From: Lachnospiraceae bacterium AC2031
GTDB taxonomy: Bacteria; Bacillota; Clostridia; Lachnospirales; Lachnospiraceae
Length of the DNA stretch: 64,000 nucleotides
Direction: 5' to 3'
NCBI GenBank assembly: GCA_000687975.1
Contig: JIAB01000001.1
Coordinates: forward strand, 1,240,001-1,304,000
Position numbers and translations under genes: made by a program. Shown here in pieces: positions 1 through 64,000 of this stretch. Position 1 is the stretch's first letter. Each line of letters starts with the position of its first letter. The notes beneath the pieces were generated by a model that had not been told where the DNA came from, made no database searches, and saw only the letters and a program-made list of their open reading frames with translations.

Positions 1-118
1 CTAAAGATGCATTTACAGGATCACGATAATCATCAAAATGCGCTTCCTTTTTCCAAATGTGAAAGACCACATTATCTTTCTCTATATATTCACATTTTGC
101 GAACTCACTCTCAAACAT
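1..118 (-). CDS. Partial hypothetical protein (N-terminus only)
   Basis: Thirty-nine codons are visible, starting MFESEFAKCEYIEKDNVV; the rest lies beyond the left edge. A GGAGGAAT ribosome site sits 4-5 bases upstream of the ATG, and the gene follows the tautomerase-like gene after only 12 bases, so the two are probably co-transcribed. The short N-terminal pattern resembles small STAS/SpoIIAA-like proteins I have seen starting in a similar way, but too little is present to assign a family. Confidence 0.6.
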   Translation of the reverse strand, partial: MFESEFAKCEYIEKDNVVFHIWKKEAHFDDYRDPVNASL

Positions 119-130
119 TTTATTCCTCCA

Positions 131-751
131 CTAATACCGTTTTTTATGTGCTGTAATAATGGTATAACTCTTTGCATTTACCGTTATAACATTTCCGCCT
201 ATCTCTATATACCAGTTTTTTCCTTGTCTCGAAATCTTCGCTTCTTCACTTGTTATCTGTTTTTTGCACCATGCTATAACATCCATCTCAGATAGATTAA
301 GATTCTTTCTTATTCTTTCCATACCTAACTCGGTAGTATGAATTTCATCTAGATGCTCTAAAAGCTCTTCTACATTTCCAGACTGCTCCACACCACCTAA
401 TTGTTTACCAGCCATTCCCCAGTTTTCCAGAGGCGGTTCATTTATAACTATAAAAATGTCTGTACTTGCAATCCCTAGATTTGAATTTAAATCTGATGTA
501 ATAGTTTCTATAACGGCTTTCTTCTGCGTTTTACTTCTTCCAGGAAAAACAGTTAATTCAATGATCATAAAATCATCTGTTTTCCCTTCAGGTATTTCAA
601 AATTATCTTTATCATATTCGATTATTCTTTGAAATCTGTCCCAGTCCTCTATCCCTAAAGATTTAACAAGTGCATCGTGAATCGTATCAAAGAGTGATTC
701 CTTATATTCAGAACTCTTGCCCTTTATTGTTTCAATTTTAACTAATGGCAT
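131..751 (-). CDS. Tautomerase-like domain fused to a DUF3781-like domain
   Basis: A 206-residue protein. The first ~115 residues begin Met-Pro (Pro would become residue 1 after Met removal, the catalytic base of the 4-oxalocrotonate tautomerase/MIF superfamily) and include the tail NEPPLENWGMAGKQLG typical of tautomerase-family proteins of about 130 residues. Residues ~125-206 (from NVEELLEHLDEIHTTELG to SYTIITAHKK) resemble DUF3781, a small domain usually found as a separate protein. The AAGGAGA ribosome site supports the start. The fusion is my inference from pattern memory; substrate and role are unknown. It lies 25 bases after the propeller-like gene and just before the partial gene at the window edge, so a small operon is likely. 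Confidence 0.7.
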   Translation of the reverse strand: MPLVKIETIKGKSSEYKESLFDTIHDALVKSLGIEDWDRFQRIIEYDKDNFEIPEGKTDDFMIIELTVFPGRSKTQKKAVIETITSDLNSNLGIASTDIFIVINEPPLENWGMAGKQLGGVEQSGNVEELLEHLDEIHTTELGMERIRKNLNLSEMDVIAWCKKQITSEEAKISRQGKNWYIEIGGNVITVNAKSYTIITAHKKRY

Positions 752-776
752 ACCTTATTTGTCTCCTTTTTCAGAA

Positions 777-1691
777 TCAAACCGAGATAAATCTTTTTAA
801 GTACATTCTATTATTGTTATCGATGAAAAAAGCTTTAGATCCATACGACCTATAATTTGCAATTAGTAATTCGCTTTCTTCAAAAAAGAATCTTAGTTTC
901 TCATTTTCGGTATTCTTATATAAATCATATACCTCATATGTTCCATACTTATCATATCCTGAGTCAAATATAACCTTTTGACCATCTTCAGTAAGTGCAA
1001 AGAAACTCGCTCCCGCTATATGAGGATCAAAATCTATTTCTTTATCACCATTACTTCTCACCAGCTTAAACTCGTCATAATAGTAATACCAAATGTCATT
1101 ATTGCTATCGACATTTAATGCATAGCAATCGAATATATTATGCTTAGCTGAAAATAGCTGCTCACCTTTTTCATTCCACACTACAAGTCCTGAAGCACCT
1201 ATCGGAGGAGCACCTCCAGGATCCCCCCAGCCCAGATTTCCAAATACACCCTCATCAAAATAACTCGTAACGATTGTATTATCTGGTCTTACATATACAT
1301 CCCGAATACCGTCTCCGAAGCAGAACCTCTCAAGCACTTCACCACCAAGAGTTAATATCATAGCATTTTTTTCAGGATTCCCTTTGTTATAACTCGAGCG
1401 GCAATCAACCATAAGGATATTCTCACCTATTGGCTGAACATGATAGAAGGCAGAATAAAACTCTCCAAGATTATAGCAGGAAGAACTAATCAGTTTCTCA
1501 TCATCCCAATCCACATCCAAAATGAGTACACTATATCTTCCACGGTTTTCTCCAACAGATTCTGTTTCAATTAAAACATAGATTCTTCCATCAAAACCAA
1601 TACGGAACACATCTCGAATATTCCTTTTCAAACCGTATTTCTCATAAAGTGCTTTCAAATCAAGATAGTTTGTAAATACACAGTCAATCAT
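777..1691 (-). CDS. Propeller-like conserved hypothetical protein
   Basis: A 304-residue soluble protein with no signal peptide or membrane segment. It contains repeated short beta-strand patterns and the stretch GDGIRDVYVRPDNTIVTSYF followed by DEGVFGNLGW (around residues 125-155), which I associate with a family of uncharacterised propeller-like proteins in Firmicutes that read as '...GDGIxDIxVxxDGxIWVSYFDEGVFGN...'. The AGAGGT ribosome site fits the ATG. No catalytic motif is visible, so no function is proposed. The gene upstream starts 120 bases away, leaving room for a promoter. Confidence 0.65.
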   Translation of the reverse strand: MIDCVFTNYLDLKALYEKYGLKRNIRDVFRIGFDGRIYVLIETESVGENRGRYSVLILDVDWDDEKLISSSCYNLGEFYSAFYHVQPIGENILMVDCRSSYNKGNPEKNAMILTLGGEVLERFCFGDGIRDVYVRPDNTIVTSYFDEGVFGNLGWGDPGGAPPIGASGLVVWNEKGEQLFSAKHNIFDCYALNVDSNNDIWYYYYDEFKLVRSNGDKEIDFDPHIAGASFFALTEDGQKVIFDSGYDKYGTYEVYDLYKNTENEKLRFFFEESELLIANYRSYGSKAFFIDNNNRMYLKRFISV

Positions 1692-1811
1692 TTTGAGATA
1701 CCTCTTTGTTAGTTATATACATAGTATACATCAACTGACAAGTCCTTATTATAAAAAGCATACCGCAGCCACATTTATGACCACGATATGCATATTTTTA
1801 TTCTAATAAAT

Positions 1812-2921
1812 CTATAAGTGCTTCAAAAGCATTTTCTTTTTATATATAATCCACAGTACCAGGCAACCAGTTACAGTCGGGATAAAGAAAAACAAAAACA
1901 TATAGAGTTTTCCCCAAGGTATAGTATTACCTTCATTAATGAGGATGTGATTAAGCGCTGTCCTTAAATACCACGTAGGCATAAAAGCCGGCTTTTTAAT
2001 GGTGACTGTGTAAGACCTATGATCATCAGGGACATATATTTCATAGTAGATCATACCCTTAGTTCCATAGGTAATATCACTATACGCCTTATTAGTATAT
2101 CCAGAAAGAGCCCCCACCTCATTTTGAACCATAAACTCTCTAGCTTTGGATGAAGGTGATCGTTCCTCAAAAAATTCTTTTCCCGTGGCCTGTTCGTAAA
2201 CTTCCTTTTTCTTCTCATAATCAGCCTTTAGATTAGGCTTAGATATTGTCCCCTCCTCGTACAACTTCATTAACTTGCCATTTAATGTCTGGTTGCTGTA
2301 ATGCCTGATTGTCAAGTCACGATAAGCGTCAACGAAATTCTGGCATGACACGTCTCCATAAAAAAACAAATCTTTCGAGTACTCCTCTGAAGGATAGGTT
2401 ACATATGCAGCATCGATAGAACTACAATCGAGGAATTCTGTAAGTGCGCCACATATGTTATCACGATAAGTTTCCTGTTCGCCTAAACTCACTTTTGTTT
2501 CATAAAGTTCCTCTAATTCATGGAGGGGGGAAGGCCATCCGATAACACTGTACGATTTAACATCTTTTCCATATCGGACATTAACGTCATATTGATTACC
2601 CATGCCGCTTTCGTAATTATAGAATCTATCGGGATTGATTCCCGCACAGTATCTATACTCTTTTGCGCTTATTTCAAAAATATGCGGTGTCGAATCATCA
2701 TATATCAAACTTTGACATGAGATATAGTACTTTCCATTTTCCTTATATGCTTTATAAAGATTATGATAACTTATTTCCACAATCGTCCATGGATCCGGTT
2801 GCACTTCAACAGATATCTCATCGGCTACAGAATATTGCTTTCCACAAAAAAGAAATGTCATACATAAACATATGACTACCCAAGCCAAGAGTATTAAAAT
2901 AAAAACCTTCTTACGTTTCAT
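1812..2921 (-). CDS. Membrane-anchored hypothetical protein, TM at both ends
   Basis: A 369-residue protein. The start chosen is the ATG after GGGGGGATTTG (MKRKKVFILILLAWVV); one codon earlier would be TTG. Residues 4-26 form a signal-anchor helix. The middle ~300 residues are polar and probably outside the membrane. Near the C-terminus FLFFFIPTVTGCLVLWIIY forms a second membrane helix followed by a lysine-rich tail, which fits a loop exposed outside and both ends inside. No family recognised. It follows the gene at 2963-3667 by 41 bases and shares its type (short cytoplasmic start, one anchor, extracytoplasmic domain), so both may act together at the cell surface. Confidence 0.6.
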   Translation of the reverse strand: MKRKKVFILILLAWVVICLCMTFLFCGKQYSVADEISVEVQPDPWTIVEISYHNLYKAYKENGKYYISCQSLIYDDSTPHIFEISAKEYRYCAGINPDRFYNYESGMGNQYDVNVRYGKDVKSYSVIGWPSPLHELEELYETKVSLGEQETYRDNICGALTEFLDCSSIDAAYVTYPSEEYSKDLFFYGDVSCQNFVDAYRDLTIRHYSNQTLNGKLMKLYEEGTISKPNLKADYEKKKEVYEQATGKEFFEERSPSSKAREFMVQNEVGALSGYTNKAYSDITYGTKGMIYYEIYVPDDHRSYTVTIKKPAFMPTWYLRTALNHILINEGNTIPWGKLYMFLFFFIPTVTGCLVLWIIYKKKMLLKHL

Positions 2922-2962
2922 CAAATCCCCCCTGAAAAACGTACTTCAGCAGCTCCCTTTTA

Positions 2963-3667
2963 TCAATCGAATCTGTCTCCATATTCGTACGACACGTGGT
3001 CACTTGTTTTCTCAACTATGTATACACTATACCCATCTTTACCAGAGAGATAATTACTTCGACATGATTCAAAATCCGTCGGCAAATAATCCTCAGGTAT
3101 TTTCTTCAACGACTTAAAATCATCCTTGAACGAGGTGTAGATATATGCTATCTCATTATTCCCAAGATCCATTGCATACTCATAGGCATAATCATCACAG
3201 TCTATTGCCTTGTAAACCGGATAACTAAACCGCTTACTTTCTTCATACTCCAAACTAGTTTCAATCTTTCTATCAGCACCCTTAAGTTCAATACCATCTT
3301 TCAAGCGATCAAGTTCACTTGAATAATCTGCATCCGAGTATTTGCATTTTAATAATACCTCGCATGTAGGATCATCCCATGTATCTCTATAATAAAAATA
3401 GAACTCCGGCTCCGAACCATTCATAAAGGCACTTTCAGGAATCGACTCTGGAAAAGAAACAAAGCCTGTTCGCACCTTTCCCACAACCTCACTCCTGTAC
3501 TTATGCATGGTTTCCTCGTATAGTTTTGCATCGTTCGTAATCTGTGCAGGACCACCATATAAAAAGTAGTAGCCAAACACAATCAATAAGACAGATATAG
3601 CTGCAGCCCCAACTACGCCACCTATTATAAGTCCTATTAACACCTTTCTTTTTTTCTTTTCTTTCAC
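2963..3667 (-). CDS. Single-pass membrane hypothetical protein
   Basis: A 234-residue protein starting at GTG (VKEKKKRKVLIGLI), chosen because GCGGAGGT lies 8 bases upstream; an ATG seven codons earlier would place that ribosome site inside the gene. A strongly basic start and one helix (residues ~10-33, Gly/Val/Ile rich) predict a signal anchor with the remaining ~200 residues outside. The external part has several DxY/DYAYEYAMD patterns but no motif I recognise. First gene of a two-gene set with 1812-2921. Confidence 0.55.
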   Translation of the reverse strand: MKEKKKRKVLIGLIIGGVVGAAAISVLLIVFGYYFLYGGPAQITNDAKLYEETMHKYRSEVVGKVRTGFVSFPESIPESAFMNGSEPEFYFYYRDTWDDPTCEVLLKCKYSDADYSSELDRLKDGIELKGADRKIETSLEYEESKRFSYPVYKAIDCDDYAYEYAMDLGNNEIAYIYTSFKDDFKSLKKIPEDYLPTDFESCRSNYLSGKDGYSVYIVEKTSDHVSYEYGDRFD

Positions 3668-3788
3668 TCTGTTTACCTCCGCAAGCATATCAACTTATTA
3701 CATATGGATTATCTCTCAAGTTTTTTAAATCGTTTTTATATTAAGTTTATCTGTCAATAATAATTATGTATCATACATATGCATCAAA

Positions 3789-3845
3789 ACTTATGCCGAT
3801 AATCTAAACTTATGCCGATAATCTAAACTTATGCCGATAATCAAA
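3789..3845. repeat. 19-bp tandem repeat, three copies
   Basis: The unit acttatgccgataatctaa occurs at 3789, 3808 and 3827 in perfect register (the last copy diverges in its final bases). It lies in the 760-bp gene-free stretch between 3668 and 4428 and directly precedes the 73-bp repeats. Confidence 0.9.
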
Positions 3846-3885
3846 TGTATTTCTATGCTAGCAACATTTTGAGTCCTTTTGACTT

Positions 3886-4150
3886 AGTTTTGTTGCCTTT
3901 TTCATTCTCTACAGCATTATTTCAGTCCCCAAAGCAACAATTCGAATCCTTTCAGCTTAGTTTTGTTGCTTTTATCCTTCTCTACAGCATTATTTCAGTC
4001 CCCAAAGCAACAATTCGAATCCTTTCAGCTTAGTTTTGTTGCTTTTATCCTTCTCCACAGCATTATTTCAGTCCCCAAAGCAACAATTCGAATCCTTTCA
4101 GCTTAGTTTTGTTGCTTTTATCCTTCTATCACGCATAATTTTAGCCATTT
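3886..4150. repeat. 73-bp tandem repeat, about 3.5 copies
   Basis: Units start at 3886, 3959, 4032 and 4105 with period 73 and a few substitutions; a degenerate piece precedes them at 3861. Each unit carries an internal inverted repeat, TTGTTGCTTT (5' side) with AAAGCAACAA (~37 bases later), so every copy can form a hairpin. The period is not a multiple of three and no ribosome site accompanies the plus-strand open frame, so the stretch is non-coding. Downstream (4145-4200) are two degenerate copies of catttcatcaac. Confidence 0.85.
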
Positions 4151-4271
4151 CATCAACATTTTCTGGCATTTCATCAACCTTTTGTTGTTTTATCTAATTA
4201 TAAAATGATACAACAGCCTTTACATTAATATAGGAAATTTGTTGTGAACAGATATTAAAATGTCGCAAAAT

Positions 4272-4312
4272 GAAAAACACTTTCCAAAACTAATTCGTCT
4301 TGGAAAGTGCTT
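4272..4312 (-). terminator. Terminator after ATP-grasp gene (end of tRNA operon)
   Basis: On the minus strand GCACTTTCCAA pairs with TTGGAAAGTGT and is followed by TTTTTC. It lies ~115 bases after the ATP-grasp stop and is the first convincing terminator after the tRNA array. A near-identical stem is found at 30021-30060. Confidence 0.8.
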
Positions 4313-4428
4313 AAGATATATCAATAAGCTTCATCAACTGTTTTTCAAACAATTTTGCTAGCTATAATTTCGAAAAAAACGCCTACAAGTATTTTCAACT
4401 CATAGACGCAATTTCGTAATATAATATA

Positions 4429-5220
4429 TTAGAATCTATATTCATCTTCTCTCTGAAGAAGCTGGCTCCACCTGGCAGAAATAAACTTAGCATACATCAC
4501 TTTTTCTAAGCCGTAGCATCCAAGTGCATAAGCATCATTCATCTCAACCAATAGCGTTCTTCCATCTTTGGTATAACAGATATCCATACTACAAGCTGCA
4601 GGTCTTCCTTCCCATTTCTTGAAGTCTTCTACCATGCTGCACACAACTTCACTGTCATAATGATACATAAAACTCTTTCTGTCTCTTCCAAGAAGCAGAC
4701 CGTAAGGTCTTATATCAAGGATTTCATCATAATAAATGAAGCCCCGCCATTCAGCCAATATATCTATTGGCTCACTGACAAGAACTTCATAATCCTCATA
4801 ACAGCTACCGCAACCAATCAGATCACGGATATCTTTAATTATATGTCCAGTAAACACTTTATCCTTTATAGGTTTTACAAAATAACCAGCACTCCATTTC
4901 TTCTCATCACAAGAAATACTGTAAATCGTATCATGCCAGACTTTTCTTCCAAGGTATTTTGTCATTACTTCCGGATAATCTGGAATATAAGGATCTGCTC
5001 CAAACTTCTTGAATATAGTATTACACTGACTAATATAATCGAGAACTATATCTTCTCGTTCAACCTTATCATATATCTCATCTATTGCATCGTAAAAATT
5101 TATCTCAGCCCCTAAATCCCTAAAGCCATACATAGCCTGTGCAAAATTAGGGTTATATGGAACTTGCATACCAATAGACTCATCGTATTTAGTTTTTAAC
5201 CAAACTTTGCCCATTTTCAT
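4429..5220 (-). CDS. R2K-type ATP-grasp domain protein (DUF4343-like)
   Basis: A 263-residue protein beginning MKMGKVWLKTKYD; an ATG five codons earlier exists, but the AAGGAGAT ribosome site lies inside that extension and is correctly spaced only for this start. The C-terminal half has the pattern EWRGFIYYDEILDIRPYG and then DICYTKDGRTLLVEMNDAY (residues ~170-240), matching the nucleotide-binding core of small ATP-grasp proteins of the R2K clade. Such enzymes ligate a carboxylate to an amine using ATP; known members occur in phage and peptide-modification contexts. It starts only 52 bases after tRNA-Ser(GCT), with just a weak U-less hairpin between, so it is probably read from the tRNA operon promoter. 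The substrate is unknown. Confidence 0.75.
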   Translation of the reverse strand: MKMGKVWLKTKYDESIGMQVPYNPNFAQAMYGFRDLGAEINFYDAIDEIYDKVEREDIVLDYISQCNTIFKKFGADPYIPDYPEVMTKYLGRKVWHDTIYSISCDEKKWSAGYFVKPIKDKVFTGHIIKDIRDLIGCGSCYEDYEVLVSEPIDILAEWRGFIYYDEILDIRPYGLLLGRDRKSFMYHYDSEVVCSMVEDFKKWEGRPAACSMDICYTKDGRTLLVEMNDAYALGCYGLEKVMYAKFISARWSQLLQREDEYRF

Positions 5221-5272
5221 TAATCTCCTTATCATTAATATGATAAATCTAGGGGCTGTTAGATTTACCTAG

Positions 5273-5364
5273 CGCCTGCATCTGGACTTGAACCAGAACA
5301 CCAGAAGAATCTGATTACTCAGAGATTAGCAATCTCCTGCCTTACCAATTAGGCTTATACAGGC
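5273..5364 (-). tRNA. tRNA-Ser(GCT)
   Basis: Acceptor GCCTGTA pairs with TGCAGGC, discriminator G, anticodon loop TTGCTAA, and a long variable arm, all expected of tRNA-Ser. CCA is not encoded. Last tRNA of block 3 of the operon. Confidence 0.93.
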
Positions 5365-5372
5365 ATATAATA

Positions 5373-5516
5373 GGTGGAGAGGGGAATTGTCGTATAGAAA
5401 ACAGTCCAGTGGACTGTTTTTAGGCAATTCAGGGAGAGCTATGCTCGACCTTGACCGAGCGAAGCGAGACCTTGAACCCCAGCAGTCCGCTGCAATTCCA
5501 ATTCTGCTCATCCACC
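5373..5516 (-). other. Interrupted tRNA-like element (possible tRNA-Tyr with insertion)
   Basis: Ends GGTGGA and TCCACC can form an acceptor stem across 144 nt. The 5' part carries a D-arm like that of the neighbouring tRNA-Leu(TAA) (AATTGGAAT loop), then GCGGACTG, which matches the first half of a typical Tyr anticodon arm up to G34. GGGGTTC and AATTCCCC could be split halves of a T-arm. In between are a perfect 10-bp hairpin (AAAACAGTCC/GGACTGTTTT), GAGC-ATA-GCTC, and a GCGAAGC mini-hairpin on the plus strand. I cannot rebuild a complete tRNA, so it may be a remnant. Two Tyr codons in the upstream leader ORF make Tyr the best guess. Confidence 0.35.
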
Positions 5517-5522
5517 TATGAG

Positions 5523-5604
5523 CGCCGTACACAGGATTTGCACCTGCAAGCCCTTTCGGGCCAACGGTTTTCAAGACCGCTTCCTCACTACCCGGACATA
5601 CGGC
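5523..5604 (-). tRNA. tRNA-Ser(TGA)
   Basis: Acceptor GCCGTAT/GTACGGC, loop CTTGAAA, a long variable arm closed by GCCC-GAAA-GGGC, discriminator G. Confidence 0.92.
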
Positions 5605-5618
5605 ATTAATAATACAAG

Positions 5619-5690
5619 TGTGACCTATGGGAATCGAACCCATATCTTCAGATCCACAATCTGAGGTACTGACCTTTGTACGAAAGCCAC
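5619..5690 (-). tRNA. tRNA-His(GTG), lacking the usual G-1:C73
   Basis: Full cloverleaf with anticodon stem TCAGA/TCTGA and loop TTGTGGA. The base before position 1 is T and the discriminator is A; bacterial tRNA-His normally encodes G-1 opposite C73. See findings. Confidence 0.88.
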
Positions 5691-5692
5691 AG

Positions 5693-5766
5693 TGATCCCA
5701 GCGGGACTCGAACCCAGCATTTCCGGATTGAAAGCCCGGTGAACTAGCCATTTATTCGATGGGACC
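5693..5766 (-). tRNA. tRNA-Glu(TTC)
   Basis: Acceptor GGTCCCA/TGGGATC with one G-T pair; anticodon stem CCGGG/TCCGG; loop CTTTCAA. The outer T-stem pair is mismatched. Confidence 0.88.
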
Positions 5767-5774
5767 TGATTGAT

Positions 5775-5848
5775 TGACGGATGCGGGACTCGAACCCGAC
5801 ATCTGGAGATTGAGAGTCTCCGATCCTAACCATTTAGACGAATCCGCC
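5775..5848 (-). tRNA. tRNA-Glu(CTC)
   Basis: Acceptor GGCGGAT/ATCCGTC, perfect anticodon stem GGAGA/TCTCC, loop CTCTCAA, discriminator A. Confidence 0.92.
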
Positions 5849-5852
5849 ATAA

Positions 5853-5926
5853 TACCCTCGGAGGGGATCGAACCCACAAATCACGGAGCTTAAATCCGAT
5901 GCATATTCCAATTCTGCTACGAGGGC
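5853..5926 (-). tRNA. tRNA-Leu(TAA) with a short variable loop
   Basis: Acceptor GCCCTCG/CGAGGGT, loop TTTAAGC giving anticodon TAA. Only five bases (GATTT) separate the anticodon and T stems, so it lacks the long variable arm that defines tRNA-Leu. One T-stem pair (50-64) and one anticodon-stem pair (27-43) are mismatched. See findings. Confidence 0.8.
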
Positions 5927-5933
5927 ATAAAAG

Positions 5934-6016
5934 TGTGCGTAAGAGGACTCGAACCTCCACCGGCTTTCCCGACTGCATTCTTAGTGCAGCTCCTATACCA
6001 ATTCGGATATACGCAC
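5934..6016 (-). tRNA. tRNA-Leu(AAG)
   Basis: Perfect acceptor GTGCGTA/TACGCAC, anticodon stem CTGCA/TGCAG, loop CTAAGAA, long variable arm with a GAAA loop, discriminator A. Confidence 0.93.
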
Positions 6017-6018
6017 AT

Positions 6019-6134
6019 ATCAGCTATCGATTACGAAGTAATCGACAGTCCGAGCAACGCGAGGATGCGTTATGCGAAGCATAACCAATACTTGCGAAGC
6101 AAGGATTGCAAGCACACTTAGTATGCTTGGCACA
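6019..6134 (+). repeat. 116-nt multi-hairpin element, copy A
   Basis: Begins ATCAGCT and ends TTGGCACA, with five hairpins in a row, several capped by GAA triloops (TCGATTAC-GAA-GTAATCGA; GTTATGC-GAA-GCATAAC; TTGC-GAA-GCAA). It fills the whole gap between two tRNA-Leu genes and is opposite in strand to them. A same-length relative with compensatory changes interrupts tRNA-Met at 6719-6834. Confidence 0.85.
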
Positions 6135-6135
6135 G

Positions 6136-6214
6136 TACCTGCGGAGGGAGTTGAACCCTCATGCTTTCGCCACGGTTTCTAAGACCGCTGTGTATCCCAT
6201 TCCACCACACAGGC
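6136..6214 (-). tRNA. tRNA-Leu(TAG)
   Basis: Acceptor GCCTGTG/CGCAGGT, anticodon stem GCGGT/ACCGT, loop CTTAGAA, variable arm GGCGAAAGCAT. First tRNA of block 3, directly after two terminators. Confidence 0.93.
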
Positions 6215-6224
6215 ATATTAATAA

Positions 6225-6258
6225 ACAAAAAAGGAGACACCTTTTTCGCGGCATCTCC
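6225..6258 (-). terminator. Terminator T2 ahead of tRNA block 3
   Basis: GGAGATGCC pairs with GGTGTCTCC (two wobble pairs) around a GCGAAAAA loop and is followed by TTTTTTG. It ends 10 bases before tRNA-Leu(TAG), so polymerase must read through it to make block 3. Confidence 0.85.
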
Positions 6259-6270
6259 ATAGTTAACACA

Positions 6271-6304
6271 GAAAAATACCGCCTATGCATCTGAGCATAA
6301 GCGG
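6271..6304 (-). terminator. Terminator T1 of the block 3 attenuator
   Basis: Ten-base-pair stem CCGCTTATGC/GCATAGGCGG with loop TCAGAT and a TATTTTTC tail, about 37 bases after the stop codon of the 30-residue leader ORF. Its 5' arm can instead pair with ATAAGTGG, which lies just after that stop codon. Confidence 0.85.
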
Positions 6305-6329
6305 CGATATATCATTTAGCATTCATTTT

Positions 6330-6338
6330 CCACTTATA
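6330..6338 (-). promoter_or_regulatory. Putative antiterminator segment, block 3
   Basis: TATAAGTGG, immediately downstream of the leader stop codon, is complementary to CCGCTTATG in the 5' arm of terminator T1 (9 pairs including two wobbles). A ribosome at the stop codon would cover it; a ribosome stalled upstream would leave it free. Inference from complementarity. Confidence 0.55.
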
Positions 6339-6340
6339 TC

Positions 6341-6433
6341 TCATTGCATAACAAATATTCCTTCGTCTGACTCTGATTCGAGACTAAGGAGCGAATATTC
6401 ACTATGCAGATATAAGTTTCTAAATGTGTTCAT
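6341..6433 (-). CDS. Leader peptide ORF, 30 residues, upstream of Leu/Ser/Glu/His tRNAs
   Basis: Starts MNTFRNLYLHSEYSL with an AAAGGA ribosome site 8 bases upstream. Residues 7-24 contain five Leu, five Ser, four Glu and one His; the only other residues in that span are two Tyr and one Asp. The block 3 tRNAs that follow are Leu (TAA, AAG, TAG), Glu (TTC, CTC), His and Ser (TGA, GCT). Codons TTA, CTG, CTC, CTT, CAT, AGT, TCG, TCA, GAA and GAG together sample every one of those anticodons. The ORF is followed by terminators T1 and T2 and then the tRNAs. I infer a regulatory leader peptide whose translation rate senses these charged tRNAs. A possible -10 TATAAT sits ~35 bases upstream, but no clear -35. 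Confidence 0.75.
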   Translation of the reverse strand: MNTFRNLYLHSEYSLLSLESESDEGIFVMQ

Positions 6434-6518
6434 TGCTTTTTTCCTTTCAAAGATTTTATGAGTTGATTATACCATCAAAAGAATATTTGTATAGTAAACC
6501 TGTGGTATATCATTTGAG

Positions 6519-6591
6519 TGGATGTAGAGGGATTTGAACCCCCGACCTTGAAATTAAGAGTTTCCTGCTCTACCAACTGAGCTACACATCC
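6519..6591 (-). tRNA. tRNA-Lys(CTT)
   Basis: Acceptor GGATGTG/TACATCC, loop CTCTTAA; the outer anticodon-stem pair is G27-A43. Last tRNA of block 2. Confidence 0.9.
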
Positions 6592-6604
6592 ATAATGGGT
6601 ATAA

Positions 6605-6676
6605 TGGGTATAATGGGATTTGAACCCATATCTGCGGCATTAAAAGTGCCGTGTTCTACCGTTATACTATATACCC
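6605..6676 (-). tRNA. tRNA-Lys(TTT)
   Basis: Perfect acceptor GGGTATA/TATACCC, anticodon stem CGGCA/TGCCG, loop CTTTTAA. The 3' flank holds a short tandem repeat of tataatggg. Confidence 0.93.
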
Positions 6677-6681
6677 ATAAA

Positions 6682-6871
6682 TTGCAGTAGTGAGACTCGA
6701 ACTCACGACCTTGTCCGTTGTGCCAAGCATCCAATGGATGCTTGCAAGCCTTGCTATACAAGGCTTGGTTCTGCTACGCAGAACGCATCCTCACTTCGTT
6801 CGGACCCTCGATTACTTTGTAATCGAGAGCTGATATGAAGAACCTGCTCTAACCAGCTGAGCTACACTGCA
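6682..6871 (-). tRNA. tRNA-Met(CAT), elongator type, interrupted by a 116-nt insertion
   Basis: Two 37-nt halves flank an insertion at 6719-6834. Joined, they give a standard 74-nt tRNA: acceptor TGCAGTG/TACTGCA, D-arm GCTC/GAGC, anticodon stem GGTTC/GGACA (G27-A43 as in the neighbouring Lys and Asn genes), loop TTCATAC, T-stem GTGAG/CTCAC, discriminator A. The junction falls at 36/37 or 37/38, the classical tRNA intron position. The insertion is too small for known group I or II introns. The gene could be spliced, or be inactivated by the insertion. Confidence 0.7.
6719..6834 (-). repeat. 116-nt multi-hairpin element, copy B (inside tRNA-Met)
   Basis: Starts ATCAGCT and ends TTGGCACA like copy A, and is exactly the same length. 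Hairpins: TCGATTAC-AAA-GTAATCGA; TCC-GA-AC-GAA-GT-GA-GGA with tandem G-A mismatches; GTTCTGC-GTA-GCAGAAC; AGCCTTG/CAAGGCT; AAGCATCC-ATT-GGATGCTT. Differences from copy A are largely compensatory. Both copies follow the trinucleotide CAT, and no target duplication is evident. Confidence 0.85.
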
Positions 6872-6873
6872 AG

Positions 6874-6947
6874 TGCAGACGAAGGGACTCGAACCCTTAA
6901 CCGTCGGATTAGAAATCCGATGCGCTGATCCATTACGCCACGTCTGC
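6874..6947 (-). tRNA. tRNA-Arg(TCT)
   Basis: Acceptor GCAGACG/CGTCTGC, anticodon stem TCGGA/TCCGA, loop TTTCTAA, discriminator A. Confidence 0.94.
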
Positions 6948-6954
6948 ATATAAG

Positions 6955-7042
6955 TCGGGATGATGGGAATCGAACCCATATTTACCTTGTTAGGGCCTAC
7001 GGCTTATAAGGCCGTGGCTCTCACCTGTTGAGCTACATCCCA
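6955..7042 (-). tRNA. tRNA-Ile(TAT) with an unusually long variable region
   Basis: Acceptor TGGGATG/CATCCCG (first pair U-G), anticodon stem ACGGC/GCCGT, loop CTTATAA. About 19 bases with a small CCT/AGG stem separate anticodon and T stems, which is class II size although Ile tRNAs are class I. See findings. Confidence 0.8.
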
Positions 7043-7043
7043 A

Positions 7044-7115
7044 CCCCTACGGGAGGACTCGAACCTCCAACCTTCTCATTAACAGTGAGCTGAACTACCA
7101 TTGTTCTACATAGGG
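7044..7115 (-). tRNA. tRNA-Asn(GTT)
   Basis: Acceptor CCCTATG/CGTAGGG, loop CTGTTAA, discriminator G; outer anticodon-stem pair G27-A43. Confidence 0.92.
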
Positions 7116-7121
7116 ATATAA

Positions 7122-7191
7122 AGTACCGTGTGAGAGTCGAACTCACTGAATCAGGTTTTGCAGACCGGACGGCAGCCGCTACCTACGGTAC
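7122..7191 (-). tRNA. tRNA-Cys(GCA)
   Basis: Perfect acceptor GTACCGT/ACGGTAC, loop CTGCAAA, discriminator T as usual for Cys. One anticodon-stem mismatch (28-42). Confidence 0.9.
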
Positions 7192-7197
7192 ATATAG

Positions 7198-7268
7198 CAG
7201 CCGAAACAGGAATCGAACCTATATCTTCTGAGTCAGAGTCAGATGTGATACCTTTACACTATTCGGCT
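7198..7268 (-). tRNA. tRNA-Gln(CTG)
   Basis: Perfect acceptor AGCCGAA/TTCGGCT, anticodon stem TCTGA/TCAGA, loop CTCTGAC, discriminator G. Confidence 0.92.
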
Positions 7269-7273
7269 ATAAG

Positions 7274-7345
7274 CAGATGCTAATGGATTTGAACCACTAC
7301 TAATAGTTTTGGAGACTATCGTGCTGCCAGTTACACTAAGCATCC
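7274..7345 (-). tRNA. tRNA-Trp(CCA)
   Basis: Acceptor GGATGCT/AGCATCT, anticodon stem ATAGT/ACTAT, loop CTCCAAA, discriminator G as usual for Trp. Confidence 0.94.
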
Positions 7346-7348
7346 ATA

Positions 7349-7421
7349 CAAGGGTGACGGGGATCGAACCCATATTACAGGAGTCAAAGTCCTGTGTACT
7401 GACCAGTTGTACGACACCCTA
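7349..7421 (-). tRNA. tRNA-Gln(TTG)
   Basis: Anticodon stem CAGGA/TCCTG, loop CTTTGAC, discriminator G. The first acceptor pair is an open U1-U72, compatible with the weak first pair common in tRNA-Gln. Confidence 0.9.
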
Positions 7422-7430
7422 TTATATAAG

Positions 7431-7504
7431 TAGGAAGGGTGAGACTCGAACTCACGACCGCCTGCTTATCAGACAGGAATTCTTACCAGCTGAACTACCT
7501 TCCT
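7431..7504 (-). tRNA. tRNA-Ile(GAT)
   Basis: Perfect acceptor AGGAAGG/CCTTCCT, anticodon stem CCTGT/GCAGG, loop CTGATAA. Confidence 0.94.
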
Positions 7505-7510
7505 ATATAG

Positions 7511-7583
7511 TGGGAAGAATAGGACTCGAACCTATACCGCGTGGAGCTTCAATCCACCGCTCTACCATTGGAGCTATCTTCCC
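7511..7583 (-). tRNA. tRNA-Phe(GAA)
   Basis: Acceptor GGGAAGA/TCTTCCC, anticodon stem GTGGA/TCCAC, loop TTGAAGC. First tRNA of block 2, starting right at the U-run of the upstream terminator. Confidence 0.94.
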
Positions 7584-7619
7584 AAAAAGAAAACCACCTG
7601 CCTTATCAGACAAGTGGTC
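7584..7619 (-). terminator. Terminator of the block 2 attenuator
   Basis: Eight-pair stem ACCACTTG/CAGGTGGT with loop TCTGATAAGG, then TTTTCTTTTT leading directly into tRNA-Phe. The 5' arm plus loop is complementary to a stretch in the last codons of the upstream 40-residue ORF. Confidence 0.88.
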
Positions 7620-7646
7620 AAACTCCGCTAAGCATTCAATTACTGC

Positions 7647-7769
7647 TTATACAGCACACAATCCACATAATCTGATAAAGACACGACAAATAATCCAGTT
7701 TTTAATATTGCACCAAAACTGAATATTCTGTATCTGCTTAAATTTTCTCATCATTTCTGTAGATCGCAT
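7647..7769 (-). CDS. Leader peptide ORF, 40 residues, codon-matched to tRNA block 2
   Basis: Starts MRSTEMMRKF; AAGGAG lies 10 bases upstream. Residues 6-28 are 23 consecutive amino acids drawn only from Met, Arg(AGA), Lys, Phe, Gln, Ile, Asn, Trp and Cys. These are exactly the specificities of the 12 tRNA genes of the next block (Phe, Ile GAT, Gln TTG, Trp, Gln CTG, Cys, Asn, Ile TAT, Arg TCT, Met, Lys TTT, Lys CTT). Codons ATG, AGA, AAA, AAG, TTT, CAG, ATA, ATT, AAT, AAC, TGG, TGC and TGT all occur. A terminator follows, and an internal segment near the stop can pair with it. The ORF starts 30 bases after tRNA-fMet with no room for a promoter, so it is co-transcribed with block 1. Inferred to be an attenuation leader. 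Confidence 0.85.
   Translation of the reverse strand: MRSTEMMRKFKQIQNIQFWCNIKNWIICRVFIRLCGLCAV
7663..7680 (-). promoter_or_regulatory. Putative antiterminator segment, block 2
   Basis: CTTTATCAGATTATGTGG, within the last codons of the leader ORF, can pair with CCACTTGTCTGATAAGG of the terminator: ten pairs (one wobble), an internal loop, then four more. Its downstream end is 13 bases from the stop codon, within reach of a terminating ribosome. Confidence 0.65.
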
Positions 7770-7798
7770 TGTTTCATTTCTCCTTCTTATTATTTGAG

Positions 7799-7959
7799 TA
7801 GCGGGAACCGGATTTGAACCGGCAACCTCCGGGTTATGGGCCCGGCTATCTTCCTCTCGCACTTCGTGCTCGAGGAGGACACTCGTCAAGGTATCTGTCA
7901 TTTGCGCAAGCGCATGACAGATACTTTGACTCGTTATTTCCAATTGATAATATCCCGCG
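7799..7959 (-). tRNA. tRNA-fMet(CAT), probably interrupted in the D-loop by ~87 nt
   Basis: The 3' half is typical of an initiator: anticodon stem CCGGG/CCCGG with the three G-C pairs and a CCCATAA loop (C33 instead of U33), T-arm GCCGG/CCGGT, TCCCGCT then A. The matching 5' acceptor CGCGGGA lies ~150 bases upstream, giving the initiator-type open first pair (C1-U72). D-stem TATC/GATA encloses AATTGGAA plus an ~87-nt insertion. The insertion has a 17-position hairpin (one mismatch) and a second hairpin TCCTC-GA-GCAC-GAA-GTGC-GA-GAGGA. Removing it leaves a 74-nt tRNA. The 5' half also resembles the hairpin element at 8119-8182, which lowers confidence. Confidence 0.6.
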
Positions 7960-7961
7960 AT

Positions 7962-8030
7962 TGGAAATGTAGGACTCGAACCTCTCCCCTAGAATCCAAA
8001 TCTAGTATGCTACCATTACACCACACTCCC
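7962..8030 (-). tRNA. tRNA-Pro(TGG), weak T-stem
   Basis: Acceptor GGGAGTG/CATTTCC (two wobbles), perfect anticodon stem CTAGA/TCTAG with loop TTTGGAT, T-loop TTCGAGT. Only three T-stem pairs (AGG/CCT) form, so it may be a decaying gene. Confidence 0.75.
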
Positions 8031-8038
8031 AATATAAG

Positions 8039-8110
8039 CGACTATGAAGGGAATTGAACCCTTACCCCCAGAGAGACAATCTGGTACGCTAACCATTACG
8101 CCACACAGCC
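8039..8110 (-). tRNA. tRNA-Asp(GTC)
   Basis: Acceptor GGCTGTG/CATAGTC, anticodon stem CCAGA/TCTGG, loop TTGTCTC, T-stem AAGGG/CCCTT, discriminator G. Confidence 0.93.
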
Positions 8111-8118
8111 ATAGTGGA

Positions 8119-8182
8119 GTATCTATTGTCCGCTGAAACTATAGACTCCCGTTCCAATCAATAATATCCGTCCAATAGACAC
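8119..8182 (-). other. Hairpin element between tRNA-Gly and tRNA-Asp
   Basis: GTGTCTATTG pairs with CAATAGATAC around ~44 bases. An inner stretch, GGATATTATTGATTGGAA, is close to the start of the interrupted tRNA-fMet (GGATATTATCAATTGGAA). No tRNA can be folded from it. Confidence 0.5.
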
Positions 8183-8185
8183 CTA

Positions 8186-8257
8186 AGTGGATAGCGAGAA
8201 TCGAACTCGCACCATTTGTTTGGAAGACAAATATACTAACCGTTATACGATACCCAC
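8186..8257 (-). tRNA. tRNA-Gly(TCC)
   Basis: Acceptor GTGGGTA/TATCCAC, anticodon stem TTTGT/ACAAA, loop CTTCCAA, discriminator T. Confidence 0.93.
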
Positions 8258-8261
8258 AGGT

Positions 8262-8292
8262 GAGCGAGAGAAGTGCCTGTTTTCTCCCGCTC
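8262..8292. other. Inter-tRNA hairpin with AGTGCCTGT loop
   Basis: Plus-strand GAGCGAGAGAA pairs with TTCTCCCGCTC around GTGCCTGT. The same loop in the opposite orientation occurs in the hairpin at 8849-8868 at the operon start. No U-run follows on the tRNA strand. Confidence 0.6.
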
Positions 8293-8329
8293 GATATAAA
8301 ATTATTATTTGGTAGTTTATGCTACCGAG

Positions 8330-8401
8330 TAGACCATATAGGAGTCGAACCTATATCTTCCCGTTCGTAGCGGGACATTCTATCCGTTAGACTAATGGTC
8401 T
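8330..8401 (-). tRNA. tRNA-Arg(ACG)
   Basis: Perfect acceptor AGACCAT/ATGGTCT, anticodon stem TCCCG/CGGGA, loop CTACGAA. A34 is presumably edited to inosine, as known for this tRNA in bacteria. Confidence 0.94.
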
Positions 8402-8403
8402 AG

Positions 8404-8476
8404 TGGAACGTACAGGATTTGAACCTGTGACATTCTGATTGCAAATCAGATGCTCTCCCAACTGAGCTAACGCCCC
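8404..8476 (-). tRNA. tRNA-Ala(TGC)
   Basis: Acceptor GGGGCGT/ACGTTCC, anticodon stem TCTGA/TCAGA, loop TTTGCAA. First tRNA of the operon, 27 bases after the attenuator terminator. Its wobble-rich acceptor keeps G2-T71 and G3-T70; the G-U identity pair at 3-70 is the known AlaRS determinant. Confidence 0.94.
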
Positions 8477-8502
8477 ATAATCATTTATTATTTGAAATAA
8501 AA

Positions 8503-8539
8503 AACCGCCTGTATCTTTTTTATCTTGATACAGACGGTT
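8503..8539 (-). terminator. Terminator of the block 1 attenuator
   Basis: Thirteen-pair stem AACCGTCTGTATC/GATACAGGCGGTT followed by TTTTATTTC, between the 56-residue leader ORF and tRNA-Ala. The sequence GATACAGGCG of the 3' arm is duplicated inside the end of the leader ORF, where it can compete for the same 5' arm. Confidence 0.9.
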
Positions 8540-8565
8540 CGATATCTTTCATAAGCAAAATGTGC

Positions 8566-8736
8566 CTAATATCGCCTGTATCTATACCTATTTCTATCCC
8601 AATCCTTATCTTTTCCTTCTTTGCCGGCTATAGCCACCTGATCAAAATGAGGCGCCTGAAGGCATGAGAAATTAAACCCACATATAGCAGGTCGATTAAT
8701 GACGATTATTCTATTCATCATTACTAAAGATCTCAT
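8566..8736 (-). CDS. Leader peptide ORF, 56 residues, ahead of tRNA block 1
   Basis: Starts MRSLVMMNRIIV; GGTAAGGA is 7-8 bases upstream. It contains all amino acids except Thr. Compared with the tRNAs directly downstream (Ala, Arg ACG, Gly, Asp, Pro, fMet) it has four Ala, eight Arg (only two as CGN), three Gly, four Asp and two Pro codons. Enrichment is weaker than in the other two leaders, perhaps because this first leader gates the whole operon. The ORF begins with ATG-GATCT-AATGATGA spacing like the 40-residue leader (MRSxxMM), hinting at common origin. Its final codons (AGA TAC AGG CGA) contain the antiterminator. I see no domain; a regulatory peptide is inferred. Confidence 0.75.
   Translation of the reverse strand: MRSLVMMNRIIVINRPAICGFNFSCLQAPHFDQVAIAGKEGKDKDWDRNRYRYRRY
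8573..8582 (-). promoter_or_regulatory. Antiterminator segment, block 1
   Basis: GATACAGGCG inside the last codons of the leader pairs with CGTCTGTATC, the 5' arm of the terminator (ten pairs, one wobble). It lies 5 bases before the stop codon, so a ribosome finishing the peptide would mask it and favour termination. Confidence 0.75.
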
Positions 8737-8848
8737 TTGCTTTTCCTTACCTCTTTCTGTCAGATTTGTTTATCATATGAAATCACTTCAGAAGTTATTA
8801 ATGATTTCAAAAAAATATGCCCATATCTCCGTTTAGACATAACAAACG

Positions 8849-8868
8849 GAGAGACAGGCACTTCTCTC
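8849..8868 (-). other. Hairpin at the 5' end of the tRNA operon transcript
   Basis: GAGAGA pairs with TCTCTC around AGTGCCTG on the minus strand, right at the predicted transcription start (~8869). A second hairpin CTCCGTTT/AAACGGAG (8827-8851) and a T7 run at 8811-8817 follow in the 5' leader. Confidence 0.65.
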
Positions 8869-8875
8869 GAAACAT

Positions 8876-8904
8876 AATATACTAAATCTCAAGATAAATG
8901 TCAA
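8876..8904 (-). promoter_or_regulatory. Sigma-A promoter of the tRNA operon
   Basis: TTGACA (8899-8904) and TATATT (8876-8881) on the minus strand with exactly 17 bases between. It is the only strong promoter seen between thiC and the array, and precedes the 56-residue leader by about 130 bases. Confidence 0.88.
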
Positions 8905-8957
8905 CAACTTTTTTAAAAAAATTTTGACACTTTTTTAAAAAATATTTTCAACTAGTT

Positions 8958-10313
8958 TTACAGTATATCCACATGTTCACCATTTAATGCTTTGTTCATG
9001 CTTCTTACTGCGCAGAATTTTCCACACATAGAACATGTATCATCATGTTCTGGTGACCTGTCAGCCCGGATTGCTTTTGCTGTTTCTGGATCAAGTGCAC
9101 ATTCCCACTGTTTCTCCCAGTCTAACGCTCTTCTCGCATCTGCCATAGCATTATCTATATCCATAGCATGCGGAATTTTCTTAGCTATATCTGCGGCATG
9201 AGCTGCAATCTTAGATGCCATGATTCCCTGCTTTACATCATCAATATTAGGAAGCGCCAGGTGTTCTGCTGGTGTTACATAGCAAAGGAATGCTGCTCCT
9301 GCAGAAGCCGCAATAGCTCCACCGATAGCAGATGTGATATGATCATATCCTGGAGCAATATCTGTAACTATAGGTCCAAGTACATAGAATGGAGCTCCCA
9401 TACATATGGTCTGCTGTATCTTCATATTAGCAGCTATCTGATCCATAGGCATATGACCAGGCCCCTCAACCATTACCTGAACATCTCTTTCCCATGCACG
9501 CTTAGTTAGTTCTCCAAGACGAACAAGTTCCTCTATCTGACATACGTCACTTCCGTCAGCAATACAGCCTGGACGGCAGGCATCACCTAGGGAGATGGTT
9601 ACATCATATTCACGACATATTTCAAGTATCTCATCATAGTATTCATAAAATGGATTCTCTTCGCCTGTCATACACATCCATGCAAATACAAGTGAACCCC
9701 CTCGTGATACTATATTCATTTTTCTCTTATGTTTCTTAATCTGCTCTATAGTCTTACGAGTGATACCACAATGAAGTGTTACAAAATCAACACCGTCTTC
9801 AGCATGAAGTCTTATAACATCAAGGAAGTCCTGGGCAGTAAGTGTCTCTAGGTCTCTCTGATAATGAATTACACTATCATATACCGGAACTGTTCCAATC
9901 ATAGCAGGACATTCGCTAGTAAGTTTTCTTCTGAAAGGCTGTGTGTCTCCGTGGGATGAAAGATCCATGATAGCTTCGGCCCCCATATTTACAGCCTCCA
10001 TAACCTTCTTCATCTCGATATCATAATCTTTACAGTCTCTGGAAACGCCAAGATTAACATTTATCTTGGTCTTCAGCATTGAACCTACTCCATTAGGATC
10101 GATACATTTATGATTCTTGTTGGCGCAGATTGCCACCTGTCCTCTTGCAACAAGGTCACGGATTTCCTCCTCAGTTCTGTACTCTTTAGCTGCTACTGCT
10201 TTCATTTCCGGTGTGATGATACCCTGTCTTGCGGCATCCATCTGAGTTGTATAATTTTTTTCACCGGCGCCTTCACCGAGCTTTCTCTCAGTGATATTTA
10301 ATGCTTCTTTCAT
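8958..10313 (-). CDS. thiC: Phosphomethylpyrimidine synthase ThiC
   Basis: 451 residues. A radical SAM enzyme converting aminoimidazole ribotide to HMP phosphate in thiamine synthesis. The C-terminus carries [11 protein letters not shown] (CxxCx4C cluster ligands), and the middle has the family blocks [12 protein letters not shown] and [20 protein letters not shown]. The start [11 protein letters not shown] follows AAAGGAG at proper spacing; an ATG eight codons upstream would swallow the ribosome site. Last gene of the thi operon, 83 bases after tenI; that gap contains a stem-loop (GCGGTACA/TGTATCGC, 10350-10375). Confidence 0.97.
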
Positions 10314-10396
10314 TTGTTTCTCCTTTTCTATTCGCATTAATTTTTCTTCTCGCGATACAAGGTGGTGCCCCCAATGTACCGCTATATGTGAAAGGA

Positions 10397-11026
10397 TTAC
10401 TGGCTGAACTTAGTCAGTAATTCCTTAACACTCTTAGCTTTCATGGCACTGCTCATGATGCAGGCTCCCGCCGCACCTTCTCTTCGTACCTCATCTATAT
10501 TCGCCGGTTCTATACCGCCTATGGCATAGACCGGCAAATCAACTTCTTTGGTTACATTTCTTAAAAACTCCAGACCCCTGCCAGGAAGGCCCTTCTTGCA
10601 ATCTGTATCATATATATGGCCTGCAAGGATGTAGGTGCAGCCAAGCGCCTTAGCTCTTCTTGCATCGAGTGCACTGTGGCAGGAAGCTCCAAGTTCTGCT
10701 ATTCCCAATCTTTCCCGGAGTAACTCTGGCTGATCATTTCCGAGTTCTGACATCACTTCTTCTAGAATATGAAGAGGAAGATGCAGTCCATCGCTCCTTA
10801 GTTCCATAGCAACCTTATAGAAATTATGGAGAAAAAGCTTTGTGCCTTCCTCTCTACAGATTGGAAGAAAAAAGCTGGCTAGCTCTCTATATTCTTCCTC
10901 ACTCATATCCTTCTCTCGAAGAATAATTGCTGCGGGATGAGCCTTTGCAACTTCCACCAGTTTCTCTCTATAATCCCCTTCACAGAGGTGTCTATTTGTA
11001 ACGCAAATTATGTCACACCTTTTCAT
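10397..11026 (-). CDS. tenI: TenI/ThiE-family protein, probably thiazole tautomerase TenI
   Basis: 209 residues, TIM-barrel ThiE/TenI family. Thiamine phosphate synthase ThiE normally has GPIFxTxTKK at the phosphate loop; here it reads [16 protein letters not shown], the form I know from TenI (GHVFETDCKKG), where the His is the key residue for aromatising the thiazole product of ThiG. This makes TenI activity more likely than ThiE; if so, ThiE must be encoded elsewhere. Lies between thiH (14 bases upstream) and thiC, with an AGGAGA ribosome site. Confidence 0.82.
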
Positions 11027-11040
11027 TTAGTCTCCTGCTT

Positions 11041-12294
11041 TTATACAAAAAGATAATCATTTAGTACCGGCTGAAGGCCTTCACCCTCGATATCCTGGTA
11101 CATCTTATCAAGACTTCTGCTGTCGCTGATTTCAAACTGCTCATCGCCCTGATCGTACTCATCTTCTTTTCCTGTATACTTCGACTCGTGATCTCCGATT
11201 CCTGTAGATACACCTGCTGAGACCTTAGTAGCTGCTATCTTAACGATTCCATTTCTAAACTGAGCTGTCTCTCTAGAAGATACTGTAATACCAGCAAATG
11301 GCAGGAATATTCTATATGCACAGAGCACCTGGCAGAGCTGCTTCTCATGTACATCCAGCGGATTTATCTTCTCATTATTTATGATAGGACGAAGCCTTGG
11401 ACAGGAAAGTGAAATCTCTGCATGTGGATACTTCTTCTGAAGGAAGTATGCATGAAGCGCTGTGGCAAGAGCATCCTTTCTGAAGTCAGAAAGGCCAAGA
11501 AGAGCTGAAAATGCAACGCCTCGCATTCCGCCCATAAGGGCACGCTCCTGAGCATCGAATCGATAAGGCCACACTCTCTTATGTCCCATCAGATGGAGTG
11601 TCTCATACTTATCTGTATCATAGCTTTCCTGGAAAACAGTCACATAATCCGCACCACATTCATGCAGATACTTATACTCATCCACATTTACAGGATAGAC
11701 CTCAAGTCCAACCAGTCGGAAATACTTCCTTGCAAGCTTGCAGGCTTCACCTATATATTCAACATCACTGGCAGCTCGGCTTTCGCCTGTAAGAATCAGG
11801 ATTTCTTCCATTCCGCTGTCAGCTATAACCTTCATCTCATGCTCTATCTGTTCCATAGTCAGCTTCATCCTACGAATCTTGTTATAGCAGTTGAAGCCAC
11901 AGTATACACAGTAGTTCTCGCAATAGTTGGCTATATATAATGGTGTAAAGAGATATACTGTATTACCAAAATGCTTACTGGTTTCAAGTCTTGCTCTCTC
12001 TGCCATCTTCTCAAGAAGTGGTTCTGCAGCTGGTGACAGAAGTGCCTTGAAATCCTCTATAGAACAGTGATCGTGGTTAAGTGCAGCTACAACATCCTTT
12101 GCTGTATACTTAGAATAGTCATAGCTATTCATTTCGCTAAGAACCTTATCACAGATATCTGACTTTATGATATCCATCCCAGGCATATACTCCATATGAT
12201 TAGTTCTGCAGGATGGATCATTTTCCAGACGGTGCTTCTTTTCTAGTGCCTCTGGTGACAGTTCATCTGAATCTACTAAAAAGTTATTCTCCAT
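11041..12294 (-). CDS. thiH: 2-iminoacetate synthase ThiH (tyrosine lyase)
   Basis: 417 residues. Radical SAM enzyme that cleaves tyrosine to dehydroglycine and p-cresol, giving the glycine-derived part of the thiazole. The cluster motif CENYCVYCGF (CxxxCxxC) is at about residue 125, preceded by the family stretch LFTPLYIANY. Such ThiH occurs in anaerobes instead of the glycine oxidase ThiO. AAGGAGG ribosome site; directly downstream of thiG. Confidence 0.96.
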   Translation of the reverse strand: MENNFLVDSDELSPEALEKKHRLENDPSCRTNHMEYMPGMDIIKSDICDKVLSEMNSYDYSKYTAKDVVAALNHDHCSIEDFKALLSPAAEPLLEKMAERARLETSKHFGNTVYLFTPLYIANYCENYCVYCGFNCYNKIRRMKLTMEQIEHEMKVIADSGMEEILILTGESRAASDVEYIGEACKLARKYFRLVGLEVYPVNVDEYKYLHECGADYVTVFQESYDTDKYETLHLMGHKRVWPYRFDAQERALMGGMRGVAFSALLGLSDFRKDALATALHAYFLQKKYPHAEISLSCPRLRPIINNEKINPLDVHEKQLCQVLCAYRIFLPFAGITVSSRETAQFRNGIVKIAATKVSAGVSTGIGDHESKYTGKEDEYDQGDEQFEISDSRSLDKMYQDIEGEGLQPVLNDYLFV

Positions 12295-12320
12295 ATTTCT
12301 AATCCTCCTTTTCGAAACCC

Positions 12321-13103
12321 TTAATCTCTAAGGAATCCTGTAAGAGGATCCGATGCAGATGCACCTCTGGTAAGCACTCTTCCAAGTCCTGAAAGATAAG
12401 CCTTACGTCCTGCATTTATTGCATCCTTAAATGCAGATGCCATAAGTGGAAGATCACCGGCAGTAGCAAGAGCCGTATTAGCCATAACTGCTGCGCATCC
12501 CATTTCCATTGCCTCACAAGCCTGTGAAGGACGGCCAATTCCTGCATCAACAATAATTGGAAGATCTATCTCATCTATAAGTATCTGAACGAACTCTTTT
12601 GTAGCAAGTCCCTTATTGGAACCAATTGGAGAAGCAAGGGGCATGATTGATGCTGCACCTGCATTTGCAAGGTCTCTAGCTGCATTTAGATCTGGATACA
12701 TATAAGGCATTACTACGAATCCTTCCTTTGCAAGGACTTCCGTAGCCTTGATAGTCTCTACATTATCTGGAAGAAGATACTTAGTATCTCTCATTATTTC
12801 AATCTTTACGAAGTTACCGCATCCAAGCTCTCTTGCGAGGCGAGCGATTCTTACAGCTTCTTCAGCATTTCTTGCACCACTTGTATTAGGAAGAAGTGTT
12901 ACTCCTTCAGGTATATAGTCAAGGATATTCTCATTATCCTTAGTGTTAGTTCTTCTTACTGCAAGAGTGATAAGCTCCGCTCCCGCATCACGTACTGCCG
13001 CCTCGATAAGCTTCATAGAATACTTACCTGAACCGAGAATAAAACGGGAAGTGAATTCCTTTCCTCCAATCACTAACTTGTCTTCTGTCTTAATGTCTTC
13101 CAT
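12321..13103 (-). CDS. thiG: Thiazole synthase ThiG
   Basis: 260 residues, full length. Condenses deoxyxylulose phosphate, dehydroglycine and ThiS-thiocarboxylate into the thiazole. The Schiff-base lysine is in [10 protein letters not shown] (residue ~105), and the phosphate-binding blocks [10 protein letters not shown] and [10 protein letters not shown] are intact. Located between thiF and thiH; ribosome site AAGGA. Confidence 0.97.
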
Positions 13104-13174
13104 ATCATTTCCTTCTTTCTTTTTAGTTTTTAATCATATATTCATTTTTATAGTCCTAGACTTTTGTAGAACAC

Positions 13175-13810
13175 TTACACTTCTGTCTCTCCTGACAAAA
13201 TCCTAAGAACCATGTGTGCTTCGTGCGCCGCACATACCATAACTCTGGATGCGACAAGTCCGATGCCATCATTCACGTCGCTCTTTTCATCACCGCAGAG
13301 ATAAAACCTTCCAAATACCTTACGACTCTGTATAATATTTGCGCTTCCAAAGCCTGCCATCCCTGTTCCTGACAACATATATTTATCTGGAAAGGTTTCT
13401 AACACAGTATTAACCAGCATCGCCTTCTGGTCTGCTTTGTCAAATGCTTCGCAAATGATATCAGCCTCCCCAAGCAGCTCTGGTATATTCTCTTCGGTAA
13501 GCTTAACCGTATGTATTTCAATCTCAGTATATGGAGAAATATCCCTTAGATTCTCCAGACAGCACTCTGTCTTAGTTCTTCCAAGCTGACTCATTTTATA
13601 CTGCTGACGATTAAGATTTGTGATATCAACCTTATCAAAATCTATCAGTATCAGCTTGCCCACGCCTGCACGAGTAAGAGCAGTTGCTATATTAGAACCC
13701 AGTCCTCCAAGTCCACATATGGCAACAGTTGCATTTAGAAATGCATTCTGTCTTTCCTCTCCATGTCTCTCCACTAATGCCGCTATCCACTCTTCTCTAG
13801 AAGGGATCAT
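13175..13810 (-). CDS. thiF: ThiS adenylyltransferase ThiF
   Basis: 211 residues. E1-like enzyme that adenylates the ThiS C-terminus. Nucleotide motif CGLGGLGSN near residue 30, then DFDKVDITNLNRQQY. It is short compared with E. coli ThiF and lacks the paired CxxC zinc motifs, as in small Firmicute ThiF proteins. The start MIPSREEW is one base after the thiS stop; its GGAGG ribosome site is formed by the last Gly codons of thiS, so the two are translationally coupled. Confidence 0.92.
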   Translation of the reverse strand: MIPSREEWIAALVERHGEERQNAFLNATVAICGLGGLGSNIATALTRAGVGKLILIDFDKVDITNLNRQQYKMSQLGRTKTECCLENLRDISPYTEIEIHTVKLTEENIPELLGEADIICEAFDKADQKAMLVNTVLETFPDKYMLSGTGMAGFGSANIIQSRKVFGRFYLCGDEKSDVNDGIGLVASRVMVCAAHEAHMVLRILSGETEV

Positions 13811-13811
13811 A

Positions 13812-14006
13812 TCAGCCACCTCCCACGAAGCTTACAACTTCAACTGTATCTTCGTCTTTTAAAGTAGTCGCACTATAACTTGCCTTAGGCACTATTTCCA
13901 GATTTATCTCTACCGCTATACGTTCAGTAGAAAAGCCGAGCTTCTCAAGCATTTCCAGAACAGTAAGCCCAGCAAAGTCATAGCTCTCACCATTCACCTT
14001 GACCAT
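13812..14006 (-). CDS. thiS: Sulfur carrier protein ThiS
   Basis: 64 residues, ubiquitin-like, ending VEVVSFVGGG with the Gly-Gly tail that is adenylated by ThiF and then carries the thiocarboxylate sulfur. First gene of the operon, just downstream of the TPP riboswitch; AAGGAGG ribosome site. Confidence 0.95.
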   Translation of the reverse strand: MVKVNGESYDFAGLTVLEMLEKLGFSTERIAVEINLEIVPKASYSATTLKDEDTVEVVSFVGGG

Positions 14007-14058
14007 ATGTATTCCTCCTTATGATTTATATACTTTTAAATAGAGTGTCCCTTGCGAC

Positions 14059-14099
14059 ACAAAAAAACAGCTGAAATACCATCAGGTATATCAGCTGTT
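14059..14099 (-). terminator. Riboswitch-linked terminator of the thi operon
   Basis: AACAGCTGA...ACC pairs with GGT...TCAGCTGTT and is followed by TTTTTTG. Placed between the TPP aptamer and thiS, it is the expected off-state terminator. Confidence 0.88.
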
Positions 14100-14129
14100 A
14101 CTTCATTCACATAAAAGAATTAATTCTTT

Positions 14130-14213
14130 GACTCTTCCCTACGTTGGCATTATCCAAATCAGGTTAACGGGTCGAAGTTTATACTTCCTCTCAGCCAGCA
14201 CACTAGCTCCCCA
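14130..14213 (-). promoter_or_regulatory. TPP riboswitch
   Basis: On the minus strand the TPP aptamer signatures occur in order: GGGGAGC, GGCTGAGAGG, GACCCGTTAACCTGATTTGG, and TAATGCCAACGTAGGGAA. Binding of thiamine pyrophosphate is expected to favour the downstream terminator and shut off thiSFGH-tenI-thiC. Confidence 0.96.
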
Positions 14214-14256
14214 ATGATATTAATATCATATCCGTCTTTATTAAGTTCAGTGACTA

Positions 14257-14285
14257 ATTCTATTCCTGCCTCTCATTTTTGTCAA
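14257..14285 (-). promoter_or_regulatory. Sigma-A promoter of the thi operon
   Basis: TTGACA (14280-14285) and TAGAAT (14257-14262) separated by 17 bases, about 35 bases ahead of the aptamer. Confidence 0.85.
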
Positions 14286-14369
14286 TCTAAAATTTGTAAA
14301 AAAAACCTTCAACTTTTTGAAAAAAATTATTTTTATTGTTAAAAGTATCATTTTTCACCTTATTCCATA

Positions 14370-14942
14370 TTATGAGAATAATTTAAAAATACCTTTTGGT
14401 TTTGCCGCTTCTATTTCATTCATTTTTGAATCATATATATCTTGAATCTTTCTAAAGTCTATATCATTTCCAAAAGTAAGCTTTGCCTTCTGATAAGTCT
14501 GATGGAACTTCATTTCCCACGCCTTCATGACAGGATCTGACTCATGTTCTTTCTTCGCAATCTTAGTGGCATCCATATTACCGGAAGCAAGCAACATAAA
14601 TTCGAAAATATCCTCTTTAGTATTTGGAACCACAAAATTCTTAATCAAACTAGCAATCTTTTCATCTGTCGGATCCTTACCAGATATCTTCTTGGATATA
14701 GTATCAGTAACACCATTTCTCCATTTTTCAAGAGCCTCTATCTTCTTTGCCAACTGCCGTGTAGCACCAGAAGACTGTTCATATCTGAGTTCATATCCAC
14801 AAGCAGGGCAAACCGCAACAATACCATTAAATAAGTATCCGCATTGAGGACAATTTCTTGATTCTTTCTTTTTACCTATATTTCCTAATGAAAAATTGTC
14901 AAAGTTGAAATTAAAATTATTATTGTTATTTATAAGTGCCAT
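14370..14942 (-). CDS. Zinc-ribbon protein with helical C-terminal domain
   Basis: 190 residues. The start MALINNNNNF was chosen because GGGAG lies 9 bases upstream. An Asn/Phe-rich low-complexity N-terminus is followed by a zinc ribbon CPQCG...CPACG (Cys 31, 34, 45, 48). Residues ~65-190 are charged and helical and end in FKLFS. I do not recognise the family; the ribbon suggests a structural or regulatory role. It stands alone between the thi promoter and the HD gene. Confidence 0.65.
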   Translation of the reverse strand: MALINNNNNFNFNFDNFSLGNIGKKKESRNCPQCGYLFNGIVAVCPACGYELRYEQSSGATRQLAKKIEALEKWRNGVTDTISKKISGKDPTDEKIASLIKNFVVPNTKEDIFEFMLLASGNMDATKIAKKEHESDPVMKAWEMKFHQTYQKAKLTFGNDIDFRKIQDIYDSKMNEIEAAKPKGIFKLFS

Positions 14943-15144
14943 ATCTCTACTCCCTTCCATATATAGAGCAAAAGCATATAACCTATTAAGTTTCTGCTGT
15001 AACAGAACTTTGTGTGTCTTTATGTTTTATAAATACATTCTCCTCATCCAAAACAAATTCTACTCAATTATTTTACAAATATAACATTTAAAACAATTAC
15101 TATTTCCGCAAGATATGGCCTCATCATATTTTCGTCATATTTTT

Positions 15145-15609
15145 TTAAATTAAATGAAACTCTTCGCATAGAGCATCGTATCTCTTCTGCTCTCTTTCTT
15201 TTATTGGCTTAGTTGGATCATTTAACGTATGCGATATTACATCTGCATCTTTTAATAATTCATCGAACGGACTATCTACTGTTAGCTTATCGCCATGATG
15301 GTATATGGCTGAGCATATCATTTCTGTTTCATCAGGATTTGTAAGCTGGAGTTCTTCGAGTATCTGGCGAGCAAGCTCTGAACCTTTATGCTCGTGTTCT
15401 TCGTATGAACCAGTCTTGTATGCGTGCAGGTCGTGAAGCACCCCCGCCATCGCAGCAACTTCAGGATCAAAGCCACGCTTCTTAGCTAGAATTGTAGCAG
15501 CTAGAGCGACACCATTTAGATGTGTTATTGCGGCGGTACGCTCATCGATATCTTCCATCTTATACAGCTCTTCGTTGATGTAACTTCTAAGTTCCTTTAA
15601 TCTGCTCAT
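15145..15609 (-). CDS. HD-domain phosphohydrolase
   Basis: 154 residues. Metal-binding HD pattern: THLNGVA (His ~30), LHDLHAY (His-Asp ~59), ICSAIYHHGD (~100) and LLKDADVISH (~121), typical of small HD hydrolases acting on nucleotides or related phosphates. Substrate not predictable. AAGGAGG ribosome site; upstream is a long imperfect palindrome (15633-15710). Confidence 0.82.
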   Translation of the reverse strand: MSRLKELRSYINEELYKMEDIDERTAAITHLNGVALAATILAKKRGFDPEVAAMAGVLHDLHAYKTGSYEEHEHKGSELARQILEELQLTNPDETEMICSAIYHHGDKLTVDSPFDELLKDADVISHTLNDPTKPIKEREQKRYDALCEEFHLI

Positions 15610-15632
15610 GATATCCTCCTTGTTTTTGAAAA

Positions 15633-15710
15633 TGAGTCACTTCGCACGTCGGACGTAACTGTTGACTCATTTTTGAGTCACCTGTTACGTCGGACGTGCA
15701 AGGTGACTCA
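15633..15710. repeat. 78-bp imperfect palindrome
   Basis: Two 37-bp arms (15633-15669 and 15674-15710) are inverted repeats with ~7 mismatches around a tttt loop. Each arm is itself bordered by tgagtca/tgactca and carries acgtcggacgt. It lies between the HD gene and the small gene at 15881. Confidence 0.88.
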
Positions 15711-15784
15711 TTTTATATGATTATACTCCAGGTATGGGTAACAAAAGCGCAACAAAATGGCAACAATGAAGCCCATTAAAGCAA

Positions 15785-15824
15785 CAAAAAAGAGCTTTAC
15801 TCAGTTTTGAATAAAGCTCTTTTC
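15785..15824 (-). terminator. Terminator after the DUF6440-like gene
   Basis: AAAAGAGCTTTA pairs with TAAAGCTCTTTT and continues into TTTTTTGTTGCTTTA. The same post-terminator sequence follows the hsp20 terminator. Confidence 0.88.
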
Positions 15825-15880
15825 AACTATTTGATATTATTTACTCGAGAATATTTATTTGAGATTGTTTATTCGGTATT

Positions 15881-16063
15881 TTATTTCTCGATGATTGGGG
15901 TAACAATTGGCTTTCCCTCTCTATCTAGCAGTGGAGTTAGGCCGCCTGAATATCCGTCCTCATGATATAGATAATTTACGCCAGTTTCCTTGTCAACCCA
16001 GATCTGAGTTGAATTAACTGTGCCCTGTGAATAAACCTTCTTAAAACGATCATTTTTGCCCAT
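15881..16063 (-). CDS. Small conserved protein, DUF6440-like
   Basis: 60 residues from MGKNDRFKKVYSQG, with AAAGGAG 7 bases upstream (a longer reading overlaps that site). The line TGVNYLYHEDGYSGGLTPLL followed by DREGKPIVT matches a short family I know as DUF6440, of unknown function, common in gut Firmicutes. Single-gene unit with its own terminator. Confidence 0.75.
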   Translation of the reverse strand: MGKNDRFKKVYSQGTVNSTQIWVDKETGVNYLYHEDGYSGGLTPLLDREGKPIVTPIIEK

Positions 16064-16330
16064 TTCATGTCTCCTTTCGCGTGTCACGTATCAATAAAAA
16101 CAGTTAATTAGAAATGAAGCTAATTTATCGCATGCAGCTAACCAACGCACGCTGATAAGTAATCATCAACGAAATGATATCAAGAATGTGCATCAAAAAA
16201 CACGCTGAATCTATAAATCTTGTCCGCTTTAATTGTCTAAATGAGAAAAATAGAAAATCTATGTTAGTGTCATACCTTGACCGTATATATGGTTTACATG
16301 ACTTTGCGTCCCCAAATGATATATAAAATT

Positions 16331-16981
16331 TCATAGTTCATTTAGGACCCAGGCGAATCCTTTTGCCATCCTGACGTCTGGATCCTTGAAATGATTTCCT
16401 TCATTCCACTCCAACGTCACTTTGATCTCGGATTCAAGCTCGTCGCGCACTCGCTGGATTATGTCCGTCACCTGGGACATCATCTCATTTCGGGTCGCCG
16501 CTTCTTTCTTACCGAGGCTGAGGTACACCCGCGACGCCATTATGTCATTTGATGAAATGTACTCTTCGAACTTTGGATACCAAACTGAGGGAGATACCGC
16601 CGCAACACCTTCGAACCTATATGTCTGGTACGACGCCCACAGCGCAAAGAGCCCCGCCAACGAGTACCCTCCCAGATGTAAATGCGGATAATACTCCTCT
16701 CGCTCCCCGTAGATCTCATTTTCAATATAATCTAGCAGCGACTTAAGCGTCGTCCAACCCTGGCCGCCGAAATCTTCATCACCAAATGCAGCTGGAGCAA
16801 CCCAAGGCGACAGTTCGCGGTTCCAATCGTCCACCTTCACCGCGTGCAGCTGGAAATCCTCCGTGCCACTATACTCCCGAATTAGCTTAACCTCATTTTC
16901 GAGAAATGGAATCTCATGCATTCCAATCATCTGAATAAGGATATTCTCTGATTTCTCATTTCCGTAGCGAATTACCTTCAT
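16331..16981 (-). CDS. Alpha/beta hydrolase, esterase-like
   Basis: 216 residues. Nucleophile elbow GGYSLAG (~residue 115), a downstream His in NEGNHFKDPD (~200), and overall pattern of the Fes/IroE-like esterase families. ATG chosen after TTGGGGAT. No signal peptide, so cytoplasmic. Substrate unknown. Followed closely by nothing convincing; it sits 23 bases downstream of the exonuclease-like gene and may belong to the same operon. Confidence 0.75.
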   Translation of the reverse strand: MKVIRYGNEKSENILIQMIGMHEIPFLENEVKLIREYSGTEDFQLHAVKVDDWNRELSPWVAPAAFGDEDFGGQGWTTLKSLLDYIENEIYGEREEYYPHLHLGGYSLAGLFALWASYQTYRFEGVAAVSPSVWYPKFEEYISSNDIMASRVYLSLGKKEAATRNEMMSQVTDIIQRVRDELESEIKVTLEWNEGNHFKDPDVRMAKGFAWVLNEL

Positions 16982-17004
16982 ATTTATCCCCAAAATGCTT
17001 TAGC

Positions 17005-17586
17005 CTAGTTCAGGATAGCATTCTCATACACATCTATGTCGAGCTCAAGTAGCTTAACTATTTCTAATTCATCTATAGCATCAAAATATGCATTATGTGT
17101 TTCCCTATATCTCGGTTTTAGCATCCCCAGAATCTGTTCCACTCCATAGCCCCTCTTCAGTCTCCCCGACAGGCAACACTCCATGTCATCGGTGATAGCG
17201 CGGTTGTACTGCTTATAGGCAGCTATCTTCATGATGTCCACCCACGTGTAGGACGCAAGTTCAGGCAAATGACGATAATCAAATGAGGCATTATAAGCAA
17301 ATATAGTACTAACCGCCTCTTCATCCAACACGCTCTCTATACCCTCAATCGCTTCCTCACGCGACAGCACCTTAGTTTTCTTCTTCGGTGTATCAAAGAG
17401 GGTATTCGAAAACATTCCACCACTCTCATATTCAGGTGAAATGATATAATACTCCGATCTAATCTCTCTCTTAGTCTCCACGTCTGCAATGACGATACCG
17501 ATAGACATCACCTCGTCCGTCCAGGTAGTCTCAGTATCAAGGACTGCAAAGCGCTTGATTCCGTCTAGTTTATTCATCTCGTTCAT
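17005..17586 (-). CDS. DEDD-family 3'-5' exonuclease-like protein
   Basis: 193 residues. Exo I motif VLDTETTWTDE (DxE at ~17-19), Exo II region FAYNASFDYRHL (~95), and Exo III region ETHNAYFDAIDELEIV (His/Asn...Asp at ~165), consistent with the RNase T/DnaQ superfamily. Its ATG overlaps the stop of the phosphatase gene (ATGA), so translation is coupled. Substrate (RNA or DNA) not determinable. Confidence 0.75.
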   Translation of the reverse strand: MNEMNKLDGIKRFAVLDTETTWTDEVMSIGIVIADVETKREIRSEYYIISPEYESGGMFSNTLFDTPKKKTKVLSREEAIEGIESVLDEEAVSTIFAYNASFDYRHLPELASYTWVDIMKIAAYKQYNRAITDDMECCLSGRLKRGYGVEQILGMLKPRYRETHNAYFDAIDELEIVKLLELDIDVYENAILN

Positions 17587-17900
17587 ATATACTCATCCAC
17601 GTAACTATGTAATATATCCTGCAACTCCTCGTCCATATATTCAAAGTCATCAGGGATATTCAGTGTTACAATCTGCTTTCCACTCACTTCTTCGGAGTAC
17701 TTCTCACGAAGTCTCCTCAAATGCTTCTTCTCAAAGCAAAATATCAAATCTGCCCATCCAATTAACCCAGGAGTGACTTTAATCCTGGAGTTTTTCTCAG
17801 TGCCAGCAGATCTAACACAATGTCCGTTAACTCCGTCAAATAACTTCTCAGCAGTTAAGCTACGCCGCTTATTCTGGCTGCATACAAATAATATATTCAA
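17583..17900 (-). CDS. Low-molecular-weight phosphatase-like protein
   Basis: 105 residues. Starts LNILFVCSQNKRRS at a TTG codon after AAGGG. The P-loop CSQNKRR fits Cx5R of the low-molecular-weight tyrosine phosphatase fold, and IPDDFEYMDEEL near residue 85 supplies the general-acid Asp region. Shorter than classical LMW-PTPs (~150), as in a compact bacterial subfamily. Overlaps the exonuclease gene by 4 bases. Confidence 0.78.
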   Translation of the reverse strand: MNILFVCSQNKRRSLTAEKLFDGVNGHCVRSAGTEKNSRIKVTPGLIGWADLIFCFEKKHLRRLREKYSEEVSGKQIVTLNIPDDFEYMDEELQDILHSYVDEYI

Positions 17901-18180
17901 ATACTAAACCCTTCTAAATTAATTAAATCATAGCATTACTATAGATTTCTCATATTTTCTCTTATCTAATCCGCATAAAATATATTGATAAACAAATAAT
18001 AGATTTAACACGATTTGTAATAATAATTATTATAATTTATAATTTAAATGACAGCAACATTACTGAAATATAAATACAATTATGAAACAGACAGCAATTC
18101 TACTCTATAATATTTTAGAATACCATCAGCTTTAATACTGACATTTATAGATTTTTCTTTAATTTTTCGAGGTGTTTAAA

Positions 18181-18852
18181 ATGAATAATAAAAAGCAGAA
18201 AACAAGTAACTTTAGATATATATTTATAATATCATTGGGAACATTGGCCATCATTGCTTCGATTGTTTTTGTAAGTTGGGGAAAAATTAATATTTCCTGG
18301 TTTACCGGTATATCAATAGTTGGTGGTATCTTTATCATAGTAGGTGCCTTAGCGAATGAGAAATATAAAAAAAACCAAGAGGTATTAAACTACTTAAATG
18401 CTGGAATATATATTAATCAAGAAGCCAAAATACATAGAATAATAGGCACCCAAAAAGCGAATCAAGATAATAAAGATTTTGAAACTTGGAGTGAGTATAT
18501 ATTAAATAAAGTATATATACTAAATACACCAAATTACAAAAAAGAACTTTACAAATGTTTACTTCGAGAACGTAAGGATTGTCAGGCAAGTAGTGATATG
18601 ATGAAAACAATCGTTTTGCCTGGAGAACTAGGATTGGTAACTGCGTTTAAAGATAGTTTCCCTAACGGATATGATTTAGTTGGAGTATTTATTTTAACTT
18701 TTGTAGTTATAATACTTATAGTTATTGAAGTAACAGAATTAGAAAACAGAATAGCTTTTATTGATGATTTTATTGAAGCAATAGATATATATGAGAAAGA
18801 ACAAAAAGAGGCTGAGGAAAATAAGACTAAATCTGTAATGTCAAATAATTAA
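18181..18852 (+). CDS. AT-rich membrane protein of unknown function
   Basis: 223 residues, the only plus-strand gene in the first 40 kb. Start ATGAATAATAAAAAG follows GAGGTG. Two adjacent helices near the N-terminus (~12-30, ~36-56), a hydrophilic middle of ~100 residues, a third helix (LVGVFILTFVVIILIVIEV, ~165-185) and an acidic/lysine-rich tail. Base composition is more A/T than neighbouring core genes, and it borders the helicase/HNH block, so it may be part of that accessory island. No family recognised. Confidence 0.6.
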   Translation: MNNKKQKTSNFRYIFIISLGTLAIIASIVFVSWGKINISWFTGISIVGGIFIIVGALANEKYKKNQEVLNYLNAGIYINQEAKIHRIIGTQKANQDNKDFETWSEYILNKVYILNTPNYKKELYKCLLRERKDCQASSDMMKTIVLPGELGLVTAFKDSFPNGYDLVGVFILTFVVIILIVIEVTELENRIAFIDDFIEAIDIYEKEQKEAEENKTKSVMSNN

Positions 18853-19346
18853 GTTTAGTTATCTATCAGCCTCCAGAGCATTCATAATAGCCTCAAAACA
18901 CGGATATATTATTATTATATCACCTTTTTTCTAAAACAATTATATTATTCAAACTCGCAAAGACCTTCGTAGTCCAGTTCTGTTTTAAGGTTATTTCTAT
19001 ACTATTTTGTATATAAAGTGGTCGTTTTTCCTCTCATTATCCGGTATTTGGAATGAGAAATAGTACCATTTTAGTACCGGAAGTTGGGAAGTAGATTTAC
19101 CATTCCATAGGGATATTATGGGGCAGGTGAGGTGAAAAATCAATAGAGATTTCTCATATTGTGCTCTTGAATGTTCTTAGCCCACATTGCTTCGATCTGT
19201 AAGTATAAATTATGGTGTACTTCCTCATCGGATGATTCATTAAACAGTTAAGTCTGGATTCCGAGTGAGGCGCTAATCACTGTAAATATTGGCAATAGTA
19301 CCAAAACTTCTCTTACGACTGGCGAGATATATACTTACTATCATTT
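18853..19346. other. Gene-free 494-bp gap
   Basis: No ORF with a ribosome site on either strand. AT-rich, with a short inverted repeat CCGGTA...TACCGG (about 19041-19080). It separates convergent genes, the plus-strand membrane protein and the minus-strand helicase. I see no clear terminator with a U-run. Confidence 0.6.
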
Positions 19347-22238
19347 TTATATGCTTCCCATAATCCTAAGTCTATTCACTTTCCCCGCTTTTTTTACATA
19401 CGAATCTGTTGCTGCAAGTATTTCTTGAATTTTATCTGGTATAGCCTGGCTCTTTTTTATACCCGGTTGTACGATACAAATACTTCCACGCAATACTTTT
19501 CCAGATGCTTTTAGTTCTTTAATCATATCTTTAAAATCACCACCCTTTTTCACCACGCAGTGCCCCGCATTGTGGCGACTTGTAAACTTTTCGATTAACT
19601 TTCCTTTCGTTGCAAACCATGTTACCGACTTTATTGCTTGTCCAGACACTTCATATACATCACCAACACTATTGTTATACGAAGATGAACCCATTTTTTT
19701 GACATGATACAATTCAACAATCAGTTCATTATCTGTTTCACGAATTGTAATATAGTCTGCCATCTCACCCGAACTATGGTCATATATAATATATTTAAAT
19801 TTTTCATCTGCCTCTAAGATTTTGTATAATGCATCTTGAATTGATACCCTTTTATCACTGTTATCTTTTCTAAATTCCAACTTCAAATTTGTATTATAAC
19901 GTTTCCAATCAATCCCTTCTATGATCCCATTGTCAAATAACTCGCCCTCAAAATCACCTTCTATCACATCAATACCCGTTATCGTCGTATCTTTTACAGT
20001 TTTATAAATTAGCGGTTGTTCCGTGAGAAATCTGTCCAATAATATTTCATCTTTTCCTGAACACACAATAAATTCATTTCCCAAACTTCTATATCTGGCT
20101 TTTATATCGCATTCCAAGTTTTCTGAAATTTCTCCAATAGAAACCTTAATTGAGACTTTTTCCTTCTCGCTTTTTTCCACCGAAACTACAGCATCCGTTA
20201 GCCTGCAATACTCATAATCCAAGCCTTTACTACGATACTTAATTACTGGATCACAATTATATGTCTCTGCAGTAAAATCCGCATAAAAGATATCTTCTGG
20301 ATATTCTACAAGAGCTTGGGGTTGTGGCAGAAAATCAAAATTTGTATTTGTCTTTACCTTTATATTTTTATTTGCTATTTTCTTTCCCAAACTATCACAC
20401 CACTGTATATAATCTTTTAAGTTTTTGTACGCACTACTCCAAACCTTCGAGGCACTACTATATCCAATCGTAATATCTCCTTCAACAGCATCTACCGCCT
20501 TACAAAATGCATGCCCAGCAGAATACATTCTTCCGGAATCTTTATCTATTGCATCACTCACATCTGAACCAGCCATTATTCTATATGACTCTCCTGATTG
20601 CGATTGCTTACTCAACATTCCAGAATTAAAAATCTCGAAATTTGTCAGTTTCCCTAATACTTTATATATTTCTGACTTTGGTATTGGCTCATACGAAGCA
20701 CAAAATGACGATACCAAGTCATCATACATTGCCTCAGAATGTTTTTGCGAATATATATGTACCATATGAGTATCTGTTTGGTAATGTATTATATATAAAA
20801 TGTATTCAAGATTAACCTTATCACCACTTCCCATCCAAAGTGGTGAAACATATTCTAATCCAATTCCTACTACCGTGTTTTCTTGCTTATTTCTTAATAT
20901 TCTTCCTGCCACATTACATGCCTCAGGAAAATCAGCGTTTATATCAAAACTCATCGAGCGATAAATTTTCACATGACAATTGGGTCTAATTGCGTGAACC
21001 GGAACACTTTCGAGAATACGCTCATCATCCACAACATATTCTTTGCAATAATATCTATTTTCCTGTTCACTTTTGTTTTTTCCCTCACTCATTCCAATAA
21101 TCATATCCTGCCATACCGCATCTTTGGAATAGAGTAAATTGTTCTCAATTTCTAATTCTTCATTATTTACAGCTATAAATTTTGCTTTTCCTATATTCTT
21201 TGCATTTGTCCGGGCAAATCTACCAATAAACTGTAATGTACTCGCAAGAGATTTATGAGGAACATGTATTGCCGCGATTTTAAGATTAGGAAAATCATAT
21301 CCCTCTCCAAGCATATCTACACACACAATTCCATCTAGTTCCCCGGAATGTAATAATTCCAAAATATGCTTAACCTTGGAATTGCTCATCGAACTATCTA
21401 CCTTTGAAAGTTTTAATGATGTATTATTTCTATACAACTCCTCCAACTTTTCAGCACTAGCTTTAGTATCAGTACGTACCATCAGATAATGCTCATATCC
21501 CGCTTTTCGATCATTTAGCAATACCTCTTCAGCTCTTTTAGCAATACACAAATCATTTTCTTCTCCACTCTCCACGGAAACATATTGAATTCCGCCAAAA
21601 ATACCATCTTCATATGCCTTCGAAAGTGGATAATCATATATTATTTCGCCTGATAACTCTTTTCTGTCCAACCTAAATGGTGTTGCGGTAAATAACACAT
21701 GCGTTGCTGCTGATAGATTTACTAATATCTGCTGCCATGTTTTAGCCGGAGTATGATGAGCCTCATCAACTTCCACCAAATCAATATTCGCTTTCGCCCA
21801 ATCAGATTCGCTTAGACTAAGTGCGCAATTAGGCGTAGCAACAATAACATCTGCTTGCTCTAATTCTTTTTGATATTCTTCTGTATATAAATGTTCCAAC
21901 TCAAAAACGTTAGGCTTTTTCATTGAAGAATTAAATACATTAGCTACACACAATGTTCTAAGCTCTGAAAAGTCTTCTGAAATTTGACCACGAACCATTT
22001 TGCTTGGTGTAACTACCAACACTCGTTGTTTTCTGATTAAATATGGGGCCAACATAAGCACAGCTGTTTTTCCTGATCCCGTAGGCATAATAACAATAGC
22101 CGCATCCTTTTTGTCAAGCGTAAAAAATGATGATATTGCATGAATCGCTCCTAATTGAGCATTTCGTAATCCTTTACTTTCTTCCGAATCTATGGGATAT
22201 TTTATTGTATTGTAATGAAATTCAAAATAATTCCCCAT
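19347..22238 (-). CDS. Large SF2 (DEAD/DEAH) helicase with C-terminal nuclease-like domain
   Basis: 963 residues. Motifs: Walker A MPTGSGKT (~52), DEAH (~157), TATPFR (~185), and motif VI QFIGRFARTN (~345), as in type III restriction/UvrB-like translocases. The middle (~420-830) is unrecognised. Residues ~850-900 contain ADYITIRETDNELIVELYHV then KK, with the D...ExK spacing of a PD-(D/E)XK nuclease. Such fusions of helicase and nuclease are common in anti-phage defence. GGAAGG ribosome site. Downstream of the NERD gene by 208 bases. Role in defence is inferred from architecture and neighbours. Confidence 0.8.
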   Translation of the reverse strand: MGNYFEFHYNTIKYPIDSEESKGLRNAQLGAIHAISSFFTLDKKDAAIVIMPTGSGKTAVLMLAPYLIRKQRVLVVTPSKMVRGQISEDFSELRTLCVANVFNSSMKKPNVFELEHLYTEEYQKELEQADVIVATPNCALSLSESDWAKANIDLVEVDEAHHTPAKTWQQILVNLSAATHVLFTATPFRLDRKELSGEIIYDYPLSKAYEDGIFGGIQYVSVESGEENDLCIAKRAEEVLLNDRKAGYEHYLMVRTDTKASAEKLEELYRNNTSLKLSKVDSSMSNSKVKHILELLHSGELDGIVCVDMLGEGYDFPNLKIAAIHVPHKSLASTLQFIGRFARTNAKNIGKAKFIAVNNEELEIENNLLYSKDAVWQDMIIGMSEGKNKSEQENRYYCKEYVVDDERILESVPVHAIRPNCHVKIYRSMSFDINADFPEACNVAGRILRNKQENTVVGIGLEYVSPLWMGSGDKVNLEYILYIIHYQTDTHMVHIYSQKHSEAMYDDLVSSFCASYEPIPKSEIYKVLGKLTNFEIFNSGMLSKQSQSGESYRIMAGSDVSDAIDKDSGRMYSAGHAFCKAVDAVEGDITIGYSSASKVWSSAYKNLKDYIQWCDSLGKKIANKNIKVKTNTNFDFLPQPQALVEYPEDIFYADFTAETYNCDPVIKYRSKGLDYEYCRLTDAVVSVEKSEKEKVSIKVSIGEISENLECDIKARYRSLGNEFIVCSGKDEILLDRFLTEQPLIYKTVKDTTITGIDVIEGDFEGELFDNGIIEGIDWKRYNTNLKLEFRKDNSDKRVSIQDALYKILEADEKFKYIIYDHSSGEMADYITIRETDNELIVELYHVKKMGSSSYNNSVGDVYEVSGQAIKSVTWFATKGKLIEKFTSRHNAGHCVVKKGGDFKDMIKELKASGKVLRGSICIVQPGIKKSQAIPDKIQEILAATDSYVKKAGKVNRLRIMGSI

Positions 22239-22446
22239 ATAATTTCCTTCCCGAACTAATATGATTTTCTCTTATCAGTTCACTGTACCTCTTGAAACAC
22301 TATCTTTCCCTCTAATTAGCGGTTTTACAATATCAAAATAAACTGCAACAACCATAATCAGACACATGATTATATATATGTACCCACAATAGAATGCATA
22401 TACTAAACCTCATGACGATATAACGCTATATAATTATATAAACCTA

Positions 22447-23127
22447 TTATAATGATTTCTTACGTATATTTTCGATATGCTGCTTCTTTACTTCCTTATT
22501 TACCTTTGTCATAGGAAGCATACTCTCATACAAAGAATCAACTTGCACCTGAGTCAAAACAGGATTTGAATCCTTAGCAACCTTCTTAATATGCTCTAAC
22601 ATTTCACGAGTATACACCACAGGCTGATCAGAGTAATTTGTAATTTTCTTCAAAGTGCCTCTATCAGAAAATACAACTATAGGATATATATTTATTGGCC
22701 TATCAGAAAATTGAGTAATTATATAATCTCTAAGCGGTTTTATATGTGACATATTTTGCTTAAGTGGATTTAGAAAACTACGTTTAGAAGATTTCCCTCT
22801 TCCTCTAGGTAGAGAAACTGTCCATTTTAAATCATTAGATTTTCCAAATATCCATCCTTTAAAATTTTTACACTCAATTACAAATAAACCAATTGTTGTG
22901 ATATATAAAACATCTATTTCTGAAGTTTCAAATTCATTTTTAGGAAGATATATATTTCTTAAGGCTTTGCCATATATACCATGCTTATCTAAACGCTTTA
23001 ATGCTCTAACAATTTGCTTTTCAAAGACTCTTCCTAATCGTTTTGGAGATGTTAAATATGAAGTAACTATAACTTCAAATGATAAAATCAACAAAAGAAT
23101 AACATATAGTTTTATAATTGGTGACAT
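22447..23127 (-). CDS. NERD-domain membrane-anchored protein
   Basis: 226 residues. N-terminal helix (IIKLYVILLLILSFEVIVTSYL), then RVFEKQIVRALKRL...SEIDVLYITTIGLFVIECKNFKGW (residues ~35-95), the nuclease-related domain with D...ExK. The rest includes PIVVFSDRG, also typical of NERD proteins. Ribosome site is weak (AGGATA). Located between two accessory genes; probably a nuclease or nucleic-acid-binding factor of the island. Confidence 0.8.
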   Translation of the reverse strand: MSPIIKLYVILLLILSFEVIVTSYLTSPKRLGRVFEKQIVRALKRLDKHGIYGKALRNIYLPKNEFETSEIDVLYITTIGLFVIECKNFKGWIFGKSNDLKWTVSLPRGRGKSSKRSFLNPLKQNMSHIKPLRDYIITQFSDRPINIYPIVVFSDRGTLKKITNYSDQPVVYTREMLEHIKKVAKDSNPVLTQVQVDSLYESMLPMTKVNKEVKKQHIENIRKKSL

Positions 23128-23148
23128 ATCTATATCCTATATTTTAAA

Positions 23149-25023
23149 TTAAAACACTTTTTTCATAACACCATTCTTGAATACAACTTTTGATAATTCT
23201 TGAACGCTTCCTGCGTTTTCATTATCAAAACTTATTGAAACTGTGTCTTTTGTTTCATTTAAAATTTCTCCATAACCAAACTTATTATGATATACTCGAT
23301 TACTCTTCTTAATAGCATTTTTATAATGCCACCTCATATATTTTCTCATAGATTCATTCATATCTAGTTTAAAATCTTCATTCAGATCTAATATTCGTCT
23401 ATCAGATTCGGATATCGCCTCTGATATTTGTATAGAGCCATTTTCATCAAATGTAATAATACCTTTATCAAATAATGCATCATGCATCGCACATAACAGT
23501 AATCCATTATTTGAATCCAGCTTTTCATTACTATCTTCACAAACGCTCCATGGTTTTATGTGGCTTGCATATAAAAGATTCTTATTCATTAATCCACATA
23601 TAACACAACAACCATCTCGTTGTATTAGTTTATCTCTAAAATATCCTTGACCTATTCTAGCCCTAGCAAGAATCTGTTTTTCCGTTTCTTTAAGATTATC
23701 TTTTTTTTCTAGTTCATTGCAATAATCAATATCATCATTAACTTCTTTATTTATGCTTACTCTCATCTCTTTTAGATATTTGAGTACTTTTTCTCTAAAG
23801 TCTTTATCTTCTTTTGCATACCAGATATTACTCTGACCAAATCCAACATCTCCGGATTTCTTAACACGTGGTACTATAAAACCTCGATGATTGGGGGGAA
23901 TAAGATAAGCATGATTTGAATCTGTACTTATGTTATAACACCATCTCTCATTATCCCTTGCTAATTCAATATAATTTCTATAAACAGTTGCATTCTCATA
24001 CCAACCTATAATAACGGTCTCTTTATCTATATCTCGTGCACAAAAAACCACAACTACATTATCTATATAATCTTTGTTTTCATACTGACCATCTATTTTT
24101 TCAATGTGTAATTCATTTGATTTTTTGTCTGTATGTTTTGTTTCGACAAATCCATACATTTTATCTTGAATCTGCAAGAAATTATACTTTTCAAAACCAT
24201 CTCCAGTATTTTTTATATATTTACCACCATTAACAGGTTTATCAGTTGATGTTATTCCGCTATAATACTTCATATATGCAATATTACAGAATAATATTCT
24301 CTGTACATTGACACCTAAGGAATCATCTAAAACACTGTCTTTTCTTTCTCGGAATAGTTTCATGTTCTTTATTAGTTTATCAAGCTCCTCAAAAGATATA
24401 TTTGAACTATAATCGTATGAATTATTCGATGATGAGAAATTGCAACTATATCCTAATCCTTCAATAAATGCCCTTTCTTCTTTATTAAATCCATAATAAG
24501 AACATAAAGAATTAAATAAATTAATTATTTTTTTTGAATCCTTTCTATAGTCATCAAGCAACTTGATTTCACTGACTGGATTACCCAGTAAACGAACTTT
24601 TGATGCAACTTTTATATACAAATGATTACAATGTTCCACATTAAAAGTAGCAAAAGCACCAACAAATTGATATGGACTTTTACTATCAGTTTTTGCAAAT
24701 ACTAATCTTACAGCACTAATGTCATGTTTTCCTTCATCAACCCAATCACTTGTTCTTTCTTTTTCAGCGATTTCATAAATAAGATTACCATCAGAAGTAA
24801 TACCATTATCCCACAAAGAACTGTTACCAAAAAATTTAGGCATCCAAACAAAAAACTTATCATCAGTATTTGCTCCATTAAATGTTTCGCCTTTTTTCTG
24901 AGGATAAGAAGCCATAAAATAATGAGACTTGTTTGTACCAAAGCAGTCATTTAATACATCCACATTGGTTCTAAAGCGACACCTATCATCATCTGAATCC
25001 AACACTCCTTTGTTGTACAACAT
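23149..25023 (-). CDS. HNH endonuclease with large N-terminal domain
   Basis: 624 residues from MLYNKGVLDSDDD; GGAGGGGAG lies 4 bases upstream (the longer reading begins at TTG within that site). Residues ~455-545 hold the HNH nuclease: CVICG...LYASHIKPW...NGLLLCAMHDALFDKG. The ~430-residue N-terminus is unrecognised and may read DNA or a modification. After the HNH a short basic tail follows. Fits a restriction-type endonuclease; the stop is 21 bases ahead of the NERD gene, suggesting one transcript. Confidence 0.78.
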   Translation of the reverse strand: MLYNKGVLDSDDDRCRFRTNVDVLNDCFGTNKSHYFMASYPQKKGETFNGANTDDKFFVWMPKFFGNSSLWDNGITSDGNLIYEIAEKERTSDWVDEGKHDISAVRLVFAKTDSKSPYQFVGAFATFNVEHCNHLYIKVASKVRLLGNPVSEIKLLDDYRKDSKKIINLFNSLCSYYGFNKEERAFIEGLGYSCNFSSSNNSYDYSSNISFEELDKLIKNMKLFRERKDSVLDDSLGVNVQRILFCNIAYMKYYSGITSTDKPVNGGKYIKNTGDGFEKYNFLQIQDKMYGFVETKHTDKKSNELHIEKIDGQYENKDYIDNVVVVFCARDIDKETVIIGWYENATVYRNYIELARDNERWCYNISTDSNHAYLIPPNHRGFIVPRVKKSGDVGFGQSNIWYAKEDKDFREKVLKYLKEMRVSINKEVNDDIDYCNELEKKDNLKETEKQILARARIGQGYFRDKLIQRDGCCVICGLMNKNLLYASHIKPWSVCEDSNEKLDSNNGLLLCAMHDALFDKGIITFDENGSIQISEAISESDRRILDLNEDFKLDMNESMRKYMRWHYKNAIKKSNRVYHNKFGYGEILNETKDTVSISFDNENAGSVQELSKVVFKNGVMKKVF

Positions 25024-25095
25024 TGTACTCCCCTCCAATTAGATTATGTGTATTAATACTATATGAATCAAAACACAACACAAATTCAAAGAACA

Positions 25096-26385
25096 CTATT
25101 TATTTCGATTCGCCGCATTATAGATTTTTTTGTATAGCAAAAATGGTTCTTTCCAATTCTCGTAAAACCTCATAATTGAGCCCATTGAAGGAAGACCATT
25201 TTTAGTTAAGTCCTTAGACTTCGGAATATCATTTCCATCAAAAACCCATTTATGTATTGCATCATCTATATCTTTTTTTGTATATGATGCTTTTTTATTA
25301 TTTATAAATCTAATTCCAGTAACAGAACAGAAGTTTTCGAAGGAACCATATCTTTTATATATGGTACCTGATTTATATGGAAACGATTCAAAAAATATCT
25401 TTCTAGACTCAACTACTCGTTCTTTATCACCAAAAAAATCATCAACAGCTTTTTCAATTTCTTCTATCGATATATATTTTGAAGAATCATTAACTGGAGC
25501 CCCAATAATTCTTTGATAATTGTTAATAGTACCAAAATATTTGTATATTACTTTTGATGTCGGTAAACCATTTGCTGCTTTGAGATCCTTTTCATTAAGA
25601 CTTCCGTTCTTTTTTACAAAAGGTTTTCCACTCGATATAATTTCTTCTTTTGTCCAAACCTTGTAAATATTCTCAATTCCCAATACTTCTTTTTTAAACA
25701 ACGAAAATGACTTATATTCAGAATAATACTTAAGAATACAAGGATATGAAGGCAAACCATTTTTCTTTTTCAGATCTTTTTCACTTACATTTCCATTAAC
25801 ATTTACATATTCAATTAATACTTGTTTTATTCTTTCTCTTGACCAATTTAATGATAAATCCTCTATACCAAAAGCTTTCTTCAATGAATTTAAATCACCG
25901 TAATACTCACGAACATACCAAACCGAAGGTAATTTATTATATGAACGAGTAAAGTCAACCTTATGTATATCACCTTTCAAGTTAATAAAGTTTTGAATCA
26001 TATTATCAAATTCTTCTTTAGAAAGCTTTTGGGAATTATCGTATTTCTCATTGATTACCACATCATCTATATTAGATGTATTATCTATTAATTCATCACT
26101 TAATATGGAACCAGAAAGAAAACGTTTTGCTTTTTCCTCAAGCATAAAATCATGAAGTTCTTTATCATTTTTACGAAGATTACAATCACTACACAGAATT
26201 TGACAATTCTCAAGTGTAGACTTTCCACCTTTGGCAAATGGATAAATATGATCAAAATGACATTCATCAATAGATTTTAATTTGTTTTTACAAGCTTCAC
26301 AACAGATTGAACCATCATAGGTCTTAAGGTTATTTTTAATAACTTCAAGTTTGATAGAATCCGAAAACTCTCTATTATTTCCCAT
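25096..26385 (-). CDS. HNH protein with homing-endonuclease-associated repeats
   Basis: 429 residues. N-terminal HNH: CCEACKNKLKSIDECHFDHI then YPFAKGG and NCQILCSDCN (residues ~25-75). From ~150 on, about four to five repeats of ~60-70 residues share GLPS...YYG....L..AFGI-type cores, like the HNH-associated repeat (PF18780-type) that contacts DNA. Start M at GGAG+9. Its first codon lies about 380 bases from the next gene. It could be a homing or defence nuclease; low GC favours transfer. Confidence 0.78.
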   Translation of the reverse strand: MGNNREFSDSIKLEVIKNNLKTYDGSICCEACKNKLKSIDECHFDHIYPFAKGGKSTLENCQILCSDCNLRKNDKELHDFMLEEKAKRFLSGSILSDELIDNTSNIDDVVINEKYDNSQKLSKEEFDNMIQNFINLKGDIHKVDFTRSYNKLPSVWYVREYYGDLNSLKKAFGIEDLSLNWSRERIKQVLIEYVNVNGNVSEKDLKKKNGLPSYPCILKYYSEYKSFSLFKKEVLGIENIYKVWTKEEIISSGKPFVKKNGSLNEKDLKAANGLPTSKVIYKYFGTINNYQRIIGAPVNDSSKYISIEEIEKAVDDFFGDKERVVESRKIFFESFPYKSGTIYKRYGSFENFCSVTGIRFINNKKASYTKKDIDDAIHKWVFDGNDIPKSKDLTKNGLPSMGSIMRFYENWKEPFLLYKKIYNAANRNK

Positions 26386-26504
26386 TACCATTCACTCCTA
26401 ATTTCATTACTATCTAATAAGTCCCAATATTCATTCCATTTATATTTGTTAATCTGTCATATGACCTTCTTTGATTAATTGTTTTATCTTTTCACTGTCA
26501 TGTA

Positions 26505-27079
26505 TTACCACGTAAATTTTTTAGAAATCAGTTCTTTCATTTCCTTCTTCACTTTTTCCGGACTTTTGATCACCACATTTCCTTCCAACGCTATCACCCA
26601 TGCCAGGAACTGACTGTTCACCGCGACGTCGACGCTCACCGTGAAGTGCTCATCGTCCACCGGGCGTAGGGACACGTCCTTGCCGAACTGATCTATGATG
26701 ACATTTGCCATATCATTTTTGCAGAGCAGGGTTACTGTCTGGACCTCGCCGCCGTTCATCCTGAAGTACTGCTCGTTGTACTTCGCTTTGTCCAGGCGCC
26801 CATACTCCGTCTTACCCTTCCGCTTGATGTCCGCCACCTCGAATCCCCTGGTGCCGCAATAGTAATACGTCTTCCCAAACTCCTGATACTTGTTGATATC
26901 TATTCCAAAAGCTGAAGAGCAGACAGATCGTCATATATACTTTTACGCTGCGCTTCAATGTCATACTTCGCGAGTTCGTTAATAATCTGAGGCATAGTAA
27001 GCATATGTGAATCATCTGTCTGCTCTTGCATTATTTTAGCCAAATATAATAGTTTCAGTTTTTGATTTTTACCCCTCAT
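26505..27079 (-). pseudogene. Frameshifted WYL-domain transcriptional regulator
   Basis: An N-terminal winged-helix part (MRGKNQKLKLLYLAKI, then MPQIINELAKYDI and SIYDDLSALQ) starts at 27079 after AAGGAGCAA. It runs into a stop (TTTTGGAATAG, near 26903). In the next frame the sequence continues naturally with GIDINKYQEFGKTYYYCGTRG and FEVADIKRKG, ending in a WYL-type C-terminal domain at 26505. Restoring one base near 26903-26912 would give one protein of about 190 residues. Such regulators bind nucleic-acid ligands and often sit in defence loci. A sequencing error cannot be excluded. Confidence 0.82.
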
Positions 27080-27291
27080 ATCTATTGCTCCTTATCCCCA
27101 TATACAAACAATAGAAACTATGGAGTATTATACCACATTTTAGGTGTATTATAAACGGGACAAGTGCAATAAATCCCTTACATTTCTGATGATTTTCTGT
27201 TACATCACCACTCGGAGCCTCAACCAGCTTCATTCCTCTAGAATATAAAAGCCAGCGGATAAAACCGCTGGCTTTGTAATTCTACAAATAT

Positions 27292-28098
27292 TTAGTTTTG
27301 TTCATCAATGATGCCGTATTCCACCATAAGTTGATGTTGAAACTCTTTATCTTCCGTGGATTTCCTCAAATCATCTATTCGATCATCAGCAATAAGTTTT
27401 TGAGTTAATAAATTGAGTCTTTCTGTAGTAGCCTCAGTTGCTTCTTTTGCAGCTTGCTTCGCCGTCGCTTTTGCATATTCTTCAACTGTCATAAGCTTAT
27501 TTCTCCATCTCTTATCTTTTCGAACTTCTTTAACAGCATCGTCAAGATCTTGAGTTAAGTCATCATTTACAGTTCCATTGTCTATGTACTCTAGGAAGTT
27601 CTTGAGCGGCTTAGGGATATCATCCATTGTTCCTTTTGTATTAAGGAAAATCTTAGTTGTGTGATCATCCAAAGAAATGTCCGTATCCTGCAGACATCGG
27701 TTTTCAAATGTATAAAGATGCCTTCCGCATTTAAACTCATCGAATGTACATATGAATATTATAATACTATTTTTTAATTCTGAATAGTCCTGACCTTTTT
27801 CAAGAAGCTCGATGTCGATCATATCCTGGTAATACCTGCATCTTCGAGGCAAATCCTCGTAAATGCCATTCTGCAGTTCCACATCATATGCAGTGTCTTC
27901 ACTCTCACAATAGATATCAAGTCTGATACTTTTTAAGACGACATCTTCATCGACGCTAACTTCAGAATCAATATAATTAATCTCGCTTATCTTCTTATTC
28001 AGGATTCTTTCCAAACATTTTTTACAAAGCTCCGGGCGTTTCATAACGATGTTGAACATCGCATTATTCTTCAAAGTTATACTATTTATATCAACCAT
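27292..28098 (-). CDS. Rpn-family PD-(D/E)XK nuclease/transposase-like protein
   Basis: 268 residues. N-terminal MVDINSITLKNNAMFNIVMK, then RLDIYCESEDTAYDVELQ (D...ExQ, residues ~57-75), matching the PD-(D/E)XK nuclease family transposase/Rpn group that is abundant in Lachnospiraceae. The C-terminus is a charged coiled coil. Usually a recombination-promoting DNase in known homologues (RpnA). AAGGAGG ribosome site. Single gene. Confidence 0.85.
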   Translation of the reverse strand: MVDINSITLKNNAMFNIVMKRPELCKKCLERILNKKISEINYIDSEVSVDEDVVLKSIRLDIYCESEDTAYDVELQNGIYEDLPRRCRYYQDMIDIELLEKGQDYSELKNSIIIFICTFDEFKCGRHLYTFENRCLQDTDISLDDHTTKIFLNTKGTMDDIPKPLKNFLEYIDNGTVNDDLTQDLDDAVKEVRKDKRWRNKLMTVEEYAKATAKQAAKEATEATTERLNLLTQKLIADDRIDDLRKSTEDKEFQHQLMVEYGIIDEQN

Positions 28099-28194
28099 AT
28101 TTTAAACCTCCTTAGTTAACATAATACCAACAAATACGTATACACAAAATTAACTTGGAGGCCCGCGAAGCCTTATAAATACTAATAAAGCAAC

Positions 28195-28244
28195 AAAAAA
28201 CGGGATACCGCGGCCGTACCAATCAGGTACAACCACGATATCCC
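28195..28244 (-). terminator. Terminator after hsp20
   Basis: GGGATATCGTGG/CCGCGGTATCCC with an inner TGTACC/GGTACG stem, then GTTTTTTG. The trailing TTTTTTGTTGCTTTA is shared with the terminator at 15785. Confidence 0.88.
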
Positions 28245-28256
28245 ATTAATTACATA

Positions 28257-28703
28257 TTATCCTTCAATGGCTATATACTGTTTTTCTGGAAGTTTTTCTG
28301 TTTCATTCTTTGGAATTGAAAGCTTTAGCACTCCATCCTCGAACTTAGCCTTTACATCTTCCTGTTTAACTGCATCTCCTACATAGAAGCTTCTCTGCAT
28401 AGCACCTGCATAACGTTCCTGACGGATAATCTTGCCTTTCTTGTCTTTCTCATCCTTATCAAGTCCCTTTGCAGCACTTACTGACAGATAACCATTTTCA
28501 AGCGTGAGCTTAATCTCATCTTTCTTAAATCCTGGCAAATCAATGTCCAGTTCGTACTTGTCATCATGCTCATGCACATCCGTCTTCATGACCTGTGCAG
28601 CTCGTTTTCCATAAAGCTTGCGGTCAACATCTCCGAAATCAAACCTTGGAAAATCCATCCAATCATCCAATAAGTTTTCTCCAAAAATACTAGGTAGTAA
28701 CAT
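28257..28703 (-). CDS. hsp20: Small heat shock protein, Hsp20/alpha-crystallin family
   Basis: 148 residues. The alpha-crystallin domain spans ~40-145, with DIDLPGFKKDEIKLTLENG and the signature DGVLKLSIPKNE near the end. It is an ATP-independent holdase that prevents aggregation of heat-damaged proteins. Regulation is visible: a CIRCE operator overlaps the promoter (28829-28855). AGGAGG ribosome site. N-terminal FGENLLDDWMDFPRF resembles Clostridium Hsp18. Confidence 0.95.
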   Translation of the reverse strand: MLLPSIFGENLLDDWMDFPRFDFGDVDRKLYGKRAAQVMKTDVHEHDDKYELDIDLPGFKKDEIKLTLENGYLSVSAAKGLDKDEKDKKGKIIRQERYAGAMQRSFYVGDAVKQEDVKAKFEDGVLKLSIPKNETEKLPEKQYIAIEG

Positions 28704-28812
28704 AAGTCATTCCTCCTTCTCAAGAAAAATATAATTAAATAAGTTTCATGAGCAAGGGAAGGAGCGTTTGGATTCTTTATCGGAATCTTCTCTATTCCTT
28801 TGTTCTGACTAT

Positions 28813-28841
28813 GTTATAGCACTATTTGTTAGCACTGTCAA
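28813..28841 (-). promoter_or_regulatory. hsp20 promoter
   Basis: TTGACA (28836-28841) and TATAAC (28813-28818) with 17 bases between; the -35 box is embedded in the CIRCE operator. Confidence 0.85.
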
Positions 28842-28855
28842 GAGGTGAGTGCTAA
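28829..28855 (-). promoter_or_regulatory. CIRCE operator (HrcA site)
   Basis: TTAGCACTG-N9-GAGTGCTAA, one base off the consensus TTAGCACTC-N9-GAGTGCTAA. It predicts repression of hsp20 by HrcA. The distal half overlaps the stop codon of the upstream HD gene. Confidence 0.93.
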
Positions 28856-29445
28856 TTATTTTTTATTTCCTCATTAAGAATATCTTCGGTTGCTGCCATA
28901 GCTCGAAGCGTCAATTCTAGTAATTTATCAAGATCCCAACCAAGTTGCTCAGCACCTCTCTCTATAACTTCTCTGGAACAACCAGCTGCAAAGCCTTTAC
29001 TCTTATATTTTTTCTTAAGAGATTTCAGTTCCATATCCTTAGTACTCTTGGAAGGTCTCATAAGAGCAGCTGCACCGATAAGACCAGTTAGTTCATCTGC
29101 AGCAAATAAAACCTTTTCCATTTCTCTAGTCGGCTCTACATCAATAGTCACACCATTACCAACTGTTATTCCATATCCATGTGAACATACAGCATGAATT
29201 ATATCATCACTAACACCACCTTCTCTTAGAAGCTCTGGCGCCTTTAAGCAATGTTCATCTGGGTATAATTCAAAATCTATATCATGAAGAAGTCCAACAA
29301 TTCCCCAATATTCTGCTTCTTCACCATATCCCAGTTCCTCTGCATACCATTTCATCACAGCTTCAACAGTTAACGCATGCTGAATATGAAAGGATTCCTT
29401 ATTATACTTCTTTAAAAGTGAAAAAGCTTCTTCTCTTGATATCAT
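28852..29445 (-). CDS. HD-superfamily hydrolase
   Basis: 197 residues. SFHIQHALTVEAVM (His ~19/22), GLLHDIDFELYPDEH (His-Asp ~53), CSHGYG (~87) and FAADELTGLI (~114) reproduce the HD metal site. Its stop codon lies in the CIRCE operator of hsp20. It ends a small operon with the two Cys-rich proteins upstream (5-base gap). Substrate unknown. Confidence 0.8.
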   Translation of the reverse strand: MISREEAFSLLKKYNKESFHIQHALTVEAVMKWYAEELGYGEEAEYWGIVGLLHDIDFELYPDEHCLKAPELLREGGVSDDIIHAVCSHGYGITVGNGVTIDVEPTREMEKVLFAADELTGLIGAAALMRPSKSTKDMELKSLKKKYKSKGFAAGCSREVIERGAEQLGWDLDKLLELTLRAMAATEDILNEEIKNN

Positions 29446-29450
29446 TTATC

Positions 29451-29675
29451 TTATCCCTTTACCCTTCCTGCAATATACTCTGCATTTATTTCTCTTAGTT
29501 CCTTTTCTCCGTCAATATATGGCTGATAGAATGTTTCTGTCCTTCCACCACCTATATTATCACATCCATTACAAAACTGACATTCCTGCCCGCATACCTC
29601 TAAAGATTTATTGACTATCCGAATTCTTTCTTCTCTGGTCGTGTCTTTTATCAAAATCGATTTTATACCTTCCAT
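29451..29675 (-). CDS. Small Cys-rich protein, paralogue 1
   Basis: 74 residues. Start ATGGAAGG; a GTG two codons earlier is possible. The core CGQECQFCNGC supplies CxxxCxxCxxC, then ...YIDGEKELREINAEYIAG. The Cys pattern could hold a metal. Its tail aligns with that of the next gene (YIDGxxxxxxIxxxY), so the two are paralogues. Function unknown; the operon continues into the HD hydrolase. Confidence 0.7.
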   Translation of the reverse strand: MEGIKSILIKDTTREERIRIVNKSLEVCGQECQFCNGCDNIGGGRTETFYQPYIDGEKELREINAEYIAGRVKG

Positions 29676-29702
29676 AATCACTACCGCCTTCCTTTATTCG
29701 AA

Positions 29703-29912
29703 CTACCGATAATCATTTGTTATATCCTGAAAATCACGAACGCCATCTATATAATCCTTATATACTAGCAGCGGATCCTGATTTTTATACATCGCACATA
29801 TTCCACAGCTGTCACAGTCACTTATACATTTAAATCTATCTTTAATATAGGATTCTCTTTCTTCTTTAGTAGAATCTTTAATATCAGGAATCATAGTTTT
29901 ATCCTCTGCCAT
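29703..29912 (-). CDS. Small Cys-rich protein, paralogue 2
   Basis: 69 residues. CISDCDSCGIC (CxxxCxxCxxC) and YKDYIDGVRDFQDITNDY match the downstream paralogue; both begin with IKDSTKEER/IKDTTREER-like lines. No good ribosome site is seen, only an AT-rich leader. It heads the three-gene unit with the HD protein. Confidence 0.7.
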   Translation of the reverse strand: MAEDKTMIPDIKDSTKEERESYIKDRFKCISDCDSCGICAMYKNQDPLLVYKDYIDGVRDFQDITNDYR

Positions 29913-30020
29913 AAAATTATATCTTTAGTATCAGACTATAATTGTTATTTTTTATAATATCACACGTTTTCTTCTTATAACAGAATGATATATATACATA
30001 AAAACTATATATAATTATAA

Positions 30021-30060
30021 GAAAAGCACTTTCCAAAACGTTTTGTTTCAGAAAGTGCTT
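30021..30060 (-). terminator. Terminator after lysS (AAGCACTTTC type)
   Basis: AAGCACTTTC pairs with GAAAGTGCTT followed by TTCTTAT. The stem is nearly the same as at 4272-4312, though the loops differ. It lies about 125 bases after lysS. Confidence 0.75.
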
Positions 30061-30183
30061 AGTAATCAGTGTTCACTATCTCGGTTTTATAAGTGTTTCA
30101 TAACCATATTATCGGGTACTTACCCATACCAAATTGGTACACAAGCGGTTATAAATGTCTGTAAACCCTTGAAAATAAAGGAT

Positions 30184-31800
30184 TTACTTCTTCTCTGACT
30201 TAAGTGTCGGGAAGAGGAGTACATCTCTGATAGCTGGGCTGTCTGTCATAAGCATAACAAGTCTATCGATTCCGTATCCGATTCCTCCTGTAGGTGGCAT
30301 ACCTACTTCAAGTGCGTTGAGGAAGTCCTCATCTGTGTGGTTAGCTTCATCATCACCAGCATCTGCAAGTGCATCCTGTGCTGCAAATCTTTCTCTCTGA
30401 TCGATTGGATCATTAAGCTCTGAATATGCGTTACACATCTCCCAACCATTCATGAACATCTCAAATCTCTCAACGTAGTTTGGATCTTCTGGCTTCTTCT
30501 TTGTAAGTGGAGATATCTCTATTGGATGATCCATAACGAATGTAGGCTGGATCAGGTGCTCTTCTACATATGTTTCGAAGAAGAGGTTAAGGATATCACC
30601 CTTCTTGTGGAAATCTTCGAACTCGATATGATGCTCCTTTGCAAGTGCACGAGCCGCATCAAGATCAGCAACTTCGTTCCAATCAACACCGCTGTACTTC
30701 TTAACAGCGTCAACCATAGTAATTCTCTCAAATGGCTTTCCAAGGTCCATCTCAACTCCCTGGTAAGTAATGGTTGTTGATCCATTAACCTCCTGAGCAA
30801 TGTGACGGAACATGTTCTCTGTAAGATCCATCATGCCATGATAATCTGTGAATGCCTGGTAGAGCTCCATAAGTGTGAACTCTGGGTTATGACGTGTATC
30901 AACACCCTCGTTACGGAATACTCGACCGATCTCGTATACTCTCTCCATACCACCAACGATAAGTCTCTTAAGGTAAAGCTCAAGAGATATACGAAGCTTA
31001 AGGTCTTCATCAAGAGCATTGAAATGTGTCTCGAATGGACGAGCTGCCGCACCACCTGCATTTGATACAAGCATAGGTGTCTCAACTTCCATGAATCCCT
31101 GATCATCCAGGAATCTTCTGATAGTTGATATGATCTTAGATCTCTTAATAAATGTTTCCTTTACATCAGCATTCATTATAAGATCTACATATCTCTGACG
31201 ATATCTGATATCTGTATTTGTAAGTCCGTGGAACTTCTCTGGAAGAATCTGAAGTGACTTTGAAAGAAGTGTTACTGTGTCAGCATGAACTGATACTTCA
31301 CCCATCATTGTACGGAATACATATCCTGTTACACCGATGATATCACCAACATCCAGTTTCTTGAAATCTGCATAATCATCTGTTCCAAGCTCATCTCTTG
31401 AAACAAATACCTGAATGTTTCCGCTCTTATCCTGAATATTACAGAATGAAGCCTTACCCATAACACGCTTTGACATCATTCTACCTGCGATGCTTACCTT
31501 TATAGGATTTGCATCCATGATAGCACGTCTCTCGTTATAAGCTTCTGTCTTAACAGCCTTTGCTTCTTCAGGCTCCATGCCCTCTGTATCAGGCATATCC
31601 TTTCCAACAAGAAGCTTCTCTTCTAAAGCAATATATTCCTGTCTTGCCTGTTCTGTATGATAAGTCTGATCATACTTTGTGATCACAAATGGATCCTTTC
31701 CAGCTTCCTGAAGATTAGCCAGCTTCTCACGACGAACCTTAAGAAGCTGATTTATATCCTGCTGCTGACCCTGTCCATTGTTCTTGTTCTGATCTCCCAT
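30184..31800 (-). CDS. lysS: Lysyl-tRNA synthetase, class II
   Basis: 538 residues. An N-terminal OB-fold binds the anticodon. Class II motif 2 (YEIGRVFRNEGVDTRHNPEF) and motif 3 (GIGYGIDRLVMLMTDSPAIR) are intact. The N-terminus has a Gln/Asn-rich extension (MGDQNKNNGQGQQQ). GAGGAAAAG ribosome site. Directly downstream of greA, whose terminator lies between. Confidence 0.98.
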   Translation of the reverse strand: MGDQNKNNGQGQQQDINQLLKVRREKLANLQEAGKDPFVITKYDQTYHTEQARQEYIALEEKLLVGKDMPDTEGMEPEEAKAVKTEAYNERRAIMDANPIKVSIAGRMMSKRVMGKASFCNIQDKSGNIQVFVSRDELGTDDYADFKKLDVGDIIGVTGYVFRTMMGEVSVHADTVTLLSKSLQILPEKFHGLTNTDIRYRQRYVDLIMNADVKETFIKRSKIISTIRRFLDDQGFMEVETPMLVSNAGGAAARPFETHFNALDEDLKLRISLELYLKRLIVGGMERVYEIGRVFRNEGVDTRHNPEFTLMELYQAFTDYHGMMDLTENMFRHIAQEVNGSTTITYQGVEMDLGKPFERITMVDAVKKYSGVDWNEVADLDAARALAKEHHIEFEDFHKKGDILNLFFETYVEEHLIQPTFVMDHPIEISPLTKKKPEDPNYVERFEMFMNGWEMCNAYSELNDPIDQRERFAAQDALADAGDDEANHTDEDFLNALEVGMPPTGGIGYGIDRLVMLMTDSPAIRDVLLFPTLKSEKK

Positions 31801-31871
31801 GTTCTTTTCCTCTCAAATATCATTTTATTTCATCAGAAAGGTAGCCTCTACCCTTCATACCGATATGCATA

Positions 31872-31902
31872 CAAAAACCGCCGAAGATTAACTCCGGCGG
31901 CA
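31872..31902 (-). terminator. Terminator between greA and lysS
   Basis: GCCGCCGGAG...CTTCGGCGG followed by TTTTTG, a strong GC stem just after the greA stop. Confidence 0.9.
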
Positions 31903-31915
31903 ATTAGTCAATGAA

Positions 31916-32407
31916 TTACTTGTTCTTATCTCTCTTGAAATCAAGAATCTTATAACTGTATCTACCATTTGGAGCATCTACTGTAATAACCTGACCTACC
32001 TTAGAACCGATAAGTTTTGATCCAATTGGTGATTCAACTGATATCTTTCCAGCAAGGATGTTAGCACCTGTTGAACTGGATATCTTGTAGGTGAACTCCT
32101 TCTTGGATTCCATATCTACAAAATGAACTGTACATCCAATAAATACAGACTCAGTATCAAGATTGGACTCATCGATTACTTCAACATGTTTTAAGATATC
32201 TTCAAGTTCAGCAATACGTGACTCTATATCTCTCTGCTCATCCTTAGCAGCATCATACTCAGCGTTCTCTGATAAGTCTCCCTGTTCACGAGCTTCTTTA
32301 ATCTTCTCCGCAATCTCTTTACGTCGATTATTTTTAAGTTCTGATAACTCGTCCTCAAGGTTTTTTAACTCTTCATAGGTAATCTGTTTCTTCTTATCTT
32401 CCATCAT
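31916..32407 (-). CDS. greA: Transcription elongation factor GreA
   Basis: 163 residues (or 162 from the second ATG). N-terminal coiled coil with REQGDLSENAEYDAAKDEQ, whose acidic tip enters RNA polymerase to trigger transcript cleavage, then an FKBP-like C-terminal domain (VESPIGSKLIGSKVGQVITV). AAAGGA ribosome site. Typical full length. Confidence 0.97.
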   Translation of the reverse strand: MMEDKKKQITYEELKNLEDELSELKNNRRKEIAEKIKEAREQGDLSENAEYDAAKDEQRDIESRIAELEDILKHVEVIDESNLDTESVFIGCTVHFVDMESKKEFTYKISSSTGANILAGKISVESPIGSKLIGSKVGQVITVDAPNGRYSYKILDFKRDKNK

Positions 32408-32457
32408 AGATTCCTTTCAGATATTATTTCGACAATTAATTCAACAAAATGTCTTAG

Positions 32458-32541
32458 TGCAGATGACGGGACTTGAACCCGTACCCACTAATGCGGACAT
32501 GAACCTGAATCATGCGCGTATACCAATTCCGCCACATCTGC
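32458..32541 (-). tRNA. tRNA-Leu(CAG)
   Basis: Acceptor GCAGATG/CATCTGC, anticodon stem CATGA/TCATG with loop TTCAGGT, long variable arm, T-loop TTCAAGT. This solitary, fully canonical Leu gene contrasts with the odd Leu(TAA) in the array. Confidence 0.94.
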
Positions 32542-32622
32542 TTATCATAGCCACTGCGCCATAGTTTAACATCAATATCTTTCGATGTCAACAGAACAGT
32601 GGCTATACATATTCTTTATAAA

Positions 32623-33813
32623 TTATTCTTCTTCAGTGTCTTTTTCTGTAGTCTTTTCTGTATCCTCTTCTGTAGTACCATAGTCATCTACAAGACCATC
32701 TGACTCTGAAGCATCATCCTCTGTAGCATCTGTCTCAGTAGCTTCAACTGCTACAGCATTCTCATATACAAAGTCAAATACCTTTGAGTAAAGAACTTCG
32801 TAGTAATAATCCTCATCCTTGAAGCCATACTGCTGGCTAAGTGTTTCCTTATCTGTAAGACCTGTCTGTGCAAGGAGATCCTGAACCTTCTGGTCTGCTT
32901 CTTCTTCAGAAACACTGATACCCTCAGCATCAGCTATAGCAACAACGATCATCTTCTCTCTGATATATGTCTCAACAGACTCCTTGATGTTCTCCTTGAA
33001 GCTATCAAGATCATAACCGTAGTTTGAAAGATATGTATTGATATCAACTCCGTTAGCTTCTGCTTCCTGCTGAACATTGTCCATAACCATCTGGATACGG
33101 TCATTTACTTCAGTTTCAGGATATTCACTAACAGTACAAGAATCGATCACCTTACTAAATACTGTGTTCTTGTCAGTAGAAAGATCTGATTCAGCTGCCT
33201 GAGTCTCATACTCTTCTCTCTTAGCTGTCTCAAATTCTTCTGTTGTCGCATAATCAGTAGCACTTGCAACAAGAACATCATTATATTCTGGCTCAACATT
33301 CTCTACTATATAGTTGAGTGTTGTTTCAAACTTTGCATCCTTACCTGCAAGGTCTTCGTTACCATAGTCCTCTGGGAATGTAACATTTACATCAAATGCA
33401 TCTCCAGGACTGTGACCGCAGATCTGATCTTCAAAGTCATCAATGAAGCTGTTTGATCCAAGAACAAGGTCATATCCTGCTCCCTGTGAATCTCCACCAT
33501 CAAATGCCTCATCATCAATGTAACCAACAAAATCAATATTTACTGTATCACCCATTGTAGCGATACCTTCTGTAATCTGATTCTGTGTAGTATTCATTGA
33601 AATAAGATTCTGAATATCGTACTGAATATAATCATCTGTAATTTCTGTGTGAGTTGGAGTATATTCTACACCCTTATATGTACCAAGTGTTACATACTTG
33701 ATATAGTTATCCTTCATCTCATCAATAGCACCCTTATCCTTCTTTCCACATCCAGACATAAGGGAAAGAATCATAACAGCAATAAGGATAGCGCTAAGCT
33801 TTCTGAACTTCAT
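32623..33813 (-). CDS. Lipoprotein trigger-factor-like peptidyl-prolyl isomerase
   Basis: 396 residues. Signal peptide ending in the lipobox LMSGC (Cys 22), so it is exported and lipid anchored. An FKBP-type domain (~85-165: GDTVNIDFVGYIDDEAFDGG ... GSNSFIDDFEDQICG ... VTFPEDYG) is followed by a helical trigger-factor C-terminal chaperone region. The N-terminal ribosome-binding domain of cytoplasmic trigger factor is replaced by the signal and a short linker. An acidic Thr/Glu/Asp tail ends the protein. Likely folds secreted proteins outside the membrane. AAAGGAG ribosome site. Confidence 0.88.
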   Translation of the reverse strand: MKFRKLSAILIAVMILSLMSGCGKKDKGAIDEMKDNYIKYVTLGTYKGVEYTPTHTEITDDYIQYDIQNLISMNTTQNQITEGIATMGDTVNIDFVGYIDDEAFDGGDSQGAGYDLVLGSNSFIDDFEDQICGHSPGDAFDVNVTFPEDYGNEDLAGKDAKFETTLNYIVENVEPEYNDVLVASATDYATTEEFETAKREEYETQAAESDLSTDKNTVFSKVIDSCTVSEYPETEVNDRIQMVMDNVQQEAEANGVDINTYLSNYGYDLDSFKENIKESVETYIREKMIVVAIADAEGISVSEEEADQKVQDLLAQTGLTDKETLSQQYGFKDEDYYYEVLYSKVFDFVYENAVAVEATETDATEDDASESDGLVDDYGTTEEDTEKTTEKDTEEE

Positions 33814-33941
33814 AATAAAGCTCCTTTCAATTCCTTAGTGTTTTATCTTGCTAATCTAGTTAATTTTCCAACTGTATGATAATACCATACAAACTTTTAA
33901 AAATAAAGCATAAATTTATGATTGTTCACCAAATAACCACA

Positions 33942-35150
33942 TTACTCCTCTTCAAAATTAAGTGTAGCTACATTTAGAACCTCTGTATCACCACTGAGAT
34001 TTTTATAAACATAAACGATTGTCCAGTAGTCTTTTGAATCAGCAGATTGTTCTTTTGTCCTGCAGAGTATTGCGTAATTTGTTCCTGATACTACCTGTGA
34101 TCCCATAACTAAAGTTGGTGCATAGGATATATCTTCAGACTCACTAAGTGCTTCATCAATTGCCGTTTTTAGCTCATCATCCAATGTATAATCATCCGCT
34201 ATTTCCCAGGCTCCAACTAATGCCCCTCCAGACGCCGGTCCGACTTGAACTGTATCTCTGTCTGAGGATTCAGAAAGGATGATACTTGGAGCATTTACAA
34301 GGGATGCTTTTCCATTTAAATCTTCATTTATATATACAACAGACCAAAACTCTGTGCCAGTATCCTCTGTTGCTTTACATAGATATGCGGTATTAGTGCC
34401 TGTTGTCACAGTTTTAAAGCCGAGATATGCAACCGGAGTATAATAAAGACCCGAGAATGACTCAAGTGCCTCATCAAATACGCCTTGTTGTTCTGCAGTT
34501 ACTTCAACATCAGAAGATATTTTCCAGCCACCTGCCAGAGCAAACTCCCAATTATTATTGACTCCCAAATAGTTATTGCTATTTCCATAGTTAGCATTAT
34601 TATTCTTAGCATCACTGTCTTCAGCATCTCTACTTGCTTCAGTAGTTGACTCAGCAACATCGTCATCACTATACATATCAGCTGCACTTTCCACATCCTC
34701 AGCAACCGCCGATTCCTCGTTTGAATAAGTATTTCCCTTCGATTTATTATTTTCTGTAGCCGAACTTGACTGAGAGGTAGACGCTGCACTGGAAGAATTA
34801 TCAGCTGCTGCTGTTGTTGCTTCCATGCTAGATGATGTATCTGAAGGTGCTCCGCTAAATCCCTTAAACATTCCTGCACTCATTGCAAGTAAAAGTACCG
34901 CAGCTGCAGCCGCAAGAGTTGAGATTGTAACAACAACTCTACGAACCTTACCGCGAGTTTTCCCTGTTTCATATTTTGAATAAAATGAATTATCTTCAGT
35001 TTCTGCAGTTTCTTCTTTATATAAACTAGAAGCTTTTATTTCCTTCTCAGCTTCTACCTTCTTCTCTTCCTCGTGCACCTTGTTAAGAGTCTTAAGGATA
35101 AGATCCTCAGGGGCATGTATGTTATTCAGTTCTTCTTTATAGCTTGACAT
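33942..35150 (-). CDS. Probable anti-sigma factor, membrane anchored, with two extracellular repeats
   Basis: 402 residues. A short cytoplasmic N-terminus (HAPEDLILKTLNKVHEEEKK) is typical of ECF anti-sigma proteins. One membrane helix (~73-95, Ala/Leu rich) leads to a Ser/Ala/Thr-rich linker and two ~100-residue repeats: GGWKISSDVEVT...TPVAYLGFKTVTTGTNTAYLC and GAWEIADDYTLD...APTLVMGSQVVSGTNYAILC. It starts one base after the sigma-factor stop, which is the standard sigma/anti-sigma arrangement. The repeats may sense an envelope signal; inference. Confidence 0.78.
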   Translation of the reverse strand: MSSYKEELNNIHAPEDLILKTLNKVHEEEKKVEAEKEIKASSLYKEETAETEDNSFYSKYETGKTRGKVRRVVVTISTLAAAAAVLLLAMSAGMFKGFSGAPSDTSSSMEATTAAADNSSSAASTSQSSSATENNKSKGNTYSNEESAVAEDVESAADMYSDDDVAESTTEASRDAEDSDAKNNNANYGNSNNYLGVNNNWEFALAGGWKISSDVEVTAEQQGVFDEALESFSGLYYTPVAYLGFKTVTTGTNTAYLCKATEDTGTEFWSVVYINEDLNGKASLVNAPSIILSESSDRDTVQVGPASGGALVGAWEIADDYTLDDELKTAIDEALSESEDISYAPTLVMGSQVVSGTNYAILCRTKEQSADSKDYWTIVYVYKNLSGDTEVLNVATLNFEEE

Positions 35151-35151
35151 A

Positions 35152-35685
35152 TTATATACCCCCTTTCAAAGATTTACTTAAGATATCCTTGGCTCGCCGC
35201 AGCCGTGTTTTGACCGTGGCCTCATTGATTCCTAACATGTGCGATATATCAACAAGCTTCATATCTTCATAATAATGAAGATGTATTACTTCTCTATATT
35301 TCTGCGGCAGCTCCCTGACTTTTTCAAGGATTCCCTCCGCTCTTTCGTTTTCGAGGAAAACATCTTCTGGACTGGAATCCGAATCCTCATCCGGTGGAGT
35401 CCATTCCGTATCCTCGTCATCTGTAGTATCTAAGCTGACATTTTTCTTCCAGGAACTTCCTTCAATTCGCCTGGATTCATTTATGGTCACCCTTATCAGC
35501 CAGTTCTTCAGATGTTCTTCATCTTCGATTCTGTCCTTATACCTGACCAGTTTTACAAACACTTCCTGGAATACATCTTCAGCGTCTTGATTCACCCTGG
35601 TGTTTGCAACAGCTAGCCGGTATACCATGTCTGCGTACTTGCGGACCGCCTGATCCACATCCACAGAAAATAACGTACTACCCAT
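35152..35685 (-). CDS. ECF-type RNA polymerase sigma factor
   Basis: 177 residues from MGSTLFSVDVDQAVRKY. A longer frame starts at TTG but overlaps a GGGAGG and is unlikely. Region 2: YADMVYRLAVANTRVNQDAE then DVFQEVFVKLVRYKD; region 4: LPQKYREVIHLHYYEDMKLV and IAEML-like HMLGINEATVKTRLRRAKD. It directs polymerase to stress or envelope regulons in known relatives. The downstream anti-sigma gene is coupled. An acidic linker (DTTDDEDTEWTPPDEDSDSS) lies between the domains. Confidence 0.9.
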   Translation of the reverse strand: MGSTLFSVDVDQAVRKYADMVYRLAVANTRVNQDAEDVFQEVFVKLVRYKDRIEDEEHLKNWLIRVTINESRRIEGSSWKKNVSLDTTDDEDTEWTPPDEDSDSSPEDVFLENERAEGILEKVRELPQKYREVIHLHYYEDMKLVDISHMLGINEATVKTRLRRAKDILSKSLKGGI

Positions 35686-35852
35686 ACTGTCACCATACTC
35701 ATCTTTCTTAACTTTTAACCATTTATTACATAAACGAACCTCCCTCAAATGGGTAGCCTGGGGTTTACCTCTTATATATATAACCCGACTAGTCCGAGGA
35801 AGGTTTCATTTATTTATACATTATTACGACATAAGTGTCAAAATTCATAAGA

Positions 35853-38800
35853 TCAGTCACCGAACTTGAATACCAGTTCTCGCTCAATCTCTTCGTCATT
35901 AACTACAATTCTGCATCTACCATTTACTATAGTAATATCTTCATTCTTGGCAAATGTCTCGCGGCCGATAGTATTAAAGACTTTAACTCTTGTATCAACA
36001 CCAATCAGATCAATAACAGTTTCACCCTTCGCGCCACCGAAGGCCAGTGCATTCTCACCTGCATTGGTCACTCTCACAGATGCCATACTGATATCCAGTT
36101 TAGTCTCGCCAGCCAGACTTCCCAGTGCTGTACATGTATCTGCGTTAATACATAGATCGACCAGCGAATTATATATCTTAACAAAGGATGTCTTTCCATT
36201 TAATGATCCAAGACCAACAACCTCTCGTCCATCGACCAGCCCCTTAAAGGAACAATCTGAAATGCTGACAGACGTATTCTTTTCAAGAGAACCAACCACA
36301 GCAAGTCTTGTTCCCGAAAGATCAACCTCTATTCCGCACTGAGTAATCGATACTTCTGAATCCTCATACAAGGAACCAACTACAACACACTCGGTACTGT
36401 TGCCCTCAAAATTAAAGGAACCGCCTTTGATCATTATATTACCGCCAAGACCTGAGCCAATAAATGTTCCCTTAGTTCCATTTGCAGTAATAGTTAGATT
36501 TCCAGACTCACTAAGATAGATGGCTCCATGTTTAGACTGATGATCATTACCTATTCCATAGAACTCTTGATTTGTCAGTTCTATCTTTAAGCTTCCAGAA
36601 CCTTCTAATTCGAACTCTGCCGTATCAGGAACCATGATTCCTGTATTATGAAGAATATTGGAGCCCTCAACAATAAGCGTAACATCCGAATTCTCACCAA
36701 GTTCAATACAAGGTCTGTTCTTTATATTTGAGAAGTAAACATTCTCCAGAGTAATCCTTCCGGAGTAATCCGCCTCAACCCTGAGATGCATATCCGTCTT
36801 TAATGAAGGAAGTCCAACTATGGTGATATCATTATATACCATGTCCTCTTTGCCGATCACTATGTCAGAATACCCTTCCTTCATAAGGGTCATCAGAGAT
36901 ACTCTGTTGGTCTTTCCAGCAACATATACATTCTTGGACTTACCATCAATTCGTTCCTGATAATATGTTTTGATCTCATTTATTATCTTCTCATCGATTC
37001 TTCCGATCAACTCCGCCGACGGACGACCTGTATAGAATCCTTGTATCAGATCCGCTCCCAGATGAATAACCTGACTAAGTTCCTCTGTAGTCTCAACTCC
37101 CTCAGCAAGCGCCATTATGTCATTGTTGTGGCAGAAATCAATTATCTCCCTGACAAAATGCTGCTTCTGCGGTTTGTTCTGAATCTCACTGAGAAGGGAC
37201 CTGTCTATCTTTACATAGTTAGGCATGTATCTGAGCAGGTTGCTGATATTTGAATATCCGGTACCATAATCATCAACAGCAATATCTACATCTATGCTTT
37301 CAAAGAATTTTTTGAGCTCATCAAGATTTGTATCATCCAGCTCTGCTTCTTCAGTAAGCTCTACGACAACGCTTTCATGACAGGCTTTCAGCTTTCTGGT
37401 TATCTCTTCCAGATCATCAACTTTAACGCCAGGTATACTGTTGATAAAGACCTTCGCGTCGCCTATCACATCCTTCTTTTCTGCAATTATATTCAAAACA
37501 TTATTAAAGGTTGCACTCTCTATATCCGGGAATCTATCCTGCATACTTGCATACTTAAGAATCGTAAGCGGAGATAGTTTTCTCTCAGTATTGGATCTCA
37601 TAAGTGCTTCGTAAGAGAATATACTTCCATCCTTGGCTCTTACTATCGGTTGGAAATGGTATTTAAAGCGGTTGTTATCGATGATATCAGTAACAAGCGC
37701 ATAATCATTCTTTTCTTCTGGAGAAAGGCTGTCATACCTTGCATCAAACTTATCAAACTTTGATGCTTTAGCAGACTTAACCTCTTCTTCAAGCGCTTTC
37801 ACTGTCATATTCTTTTTAAGGTTATCAAAACCGAAGGAAACCGCCTTTATCCATCTGCGGTATACATCATCATAACATCTGGCTGTATCACCATAGCTGA
37901 CAACGCCATATCCATAACACCTATCCTCAAAGAATACAGGCGTGAAGAAAAATGCTCTAGGCTTATCCCGATACTCTAAAAGATCAGGTAACATTTCCTT
38001 CTTATCAAAGGTTTCATCAAGACCAACCATATCCCCCAGCTGATCCTTGCTATATTTGATGGCGTAGATCATCTCGTCGCTATAGCCATCATTTCTCCGA
38101 GGTTCCTTTTGTCCCAGCTGGAGAATCTCCTTACATAGGCATAATGAAAAGCTCTCTGCCTCTTCGATCTGATAAGCATAGGAATAAACTGTTCCAATAT
38201 AATCCAGTATGTCATTCTGAATCATAAGATTCTCGAAGATAACATTATTGATGGAGCCAAAGCCCTCTTCAGAGATTTCTGTTCCCCAGGTTTTTCTTCT
38301 AATGTTGCAGCCTGACTCAGCCATCCCTTTACAGCCGCAGGTTTCACCATAAATAATTTCAGCCTCTCCAGTGAATTCAGAAGGCTTTTTTCCAGCTTTT
38401 ATATCTCTAAGCGCATCCACCGCATAACATCCCAGTTCAAAAGCTGGTGCCTCATAAGAGGTAAGAATCTTCGGGCTGGTTTTGCCTTCTTCAGTAGAGT
38501 CACATCCAACAACCAGAATATCCTCAGGAACTTTGATTCCTTTCTTTTCAAAGGACTTACATACTCCGATTGCCATCTGGTCATTTGCACATATTATTGC
38601 TTCTGGAAGCTTCTTTCCTGAAGACATCAGATTTTCCGCGCACTGTTCACCACTCTGATACCAGAAATCACCTTCGATGATCCTATCTTCTGGAACTTCA
38701 AGGCCATGCCTCTCCATAGACTCTCTAAATCCAGCCAGTCTCTGAAGCGAATGACGATGTTTCTTCTTTCCAGTGAGGAAAGCTATATCTTTTACTCCAT

Positions 38801-39194
38801 GATCTTCAATAAGATGATTTGTCAGTTTTAATACAGGAGTATAACAATCAATAAATACAGAATCATAATACTTGCTGTCCATATCAACTACCAGCACAGC
38901 GCCTTCATAGCATTCATGAAGCTTTTCTTCCATCTTTTCAGCTACACCTGCTGTCTGAAGGGTATCTTTTAGAATAAGGATTCCATCAAAAAAATCAGGA
39001 TTAAGAAGAGAGAAGATATTGGTTTCACCCATCTCTCTATCTATCGTATCCTGATACTTTTTATACATAGAAAATACAGCGACATCTCTACCCAGAGCAA
39101 ATGCCTGCTTTGTAAACCCTGTAATAAAACGACTCTGAAAATTTTCATCAGCCTGTCCTACCAAAAGAGCAAGCCTTTTCCTTTTCTTTGCCAT
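35853..39194 (-). CDS. Giant EAL-domain protein with LacI-like sensor and beta-helix tail
   Basis: 1113 residues, no signal or TM. Residues ~1-285: periplasmic-binding/LacI-type sensor fold lacking a DNA-binding helix-turn-helix (GVKDIAFLTGKKKHRHSLQR, PEAIICANDQMAIGVCK, VPEDILVVGCD). ~300-480: unassigned. ~515-760: EAL domain for c-di-GMP hydrolysis with SYEALMR, FINSIP, VVELTEE, VDDYGTGYS, VKIDRSL, ALAEGVE and LIQGFY, so the catalytic residues appear intact. ~780-1113: short repeated strands (GSLEKNTSVSISDCSF, VGSLYEDSEVSITQCG) as in a parallel beta-helix. A cytosolic ligand-controlled phosphodiesterase is inferred. GGGGT ribosome site. Confidence 0.88.
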   Translation of the reverse strand: MAKKRKRLALLVGQADENFQSRFITGFTKQAFALGRDVAVFSMYKKYQDTIDREMGETNIFSLLNPDFFDGILILKDTLQTAGVAEKMEEKLHECYEGAVLVVDMDSKYYDSVFIDCYTPVLKLTNHLIEDHGVKDIAFLTGKKKHRHSLQRLAGFRESMERHGLEVPEDRIIEGDFWYQSGEQCAENLMSSGKKLPEAIICANDQMAIGVCKSFEKKGIKVPEDILVVGCDSTEEGKTSPKILTSYEAPAFELGCYAVDALRDIKAGKKPSEFTGEAEIIYGETCGCKGMAESGCNIRRKTWGTEISEEGFGSINNVIFENLMIQNDILDYIGTVYSYAYQIEEAESFSLCLCKEILQLGQKEPRRNDGYSDEMIYAIKYSKDQLGDMVGLDETFDKKEMLPDLLEYRDKPRAFFFTPVFFEDRCYGYGVVSYGDTARCYDDVYRRWIKAVSFGFDNLKKNMTVKALEEEVKSAKASKFDKFDARYDSLSPEEKNDYALVTDIIDNNRFKYHFQPIVRAKDGSIFSYEALMRSNTERKLSPLTILKYASMQDRFPDIESATFNNVLNIIAEKKDVIGDAKVFINSIPGVKVDDLEEITRKLKACHESVVVELTEEAELDDTNLDELKKFFESIDVDIAVDDYGTGYSNISNLLRYMPNYVKIDRSLLSEIQNKPQKQHFVREIIDFCHNNDIMALAEGVETTEELSQVIHLGADLIQGFYTGRPSAELIGRIDEKIINEIKTYYQERIDGKSKNVYVAGKTNRVSLMTLMKEGYSDIVIGKEDMVYNDITIVGLPSLKTDMHLRVEADYSGRITLENVYFSNIKNRPCIELGENSDVTLIVEGSNILHNTGIMVPDTAEFELEGSGSLKIELTNQEFYGIGNDHQSKHGAIYLSESGNLTITANGTKGTFIGSGLGGNIMIKGGSFNFEGNSTECVVVGSLYEDSEVSITQCGIEVDLSGTRLAVVGSLEKNTSVSISDCSFKGLVDGREVVGLGSLNGKTSFVKIYNSLVDLCINADTCTALGSLAGETKLDISMASVRVTNAGENALAFGGAKGETVIDLIGVDTRVKVFNTIGRETFAKNEDITIVNGRCRIVVNDEEIERELVFKFGD

Positions 39195-39278
39195 ATATTT
39201 TACCCCATAATAAGTTTTAAATACCCCTTTAATATTTTACCATTTTAGATAACATTTATCCACCTTTACCTGTGTCTT

Positions 39279-40130
39279 TTATATAAACATTGCCGCAATG
39301 AAGAGTCCCACAAAGCCAAATGCAGCACTGGCCGCATTAGCAGCTATCGAATAGAAAAGGTTGCGTTTATGATGCACTGTGCCATCTTTATATTTGATCG
39401 TAAACAGGTAGAACAAAGCTTCAACAACAAAGATAAGGCATTCCATAAGGAACGAAAAAACAATAAGGGCAATGCCACCTTTAGACATATTGGCAATCAC
39501 TATATTATATGGAATATTGGTTATAGTGTTGATCATAAAGAAGCAGATAATATTGAACTTGTTAAATGGATATCCAAATGCAGCAAGAACACCAAGCTCG
39601 ATCAGTATAGTGAGAATATAGCATATAGCTGTATAAATAACGCGTCTGGCTATTCTATTAGTTCTATACTCTGTTATCTTTCCTGAAGCCGCATCATAAG
39701 TACATACGGCGTTATACTCTTCTTTTGTAAACTCTTCACTTACCTTTACTGTTCCATCAGCGCTGATTAGAACCACCCTGAATGGATTAGGTACGCTGTA
39801 TGTAAAGTCATACACGCCCTCTTCAGTAGAGTGAAATACGTTATTACCGACAGGTGACTGAAAGAAGTGCCATCTATCATAAACAAACTCCTCCAGGTAA
39901 GCATTCACTGATTCATCAGTGACATTATCCAGCTTTAGTTCAGAATTTGTGCGGTCCTCATTAGGATAGCAATCTAAAAGCGCCACATAATAATCATCGG
40001 AAGCATTTACCACAGTAAGCTTGATGGAAGGCTTAGGCCCCATATCCGCCTTTACACTAGATCCAAATGCTATCAACAGATAGAACACTGTTACAGCTAT
40101 AAATAATACCCTAAATACCTTATCCTTCAT
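39279..40130 (-). CDS. Secreted/membrane protein with four-helix C-terminus
   Basis: 283 residues from MKDKVFRVLFIAVTV, after CAAGGAG (a longer frame reads through that site). A signal-like helix (~5-27) precedes ~135 extracytoplasmic residues (KLTVVNASDDYYVALLDCYP...). Then four helices (~165-190, ~195-215, ~220-245, ~262-283). No family known to me. It lies 17 bases after the carbonic anhydrase gene, so it is likely co-transcribed. Confidence 0.65.
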   Translation of the reverse strand: MKDKVFRVLFIAVTVFYLLIAFGSSVKADMGPKPSIKLTVVNASDDYYVALLDCYPNEDRTNSELKLDNVTDESVNAYLEEFVYDRWHFFQSPVGNNVFHSTEEGVYDFTYSVPNPFRVVLISADGTVKVSEEFTKEEYNAVCTYDAASGKITEYRTNRIARRVIYTAICYILTILIELGVLAAFGYPFNKFNIICFFMINTITNIPYNIVIANMSKGGIALIVFSFLMECLIFVVEALFYLFTIKYKDGTVHHKRNLFYSIAANAASAAFGFVGLFIAAMFI

Positions 40131-40147
40131 TATACCAACTCCTTGAT

Positions 40148-40717
40148 TTAGGAAAGCCACTCAACCTTTCCTGTTTCTATATCATATACCGCTCCCAGAA
40201 CATCAAGCTCCCCGTCCTCAATGTCTGGATGGTCTCTAAATGCCTTTTCGATGATATTCACACCATGCTTTACATTTAGCACCGTCGCCTTATAGTCATC
40301 CGTTTCTGAACCTATAGCCTCTGTAATATCATCAATTATATATTTGATGAATTTATCTGTTCCGCCATGTGCTTGCTGAGCAGCAGATATTGCGCCGCAC
40401 TTAGTATGTCCCAGCATCACGATCACATTTGCATCCAGATGTGAAAATGCATACTCGATACTTCCCAGCTGGTGATTATCCAGCACATTGCCCGCTACAC
40501 GGATAACGAAAAGTTCGCCAATTCCCGCAGAAAAGATTGCATCCGGAATAACTCTCGAGTCCGAGCAAGTAATAACTATGGCATAGGGATGCTGACCTTC
40601 CCTGGCTGTCTTCTGACGGATTGGAAGCGACACATCACCTGCATTCTGATTCTCTTCAACGTAGATATCATTTCCCTTTATAAGTCGTTCAAGAACCTTC
40701 TCATTTTCTTTATTCAT
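40148..40717 (-). CDS. Beta-class carbonic anhydrase
   Basis: 189 residues from MNKENEKVLERL; GGGGGGAG is directly upstream. Zinc ligands: Cys and Asp/Arg dyad in ITCSDSRV (~52), then His and Cys in MLGHTKCGA (~108-111). Converts CO2 and bicarbonate, useful to carboxylating anaerobes. The longer frame with a basic N-terminus (ITKTRRKLAG) is rejected because it covers the ribosome site. Confidence 0.93.
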   Translation of the reverse strand: MNKENEKVLERLIKGNDIYVEENQNAGDVSLPIRQKTAREGQHPYAIVITCSDSRVIPDAIFSAGIGELFVIRVAGNVLDNHQLGSIEYAFSHLDANVIVMLGHTKCGAISAAQQAHGGTDKFIKYIIDDITEAIGSETDDYKATVLNVKHGVNIIEKAFRDHPDIEDGELDVLGAVYDIETGKVEWLS

Positions 40718-40884
40718 ACTCCCCCCTGGTCTCGCACCTGCGAGTTTTCTTCGTGTTTTTGTAATGAACATTTACATTTTACCATATAGCATTCAGAACA
40801 GTCTATTCAATAACGCATTCAGATGTTATAATTATCATGTATTGTTATGTAATGTTTTATACCGTTATATTATGGGAGGTTAAA

Positions 40885-41334
40885 ATGGTACAGAAGATTG
40901 AGGTAAACATTAAGAAGATCAACCCAAATGCAGTCACCCCAACTTATGGCAGTGACTTTGCTGCAGGCGCTGACTTACACGCTTGTCTCTTTGCTCCTGT
41001 AACAGTGGAGCCAGGGCAGACATTTCTCGTAAAGACAGGAATCACTATGGAAATCCCTGAGGGATATGTGGGACTTATCTATGCAAGAAGCGGTCTTGCT
41101 ACAAAAAGGGGACTGGCACCAGCTAACAAAGTAGGAGTGATCGATTCCGATTACAGGGGCGAGATTATGGTATCACTTTATAACCAGTCAGACATTCCGC
41201 AAAAGATCGAGCCAGGTGAAAGGGTTGCTCAGATCGTTATAGCACCATATTTCCAGGGTGTGTTTAACGAAGTGGAGGAGCTTTCCGACACCGTAAGAGG
41301 TGAAGGTGGTTTCGGTTCAACAGGAACTATGTAG
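40885..41334 (+). CDS. dut: dUTP diphosphatase
   Basis: 149 residues from MVQKIEVNIKK after GGGAGG. Trimeric dUTPase motifs are in order: GADLHA (I), ARSGLATKRGL (II), GVIDSDYRGEIMV (III), GERVAQIVI (IV) and RGEGGFGSTG (V). Removes dUTP and supplies dUMP for dTMP. One of only two plus-strand genes. A TATAAT lies at 40824-40832 upstream but its -35 is poor. Confidence 0.97.
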   Translation: MVQKIEVNIKKINPNAVTPTYGSDFAAGADLHACLFAPVTVEPGQTFLVKTGITMEIPEGYVGLIYARSGLATKRGLAPANKVGVIDSDYRGEIMVSLYNQSDIPQKIEPGERVAQIVIAPYFQGVFNEVEELSDTVRGEGGFGSTGTM

Positions 41335-41346
41335 GATAAAAGAAAA

Positions 41347-41393
41347 GGACGGTTCTGAGTCTTTCAAATAAGACACAGGCCGTCCGTTTTTTT
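41347..41393 (+). terminator. Bidirectional terminator between dut and prsA-like gene
   Basis: GGACGG...CCGTCC with inner TTCTG/CAGG pairing, then TTTTTTT; the opposite strand ends in TTTTCTTTT, so it can serve both convergent genes. Confidence 0.9.
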
Positions 41394-42465
41394 AAAACTT
41401 TATCTGATCATAAAGATCAAAATCTACAGATTTTTCGTAAGAATAATTTGCATCAATCTTAGGAAGCCACTCTGCATAAATCTCTTCCATATAGGAATTC
41501 TTCTTTGTCTTTATAATATCCAGCTTATGCTGATCTGTGGCATCTCTATCTGTCAGTTCTTTCATATAGAATATATGATATCCATACTCTGACTCAGTAA
41601 CCAGACTGTAAGAGCCATCCTCAAGTCCATAGAGGCTGTCGCATATATCCTTTCCATAGATAGACTCAATCTCTGAAGGAGTCATAGTATAATATGCAGA
41701 ATTCTTCAGTCCGTAATATTCAGCAAGTCCTTCAATATTCATACTATTAGACTTTTTAGAAGAAGTACCGTCATTCGTATTACTCTCTATAGGATTGATC
41801 AGTGTGTTATATGCCTGAAGCGCTCTATCATACTGAGCAGCCTTTTCATCCTCAGAGAACTGAGTTACATCACCACTGGAAGCAACCGCATAGCACTCAA
41901 AGTATAGATCGTAAAATGTGGTCTCACGGGCTTCCTCATCCGAAACCTCCAGCTCAGCATCACCGATTATCTCGTCATACACGCGCCTTGCGATGGCATT
42001 TTCCTCCATCACCTTCTGCACTGTTTCATAATCAAGCTCCATATTTTTCAACTGTTCATCTGTCAGCTTCTCATAGAAGTTATCAGTTGTTCTAAGCACC
42101 TCACTCATCTCATCATCAGAGAGGGCCACCTTGTATTCCGACGCCATCTTCTTCAGCATCTTCACGTGAATTATTGTTTCGATAATATCGCGTCTAGTAA
42201 CATCTTCCATATTTGCAGTAGCATCTCTGCCTACAGATATGTCCGTGCCCCAGATCTCGCTTCCGTATACCGACTCATAATCCTCAATCACTGTATTGGC
42301 ATAAAGATAAACCTCGCCAAGAGTTATATCTTCACCAGCAAAACTCAGCACCACATTCTTTCCACTGATAATGGTATCCTGTTCTCCACAGGCTGTGAGT
42401 GAAAAGATAAATGTCATCACCAGCACTACTGATATTAAGTTCTTAATCTTCTTTACTACGTTCAT
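41392..42465 (-). CDS. PrsA/SurA-like lipoprotein foldase
   Basis: 357 residues. Lipobox SLTAC (Cys 26) predicts a lipoprotein. A SurA-type N-terminal helical domain (~40-180) leads into a C-terminal segment with GLEDGSYSLVTESEYGYHIF, a degenerate parvulin signature. Proposed extracytoplasmic chaperone/PPIase. The parvulin core is short, so enzymatic activity is uncertain. RBS AAGGAT; 19 bases downstream of mfd. Confidence 0.78.
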   Translation of the reverse strand: MNVVKKIKNLISVVLVMTFIFSLTACGEQDTIISGKNVVLSFAGEDITLGEVYLYANTVIEDYESVYGSEIWGTDISVGRDATANMEDVTRRDIIETIIHVKMLKKMASEYKVALSDDEMSEVLRTTDNFYEKLTDEQLKNMELDYETVQKVMEENAIARRVYDEIIGDAELEVSDEEARETTFYDLYFECYAVASSGDVTQFSEDEKAAQYDRALQAYNTLINPIESNTNDGTSSKKSNSMNIEGLAEYYGLKNSAYYTMTPSEIESIYGKDICDSLYGLEDGSYSLVTESEYGYHIFYMKELTDRDATDQHKLDIIKTKKNSYMEEIYAEWLPKIDANYSYEKSVDFDLYDQIKF

Positions 42466-42484
42466 TACTTATCCTTACAGCCCG

Positions 42485-45400
42485 TTATTTAGAGCTCTCT
42501 TTGATGACAAGCATCTCATATATATTAGTTAGTACATCTTCGATACTATCTAGCATTGAATCCTGGATCAGACTGGAGGTCTTAACCGCAAAGCCAGATT
42601 CCTTCGCTTTAATGATCCTGATATCCTTCTTGTACTTCTTCATAAACTGAGGAATCTTTGCGATATCAAGCTTCGCTCCATCCCTTATGATATATTCAAC
42701 GCATCCATTTCTATATCTGAGAAATGTTATATAAGCCTTATGTGCTTCGGACTTAAGCAGTGCAACCCTCATAAGTCGCTGCATTGGCTTTGGAACATCT
42801 CCAAAACGGTCCACCGCCTCTGCCTCAATATCAGCTATATCATCCTCAGTCTCGATTCTTGATATACGCTTATAAAGCTCAAGCTTTAAGTATTCATTTC
42901 GCACATATTCATCAGGAATATACGCATCAACAGGAAGATCCAGCATCGTGTCAAAGTCTTCAGGAGTTTCATCTCCCAGCTTTGCCTTGATGGACTGATT
43001 AAGCATCTTAACATATAGATCATAACCAATCTCTTCCATATGTCCAGACTGACTGCTTCCGAGAACGTTACCCGCTCCACGGATTTCCAGATCCTTCATC
43101 GATATTTTATAGCCAGAGCCCAGTTCTGTAAACTCCCTAATCGCAGACAGCCTCTTCTCGGCCACCTCGTTTATCATCTTATCCCTGCGATACATCAGGA
43201 AAGCATAGCTCTGTCTGTCGGATCGACCTACACGACCTCTTAACTGATAAAGCTGTGCAAGTCCAAAGTTCTCTGCGTTATGAATGATGATCGTATTAAC
43301 ATTTGGAATATCAAGTCCAGTCTCAATGATAGTTGTAGATACGAGCACATCTATGTCCTTATTGATGAACTCGTGCATGATATCCTCAAGCTCTCGCTCA
43401 CGCATCTTTCCATGTGCAAACTCAACTCTTGCATCAGGAAGAAGGCTGCGAAGTTCCAGAGTTATTCTCTCTATATCATCCACTCGGTTGTATACATAGT
43501 AAACCTGACCCTTTCGGGCAAGCTCACGAGATATAGCCTCCTTGACTATCTCCTTATCATACTCCATAACGTATGTCTGGATAGGACGTCTATCAACCGG
43601 TGGCTCCTCCAGAAGACTCATATCTCTGATTCCTATAAGGCTCATATGAAGTGTTCTAGGAATAGGCGTAGCTGTAAGAGTCAAAACATCAACTGTATTC
43701 TTCAGCTGCTTGATAGTCTCCTTATGCTTTACACCGAAACGCTGTTCCTCATCTATGATGAGAAGTCCCAGTGCTTTATAACCCACATCCTTTGAAAGAA
43801 GTCTGTGAGTACCTATTACAATATCAACCTCACCCGACTTAAGTCCGGCAAGTATTTCTTTGGCTTCTTTTGCCGAGCAGAATCTAGACAGAACTCTGAC
43901 TGATATCGGATAGTTCTTCATTCTCTCGCAGAACGTCTCATAATGCTGCTCCGCCAGGATTGTAGTTGGAACAAGATATGCTACCTGCTTACCATCCTGC
44001 ACTGCTTTAAATGCTGCTCTGATGGCAACCTCGGTCTTACCAAATCCAACGTCACCACAGATAAGACGATCCATGATACGTTCGCTCTCCATATCGCGCT
44101 TCGTATCCGCTATAGCAGTGAACTGATCCGGAGTCTCCTCATATGGGAACAGCTCCTCAAACTCCTTCTGCCACTCTGTATCCTCAGAGAATGCATAACC
44201 CTTCTTATTCTGTCTTATAGCATAGAGATCAATAAGCTCCTGAGCCATATCATCAATATGAAGCTTAACTCTCTCACGAACCTTCTGCCACTCGCTGCCG
44301 CCCAGCTTATTAAGCTTCGGCTTTCTCGCATCCTTGCTGGCATACTTTCCAATAAGACTCAGCTGCTCAACCGGAATAAAGAGCTTGCCGCTGCCAGCAT
44401 AATCTATATGAATATAATCTCTTTCTCTGCTGTCACCAGTACGAACCTTCTCGATACCGCGATAGATACCGATACCGTGACGCTCGTGCACAACATAATC
44501 ACCAACACCTATCTCATCGATAGAGTTGATTCTCTCGCCCTCATACTTTGCCTTAAGCTTCTTACGTTTCTTTCCACTGTGAGTAGCACCAAAGATACTG
44601 CTCTCACAAATACACACCAGCTTAATAGCAGGAATATAAAAGCTTTCATCCAGGTTACCAGTTGTAACCATTACCTCCCTAGGCTGCAGAACCCTTGATC
44701 TGCTGGCCGAGAAAAAGCAAGGCAGTTCCTCGTCCATAAAGGACTGTGCCAGTCTCTTCGCCCTTGTCTGGGATGGGGATACAATCAGTACTGAATAATC
44801 ATCCTTACGCCACTTCTGAATCTCCCCGATAAGGCGCGTAACATTTCCCTGATAAGGCTCAACACCTTTACTTTCAAATGGAATCGACACCTTTGGCGTG
44901 ATTCGAGATGTACTCGGAAGAAACTCTGACATCATTACCGTCTTCATTCCAGCAAGACGGTCCAGCGTCAGTTCATCACTGAAAAGAACATCAGCCTGTC
45001 CAGGTAGGATATAACCACTCTCAAGACGTGCCGACATGGATATCTCAAACTCACGGGTATGAGCAGCTGCACGCTCCTCAACCTTAGTTATCTCATCAAT
45101 AAAGACTGGAGTATCCTCTGGCAGATAATCGAGAAATGATACTGTATCACTGAAGAAGTAGGTTACCAGACTGTCCAGACCGGTAGTAGAGTTGTACTCC
45201 ATAACCTCTTCTTTAACATGATTGATATATGACTTAAGTCGTGCATAAGCTTCAGTCTGGAAGCTCTTCTTAAAGGCCTCACAAACCTTCTCGCCTTCTG
45301 CCTCAATAGCATCAATACCTCGTCTTATACGAGCAAGACTTAGTACATATTCACTACTAGGTAGTATATCGAAACTATCTACTGACTCAATAGACCTCTG

Positions 45401-46018
45401 AGTACTCTCATCAAAGTATCTGATAGATTCTATCTCATCACCGAAGAACTCAACACGACATGGGCACTCTTCCGTGAGGGGGTATATATCAATAATTCCT
45501 CCTCGAACAGAAAACTGCCCTCTAGATTCAACAACAGTTACATTTTCATATCCCAGCATAACGAGACGACGTTTTACTTCGTCCATCTCCATCTCTTCGC
45601 CAACAGACAGTGTAAATGCATGCCTTCTAAAATACTTCATATCTGGCAGCCTGTCCATAAGTCCATCAACGGTGGTTATGATAACTGTACGTTCTTTTCT
45701 ATATATTCTTTTTAGGATTTCCAGTCTCTTAGCTGAAGTCAGATTACCGTGAACATCTGCATAGTAGAACAGCGCATCCTTCGCAGGATAAAGATATACA
45801 TCTCTATCCAGGAATTTATAATCCTGATACAGCTTATCTGCTCTGGCTCTGTCGTAGGTAACAACTAATGTAAACAGCTGATCCCCGCGAAGCGCCTCCA
45901 TGACCAGCGGTTCAACACATCTGTTAAGCCCGAATATAGCTGCAGGAGTCTGTCCCTTCTTGTCACATAATCTTGATATTTCAGCACTTTCCCTGACTGG
46001 TTTTACAAGTGCGTCCAT
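42485..46018 (-). CDS. mfd: Transcription-repair coupling factor Mfd
   Basis: 1177 residues, full length. N-terminal UvrB-homology part, RNA polymerase interaction domain ([17 protein letters not shown], ~505), helicase motor with GDVGFGKTE (~655), DEEQRFGV (~750), TATPIPRTL, and [14 protein letters not shown] (~905), and a C-terminal TRCF domain. It removes stalled polymerase and recruits UvrA. AAGGAAGG ribosome site. Part of glmU-like/pth/mfd/prsA-like run. Confidence 0.98.
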
Positions 46019-46051
46019 ACACCTTCCTTTATGGATTCCTTACCCAGAATC

Positions 46052-46609
46052 CTAATTAAAATGGTTCATGGCTAAATCAGCGCCATCCTCCACAATTGCT
46101 GTTACTGCATCAACAGCCTTTTCGACTGTCTCACGAAGTAGTGGGAGTTCTTCCTTAGGAAATCTTCCCAGCACATAATCCGCAAGGTCCCAATCCACCG
46201 GCTTATGGCCGATTCCAACCTTTACTCTATCAAACTCCTCAGTACCAAGACAGGAAATGATACTCTTGATTCCATTATGTCCGCCAGCACTGCCCTGCTT
46301 CCTGATACGAATCCTTCCAACATCAAGATCTGTATCGTCATATATGACTATAACATCCTCAGCAGTACATTTATAAAAATGGACCAGCTCCTGAACTGCA
46401 TCACCGCTAAGATTCATGTAGGTCTGTGGCATAGCAAGAACCACTTTCTCCCCACCAATGACACCATGACCAGTAAGAGCCTTACATTCCTTCTTGTTGA
46501 TAGGAATATTATACTTATCTGATATTCCAGTCAGCACCGAGAAACCAGTATTATGACGCGTTCCAGCGTATTTAAGACCTGGATTTCCAAGTCCGACTAT
46601 TATCTTCAT
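46052..46609 (-). CDS. pth: Peptidyl-tRNA hydrolase
   Basis: 185 residues. GLGNPGLKYAGTRHNTGF contains the catalytic His; DDTDLDVGRIRIRKQGSAGG and HNGIKSIISCLG complete the site. Recycles peptidyl-tRNA dropped by ribosomes. It starts 3 bases after the preceding gene, whose end supplies AGGAAAG. Confidence 0.98.
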   Translation of the reverse strand: MKIIVGLGNPGLKYAGTRHNTGFSVLTGISDKYNIPINKKECKALTGHGVIGGEKVVLAMPQTYMNLSGDAVQELVHFYKCTAEDVIVIYDDTDLDVGRIRIRKQGSAGGHNGIKSIISCLGTEEFDRVKVGIGHKPVDWDLADYVLGRFPKEELPLLRETVEKAVDAVTAIVEDGADLAMNHFN

Positions 46610-46612
46610 AGT

Positions 46613-47344
46613 TTACTGTCTTTCCTTCATTATCTCTTCAGCTGTAGCAAGCTGCTCGAGAGTATTTACACCAAGAATCTCATTTATATCTTCTACAGGA
46701 AGAGCATTTATCTTAAGACCAGCATTCTTGATTATTGAAACTGTATCTGTCAGATAGTACTCACCCTGAGCATTATCATTTGTAAGCATGCCAAGACTTG
46801 CTGTAAGAGCCTCAGCATTAAATACATACATACCAGAATTGATTTCTTTTGTAAGAAGTTCTTCTTCGGTACAATCCTTATGTTCAACTATCTTAATAAA
46901 GTTTCCTTCAGAGTCTCTGATGATCCTTCCGTAACCAGTTGGGTCATCCAGAATAGCTGAAAGAACTGTGACTCCATTTGACGCTTTCTTATGTGCATCA
47001 TAGAGCTTCTTTATTGTATCAGCAGTAATAAGTGGGGAATCTCCGCAAAGAACTACCACATCACCTTCGCTGCCAATAAGTGGAGCGGCACATTTAACTG
47101 CATGTCCTGTACCTAACTGTTCGTGCTGTTCAGCAAACTGAACGACATCAACTATCTCGCGCTTAACAAGCTGTCCCTGATATCCTACTATTACTATTAC
47201 GTCTGTAGCCCCAGCATCCTTTGCCGCCTGAATGGTATAGTGAACCATAGGCTTATCACACACCTTGTGAAGAACCTTTGGCAGATCTGAATGCATTCGT
47301 GTTCCCTTGCCAGCAGCAAGTATAACAGCCTTGAACTTATCCAT
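46613..47344 (-). CDS. GlmU-like uridylyltransferase without acetyltransferase domain
   Basis: 243 residues. ILAAGKGTRMHSDLPKVLHKV is the GlmU pyrophosphorylase signature, followed by GYQGQLV, EQLGTGHAVKCA, CGDSPLI and DDPTGYGRI. GlmU normally has ~455 residues, with a left-handed beta-helix acetyltransferase half. Here the protein stops after the nucleotidyltransferase (ending LATAEEIMKERQ) and pth follows at once. Either GlcN-1-P acetylation is carried out by another protein, or this enzyme makes a different UDP-sugar. RBS GAGGAG. Confidence 0.85.
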   Translation of the reverse strand: MDKFKAVILAAGKGTRMHSDLPKVLHKVCDKPMVHYTIQAAKDAGATDVIVIVGYQGQLVKREIVDVVQFAEQHEQLGTGHAVKCAAPLIGSEGDVVVLCGDSPLITADTIKKLYDAHKKASNGVTVLSAILDDPTGYGRIIRDSEGNFIKIVEHKDCTEEELLTKEINSGMYVFNAEALTASLGMLTNDNAQGEYYLTDTVSIIKNAGLKINALPVEDINEILGVNTLEQLATAEEIMKERQ

Positions 47345-47411
47345 GTAATTTCAACTCCTCTAAAATATTGTTCGTTACTTTTGCTCGGGTGATTATATCA
47401 CAACTGTTTAG

Positions 47412-47444
47412 CAAAAACAAGGCAGAGGTTTTACCCTCTGCCTC
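47412..47444 (-). terminator. Terminator after spoVG
   Basis: GGCAGAGG-GTAAAA-CCTCTGCC followed by TTGTTTTTGC. Confidence 0.88.
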
Positions 47445-47547
47445 GCGTATAATTTGAACATAAACTCTATTAAATTGTGGAATAATTCGACTGGCTTTTT
47501 CACCGTACACGCGCGCTCTCGCACCTGCCAGCCACCCCTATTCAGTT

Positions 47548-47820
47548 TTATTCACCAATATCTTCCAGCGGAGTTTCTTCATATTTAGCAAGAATCAGAT
47601 CCTGAATCTTTGTTCTTGTCTCTGAATTAATTGGATGAGCAATATCTCTATACTCTCCATCAGCCGACTTACGACTAGGCATCGCTATAAACAATCCCTT
47701 ATCTCCCTCTATAACCTTGATATCATGAATAACGAACTCATTATCAATGGTAATAGATACTACTGCCTTCATCTTGCCATCTTTCGCTACTCTTCTTACT
47801 CTAACATCTGTAATTTCCAT
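47548..47820 (-). CDS. spoVG: SpoVG family regulator
   Basis: 90 residues. [29 protein letters not shown] and [20 protein letters not shown] are nearly invariant SpoVG lines. In Firmicutes it binds nucleic acid and affects septation, capsule and sporulation genes; it is also present in non-sporulating species. TTGGAGG ribosome site. It sits between glgD and the glmU-like gene, as in many Clostridia. Confidence 0.97.
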
Positions 47821-47857
47821 ATGCTGTAACCTCCAAATAAAATACCTTTAATAGTCT

Positions 47858-48982
47858 TTATAGTGTATATCTAAAGCTCTTCTCTATGACTATCTTTGGA
47901 CTATCTGCCTCACCGGTGTGAACTGTGTTAGCCTTGATAGTATCTCTACTCTCTACTATACAATTCTCGATGTAGCAATTGTCACCGATATGTACATCAT
48001 TCAAGATGATAGAGTTCTTGATTACACAATTATTTCCAACATAAACCTTCTTAAACAGCACCGAATTCTCTACTGAGCCGTTGATGATACATCCGCTAGC
48101 TATAAGTGAATTGGATGTTACTGCATCTCCATTAAACTTTGCTGGTGGAAGGTCTTCTACTTTCGTATAAACTCCAGGAGCTGTACGGAAGAAATGGTTT
48201 CTGACCTCCGCATTAAGGAAGTCCATATTCGTCCTGTAGTAGGAATCTATAGAACCAATGTTTCTCCAATAGGAATCCAGATTATATGCGTTTATACGCT
48301 TGACATTCTTATATCTGATAAGTATGTCCTTAACGAAATCCGTTCTTCCTTCAGCGGCACAAGTCTCAAGAAGTTCAATCAGCTGACGGCGTCTAACTAC
48401 GTACACGCCTATTGATGCTGTGCTGGTCTCGGCAACCAGTGGCTTCTCTTCGAAGTCGAGTACTCTACCGTTATCACCGACTTTTACAACACCAAATCTG
48501 GATATATCATCCTCATCAGCGCGAATCTCCTTAGTCACAATCGTGATGTCCGCATTCTTGGCTATATGATCCTCCAGGACCTTGTTGTAATCCATCTTAT
48601 ACACACCATCGCCTGATGCAATAACTACATAAGGCTCATGTGCATCCTTGAGGAATCCAATGTTCTGATACAGCGCATCTGCTGTACCCTTATACCAATA
48701 GCTGTTAGTTGCTGTGATGGTAGGTGTGAAGATATACAGTCCGCCCTGCTTTCTTCCAAAATCCCACCACTTTGATGAGTTAAGATGCTCATTCAGTGAT
48801 CTGGAATTATACTGAGTATAAACCGCTACCTTCTGAATATGTGAGTTCGACATATTCGACAGTGAGAAATCTATAGCTCTATAGCAGCCTGCCATCGGCA
48901 TAGCGGCTGTAGCTCTTTTTGCTGAGAGATCTCCCATACGACTGCTGTTACCACCTGCTAGAATTATACCTATCGCTCTCAT
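47858..48982 (-). CDS. glgD: GlgD, regulatory ADP-glucose pyrophosphorylase subunit
   Basis: 374 residues from MRAIGIILAGGNSSRMG, directly after the glgC stop (TAATATG); a GTG start three codons earlier would overlap. Nucleotidyltransferase fold plus C-terminal beta-helix. The catalytic pocket is degenerate versus GlgC (SGDGVYKMDY, and the N-terminal signature lacks RLxxLT), as in known GlgD proteins, which work as heteromers with GlgC in Firmicutes. Confidence 0.94.
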   Translation of the reverse strand: MRAIGIILAGGNSSRMGDLSAKRATAAMPMAGCYRAIDFSLSNMSNSHIQKVAVYTQYNSRSLNEHLNSSKWWDFGRKQGGLYIFTPTITATNSYWYKGTADALYQNIGFLKDAHEPYVVIASGDGVYKMDYNKVLEDHIAKNADITIVTKEIRADEDDISRFGVVKVGDNGRVLDFEEKPLVAETSTASIGVYVVRRRQLIELLETCAAEGRTDFVKDILIRYKNVKRINAYNLDSYWRNIGSIDSYYRTNMDFLNAEVRNHFFRTAPGVYTKVEDLPPAKFNGDAVTSNSLIASGCIINGSVENSVLFKKVYVGNNCVIKNSIILNDVHIGDNCYIENCIVESRDTIKANTVHTGEADSPKIVIEKSFRYTL

Positions 48983-48983
48983 A

Positions 48984-50255
48984 TTACTCACCTGCCTCTC
49001 TAATTATCGAGCCGCCTCCAGGTAGAATTCCATCAGGATAATCATCCAAAGTCGTCTCACCGAGAATAGCAGTATTCTTTCCGATCTTAACACCTTCCGG
49101 AATGACAGAATTCTCTCCAATAGTTACGAGGTCAAATGCGTAAACTGCAGGCTTATAGGTGTTCTCTGCAGACTCACCAACACCAAGTTCAGCGTTCTTT
49201 CCAATCACAACGCCCTCAGCAAGTATAGCCTTGTCGATTATAGCTCCATCACCAATCTCAACATTGTTCATAATGATGGAATCCTTAACAACTGCGCCCT
49301 TGCCTATCTTTACAGCAGAACCAATAACAGACTTTTCAACATTTCCATATATCTCAGTACCTTCACCGATAATACTCTTGGTAACGCTACTGCCTGCTGC
49401 AATATACTGTGGCGGAAGATTGTCGCTCTTGGTATATATTCTCCAGAACTCCTCATAGAGGTTAAACTCTGGAATAATATCAACTAGTTCCATGTTAGAC
49501 TCCCAGTATGATCCGAGAGTTCCAACGTCTTTCCAGTAGCCCTTGTAATCATAAGCTACTATCTTCTTTCCTTCTTCATGGCAAGAAGGGATAACATGCT
49601 TACCAAAGTCACATGAAGGAACATCCTTCATCTCAATAAGCTTATCCTTCAGAAGCTTCCAGTTGAAGATATAGATACCCATTGAAGCCTTGTTGCTTCT
49701 TGGATGCTCTGGTTTCTCTTCAAATTCCTGAATTACACCGTTGTCATCTGTAATAACAACTCCAAATCTGCTAGCTTCCTCTATTGGAACCTGATAGGTT
49801 GCAATAGTTACGTCCGCATGTGAGGACTTGTGGAAATCAAGCATTACCTCGTAATCCATCTTATATATATGGTCGCCTGAAAGAATCAGTACATAATCAG
49901 GATCATAATACTCCATGAACTCCAGGTTCTGGTAGATAGCATTTGCTGTACCAGTGTACCAGGATGTGTTTTCAGTACTCTCATAAGGTGGAAGAACTGT
50001 AACACCTCCGAAGTTTCTATCAAGATCCCACGGCATACCTATACCAATATGCTGATTCAGACGAAGAGGTCTATACTGTGTTAATACACCAACGGTATCA
50101 ACTCCAGAGTTGATGCAGTTACTAAGCGGGAAGTCAATAATCTTATACTTACCACCAAATGCAACCGCAGGTTTTGCAAGCTTCGAGGTGAGCACTCCGA
50201 GTCGAGAGCCCTGACCACCTGCTAAAAGCATTGCGATCATTTCCTTCTTAACCAT
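48984..50255 (-). CDS. glgC: Glucose-1-phosphate adenylyltransferase GlgC
   Basis: 423 residues. [20 protein letters not shown], the substrate line [34 protein letters not shown], and a C-terminal beta-helix of hexapeptides. Makes ADP-glucose, the committed step to glycogen. AAGGAG ribosome site; translationally linked to glgD. Confidence 0.97.
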
Positions 50256-50420
50256 CTTGTTTTGTCTCTCCTTTTAAGTAATAATATTATGTCATTAAGT
50301 AGCCAATAGTATTATAACACTTTTGATGCAATATTGAAACAATAAATTAGATAATTTTACCACCTTTTGTACCATTTTAACACGTCATTTATACATGTTG
50401 CACAAATGACTATGACCAAT

Positions 50421-50460
50421 TAAAATGGCAACCCCTAAATGTTGTTATTCAGGGGTTGCC
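50421..50460 (-). terminator. Terminator-like stem after the SPFH gene
   Basis: GGCAACCCCTGAAT/ATTTAGGGGTTGCC, 14 pairs, followed by only ATTTTAATT, so the U-run is weak. Confidence 0.7.
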
Positions 50461-50506
50461 TCATTGTAAATTATCACTAAATATTCGTTATAAACTCACG
50501 AAAAAC

Positions 50507-51466
50507 TTATTCTTTTCCTGTCTTAATAGCCTCTGTAACAGCTGTTGCAAGACCTGTAATTCCAGCTAAATCTGAAGGAATGATCAGCTTGTTTGCTGGA
50601 CCAGCCGCTGCTCTTTCAAATGCTGAAAGACCCTTAACAGCAATTGTGTTCTGTGTAGGAGCTGCATCATTCATCATCTTAACAGCGTCAGCCTCAGCCT
50701 GCTGTACCTGACGAATAGCCTCTGCATTACCTTGAGCTCTCTGAATAGCTGCTTCACGCTGTGCCTGAGCTTCAAGGATAGCTGCCTGCTTCTTAGCTTC
50801 AGCAGCAAGGATTGTAGCTTCCTTATCAGCTGTAGCACGAAGAATCTTAGCTTCCTTCTCACCTTCTGAAACTGTGATAGCTGCCTGCTTCTCACCTTCA
50901 GCTCTGATGATCTGCTCACGTCTTTCACGCTCTGCCTTCATCTGCTTCTCCATTGACTCCTGGATAGCTGCAGGTGGCATGATGTTCTTAAGCTCTACAC
51001 GGTTAACCTTGATTCCCCAAGGATCTGTTGCTTCATCAAGTGTAGCACGCATCTTTGAGTTAATTGTTTCACGAGATGTAAGTGTCTGGTCAAGTTCCAG
51101 ATCACCGATAATATTACGAAGTGTTGTAGCTGTAAGATTCTCGATAGCAGCAAGAGGATTCTCAACACCATAGCAGTAAAGCTTAGGATCTGTTATCTGG
51201 AAGAAAAGAACTGTATCAATTCTCATTGTAACGTTATCCTTTGTGATAACTGGCTGTGGTGGGAAATCAGCAACCTGCTCTTTAAGAGAAACACGACGAG
51301 CAACCTTGTCGATTACAGGAACCATCATGTGAAGACCAACTCCCCAGGTAGCTGTATAAGTACCAAGACGCTCGATTACATATGCATTTGCCTGTCTAAC
51401 TACACGAAGGCAGCTGCAAAGCATAATAACTGCAATAACTAAAAGTACAATAAATACATATGACAT
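50507..51466 (-). CDS. SPFH/stomatin-family membrane protein
   Basis: 319 residues. One N-terminal membrane helix (YVFIVLLVIAVIMLCSCL), a PHB/SPFH domain (~20-180: VIERLGTYTATWGVGLHMMV, RGYGVEN-like, EIMPPAAIQESMEKQMKAER), and a long Ala/Glu/Gln-rich coiled coil. It forms microdomain scaffolds with NfeD partners in known bacteria. The NfeD gene lies directly upstream in the same operon. AAGGAGG ribosome site. Confidence 0.93.
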   Translation of the reverse strand: MSYVFIVLLVIAVIMLCSCLRVVRQANAYVIERLGTYTATWGVGLHMMVPVIDKVARRVSLKEQVADFPPQPVITKDNVTMRIDTVLFFQITDPKLYCYGVENPLAAIENLTATTLRNIIGDLELDQTLTSRETINSKMRATLDEATDPWGIKVNRVELKNIMPPAAIQESMEKQMKAERERREQIIRAEGEKQAAITVSEGEKEAKILRATADKEATILAAEAKKQAAILEAQAQREAAIQRAQGNAEAIRQVQQAEADAVKMMNDAAPTQNTIAVKGLSAFERAAAGPANKLIIPSDLAGITGLATAVTEAIKTGKE

Positions 51467-51507
51467 AATACTTTAACCTCCTTAGTATTACATATATAAG
51501 TTAACAT

Positions 51508-51948
51508 TTAAAATGATTGAAGCTCTCTTTTTACATAAAGCTTTGTTCCTTCAAGACGCTGTATTGTCACCAGCGTTCCCTCTGGAATAACACTGCCGTC
51601 ATCAGATACTGCTCGCCATTCAACATCGCCAATCTTCAGCATTCCTGTGCCAGCATTGTTATCGACAGCCGTAAGGATCTTTTCAGTTCGTCCTATAAGA
51701 CTGTCTGTATTGGTTTTCTCCTGCCCGATTGCCAGATGCTTCTTGGCAAATGGCCTCATCAGCAGAAGTAATATGGTGGACACTCCTATGAATGCAACTA
51801 ACTGCAGCCATACAGGCCCGTCCATAAATGCGATTATCGCCGCGACTATACCGCCACCCGTAAACCAGATGGACGAAAGTCCTAGAGTAATTATCTCTAC
51901 CACCAGAGCTACTGCCGCGACTATAACCCAAAATACGCCATAGCTCAT
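51508..51948 (-). CDS. NfeD-family membrane protein
   Basis: 146 residues. Membrane helices at ~4-25 and ~28-63 and a C-terminal OB-like domain (IGRTEKILTAVDNNAGTGML...GDVEWRAVSDDG...GTLVTIQRLEGTKLYVK). Typical short NfeD partner of the following SPFH protein. AAGGAAGG ribosome site. Confidence 0.9.
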   Translation of the reverse strand: MSYGVFWVIVAAVALVVEIITLGLSSIWFTGGGIVAAIIAFMDGPVWLQLVAFIGVSTILLLLMRPFAKKHLAIGQEKTNTDSLIGRTEKILTAVDNNAGTGMLKIGDVEWRAVSDDGSVIPEGTLVTIQRLEGTKLYVKRELQSF

Positions 51949-52077
51949 ACCTTCACCTTCCTTCTTTGATCAACTATACAATACACAATTATAACAAACT
52001 ATTCATAATTCAGCATTATATTAAATAGCTTGTTAAAAAAAAATCTTGTGACAGGATAATTATATCATAATATTTTC

Positions 52078-53646
52078 CTAAAACAGAGAAATAGTTTGAG
52101 AGCCCAGATCCTTGTTCTGTTCTCCTTCTTTAAGCGATGCAAAGGAAAGAACCATATGGTGGTCTCCAACCCTTATTCTGCTGCAATACGCCGGGTCATC
52201 CACCTTTATTTCCTTGTAGAGTGTGGCATTATTCCCATCCAGATCACTCTTATATATTCCCACAGCTGACTCGCCATTCATGGAATAATAGAGGGTATAC
52301 CACAGCGTATCTCCATGAATACAAAATGAAGAAACCCCTGTTGATACAGTCTTGGCCAAAGAAGCACTATCCGAACCATTATCTGTTTTAAACTCCAGAC
52401 GATTATATGATGATTCCTTCGAATCCAAATCACTTGTCAGATAATACCATTTACCATCCTTAACCTGAGTCATAGTGTCATATCCTTCCATAAGGATTAA
52501 ATGGTTCCATGGCAATTCTTCTGCTTCCATATAGTATTTATAATCATACATAAATCTATACAGCAAACATTCCGTAGCAGATACACTGACGTCAACATCT
52601 CCAAGATATAACTTCTTTTCGAATTCTGGTTTTGTAAGATCAATATACTCTACACGATATGCATCATAGTTCTTGCTAAGAACATAGAGTTTATTGTCCC
52701 TGATAAATGGCACGGATATCTGATAACCTTCTTCAAGATCCTCCGGACCCATTACATCCTCAACTGTACCATTCGAAAGATTCAACCTGATAACGTACTT
52801 CAAAGATTCTTTCTTCGTAGATATATGACTTCTGTATTCACTTATATATAAAAACCCATCATGGATTCCAAGAACCGCATCTGCATATAACTCTGATTCG
52901 TAGATTACACTTTCTGCGCCATCCAGAGATACCAGTTTCACTTCTTTTCCATCACAGTAATACAGGCCATCCTCAGTATCAATATATTCATTTTTATAGC
53001 TATTGAGCTGATCCTCAAGGTCATATCTGGATTCGTTTTCACCCAGAATATATTCGCCGTAATTCTTCGAATAATCCTGACACACCTTACAAGCTTTATA
53101 TAAGAAAACAGATACGCCTAAAACTGCCAGAATATAAACGATTGGAACTATTCTGATTATTTTGCTGCTTTTCTTTGAAGATTTTTCCTCGCCATCAGCC
53201 TGTTCTTCTTCGTTATCAGATGCTTTTTTCAAAGATTTGATATATGAGATGATACTGATCACCAGCATAATAAAGGTGAATGCACCTGTAGCAAGGAATC
53301 TGGAATGTGATTTTATAGAATCAAGCTGATATCTGGCATAAATACACACATTCAGATAATAGCCAGCAAATGCAACGAAAGTGACTAAATAAACAATTAT
53401 CTTTAAAAGACCAGCAGTCTTTTGATCCTTTCCTGCCAGAAAAATACTTAGAATAATGAACGCTATAGCTATAGCAAGTATAAGCACGAGCCAAGCATTT
53501 ATGTATCCCCAGTATGTTCCGTCAACAAAGGGAGTTCTCTTCATTATGGTGTCATATCCAGAAACAAAGCCCTCGCCATTACTATTATATATATCATGAG
53601 CCTCTATAAAATAAATAAAGGCAAGTAATATATTTAAAATGATCAT
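52078..53646 (-). CDS. Polytopic membrane protein with propeller-like C-terminal domain
   Basis: 522 residues. Five predicted helices (~1-17, ~48-70, ~80-104, ~118-140, ~165-188) precede ~330 extracytoplasmic residues with repeated short strand lines (DGLYYCDGKEVKLVSLDG, DGFLYISEYRSH, DNKLYVLSKNY, GKWYYLTSDLD, DTLWYTLYYSM) like DUF5050/beta-propeller proteins. Function unknown. The ribosome site is poor. Follows the small membrane protein by 47 bases. Confidence 0.65.
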   Translation of the reverse strand: MIILNILLAFIYFIEAHDIYNSNGEGFVSGYDTIMKRTPFVDGTYWGYINAWLVLILAIAIAFIILSIFLAGKDQKTAGLLKIIVYLVTFVAFAGYYLNVCIYARYQLDSIKSHSRFLATGAFTFIMLVISIISYIKSLKKASDNEEEQADGEEKSSKKSSKIIRIVPIVYILAVLGVSVFLYKACKVCQDYSKNYGEYILGENESRYDLEDQLNSYKNEYIDTEDGLYYCDGKEVKLVSLDGAESVIYESELYADAVLGIHDGFLYISEYRSHISTKKESLKYVIRLNLSNGTVEDVMGPEDLEEGYQISVPFIRDNKLYVLSKNYDAYRVEYIDLTKPEFEKKLYLGDVDVSVSATECLLYRFMYDYKYYMEAEELPWNHLILMEGYDTMTQVKDGKWYYLTSDLDSKESSYNRLEFKTDNGSDSASLAKTVSTGVSSFCIHGDTLWYTLYYSMNGESAVGIYKSDLDGNNATLYKEIKVDDPAYCSRIRVGDHHMVLSFASLKEGEQNKDLGSQTISLF

Positions 53647-53693
53647 TTTTTACTAAACCCCTTTCCCTACCTAAACATATGTATAGCTAGGGA

Positions 53694-54221
53694 TTAAAAC
53701 TGTTGCATGTCATTCTGATACATATTATTTGGCTGCATTTCATTTGGCTTCCAAATGGTACTGACTCCATATCTGCCAATAGCAACTACTATCAGTATAC
53801 CTGACACAGTCCCAAATGGAGTTGATATAATTGAAATAATATTACTCATAGCGTTAGCTGCTACAAGGTATTCTTGTCCTTGTCTTGAATATATGTAGTT
53901 TGCCAGATAAGTTGATACAATGCCTAATATCCATCCAAAAACAATGTATACAACAAACATTACAACCTCTACTGTTCTTCTGGATTCCCCTTTATATGTG
54001 AACATTATCATCATAAAGACAACAAGCATAAGAAGGTGTACTAAAGAAGTAAAAAGACTAGCTGGAATAACCCTGGCCTCATGCGCTTCCGTAAATTGTT
54101 CGGGCAGAAATAAATTCCCACCTTTAAACTGTGTTAATGTACATAAAACGTTTATTAAAAACACAACTCCGTAAAGAATTACGCCTACGACCATAGGCTT
54201 TTTAACATTATCTTCTAACAT
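53694..54221 (-). CDS. Four-helix membrane protein
   Basis: 175 residues. Helices at ~10-32, ~52-74, ~82-106 and ~130-152 with an Asn/Met/Gln-rich C-terminal tail (MQPNNMYQNDMQQF). AGGGAGA ribosome site. No family recognised. Apparently in one unit with the next membrane protein. Confidence 0.6.
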   Translation of the reverse strand: MLEDNVKKPMVVGVILYGVVFLINVLCTLTQFKGGNLFLPEQFTEAHEARVIPASLFTSLVHLLMLVVFMMIMFTYKGESRRTVEVVMFVVYIVFGWILGIVSTYLANYIYSRQGQEYLVAANAMSNIISIISTPFGTVSGILIVVAIGRYGVSTIWKPNEMQPNNMYQNDMQQF

Positions 54222-54311
54222 ATTATCTCTCCCTTAAAAGAATGTGCGAGTGGGGATAGCCCCATTCGCACATAGGTTTATTTCTTAGATTAATATAATG
54301 ATAGTCACTTA

Positions 54312-56609
54312 TTAGTGATCACGATAGTAGTTGATGAGGCATCCGCTTGTGATAATAGTACGCTCATCATCTGTAAGCTCACCAAGCTTCAGTGAGATTT
54401 CCTTCATACCCTTGTTAACGATGTATGCCTTGATCACTTCACGCTTCTCTTCTACAGCAGCACGTACATCTGGAACGAATACATAGTCGCCGTTCTCGAA
54501 ACCGTATGGATTATCCTGACTTACATCAACTGCAGTTTCATCCATGATAAATGGAAGCATACCCCAGTTAATAAGATTTGAACGATATCTCTTTGTTGCA
54601 TATTCACGAGCGATGTTAGCCCATCCACCAAGAACCTTCTGGCATGATGCAGCCTGCTCACGAGCTGAACCATCTCCTGGCTTTACTGCATAGATTGTAC
54701 TACCAAAACCTGTATTCTTACGGTTTACATCGTTGAACTTCTCTTTGATTATAGGCATTACATCCTTAAGTTCTGGATAGTTCTCACATGGATGTCCGCC
54801 TTCTTCTCTATCCACCTCAACCTGATGGAACTCCTTAGCACGACCGACGTACTCTGGGTCCTTACGTGAAAGTGTGAACTCAGCAAGTCCGATAGGATTA
54901 GATCTAAATGATGATGTCTCACCTGAAGGAATGAGCTCATCAGTTGTAGTTACAGGGTCTGTAATAACTGAGCAGACCTTGAGGAGAAGATTTTCTTCAA
55001 GAGCTGGCATAGCTGGCCATGGCTTGATGTTTGGTCCCTGCTTAAGCTCCTCTTCTGGACGAGCCTTCTTCCATCCGTCATATACTCTGTTCTCATAGAT
55101 TGACTTATCGAAGAAGTACTTAGGTCCTGTGTACTCAACATCGATATCAGTAGCTGGTGTAAGGAAGCCCTTGTTAACAGCTGTAGCTGCGATAGAACGA
55201 GCATCCATAAGAGCAACTGAACTGATCTGTCCGTTCTGTATCTTTGATCCCTCTCTGTTAGGGAAGTTACGTGTTGAATGTCTGATTGAAAGTGCGTTGT
55301 TAGCAGGTGTATCACCAGCACCGAAGCAAGGTCCGCAGAATGCAGTCTTGATAATAGCACCAGTCTTCATGATATCTGCTGCACGTCCGTTATTAACAAG
55401 CTCCATCATAACCGGCATACTTGCTGGATATACATCAAGTGTGAACTCATCATTTCCAATATAGTGACCCTTAAGGATATCAGCAGCATCGCAAATATTC
55501 TCGAAACCACCACCAGCACAACCAGCGATGATTCCCTGCTCAACATAGAGCTTTCCATCACGGATCTTATCTGTGAGCTTGAACTCTACATCACCTGTAA
55601 GCTGCTTACGACCATTTTCCTCACACTCGTGAAGAATGTCCTTAAGATTTGCATTTAACTCTTCAATAGTAAATGTATTTGATGGGTGGAATGGAAGCGC
55701 GATCATTGGACGAATCTTTGCAAGATCAACATATACCACGCCATCATAGTAAGCAACATCTGCTGGAGCAAGTTCCTTATAAGCCTCAGGTCTATAGTGA
55801 GTCTCGAACCACTTCTTTGTATTTTCATCTGTCTTCCAGATAGATGAAAGACATGTTGTCTCTGTTGTCATTACATCAACACCGATACGGAAGTCAGTTG
55901 AAAGCTTATCAACACCAGGACCAACGAACTCCATAACACTGTTCTTAACGTATCCATTCTTAAATGTAGCTCCGATAAGTGCAAGTGCAACGTCCTGAGG
56001 ACCAACACCCTTCACTGGCTCGCCATCAAGATAGATAGCGATAACCTTTGGAGACTTAACATCATAAGTTCTTCCAAGAAGCTGCTTAGCAAGCTCTCCA
56101 CCACCTTCACCGATAGCCATAGTACCAAGAGCACCATAACGTGTGTGGCTGTCTGAACCAAGTATCATAGCTCCGCACTCAGCAAGCTCCTCACGAGCAT
56201 ACTGGTGAATAACTGCCTGATGAGGTGGAACATAGATTCCGCCGTACTTCTTAGCAGCTGAGAGACCAAACATATGGTCATCTTCATTTATTGTTCCACC
56301 AACTGCACAAAGTGAGTTGTGGCAGTTTGTAAGAACGTAAGGGATAGGAAACTCTGTAAGACCTGATGCCCTTGCTGTCTGGATAATGCCGACAAATGTA
56401 ATATCGTGAGATGTCATTTTATCGAACTTGATCTTAAGGTTCTCTGCATCTCCTGAAGTATTGTGGCTGGTAAGAATACCATGTGCAATGGTTCCCTTCT
56501 TTGCCTCTTCCTTAGTAGTTTGTATTCCTTTGCTACTAAGCTCTGCCTCGTCTGTTACAAGGTCTTTACCATTTACAAGGTATGCACCTGTCTCGTAAAG
56601 TTTTACCAT
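54312..56609 (-). CDS. acnA: Aconitate hydratase
   Basis: 765 residues from [16 protein letters not shown] lies 5 bases upstream. Cluster-ligand and active-site lines include [37 protein letters not shown] and a C-terminal swivel domain ending [13 protein letters not shown]. Isomerises citrate to isocitrate. It shares the region with citrate synthase and the oxidoreductase, supporting an oxidative half-TCA route to 2-oxoglutarate. Exact subfamily (single-chain Clostridial type) is my reading. Confidence 0.92.
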
Positions 56610-56635
56610 TTTGTCCTCCATTGATTTTTAAAAAA

Positions 56636-58063
56636 TTAGTCCTCTTCCGTAACATCCGGAAGTTTGAAAGTAGTAAGACTGTTGGCATCGATATTAGTTT
56701 CCTCAACCACACGAGTTGCCTGTCTCTCTACACAACGTTCGAAATAGTTTCGCACCTCTCTCGCATTTGCGAAGTGCTCCTCATGATCAACAGCCATTTT
56801 CTGCAGACGGTCGGCCACATAATCTGTAGCCTCCTTGTTCATCACATAATCCTGGCTTACGCACATAAGGTCAAATATTTTGATCAGCTCATCGCCTGTA
56901 TAATCAGGGAACTCGATGAACTTGTTAAATCTTGATTTAAGTCCTGGGTTAGAGTTGATAAATGTTTTCATCTCGTCTGTATATCCAGCAACGATTACGA
57001 TAAGATCCTGACGGTTATCCTCCATACGCTTAAGGAGCGTATCAACAGCTTCCTGTCCGAAATCCTCGCCCTCAGCACTTGTAAGGGTATATGCCTCATC
57101 GATGAAAAGCACACCACCCATTGCCTCATCGCAGACCTTGGCAGTCTTCTGGGCTGTCTGTCCAACGTATCCTTCCACAAGTCCTGCACGATCTACCTCT
57201 ATCATTTGGCCTTTGCTGACAACTCCCAGCTGGTGATAGATCTTAGCAAGAAGTCTTGCCACTGTAGTCTTACCAGTACCAGGGTTACCCGAGAAAACAA
57301 GGTGAAGTGACATACTTGGAGTCTTAAGTCCAAGCTTCTCTCTCATTCCTCTGATCTTAACCAGATTAATAAGATTAGTCAGATTCTTCTTAACAACCTC
57401 AAGACCAATAAGTGAATCCAGCTCTGCGAGGAGCTGATCCAGCGTCTCCTGCTTAGGTGGAAGTGAAATCTTTACATTAACAGGTGTTTCATCTTCAGAA
57501 ACATTGCCTTTTCCGCCAGCATTTCCGAAGCCACCTATACTTCCGCCGCCTGGAGTATTCTTATAGATATCAAAACCATTTAGGTAATTATTCATTGCAT
57601 TGATGTAATCAGAAACTCTGTCTGCTTCTCTGTCACTGATTCCACCATAGGCTACAAAATTACAGCCTAGATCGTTAAATGTATTCACCAGATATTTGGA
57701 TATCGAAGTACCGTATCCAGTTCTCTGACTCATTGGTGATGTGTCATCCAGTACGAAATACTGAAGACTTCTTGGAACATAACTTGAAAGATCTATATTA
57801 TTGCAGCGATCATTTATGAATCTCTTGAAATTGTACTCACTGATCACAATCTCAAGATTCTCATTTATGAATCTGATCTGATTAGAAATATCAGAACTAG
57901 ACTCATCAAAAATATACCCCAGATAAACCAGCATATCATCCTTCAGCTGATTCTTAAGGGTAACGCGAGCATCGGCAGGATAAGGACTTGCCGCCTTAAA
58001 CTGCACATTGTCCGCATATTGAAAGCAATAATTTATCATCTGTTTGATATTCTTTGTAACCAT
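56636..58063 (-). CDS. AAA+ ATPase of the CbxX/CfqX (SpoVK) type
   Basis: 475 residues. N-terminal ~190 residues are unassigned, followed by a Gly-rich linker. The AAA core spans ~205-460: LIGLEVVKKNLTNLINLVKI, Walker A SGNPGTGKTTVARLLAKIYH, Walker B GGVLFIDEAYTLTSAEGEDF, sensor region VAGYTDEMKTFINSNPGLKS, and arginine-rich RFNKFIEF. Relatives remodel protein complexes (e.g. CbbX on Rubisco). Its stop is 27 bases before aconitase, hinting at a role with that or neighbouring enzymes; inference. Confidence 0.88.
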   Translation of the reverse strand: MVTKNIKQMINYCFQYADNVQFKAASPYPADARVTLKNQLKDDMLVYLGYIFDESSSDISNQIRFINENLEIVISEYNFKRFINDRCNNIDLSSYVPRSLQYFVLDDTSPMSQRTGYGTSISKYLVNTFNDLGCNFVAYGGISDREADRVSDYINAMNNYLNGFDIYKNTPGGGSIGGFGNAGGKGNVSEDETPVNVKISLPPKQETLDQLLAELDSLIGLEVVKKNLTNLINLVKIRGMREKLGLKTPSMSLHLVFSGNPGTGKTTVARLLAKIYHQLGVVSKGQMIEVDRAGLVEGYVGQTAQKTAKVCDEAMGGVLFIDEAYTLTSAEGEDFGQEAVDTLLKRMEDNRQDLIVIVAGYTDEMKTFINSNPGLKSRFNKFIEFPDYTGDELIKIFDLMCVSQDYVMNKEATDYVADRLQKMAVDHEEHFANAREVRNYFERCVERQATRVVEETNIDANSLTTFKLPDVTEED

Positions 58064-58114
58064 TATGCAACCCCATTTGGTGCAGTGGGGACGGACCCCA
58101 GTGCACGGTTTTAT

Positions 58115-59053
58115 TTATGCTTCACACTTCTTGAGTAATTCTTCCCAACGCTTATCTACCTCAGCCTGGAACTCTTCGAGAAGCTTCTCGTTACCTGGCT
58201 TGAAGAGATGCTTGAAACGTCCCTGAGGCTTTAAGAAATCCTCAATTGGGAGCTTATTCTTAGGTTTATAGCTGAGATTCCATTTACCGTTTTCTACTTC
58301 GAAAAGTGGCCAGTAGCATGTGTCTACAGCAAGCTTACAGATCTTAGCCATATCTGCAGCATCAAATCTCCAACCTCTTGGGCAAGGTGACATTACATTA
58401 AGGAATGCAGGACCTGGTGTGTAGATAGCCTTCTCAGACTTCTCATAGAGATCCTTCATACCTGATGTGAATGTTGACTGTCCAACGTAAGGAATGTTAT
58501 GTGCTGCCATGATAGCTGCAAGATCCTTACGACACTGAACCTTACCGTTACTTACTGAACCAACAGGTGTTGTTGTTGTATCAGCAAATCTTGGTGTAGC
58601 TGATGAACGCTGGATACCTGTGTTCATGTAAGCGCCGTTATCATAGCATACATAAACCATGTCATGTCCACGCTCCATAGCACCTGAAAGTGACTGGAAT
58701 CCGATATCGTAGGTACCACCATCACCACCAAAGGTAATGAACTTGTAGGTTGTATCCTCGTCGATACGTCCTCTCTTCTTCAGTGCATTGTAAGCTGTCT
58801 CAACACCTGAAAGTGTAGCACCTGCACAAGCAAATGCATTATGAATATAACTGTCTGTATAAGCAGTAAATGGATAGAGGTAAGTTGAAACTTCAAGACA
58901 GCCTGTTGCGTTACCGATAACTGCCTTATCCTCTTCCTTCAGGGCTCTAAGTACTGTTCTAACTGTGATGGCAGCCCCGCAGCCAGCACAGAGTCTATGT
59001 CCTGGAGTAAGCCTTTCCGGCTTGCTCATAACTTCTTTAAGATTATATGCCAT
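58115..59053 (-). CDS. porB: 2-oxoacid:ferredoxin oxidoreductase, beta subunit
   Basis: 312 residues from MAYNLKEVMSKPE, after AGGAGA. LCAGCGAAIT near residue 25 and the TPP/Mg line GDGGTYDIGFQSLSGAMERG then YDNGAYMNTG (~135-175). Binds thiamine pyrophosphate, providing a link to the thi operon in this window. Last gene of porCDAB. Confidence 0.93.
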   Translation of the reverse strand: MAYNLKEVMSKPERLTPGHRLCAGCGAAITVRTVLRALKEEDKAVIGNATGCLEVSTYLYPFTAYTDSYIHNAFACAGATLSGVETAYNALKKRGRIDEDTTYKFITFGGDGGTYDIGFQSLSGAMERGHDMVYVCYDNGAYMNTGIQRSSATPRFADTTTTPVGSVSNGKVQCRKDLAAIMAAHNIPYVGQSTFTSGMKDLYEKSEKAIYTPGPAFLNVMSPCPRGWRFDAADMAKICKLAVDTCYWPLFEVENGKWNLSYKPKNKLPIEDFLKPQGRFKHLFKPGNEKLLEEFQAEVDKRWEELLKKCEA

Positions 59054-59076
59054 TTCTATATCTCCTGATATTTGCA

Positions 59077-60525
59077 CTATTTATCACTAAGTTTAACGCC
59101 ATCACCTGACTGACGGATATCCATCTGATCATCACCACCGAAATCACGGAACTCATTTGAGTTATCAGCATCACGGTCACGAAGACCAACATACTTAAAC
59201 TGTTCTGGCTCCTTGCCACGGCGAACTATCTCACGGATATCTCTGAATACGTCTCTTGCTTCTGTTACTGTGTAGTCACGTCCACCAAGTCCATAGAAGT
59301 AGTTAACTGTTGGGATATCAAGTCCTGCATCATACATAGCAGCCTTGAGCTCTGATCCAAGAGGACCGCCCATACCTGAGAAGCTCTCTGCTCTATCAAG
59401 TATAGCTACAGACTGACACTTAGAAAGTGCAGCAGCCAGTTCCTCACCCGGGAATGGTCTGAATACACGAACCTTGATCATACCAACGTGAATTCCGTAC
59501 TCACGGAGCTTATCTACTGCATCCTTTGTCTGTCCTGCAGCAGAACCCATGATAACGATAGCGTACTTAGCATCTTCCATACGGTACTCCTCAAAGAGGC
59601 CATACTTACGTCCTGTAAGCTGCTCGTACTCAGCACAAACATCAAGGATAACCTTCTTGGCATTCTTCATACCTGCACGCTGGCTGTACTTTGTCTCCAT
59701 ATAGTAAGGAGAGTTTGCATAAGGACCAGCAGCCATAGGCATATCCTTGTTAAGAAGGAAGTTCTCTGGATGATACTCACCAACGAAGTTCCTTACTGAC
59801 TCTGTATCAATTGTTTCAATATTCATAACAGCATGACTTGTAATGAATCCATCGTAGCAAACCATCATAGGAAGCATAACGTCAGGATGCTCAGTTACTC
59901 TGTATGCCATAATGAAGTTATCATAAGCTTCCTCGTTTGTCTCTGCATAAACCTGAAGCCATCCACTGTCTCTTGCACCCATAGCATCTGAGTGGTCGCA
60001 GTTGATGTTAAGAGGTCCTGTCAGTGTTCTGTTAACAAGGCAAAGAACAACTGGAAGTCTATCTGAAGCAGCTATATAAAGCTCTTCCCACATAAATGCA
60101 AGTCCTGCTGATGATGTTGCTGTAAGAGCTCTTGCTCCAGCAGCTGATGCACCGATAACAGCACTCATTGAGCTGTGCTCAGACTCTACAGGGATGAACT
60201 CTGTATCGATCTCACCATTTGAGATGTATGTTGATACCATCTGAGGAAGCTCAGTTGATGGAGTGATTGGGAATGCTGGCATAACATCTGGGTTAACCTG
60301 CTTAATAGCAAGTGCAACTGCTTCGTTACCTGACATACGGTCACGCTTCTTAAGAGCAGTACCCTGAACGCGGATCTCAGCCTTAGCCTTTTCACTCTCG
60401 TTATATTCTGTATCATAAGGGCTCTCTACAGACTGTGTCTGATTAGGATTAACTGCCTCGATTGCTGACTTAGCTGTGTCAGCTAGGCTTACACCCTTAA
60501 CCTTAATATTTCTATCCTTTAACAT
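59077..60525 (-). CDS. porA: 2-oxoacid:ferredoxin oxidoreductase, alpha subunit
   Basis: 482 residues. After a ~60-residue N-terminal extension comes MSGNEAVALAIKQVNPDVMP then AFPITPSTELPQ, the usual PorA start, and later MGSAAGQTKDAVDKLREYGI and RPFPGEELAAAL. Its ATG overlaps the porD stop (TAAATG). Substrate (pyruvate or branched 2-oxoacid) cannot be fixed from sequence; the four-subunit form is less usual in Clostridia, which mostly have one-chain PFOR. Confidence 0.92.
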   Translation of the reverse strand: MLKDRNIKVKGVSLADTAKSAIEAVNPNQTQSVESPYDTEYNESEKAKAEIRVQGTALKKRDRMSGNEAVALAIKQVNPDVMPAFPITPSTELPQMVSTYISNGEIDTEFIPVESEHSSMSAVIGASAAGARALTATSSAGLAFMWEELYIAASDRLPVVLCLVNRTLTGPLNINCDHSDAMGARDSGWLQVYAETNEEAYDNFIMAYRVTEHPDVMLPMMVCYDGFITSHAVMNIETIDTESVRNFVGEYHPENFLLNKDMPMAAGPYANSPYYMETKYSQRAGMKNAKKVILDVCAEYEQLTGRKYGLFEEYRMEDAKYAIVIMGSAAGQTKDAVDKLREYGIHVGMIKVRVFRPFPGEELAAALSKCQSVAILDRAESFSGMGGPLGSELKAAMYDAGLDIPTVNYFYGLGGRDYTVTEARDVFRDIREIVRRGKEPEQFKYVGLRDRDADNSNEFRDFGGDDQMDIRQSGDGVKLSDK

Positions 60526-60840
60526 TTACAGTCCCTCCTTCATAGTTATTGCACCGAAGGAGCAGCTGCCTACGCAGATTCCGCAGCCCTTACAATGATC
60601 ATAATCAAAATCAAGTCTCTTTCCATCTTCTACTGGAATAGATGAATCAGGACACATTGGTGCACAAAGAAGGCACTGCTTACATTTGTCCCAATCAATA
60701 ACTGGAGTCTGTGTTCTCCACTCTCCTGTGAGGAAGCTTACAGCTCCGCCACCACCATATACTACATTTCCTGGAGTAATATCCTGGTATGGAGACTTTT
60801 CAGTAATCTTTGTTATATCTGTTCTTACTTTATTAGCCAT
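60526..60840 (-). CDS. porD: 2-oxoacid:ferredoxin oxidoreductase, delta (ferredoxin-like) subunit
   Basis: 104 residues. Two 4Fe-4S motifs: CKQCLLCAPMCPDSS (~52) and CKGCGICVGSCSFGA (~82). Passes electrons from the TPP subunit to ferredoxin. Start overlaps the porC stop by one base. Confidence 0.95.
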   Translation of the reverse strand: MANKVRTDITKITEKSPYQDITPGNVVYGGGGAVSFLTGEWRTQTPVIDWDKCKQCLLCAPMCPDSSIPVEDGKRLDFDYDHCKGCGICVGSCSFGAITMKEGL

Positions 60841-61412
60841 TACTGCACCTCCTCGAAAGCTCTCTCAAGAGCTGCCATATTTCCATCAATTACTTCAGGC
60901 TTCTTAGCAAACTTATGCTGATATGAGCCTCTCATCTGCTCAAGGAAATCCTGCTTGGACATGATTCCTGACACCTTTACTATTGCAGCAAGCATAGGTG
61001 AGTTAGGGAAATACTTTCCAAGTGTTTCCAAAGATATAGTACGAGCGTCAACAGTATAAACTGCGCCCTCATAACCCTTAAGAAGAGGAATAATCTCTTC
61101 CTTAGGTCTTGCGGTGTTAATAACGATACCGCCGTCCTTGTTGAGACCCGAGGTTACGTCTACGCTATGAAGCAGAGTCTCATCAACCACTACAACATAA
61201 TCGGGGTTGTATATGTTGGAGTGATTTCTAATCTCCTTCTCACTGATACGATTGTAAGCTGTAATAGGAGCACCCATTCTTTCTGGACCATACTCTGGGA
61301 AGCCCTGCACGTACATACCAGTGTTAAATGCAACATCTGCCAGAAGCAGTGCTGCAGTCTTGGCACCCTGACCGCCACGGCCATGCCATCTGATTTCTAC
61401 TGCCTTACTCAT
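60840..61412 (-). CDS. porC: 2-oxoacid:ferredoxin oxidoreductase, gamma subunit
   Basis: 190 residues. EIRWHGRGGQGAKTAALLLA at the N-terminus is the gamma signature, followed by GFPEYGPERMGAPITAYNRI. First gene of porCDAB; TAGGAGG ribosome site. Upstream is a large palindromic region (61445-61646). Confidence 0.95.
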   Translation of the reverse strand: MSKAVEIRWHGRGGQGAKTAALLLADVAFNTGMYVQGFPEYGPERMGAPITAYNRISEKEIRNHSNIYNPDYVVVVDETLLHSVDVTSGLNKDGGIVINTARPKEEIIPLLKGYEGAVYTVDARTISLETLGKYFPNSPMLAAIVKVSGIMSKQDFLEQMRGSYQHKFAKKPEVIDGNMAALERAFEEVQ

Positions 61413-61444
61413 TTTTTCCTCCTAATGATGTGAAAGGTTTTGAT

Positions 61445-61646
61445 TTATGTTCGTGCTAATTGCTGAACATAATTTTTTTGTGTTCGTGCGTATTCGATGA
61501 ACATAACTTTTTTTATGTTCGTGCGTATTCGATAAACCCGTAAACGGGTTCATCGAATACGAGGCTGCGCCTCGTATAGATTTAATTGGACAAGCACCTT
61601 GGAAAGCAAGTTTTCGCGGTGCTTGTCCAATTAAATCTGCACGAAC
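61445..61646. repeat. Nested palindromes and 33-35-bp repeats upstream of porC
   Basis: The motif tgttcgtgc recurs at 61448, 61481 and 61516; the first two copies end in gaacata plus a T7-8 run. From 61517 GTTCGTGC pairs with GCACGAAC at 61639-61646, enclosing three hairpins: 61525-61560 (GTATTCGAT...ATCGAATAC), 61561-61573 (GAGGC-TGC-GCCTC) and 61578-61638 (two perfect 21-base arms). No gene lies in this 356-bp gap. Confidence 0.88.
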
Positions 61647-61714
61647 AGAAAGCCAAAGTACATTATAACAAAACCATTTAGAAAAATAAAACAGAAATTT
61701 GCGCTAAGAATGTA

Positions 61715-61756
61715 CAAAAAAAGTGCCTCTACCCGCATGGATAGTGACACTTTTTT
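61715..61756 (-). terminator. Terminator after citrate synthase
   Basis: AAAAAAGTGTCAC...GAGGCACTTTTTTT; the stem is AAGTG/CACTT based with strong A and T flanks. Confidence 0.82.
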
Positions 61757-61768
61757 ACAAATGATTTA

Positions 61769-63124
61769 TTAGCGTCCATCAATAGGAATGTACTCGCGTT
61801 CCTGCATTATGCTCTTATAGGCTGGACGTATGATCTTGTCTACATTGATCAGCTCTTCGATTCGGTGGGCTGACCAGCCTACGATTCGGGCTACAGCAAA
61901 GAGTGGTGTATAGAGCTCTACCGGTATTCCCAGCATACTGTAAACAAAGCCGCTGTAGAAGTCCACATTTGCGCTGACACCCTTATAAATCCTACGCTTT
62001 TCAGCGATAACCTCAGGAGCCAGTTCCTCAATATTTTTATATAACTGAAGCTCTCGTTCCATATGCTTATCAACTGCGAGCTTCTCTACAAACTTCTTAA
62101 ATGCTCTGGCTCTTGGATCAGATATAGCATAGATAGCATGACCCATACCATAGATAAGTCCACGTCTGTCAAACGCCTTCTTATCCACTATTTCAGCCAG
62201 GTAATCCTTTAGAGCAACTTTATCATTATAGTCAGGTACATGCTGACGGATATCCTCCATCATCTGCATTACCTTGATGTTAGCGCCGCCATGCTTTGGT
62301 CCCTTAAGTGAGGAAAGTGCCGCCGCGATAACTGAATATGTATCTGAACCAGCACTGGATACAACACGAGTTGTGAATGTGGAGTTGTTTCCACCACCAT
62401 GCTCCATATGAAGTACAAGTGCTGCATCAAGAACCTGAGCCTCAAGCTCTGTATACTGCTTATCTGGACGAAGCATTCTAAGGAAATTCTCTGCTGTACT
62501 GAGCTTTGGATTAGGACGATGGATATACATACTATCATCCTTCTCATAGTGGTTATATGCACAGTATCCATAAACAGCCAGCATTGGAAACTCGCTTATT
62601 AAAGCCATGCACTGTCTGAGGACATTTGATATCGAAAGATCTGATACCTCGTAATCATCATAGGAAGCTAGAGTAAGAACCGACTTTGTCATAGAGTTCA
62701 TAATATCATGGCTTGGAGCCTTCATTATTACGTCTCTTGTGAAATTAGTTGGAAGATGATTCAGGTTTCCAAGAGCTTCTCTGAAGTCACAGAGCTGATG
62801 CTCATTTGGAAGTTCACCAAAGAGGAGAAGATATGCTACTTCTTCGAATCCAAATCTCTTAAATCCGAAATCTTTCACCATATCGATAACATTGTATCCG
62901 CGATACCACAGCTCGCCATCACAGAATATTTCCTGACCATCGATAATCTTTGATGATACTACCTTTGATATGTTGGTAACGCCAGTAAGAACACCATGGC
63001 CATTCAGATCTCTAAGTCCACGCTTTACGCCGTACTCATCATAAAGCTTTGGATCAACTACATCAACACCACGACACAGTACTTCGCCGTTCAGCATATA
63101 CTGCAGCATTTCTCTCTCTGTCAT
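61769..63124 (-). CDS. gltA: Citrate synthase
   Basis: 451 residues. Active-site lines HMEHGGGNNSTFTTRVVSS (~245), LKGPKHGGANIKV (~285) and YGMGHAIYAISDPRA (~340). Condenses acetyl-CoA and oxaloacetate. Its N-terminal segment (VDPKLYDEYGVKRGLRDLNG) resembles long Firmicute type I enzymes. With aconitase and porCDAB nearby, it supports glutamate-oriented partial TCA flux. AAGGGGG ribosome site. Confidence 0.95.
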   Translation of the reverse strand: MTEREMLQYMLNGEVLCRGVDVVDPKLYDEYGVKRGLRDLNGHGVLTGVTNISKVVSSKIIDGQEIFCDGELWYRGYNVIDMVKDFGFKRFGFEEVAYLLLFGELPNEHQLCDFREALGNLNHLPTNFTRDVIMKAPSHDIMNSMTKSVLTLASYDDYEVSDLSISNVLRQCMALISEFPMLAVYGYCAYNHYEKDDSMYIHRPNPKLSTAENFLRMLRPDKQYTELEAQVLDAALVLHMEHGGGNNSTFTTRVVSSAGSDTYSVIAAALSSLKGPKHGGANIKVMQMMEDIRQHVPDYNDKVALKDYLAEIVDKKAFDRRGLIYGMGHAIYAISDPRARAFKKFVEKLAVDKHMERELQLYKNIEELAPEVIAEKRRIYKGVSANVDFYSGFVYSMLGIPVELYTPLFAVARIVGWSAHRIEELINVDKIIRPAYKSIMQEREYIPIDGR

Positions 63125-63154
63125 CTTCGTTCCCCCTTCTTAAATACTTATATA

Positions 63155-64000
63155 TCAGCTAACTATTGTACCTCCACCGAGACAGTAATCACCGTCATAG
63201 ATTACCAGGCTCTGACCTGGCGTGACTGCTCTGACCGGTTCATCAAAAAGCATGATTGCCGTGTTATCACTTTTTAACGTGAGAACCCCAGATGTGTCTT
63301 TTGCCCTGTATCTTACTTTAGCAGTGACACGCATCTGTTTTTCATCTGTATCCTTAATTATCTTATCCGCGTCAGGCAAACTAATGAGATTAAAATCTTT
63401 CGCTTTAACCTCCCTTGTGAAAAGATCCTCATTTGCCCCCAGAATAACCTGATTTCTTTCTGGGATGATATCAACTACATACAGTCGATCCGCAGCAGGA
63501 ATACCTAGTCCCCTGCGCTGTCCGATAGTATAGTGATAATATCCCTTATGTGTACCAAGCACGTTGCCGTCCACATCAAGGAACTTTCCATACTTTTCAT
63601 TATATTTTTCCATAGCCTTTTCAAGAGCTTGCTTAACCTGGACCGATGCCTCTCGTTCCATGAATCCTGCATAATCACCATCTGGAACAAAGCAGATATC
63701 CTGACTGTCATGCTTTCTTGCAACGATCAAGCCTTCACGTTCAGCAAGATCACGGGCATCACTCTTTTCAAATCGACCAAGCGGAAAATAAAGTCTTGCC
63801 AGCTGGTCCTGACTTAGAAAATACAGCACATAGGTCTGATCCTTTGTCAGATCCACCGCACGCCTGAGTCGATATCTGAACTGCGTTTCATCATATTCAA
63901 CATTTGCGTAATGCCCAGTTACAACCTTTTCGCACTCTTCTTCGTCAGCCATTTCAAAAAGCTTTCCAAACTTCATATATCGGTTGCAATCAATACACGG
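63155..64000 (-). CDS. mnmA: tRNA 2-thiouridylase MnmA, N-terminus beyond window
   Basis: The visible 281 residues run from PCIDCNRYMKFG at the right edge to the stop. The first catalytic Cys region (PCIDC) and the second (DSQDICFVPDGDY) are both present, as are DQTYVLYFLSQ, YTIGQRRGLGI and a C-terminal beta-barrel. MnmA thiolates U34 of tRNA-Lys, -Glu and -Gln; genes for all three are in the array of this window. The start lies outside. Confidence 0.95.
   Translation of the reverse strand, partial: PCIDCNRYMKFGKLFEMADEEECEKVVTGHYANVEYDETQFRYRLRRAVDLTKDQTYVLYFLSQDQLARLYFPLGRFEKSDARDLAEREGLIVARKHDSQDICFVPDGDYAGFMEREASVQVKQALEKAMEKYNEKYGKFLDVDGNVLGTHKGYYHYTIGQRRGLGIPAADRLYVVDIIPERNQVILGANEDLFTREVKAKDFNLISLPDADKIIKDTDEKQMRVTAKVRYRAKDTSGVLTLKSDNTAIMLFDEPVRAVTPGQSLVIYDGDYCLGGGTIVS

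What the first reader, a model, noticed from the sequence alone, without database searches (positions are those of the whole stretch)
5273..8904. A tRNA operon split by three leader-ORF/terminator modules: apparent attenuation of tRNA genes
Seen: one promoter, then three repeats of the order small ORF with ribosome site, rho-independent terminator, tRNA block (6, 12 and 9 members). In each case the peptide is enriched for the amino acids served by the next block, and sequence at the ORF end can pair with the terminator 5' arm. Established: in trp/his/leu leader attenuation a ribosome stalled at control codons frees an antiterminator. Inference: here the same logic senses charged-tRNA scarcity and boosts tRNA transcription, a feedback on decoding capacity. 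I know of no described attenuator acting on tRNA genes, but cannot search.
Basis: partly seen in the sequence, partly recalled or inferred. Interest (0 to 1): 0.96.

Follow-up and report, generated by a model that had tools for sequence, protein, structure and literature searches.

The report
Leader-peptide switches controlling tRNA gene arrays
A gut-type bacterium carries a spare set of tRNA genes in three blocks, each behind a tiny peptide gene spelled largely with the amino acids that block serves and a stop signal for transcription, which looks like an alarm that makes replacement tRNAs when those tRNAs run short; the same design turns up in phages, a plasmid and relatives, often beside a tRNA-repair enzyme.

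Summary
On the minus strand, 8905-5273, three leader-ORF + intrinsic-terminator modules precede tRNA blocks of 6, 12 and 9 members. Relatives, found through a neighbouring HTH gene and not through leader composition, occur in GTDB genomes (mostly titled Lachnospiraceae), in a 253-kb phage contig with the same three-block division, and on Ruminococcus albus 7 plasmid pRUMAL01. A fixed rule called 88 leader-block pairs (59 distinct peptides). Leaders hold the amino acids of their own block more than those of other leaders' blocks (0.31 vs 0.20, z 8.2, 32 clusters), the excess is specific to their reading frame, and own pairing ranks first in 9 of 9 distinct multi-leader arrays. ORF ends can pair with the terminator 5' arm. 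Isoacceptor-level matching was not significant. Many relatives carry the RNA ligase RtcB in the same operon; this genome has a separate leader-terminator-RtcB-HTH locus. Best reading: ribosome-mediated attenuation that senses shortage of specific tRNAs and switches on replacement tRNAs (and, in relatives, tRNA repair), plausibly against tRNA-cleaving toxins or defences. No transcript or translation data were available; function is inferred. Ten library searches listed no described attenuator of tRNA genes.

The parts
8876..8904 (-). candidate promoter P1 (TTGACA-17-TATATT)
   Evidence: 11 of 12 consensus matches; function not tested
8566..8736 (-). leader ORF LP1, MRSLVMMNRIIVINRPAICGFNFSCLQAPHFDQVAIAGKEGKDKDWDRNRYRYRRY
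   Evidence: 43% and 35% identical to LP1 of phage contigs L131 and L132
8572..8583 (-). LP1 segment 2, can pair with the terminator 5' arm
   Evidence: duplex -16.5 kcal/mol, shuffle p 0.035; not better than shuffles in the ensemble test (0.51 vs 0.48)
8502..8540 (-). terminator T1
   Evidence: minimum-energy fold of 8500-8600, z -5.5
7799..8476 (-). tRNA block 1: Ala(UGC), Arg(ACG), Gly(UCC), Asp(GUC), Pro(UGG), Met-like gene with hairpin insert (7799-7960)
   Evidence: Clostridiales-1 RNA below-threshold hit 7812-7945
7647..7769 (-). leader ORF LP2, MRSTEMMRKFKQIQNIQFWCNIKNWIICRVFIRLCGLCAV
7662..7676 (-). LP2 segment 2, can pair with the terminator 5' arm
   Evidence: shuffle p 0.06; 0.84 vs 0.55 for shuffles; the antiterminator is the minimum-energy fold of 7585-7690
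7592..7619 (-). terminator T2
6518..7583 (-). tRNA block 2: Phe, Ile(GAU), Gln(UUG), Trp, Gln(CUG), Cys, Asn, Ile(UAU), Arg(UCU), Met-like gene with 119-nt insert (6719-6875), Lys(UUU), Lys(CUU)
   Evidence: insert repeated at 6016-6134; the Met-like gene is read by eye
6466..6493 (-). candidate promoter P3 ahead of LP3 (extended -10)
   Evidence: 10 of 12 matches with TG; same spacing in the L031 copy
6341..6433 (-). leader ORF LP3, MNTFRNLYLHSEYSLLSLESESDEGIFVMQ
   Evidence: paralogous module in L031
6329..6344 (-). LP3 segment 2, can pair with the terminator 5' arm
   Evidence: duplex -15.9 kcal/mol, shuffle p 0.02; the antiterminator is the minimum-energy fold of 6270-6360
6278..6305 (-). 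terminator T3
6233..6258 (-). second terminator-like hairpin T3b
   Evidence: also present in the L031 copy
5273..6214 (-). tRNA block 3: Leu(UAG), Leu(AAG), Leu(UAA), Glu(CUC), Glu(UUC), His, Ser(UGA), insert-bearing gene at the Tyr place (5372-5523), Ser(GCU)
   Evidence: Tyr place by comparison with the L131 order
4432..5235 (-). ATP-grasp R2K_2 protein starting 37 nt after the last tRNA, possibly the last gene of the operon
   Evidence: Pfam PF18299 2.2e-39; relatives after arrays in L096 (same contig as L257) and L269

Best explanation
Each block is controlled by ribosome-mediated transcription attenuation. RNA polymerase transcribes a leader whose small ORF is a string of test codons for the tRNAs encoded just downstream. 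If decoding is fast, the ribosome reaches the ORF end and covers segment 2; the 5' arm of the terminator then pairs with its own 3' arm and transcription stops before the tRNA genes. If a needed aminoacyl-tRNA is scarce, the ribosome stalls on the test codons, segment 2 pairs with the terminator 5' arm, and the polymerase runs into the tRNA block. Shown from sequence: ORF, terminator, own-block composition in the own frame, alternative pairing kept in relatives, more synonymous than non-synonymous change in the ORF. Inferred: translation, stalling, read-through, and the physiological trigger, which I take to be loss of tRNAs by cleavage, because relatives place the RNA ligase RtcB in the same attenuated operon.
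For: A fixed rule over 158 loci plus window 4001-10000 gave 88 leader-block pairs and 59 distinct peptides. Own-block residue fraction 0.307 against 0.198 for mismatched blocks at 32 clusters (z 8.2) and 0.326 against 0.228 at 13 clusters (z 4.7); none of 100,000 permutations as high in either. Own pairing ranks first in 9 of 9 distinct multi-leader arrays. Own frame 0.36 against 0.21-0.24 in the five other frames, n=45. pN/pS 0.33 summed over 83 leader pairs. Terminator 5' arm predicted paired upstream 0.67 with the ribosome stalled, 0.54 for shuffled upstream sequence, 0.32 with the ribosome at the stop; stalled above shuffled in 49 of 59. Alignment of 31 related leaders: antiterminator 85.1% of cells paired against 28-57% slid, terminator 97.3% against 35-50% slid. 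Midpoint of segment 2 within -60 to +10 nt of the ORF end in 49 of 59. Same design in phage contigs and on the R. albus 7 plasmid. RtcB association.
Against: No expression data. Isoacceptor-level codon match not significant (Ser p 0.07, Ile 0.11, Arg 1, Leu 1). Only 16 of 59 leaders beat shuffles at p<=0.05 in the duplex test, mean z -0.82; window LP1 does not beat shuffles in the ensemble test. The alignment structure was taken from one of its rows, which favours it over slid registers, and antiterminator pairing exceeds the column-shuffle control only slightly (85.1 vs 83.1%). Window LP1 carries Val without a called Val tRNA. In L088 and L116 the first tRNA is Pro(AGG) where relatives have Lys, with the leader little changed. 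12 of 70 GTDB loci with a tRNA or RtcB had no leader called; viral contig L297 has tRNAs plus RtcB and no leader called. Leaders are in part homologous and loci in part redundant, so the counts are not independent; a 40-locus follow-up gave only one new leader family and re-sampled at least four contigs already held. The window's own operon has no RtcB.
Confidence: 0.8

Rival explanations
1. Attenuation is real but the signal is amino-acid starvation (uncharged tRNA), as in trp/his/leu leaders, rather than loss of the tRNAs.
For: A stalled ribosome cannot tell uncharged from missing tRNA; the architecture is the classical one.
Against: More tRNA does not relieve a lack of amino acid (reasoning). 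Operons in relatives carry RNA repair genes (RtcB, Ro-like DUF2828); the L131 phage contig also holds a Pnkp-type ligase.
Confidence: 0.25
2. The leaders are generic translation-stress switches: any slow ribosome, for example under ribosome-targeting antibiotics, opens the terminator, and composition is secondary.
For: The Anabaena trn tRNA operon is induced by translation-targeting antibiotics (PMC10272220, abstract and passages). The RtcB leader of this genome spans 17 residue types in positions 2-31; leaders of RtcB loci without a called tRNA average 15.5 types (n=10) against 13.7 for leaders with at least two tRNAs (n=44).
Against: The own-block match within single arrays (first rank in 9 of 9) has no reason to exist in a generic switch.
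Confidence: 0.12
3. The composition match is inheritance: a few leader families spread with fixed blocks and have no regulatory meaning.
For: Many leaders belong to one homologous family (31 rows in A5); the follow-up found mainly the same families.
Against: The signal persists at 13 clusters (z 4.7), is frame-specific, and homologous LP1 leaders differ in Thr in step with Thr tRNAs.
Confidence: 0.06
4. The leaders act as T-box-like riboswitches that bind tRNA directly.
For: They precede tRNA genes in Bacillota, where T-boxes are common (recalled).
Against: No T-box family among the Rfam hits in the window, in seven array loci, or at E<=1 in window 5000-9100.
Confidence: 0.02

Closest known systems
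Leader-peptide attenuators of trp/his/leu and aminoacyl-tRNA synthetase operons (recalled; a Streptomyces alaS leader seen in a table passage of PMC8079986)
   Same: Small ORF rich in the relevant amino acid, intrinsic terminator, alternative antiterminator pairing.
   Different: Here the regulated genes are tRNA genes (and RtcB in relatives), and one leader tests several amino acids at once in step with a block.
Anabaena PCC 7120 trn operon with TrcR (PMC10272220: abstract, section list and passages)
   Same: A 26-gene secondary tRNA operon on a megaplasmid, silent until translation stress; rtcB under the same regulator.
   Different: Controlled by a DNA-binding RHH repressor; 'leader' and 'attenuat' occur 0 times in its main text.
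RtcR-regulated rtcB RNA repair operons (recalled, and as mentioned in PMC10272220 passages)
   Same: RNA repair genes switched on by tRNA damage.
   Different: A dedicated transcription activator rather than a ribosome-reading leader.
Phage tRNAs against tRNA-cleaving defences (PMC10264068 abstract and passages; PMC11555353 abstract and section list; PMC7824862 passages)
   Same: Phage tRNAs replace tRNAs cut by host nucleases; jumbo phages combine tRNAs with RNA ligases.
   Different: 'attenuat' occurs 0 times in the main texts of PMC10264068 and PMC7824862; the PMC11555353 abstract calls the T5-like tRNA-Tyr gene highly expressed. No leader control appeared in what I saw.

Membership tests
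Ribosome-mediated (leader-peptide) transcription attenuators | Translatable leader ORF with ribosome site | tested here: met
   pN/pS 0.33. Translation itself not measured.
Ribosome-mediated (leader-peptide) transcription attenuators | Control codons match what the operon supplies | tested here: met
   Amino-acid level; isoacceptor level not significant.
Ribosome-mediated (leader-peptide) transcription attenuators | Intrinsic terminator between leader ORF and first gene | tested here: met
   required by the calling rule, so the 88 pairs do not test it.
Ribosome-mediated (leader-peptide) transcription attenuators | Mutually exclusive antiterminator formed by the ORF-end segment | tested here: met
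   in single leaders 16 of 59 at p<=0.05, and weak for window LP1.
Ribosome-mediated (leader-peptide) transcription attenuators | Read-through rises when cognate aminoacyl-tRNA is scarce | not testable with these tools
   Needs expression data.
T-box riboswitches | Match to the T-box family model | tested here: not met
   No T-box hit.
RtcB RNA repair operons | rtcB in the operon | tested here: inconclusive
   Not in the window array; RtcB in 35 of 79 GTDB loci and as a separate leader-bearing locus in this genome.
Phage-type tRNA arrays | Array layout shared with phage genomes | tested here: met
   Same three-block division, similar order, in L131 and L132; the 253-kb contig of L132 has DNA polymerase, helicases and a major head protein hit.
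Anabaena trn/TrcR-type operon | Array promoter repressed by an RHH regulator (TrcR) | not tested
   No search for RHH genes or operator sites was made.

The most novel reading that the evidence does not exclude
A mobile tRNA-loss alarm: leader peptides written as test strings read out, amino acid by amino acid, whether the cell can still decode, and a stall releases replacement tRNAs together (in many relatives) with an RNA ligase that reseals cut tRNAs. In phages this would be an inducible counter-defence against tRNA-cleaving immunity; in bacteria, an inducible rescue from tRNA-cleaving toxins.
Probability: 0.55. Interest if true: 0.95.

Novelty: new variant of a known kind. Interest (0 to 1): 0.93.

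Why it matters
It would be feedback control of decoding capacity itself: a cell or phage measures tRNA supply by translating test codons and makes the missing tRNAs. It offers a reason why some phages and gut bacteria carry spare tRNA sets, links them to RNA repair, and makes the old question of what phage tRNAs are for directly testable, because each leader states in codons which tRNA losses it should answer. Ruminococcus albus 7 carries three such modules on a sequenced plasmid, so a cultured organism (recalled; DSM 20455 in the record) is at hand.

Tried and rejected
T-box or other known riboswitch at the leaders: none among Rfam hits. Isoacceptor-level codon matching: tested, not significant. 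A third early locus with an array-like match, L034, showed a few tRNA-like genes but no leader-terminator-HTH unit that I recognised. Further viral scans returned mostly contigs already held; L297 has tRNAs plus RtcB without a called leader. HTH loci without tRNA or RtcB: 9 of 79 GTDB loci and 9 of 18 IMG/VR loci, 8 of 79 after Rfam found a long tRNA-like hit in L049; L044 and L110 have a 680-aa protein without Pfam match downstream, L056 a DNA methylase. The Ligilactobacillus and Ruminococcus plasmid hits: only the Ruminococcus one was found to carry tRNAs; of the 33 Ligilactobacillus records one was opened and has protein genes around the HTH gene.

Host tRNA census is incomplete: 39 tRNAs outside the array with 33 anticodons, from a search that scored 150 of 183 candidates. 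Ala(UGC), Ile(GAU), Ile(UAU) and Ser(UGA) were seen only in the array; the Ala pattern search agreed, the Ser pattern matched nothing, not even the array, and says nothing. No 16S rRNA was found in the held genome (that search rang in 9 of 14 control genomes), so rRNA-operon tRNAs may be hidden and I cannot say that the array is dispensable.

Considered and set aside: the insert-bearing tRNA genes as spliced introns. The 119-nt insert also lies between tRNA genes in the opposite orientation, which fits a mobile hairpin element or an RNA gene better.


Full report
What is there. The window is G000:C1:1240001-1304000 of a single-contig 3.19-Mb genome. Its family also contains G264, whose contig length (384,616) equals that of Parablautia intestinalis RAYQ01000001.1, so I take the family to be Lachnospiraceae (inference). 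Ahead of each block are a small ORF with an SD-like site and an intrinsic terminator. The array tRNAs are 59-73% identical to the genome's own tRNAs of the same anticodon (20 of 24 have such a partner among 39 other tRNAs found; census incomplete), so it is a diverged second set.

How relatives were found. Of three family genomes opened after the first search, two (L032, L033) showed leader-terminator units, tRNA blocks and a small HTH gene; L034 did not. An alignment of four such HTH proteins (HTH_3/HTH_26) was used to scan GTDB contigs (best 79 loci kept of 543 relatives) and IMG/VR (18 loci), and single proteins to search plasmids and phages. Loci were thus chosen by the HTH gene, not by leader composition. 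Of the 79 GTDB loci, 59 have at least one tRNA anywhere in the locus, 35 have RtcB, 70 have either, and 58 have a called leader with terminator; of the 18 IMG/VR loci, 9 have tRNA or RtcB and all 9 of these have a called leader (some called leaders are implausible).

The match. A fixed rule (ATG start, SD-like site, stop within -130 to +12 nt of a terminator, strongest terminator, then best SD, then earliest start) applied to 158 loci (89 with a tRNA) and window 4001-10000 gave 88 pairs in 68 sources and 59 distinct peptides, implausible calls kept. The mean fraction of leader residues in the own block's amino-acid set was 0.307 against 0.198 for other blocks at 32 clusters (50% identity; z 8.2) and 0.326 against 0.228 at 13 clusters (35%, single linkage; z 4.7); none of 100,000 permutations was as high. 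Swapping leaders within one array, own pairing ranks first in 9 of 9 distinct arrays, of which L059/L063 and L131/L132 are close relatives. The excess is in the leader's own frame (0.36 against 0.21-0.24 in the five others, n=45; own frame higher in 41 to 43 of 45). Examples: MYYVTINKQFNNKQFMQFCKNQKC before Gln Cys Phe Lys Lys Gln Asn Met (L059); MLYVMICKQHRHEEKRFWFCQERQF before Trp Gln Lys Glu Glu Phe Cys Gln Arg Lys Arg His (L117; the rule took an earlier start); in R. albus 7, SYSYSYSS before Tyr Ser Ser Ser Ser and DDYQCFFSFSFDWQDE before Asp Gln Cys Phe Gln Trp. Against: at the level of isoacceptor codons there is no significant match.

Change in step with gene content. Window LP1 and the phage-contig LP1 leaders are homologous (43% and 35% identity). 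Both phage leaders have five Thr and arrays with a Thr tRNA; the window leader has none and no Thr tRNA was called. Val does not follow (3 against 4, no Val tRNA called in the window array). The rule missed the phage LP1 modules, but a strong bulged terminator follows each (folds with z -5.4 and -4.9), and by eye the ORF end GGATATAGACG of L131 is the exact complement of its terminator arm CGTCTATATCC, where the window has ATACAGGCG against CGTCTGTAT, a paired change.

The switch. For each leader the upstream segment that pairs best with the terminator 5' arm was scored against dinucleotide shuffles: 16 of 59 reach p<=0.05, mean z -0.82. The midpoint of that segment lies from 60 nt before to 10 nt after the ORF end in 49 of 59. 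In a folding model without the terminator 3' arm, the 5' arm is paired upstream 0.67 with the ribosome stalled at codon 12, 0.54 with shuffled upstream sequence, 0.32 with the ribosome at the stop; stalled exceeds shuffled in 49 of 59 (Wilcoxon p 7e-8, optimistic because leaders are related). In an alignment of 31 related leaders both helices are kept: antiterminator 85.1% of cells paired (28-57% slid, 83.1% with columns shuffled), terminator 97.3% (35-50% slid, 92.0% shuffled); covariation is clear for the terminator and modest for the antiterminator, and the structure was taken from one of the rows. For window LP2 and LP3 the antiterminator is the minimum-energy fold of the isolated region, for LP1 the terminator is. 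pN/pS is 0.33 summed over 83 overlapping pairs, last 14 codons left out.

What travels with it. RtcB RNA ligase (PF01139) ends about 50 nt before the HTH gene in many loci. Upstream of RtcB a leader with terminator was called in 39 of 50 rows (49 loci, 33 distinct peptides, a few implausible and some with tRNAs between). This genome has RtcB and HTH without called tRNAs at 1,093,276-1,094,667, with leader and terminator just upstream, and a second LP3-like leader, terminator and HTH gene at 1.636 Mb. A DUF2828/VWA protein, which I recall as Ro-like, adjoins RtcB in L061, L071 and L104, lies in the L117 array, and stands alone on the other strand in L077. The 253-kb contig with the window's three-block division has phage DNA polymerase, helicases, homing endonuclease and a major head protein hit, and the 55-kb contig a kinase-phosphoesterase-RNA ligase outside its array. 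The window array is followed by an R2K ATP-grasp gene; relatives follow arrays in L096 (same contig as L227 and L257) and L269, and lie near the locus edge in L058 and L065.

Interpretation. Attenuation by a test-codon leader is the simplest account of ORF, terminator, own-frame own-block composition and alternative pairing. I prefer tRNA loss over amino-acid starvation as the natural trigger because more tRNA does not help a starved cell, and because a repair enzyme shares many of the operons. This last step is inference.

Literature. Ten searches of an open-licence library, of which I saw listings with titles and abstract starts (20 of 21 and 15 of 22 papers), showed no paper on attenuation of tRNA genes; most subscription papers are missing there. 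One paper I would have checked for RtcB gene neighbourhoods is not held. Closest is the Anabaena trn operon, repressed by TrcR and induced by translation stress, with rtcB under the same repressor (PMC10272220, abstract, section list and passages). Phage tRNAs as answers to tRNA-cleaving defence: PMC10264068 (abstract and passages), PMC11555353 (abstract and section list), PMC7824862 (passages).

Noticed in passing
window 7799-7960, 6719-6875, 5372-5523 (-): Three tRNA-like genes carry hairpin-rich inserts; the first overlaps a sub-threshold Clostridiales-1 RNA hit (43.8 bits, cut-off 48), the second a weak Y RNA-like (YrlA) hit (30.3, cut-off 69). They may be tRNA-like RNA genes rather than broken tRNAs, which would fit the Ro-like proteins in relatives.
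   Followed up: partly
window 6719-6837 (-) and 6016-6134 (+); G000:C1:3058168-3058227: A 119-nt element of several hairpins, two copies 82% identical in opposite orientation, one inside a Met-like tRNA gene next to the anticodon, and a partial third copy beside another tRNA pair.
   Followed up: partly
L131 3559-3994: GOLLD RNA (RF02032, 170 bits) sits inside the phage tRNA array, overlapping an Arg tRNA call at 3632.
   Followed up: no
window 4432-5235 (-): R2K_2 ATP-grasp gene right after the last tRNA; relatives after arrays in L096 and L269. Its role is unknown.
   Followed up: partly
L033 7560-7740 (-): A Tyr-anticodon gene with hairpins apparently inserted in its D and T loops, seen by eye between His and Ser tRNAs.
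   Followed up: no
window 3783-4194: Tandem repeats with periods 19 and 73, downstream of the ATP-grasp gene on the minus strand.
   Followed up: no
L088 and L116: Pro(AGG) tRNA stands where relatives have Lys as first tRNA, while the leader is nearly unchanged.
   Followed up: no
window 14119-14223 (-): TPP riboswitch (69.5 bits).
   Followed up: no
L044 6437-8491, L110 6514-8559: A 680-aa protein with no Pfam match follows leader, terminator and HTH gene, so the switch may also control other genes.
   Followed up: partly
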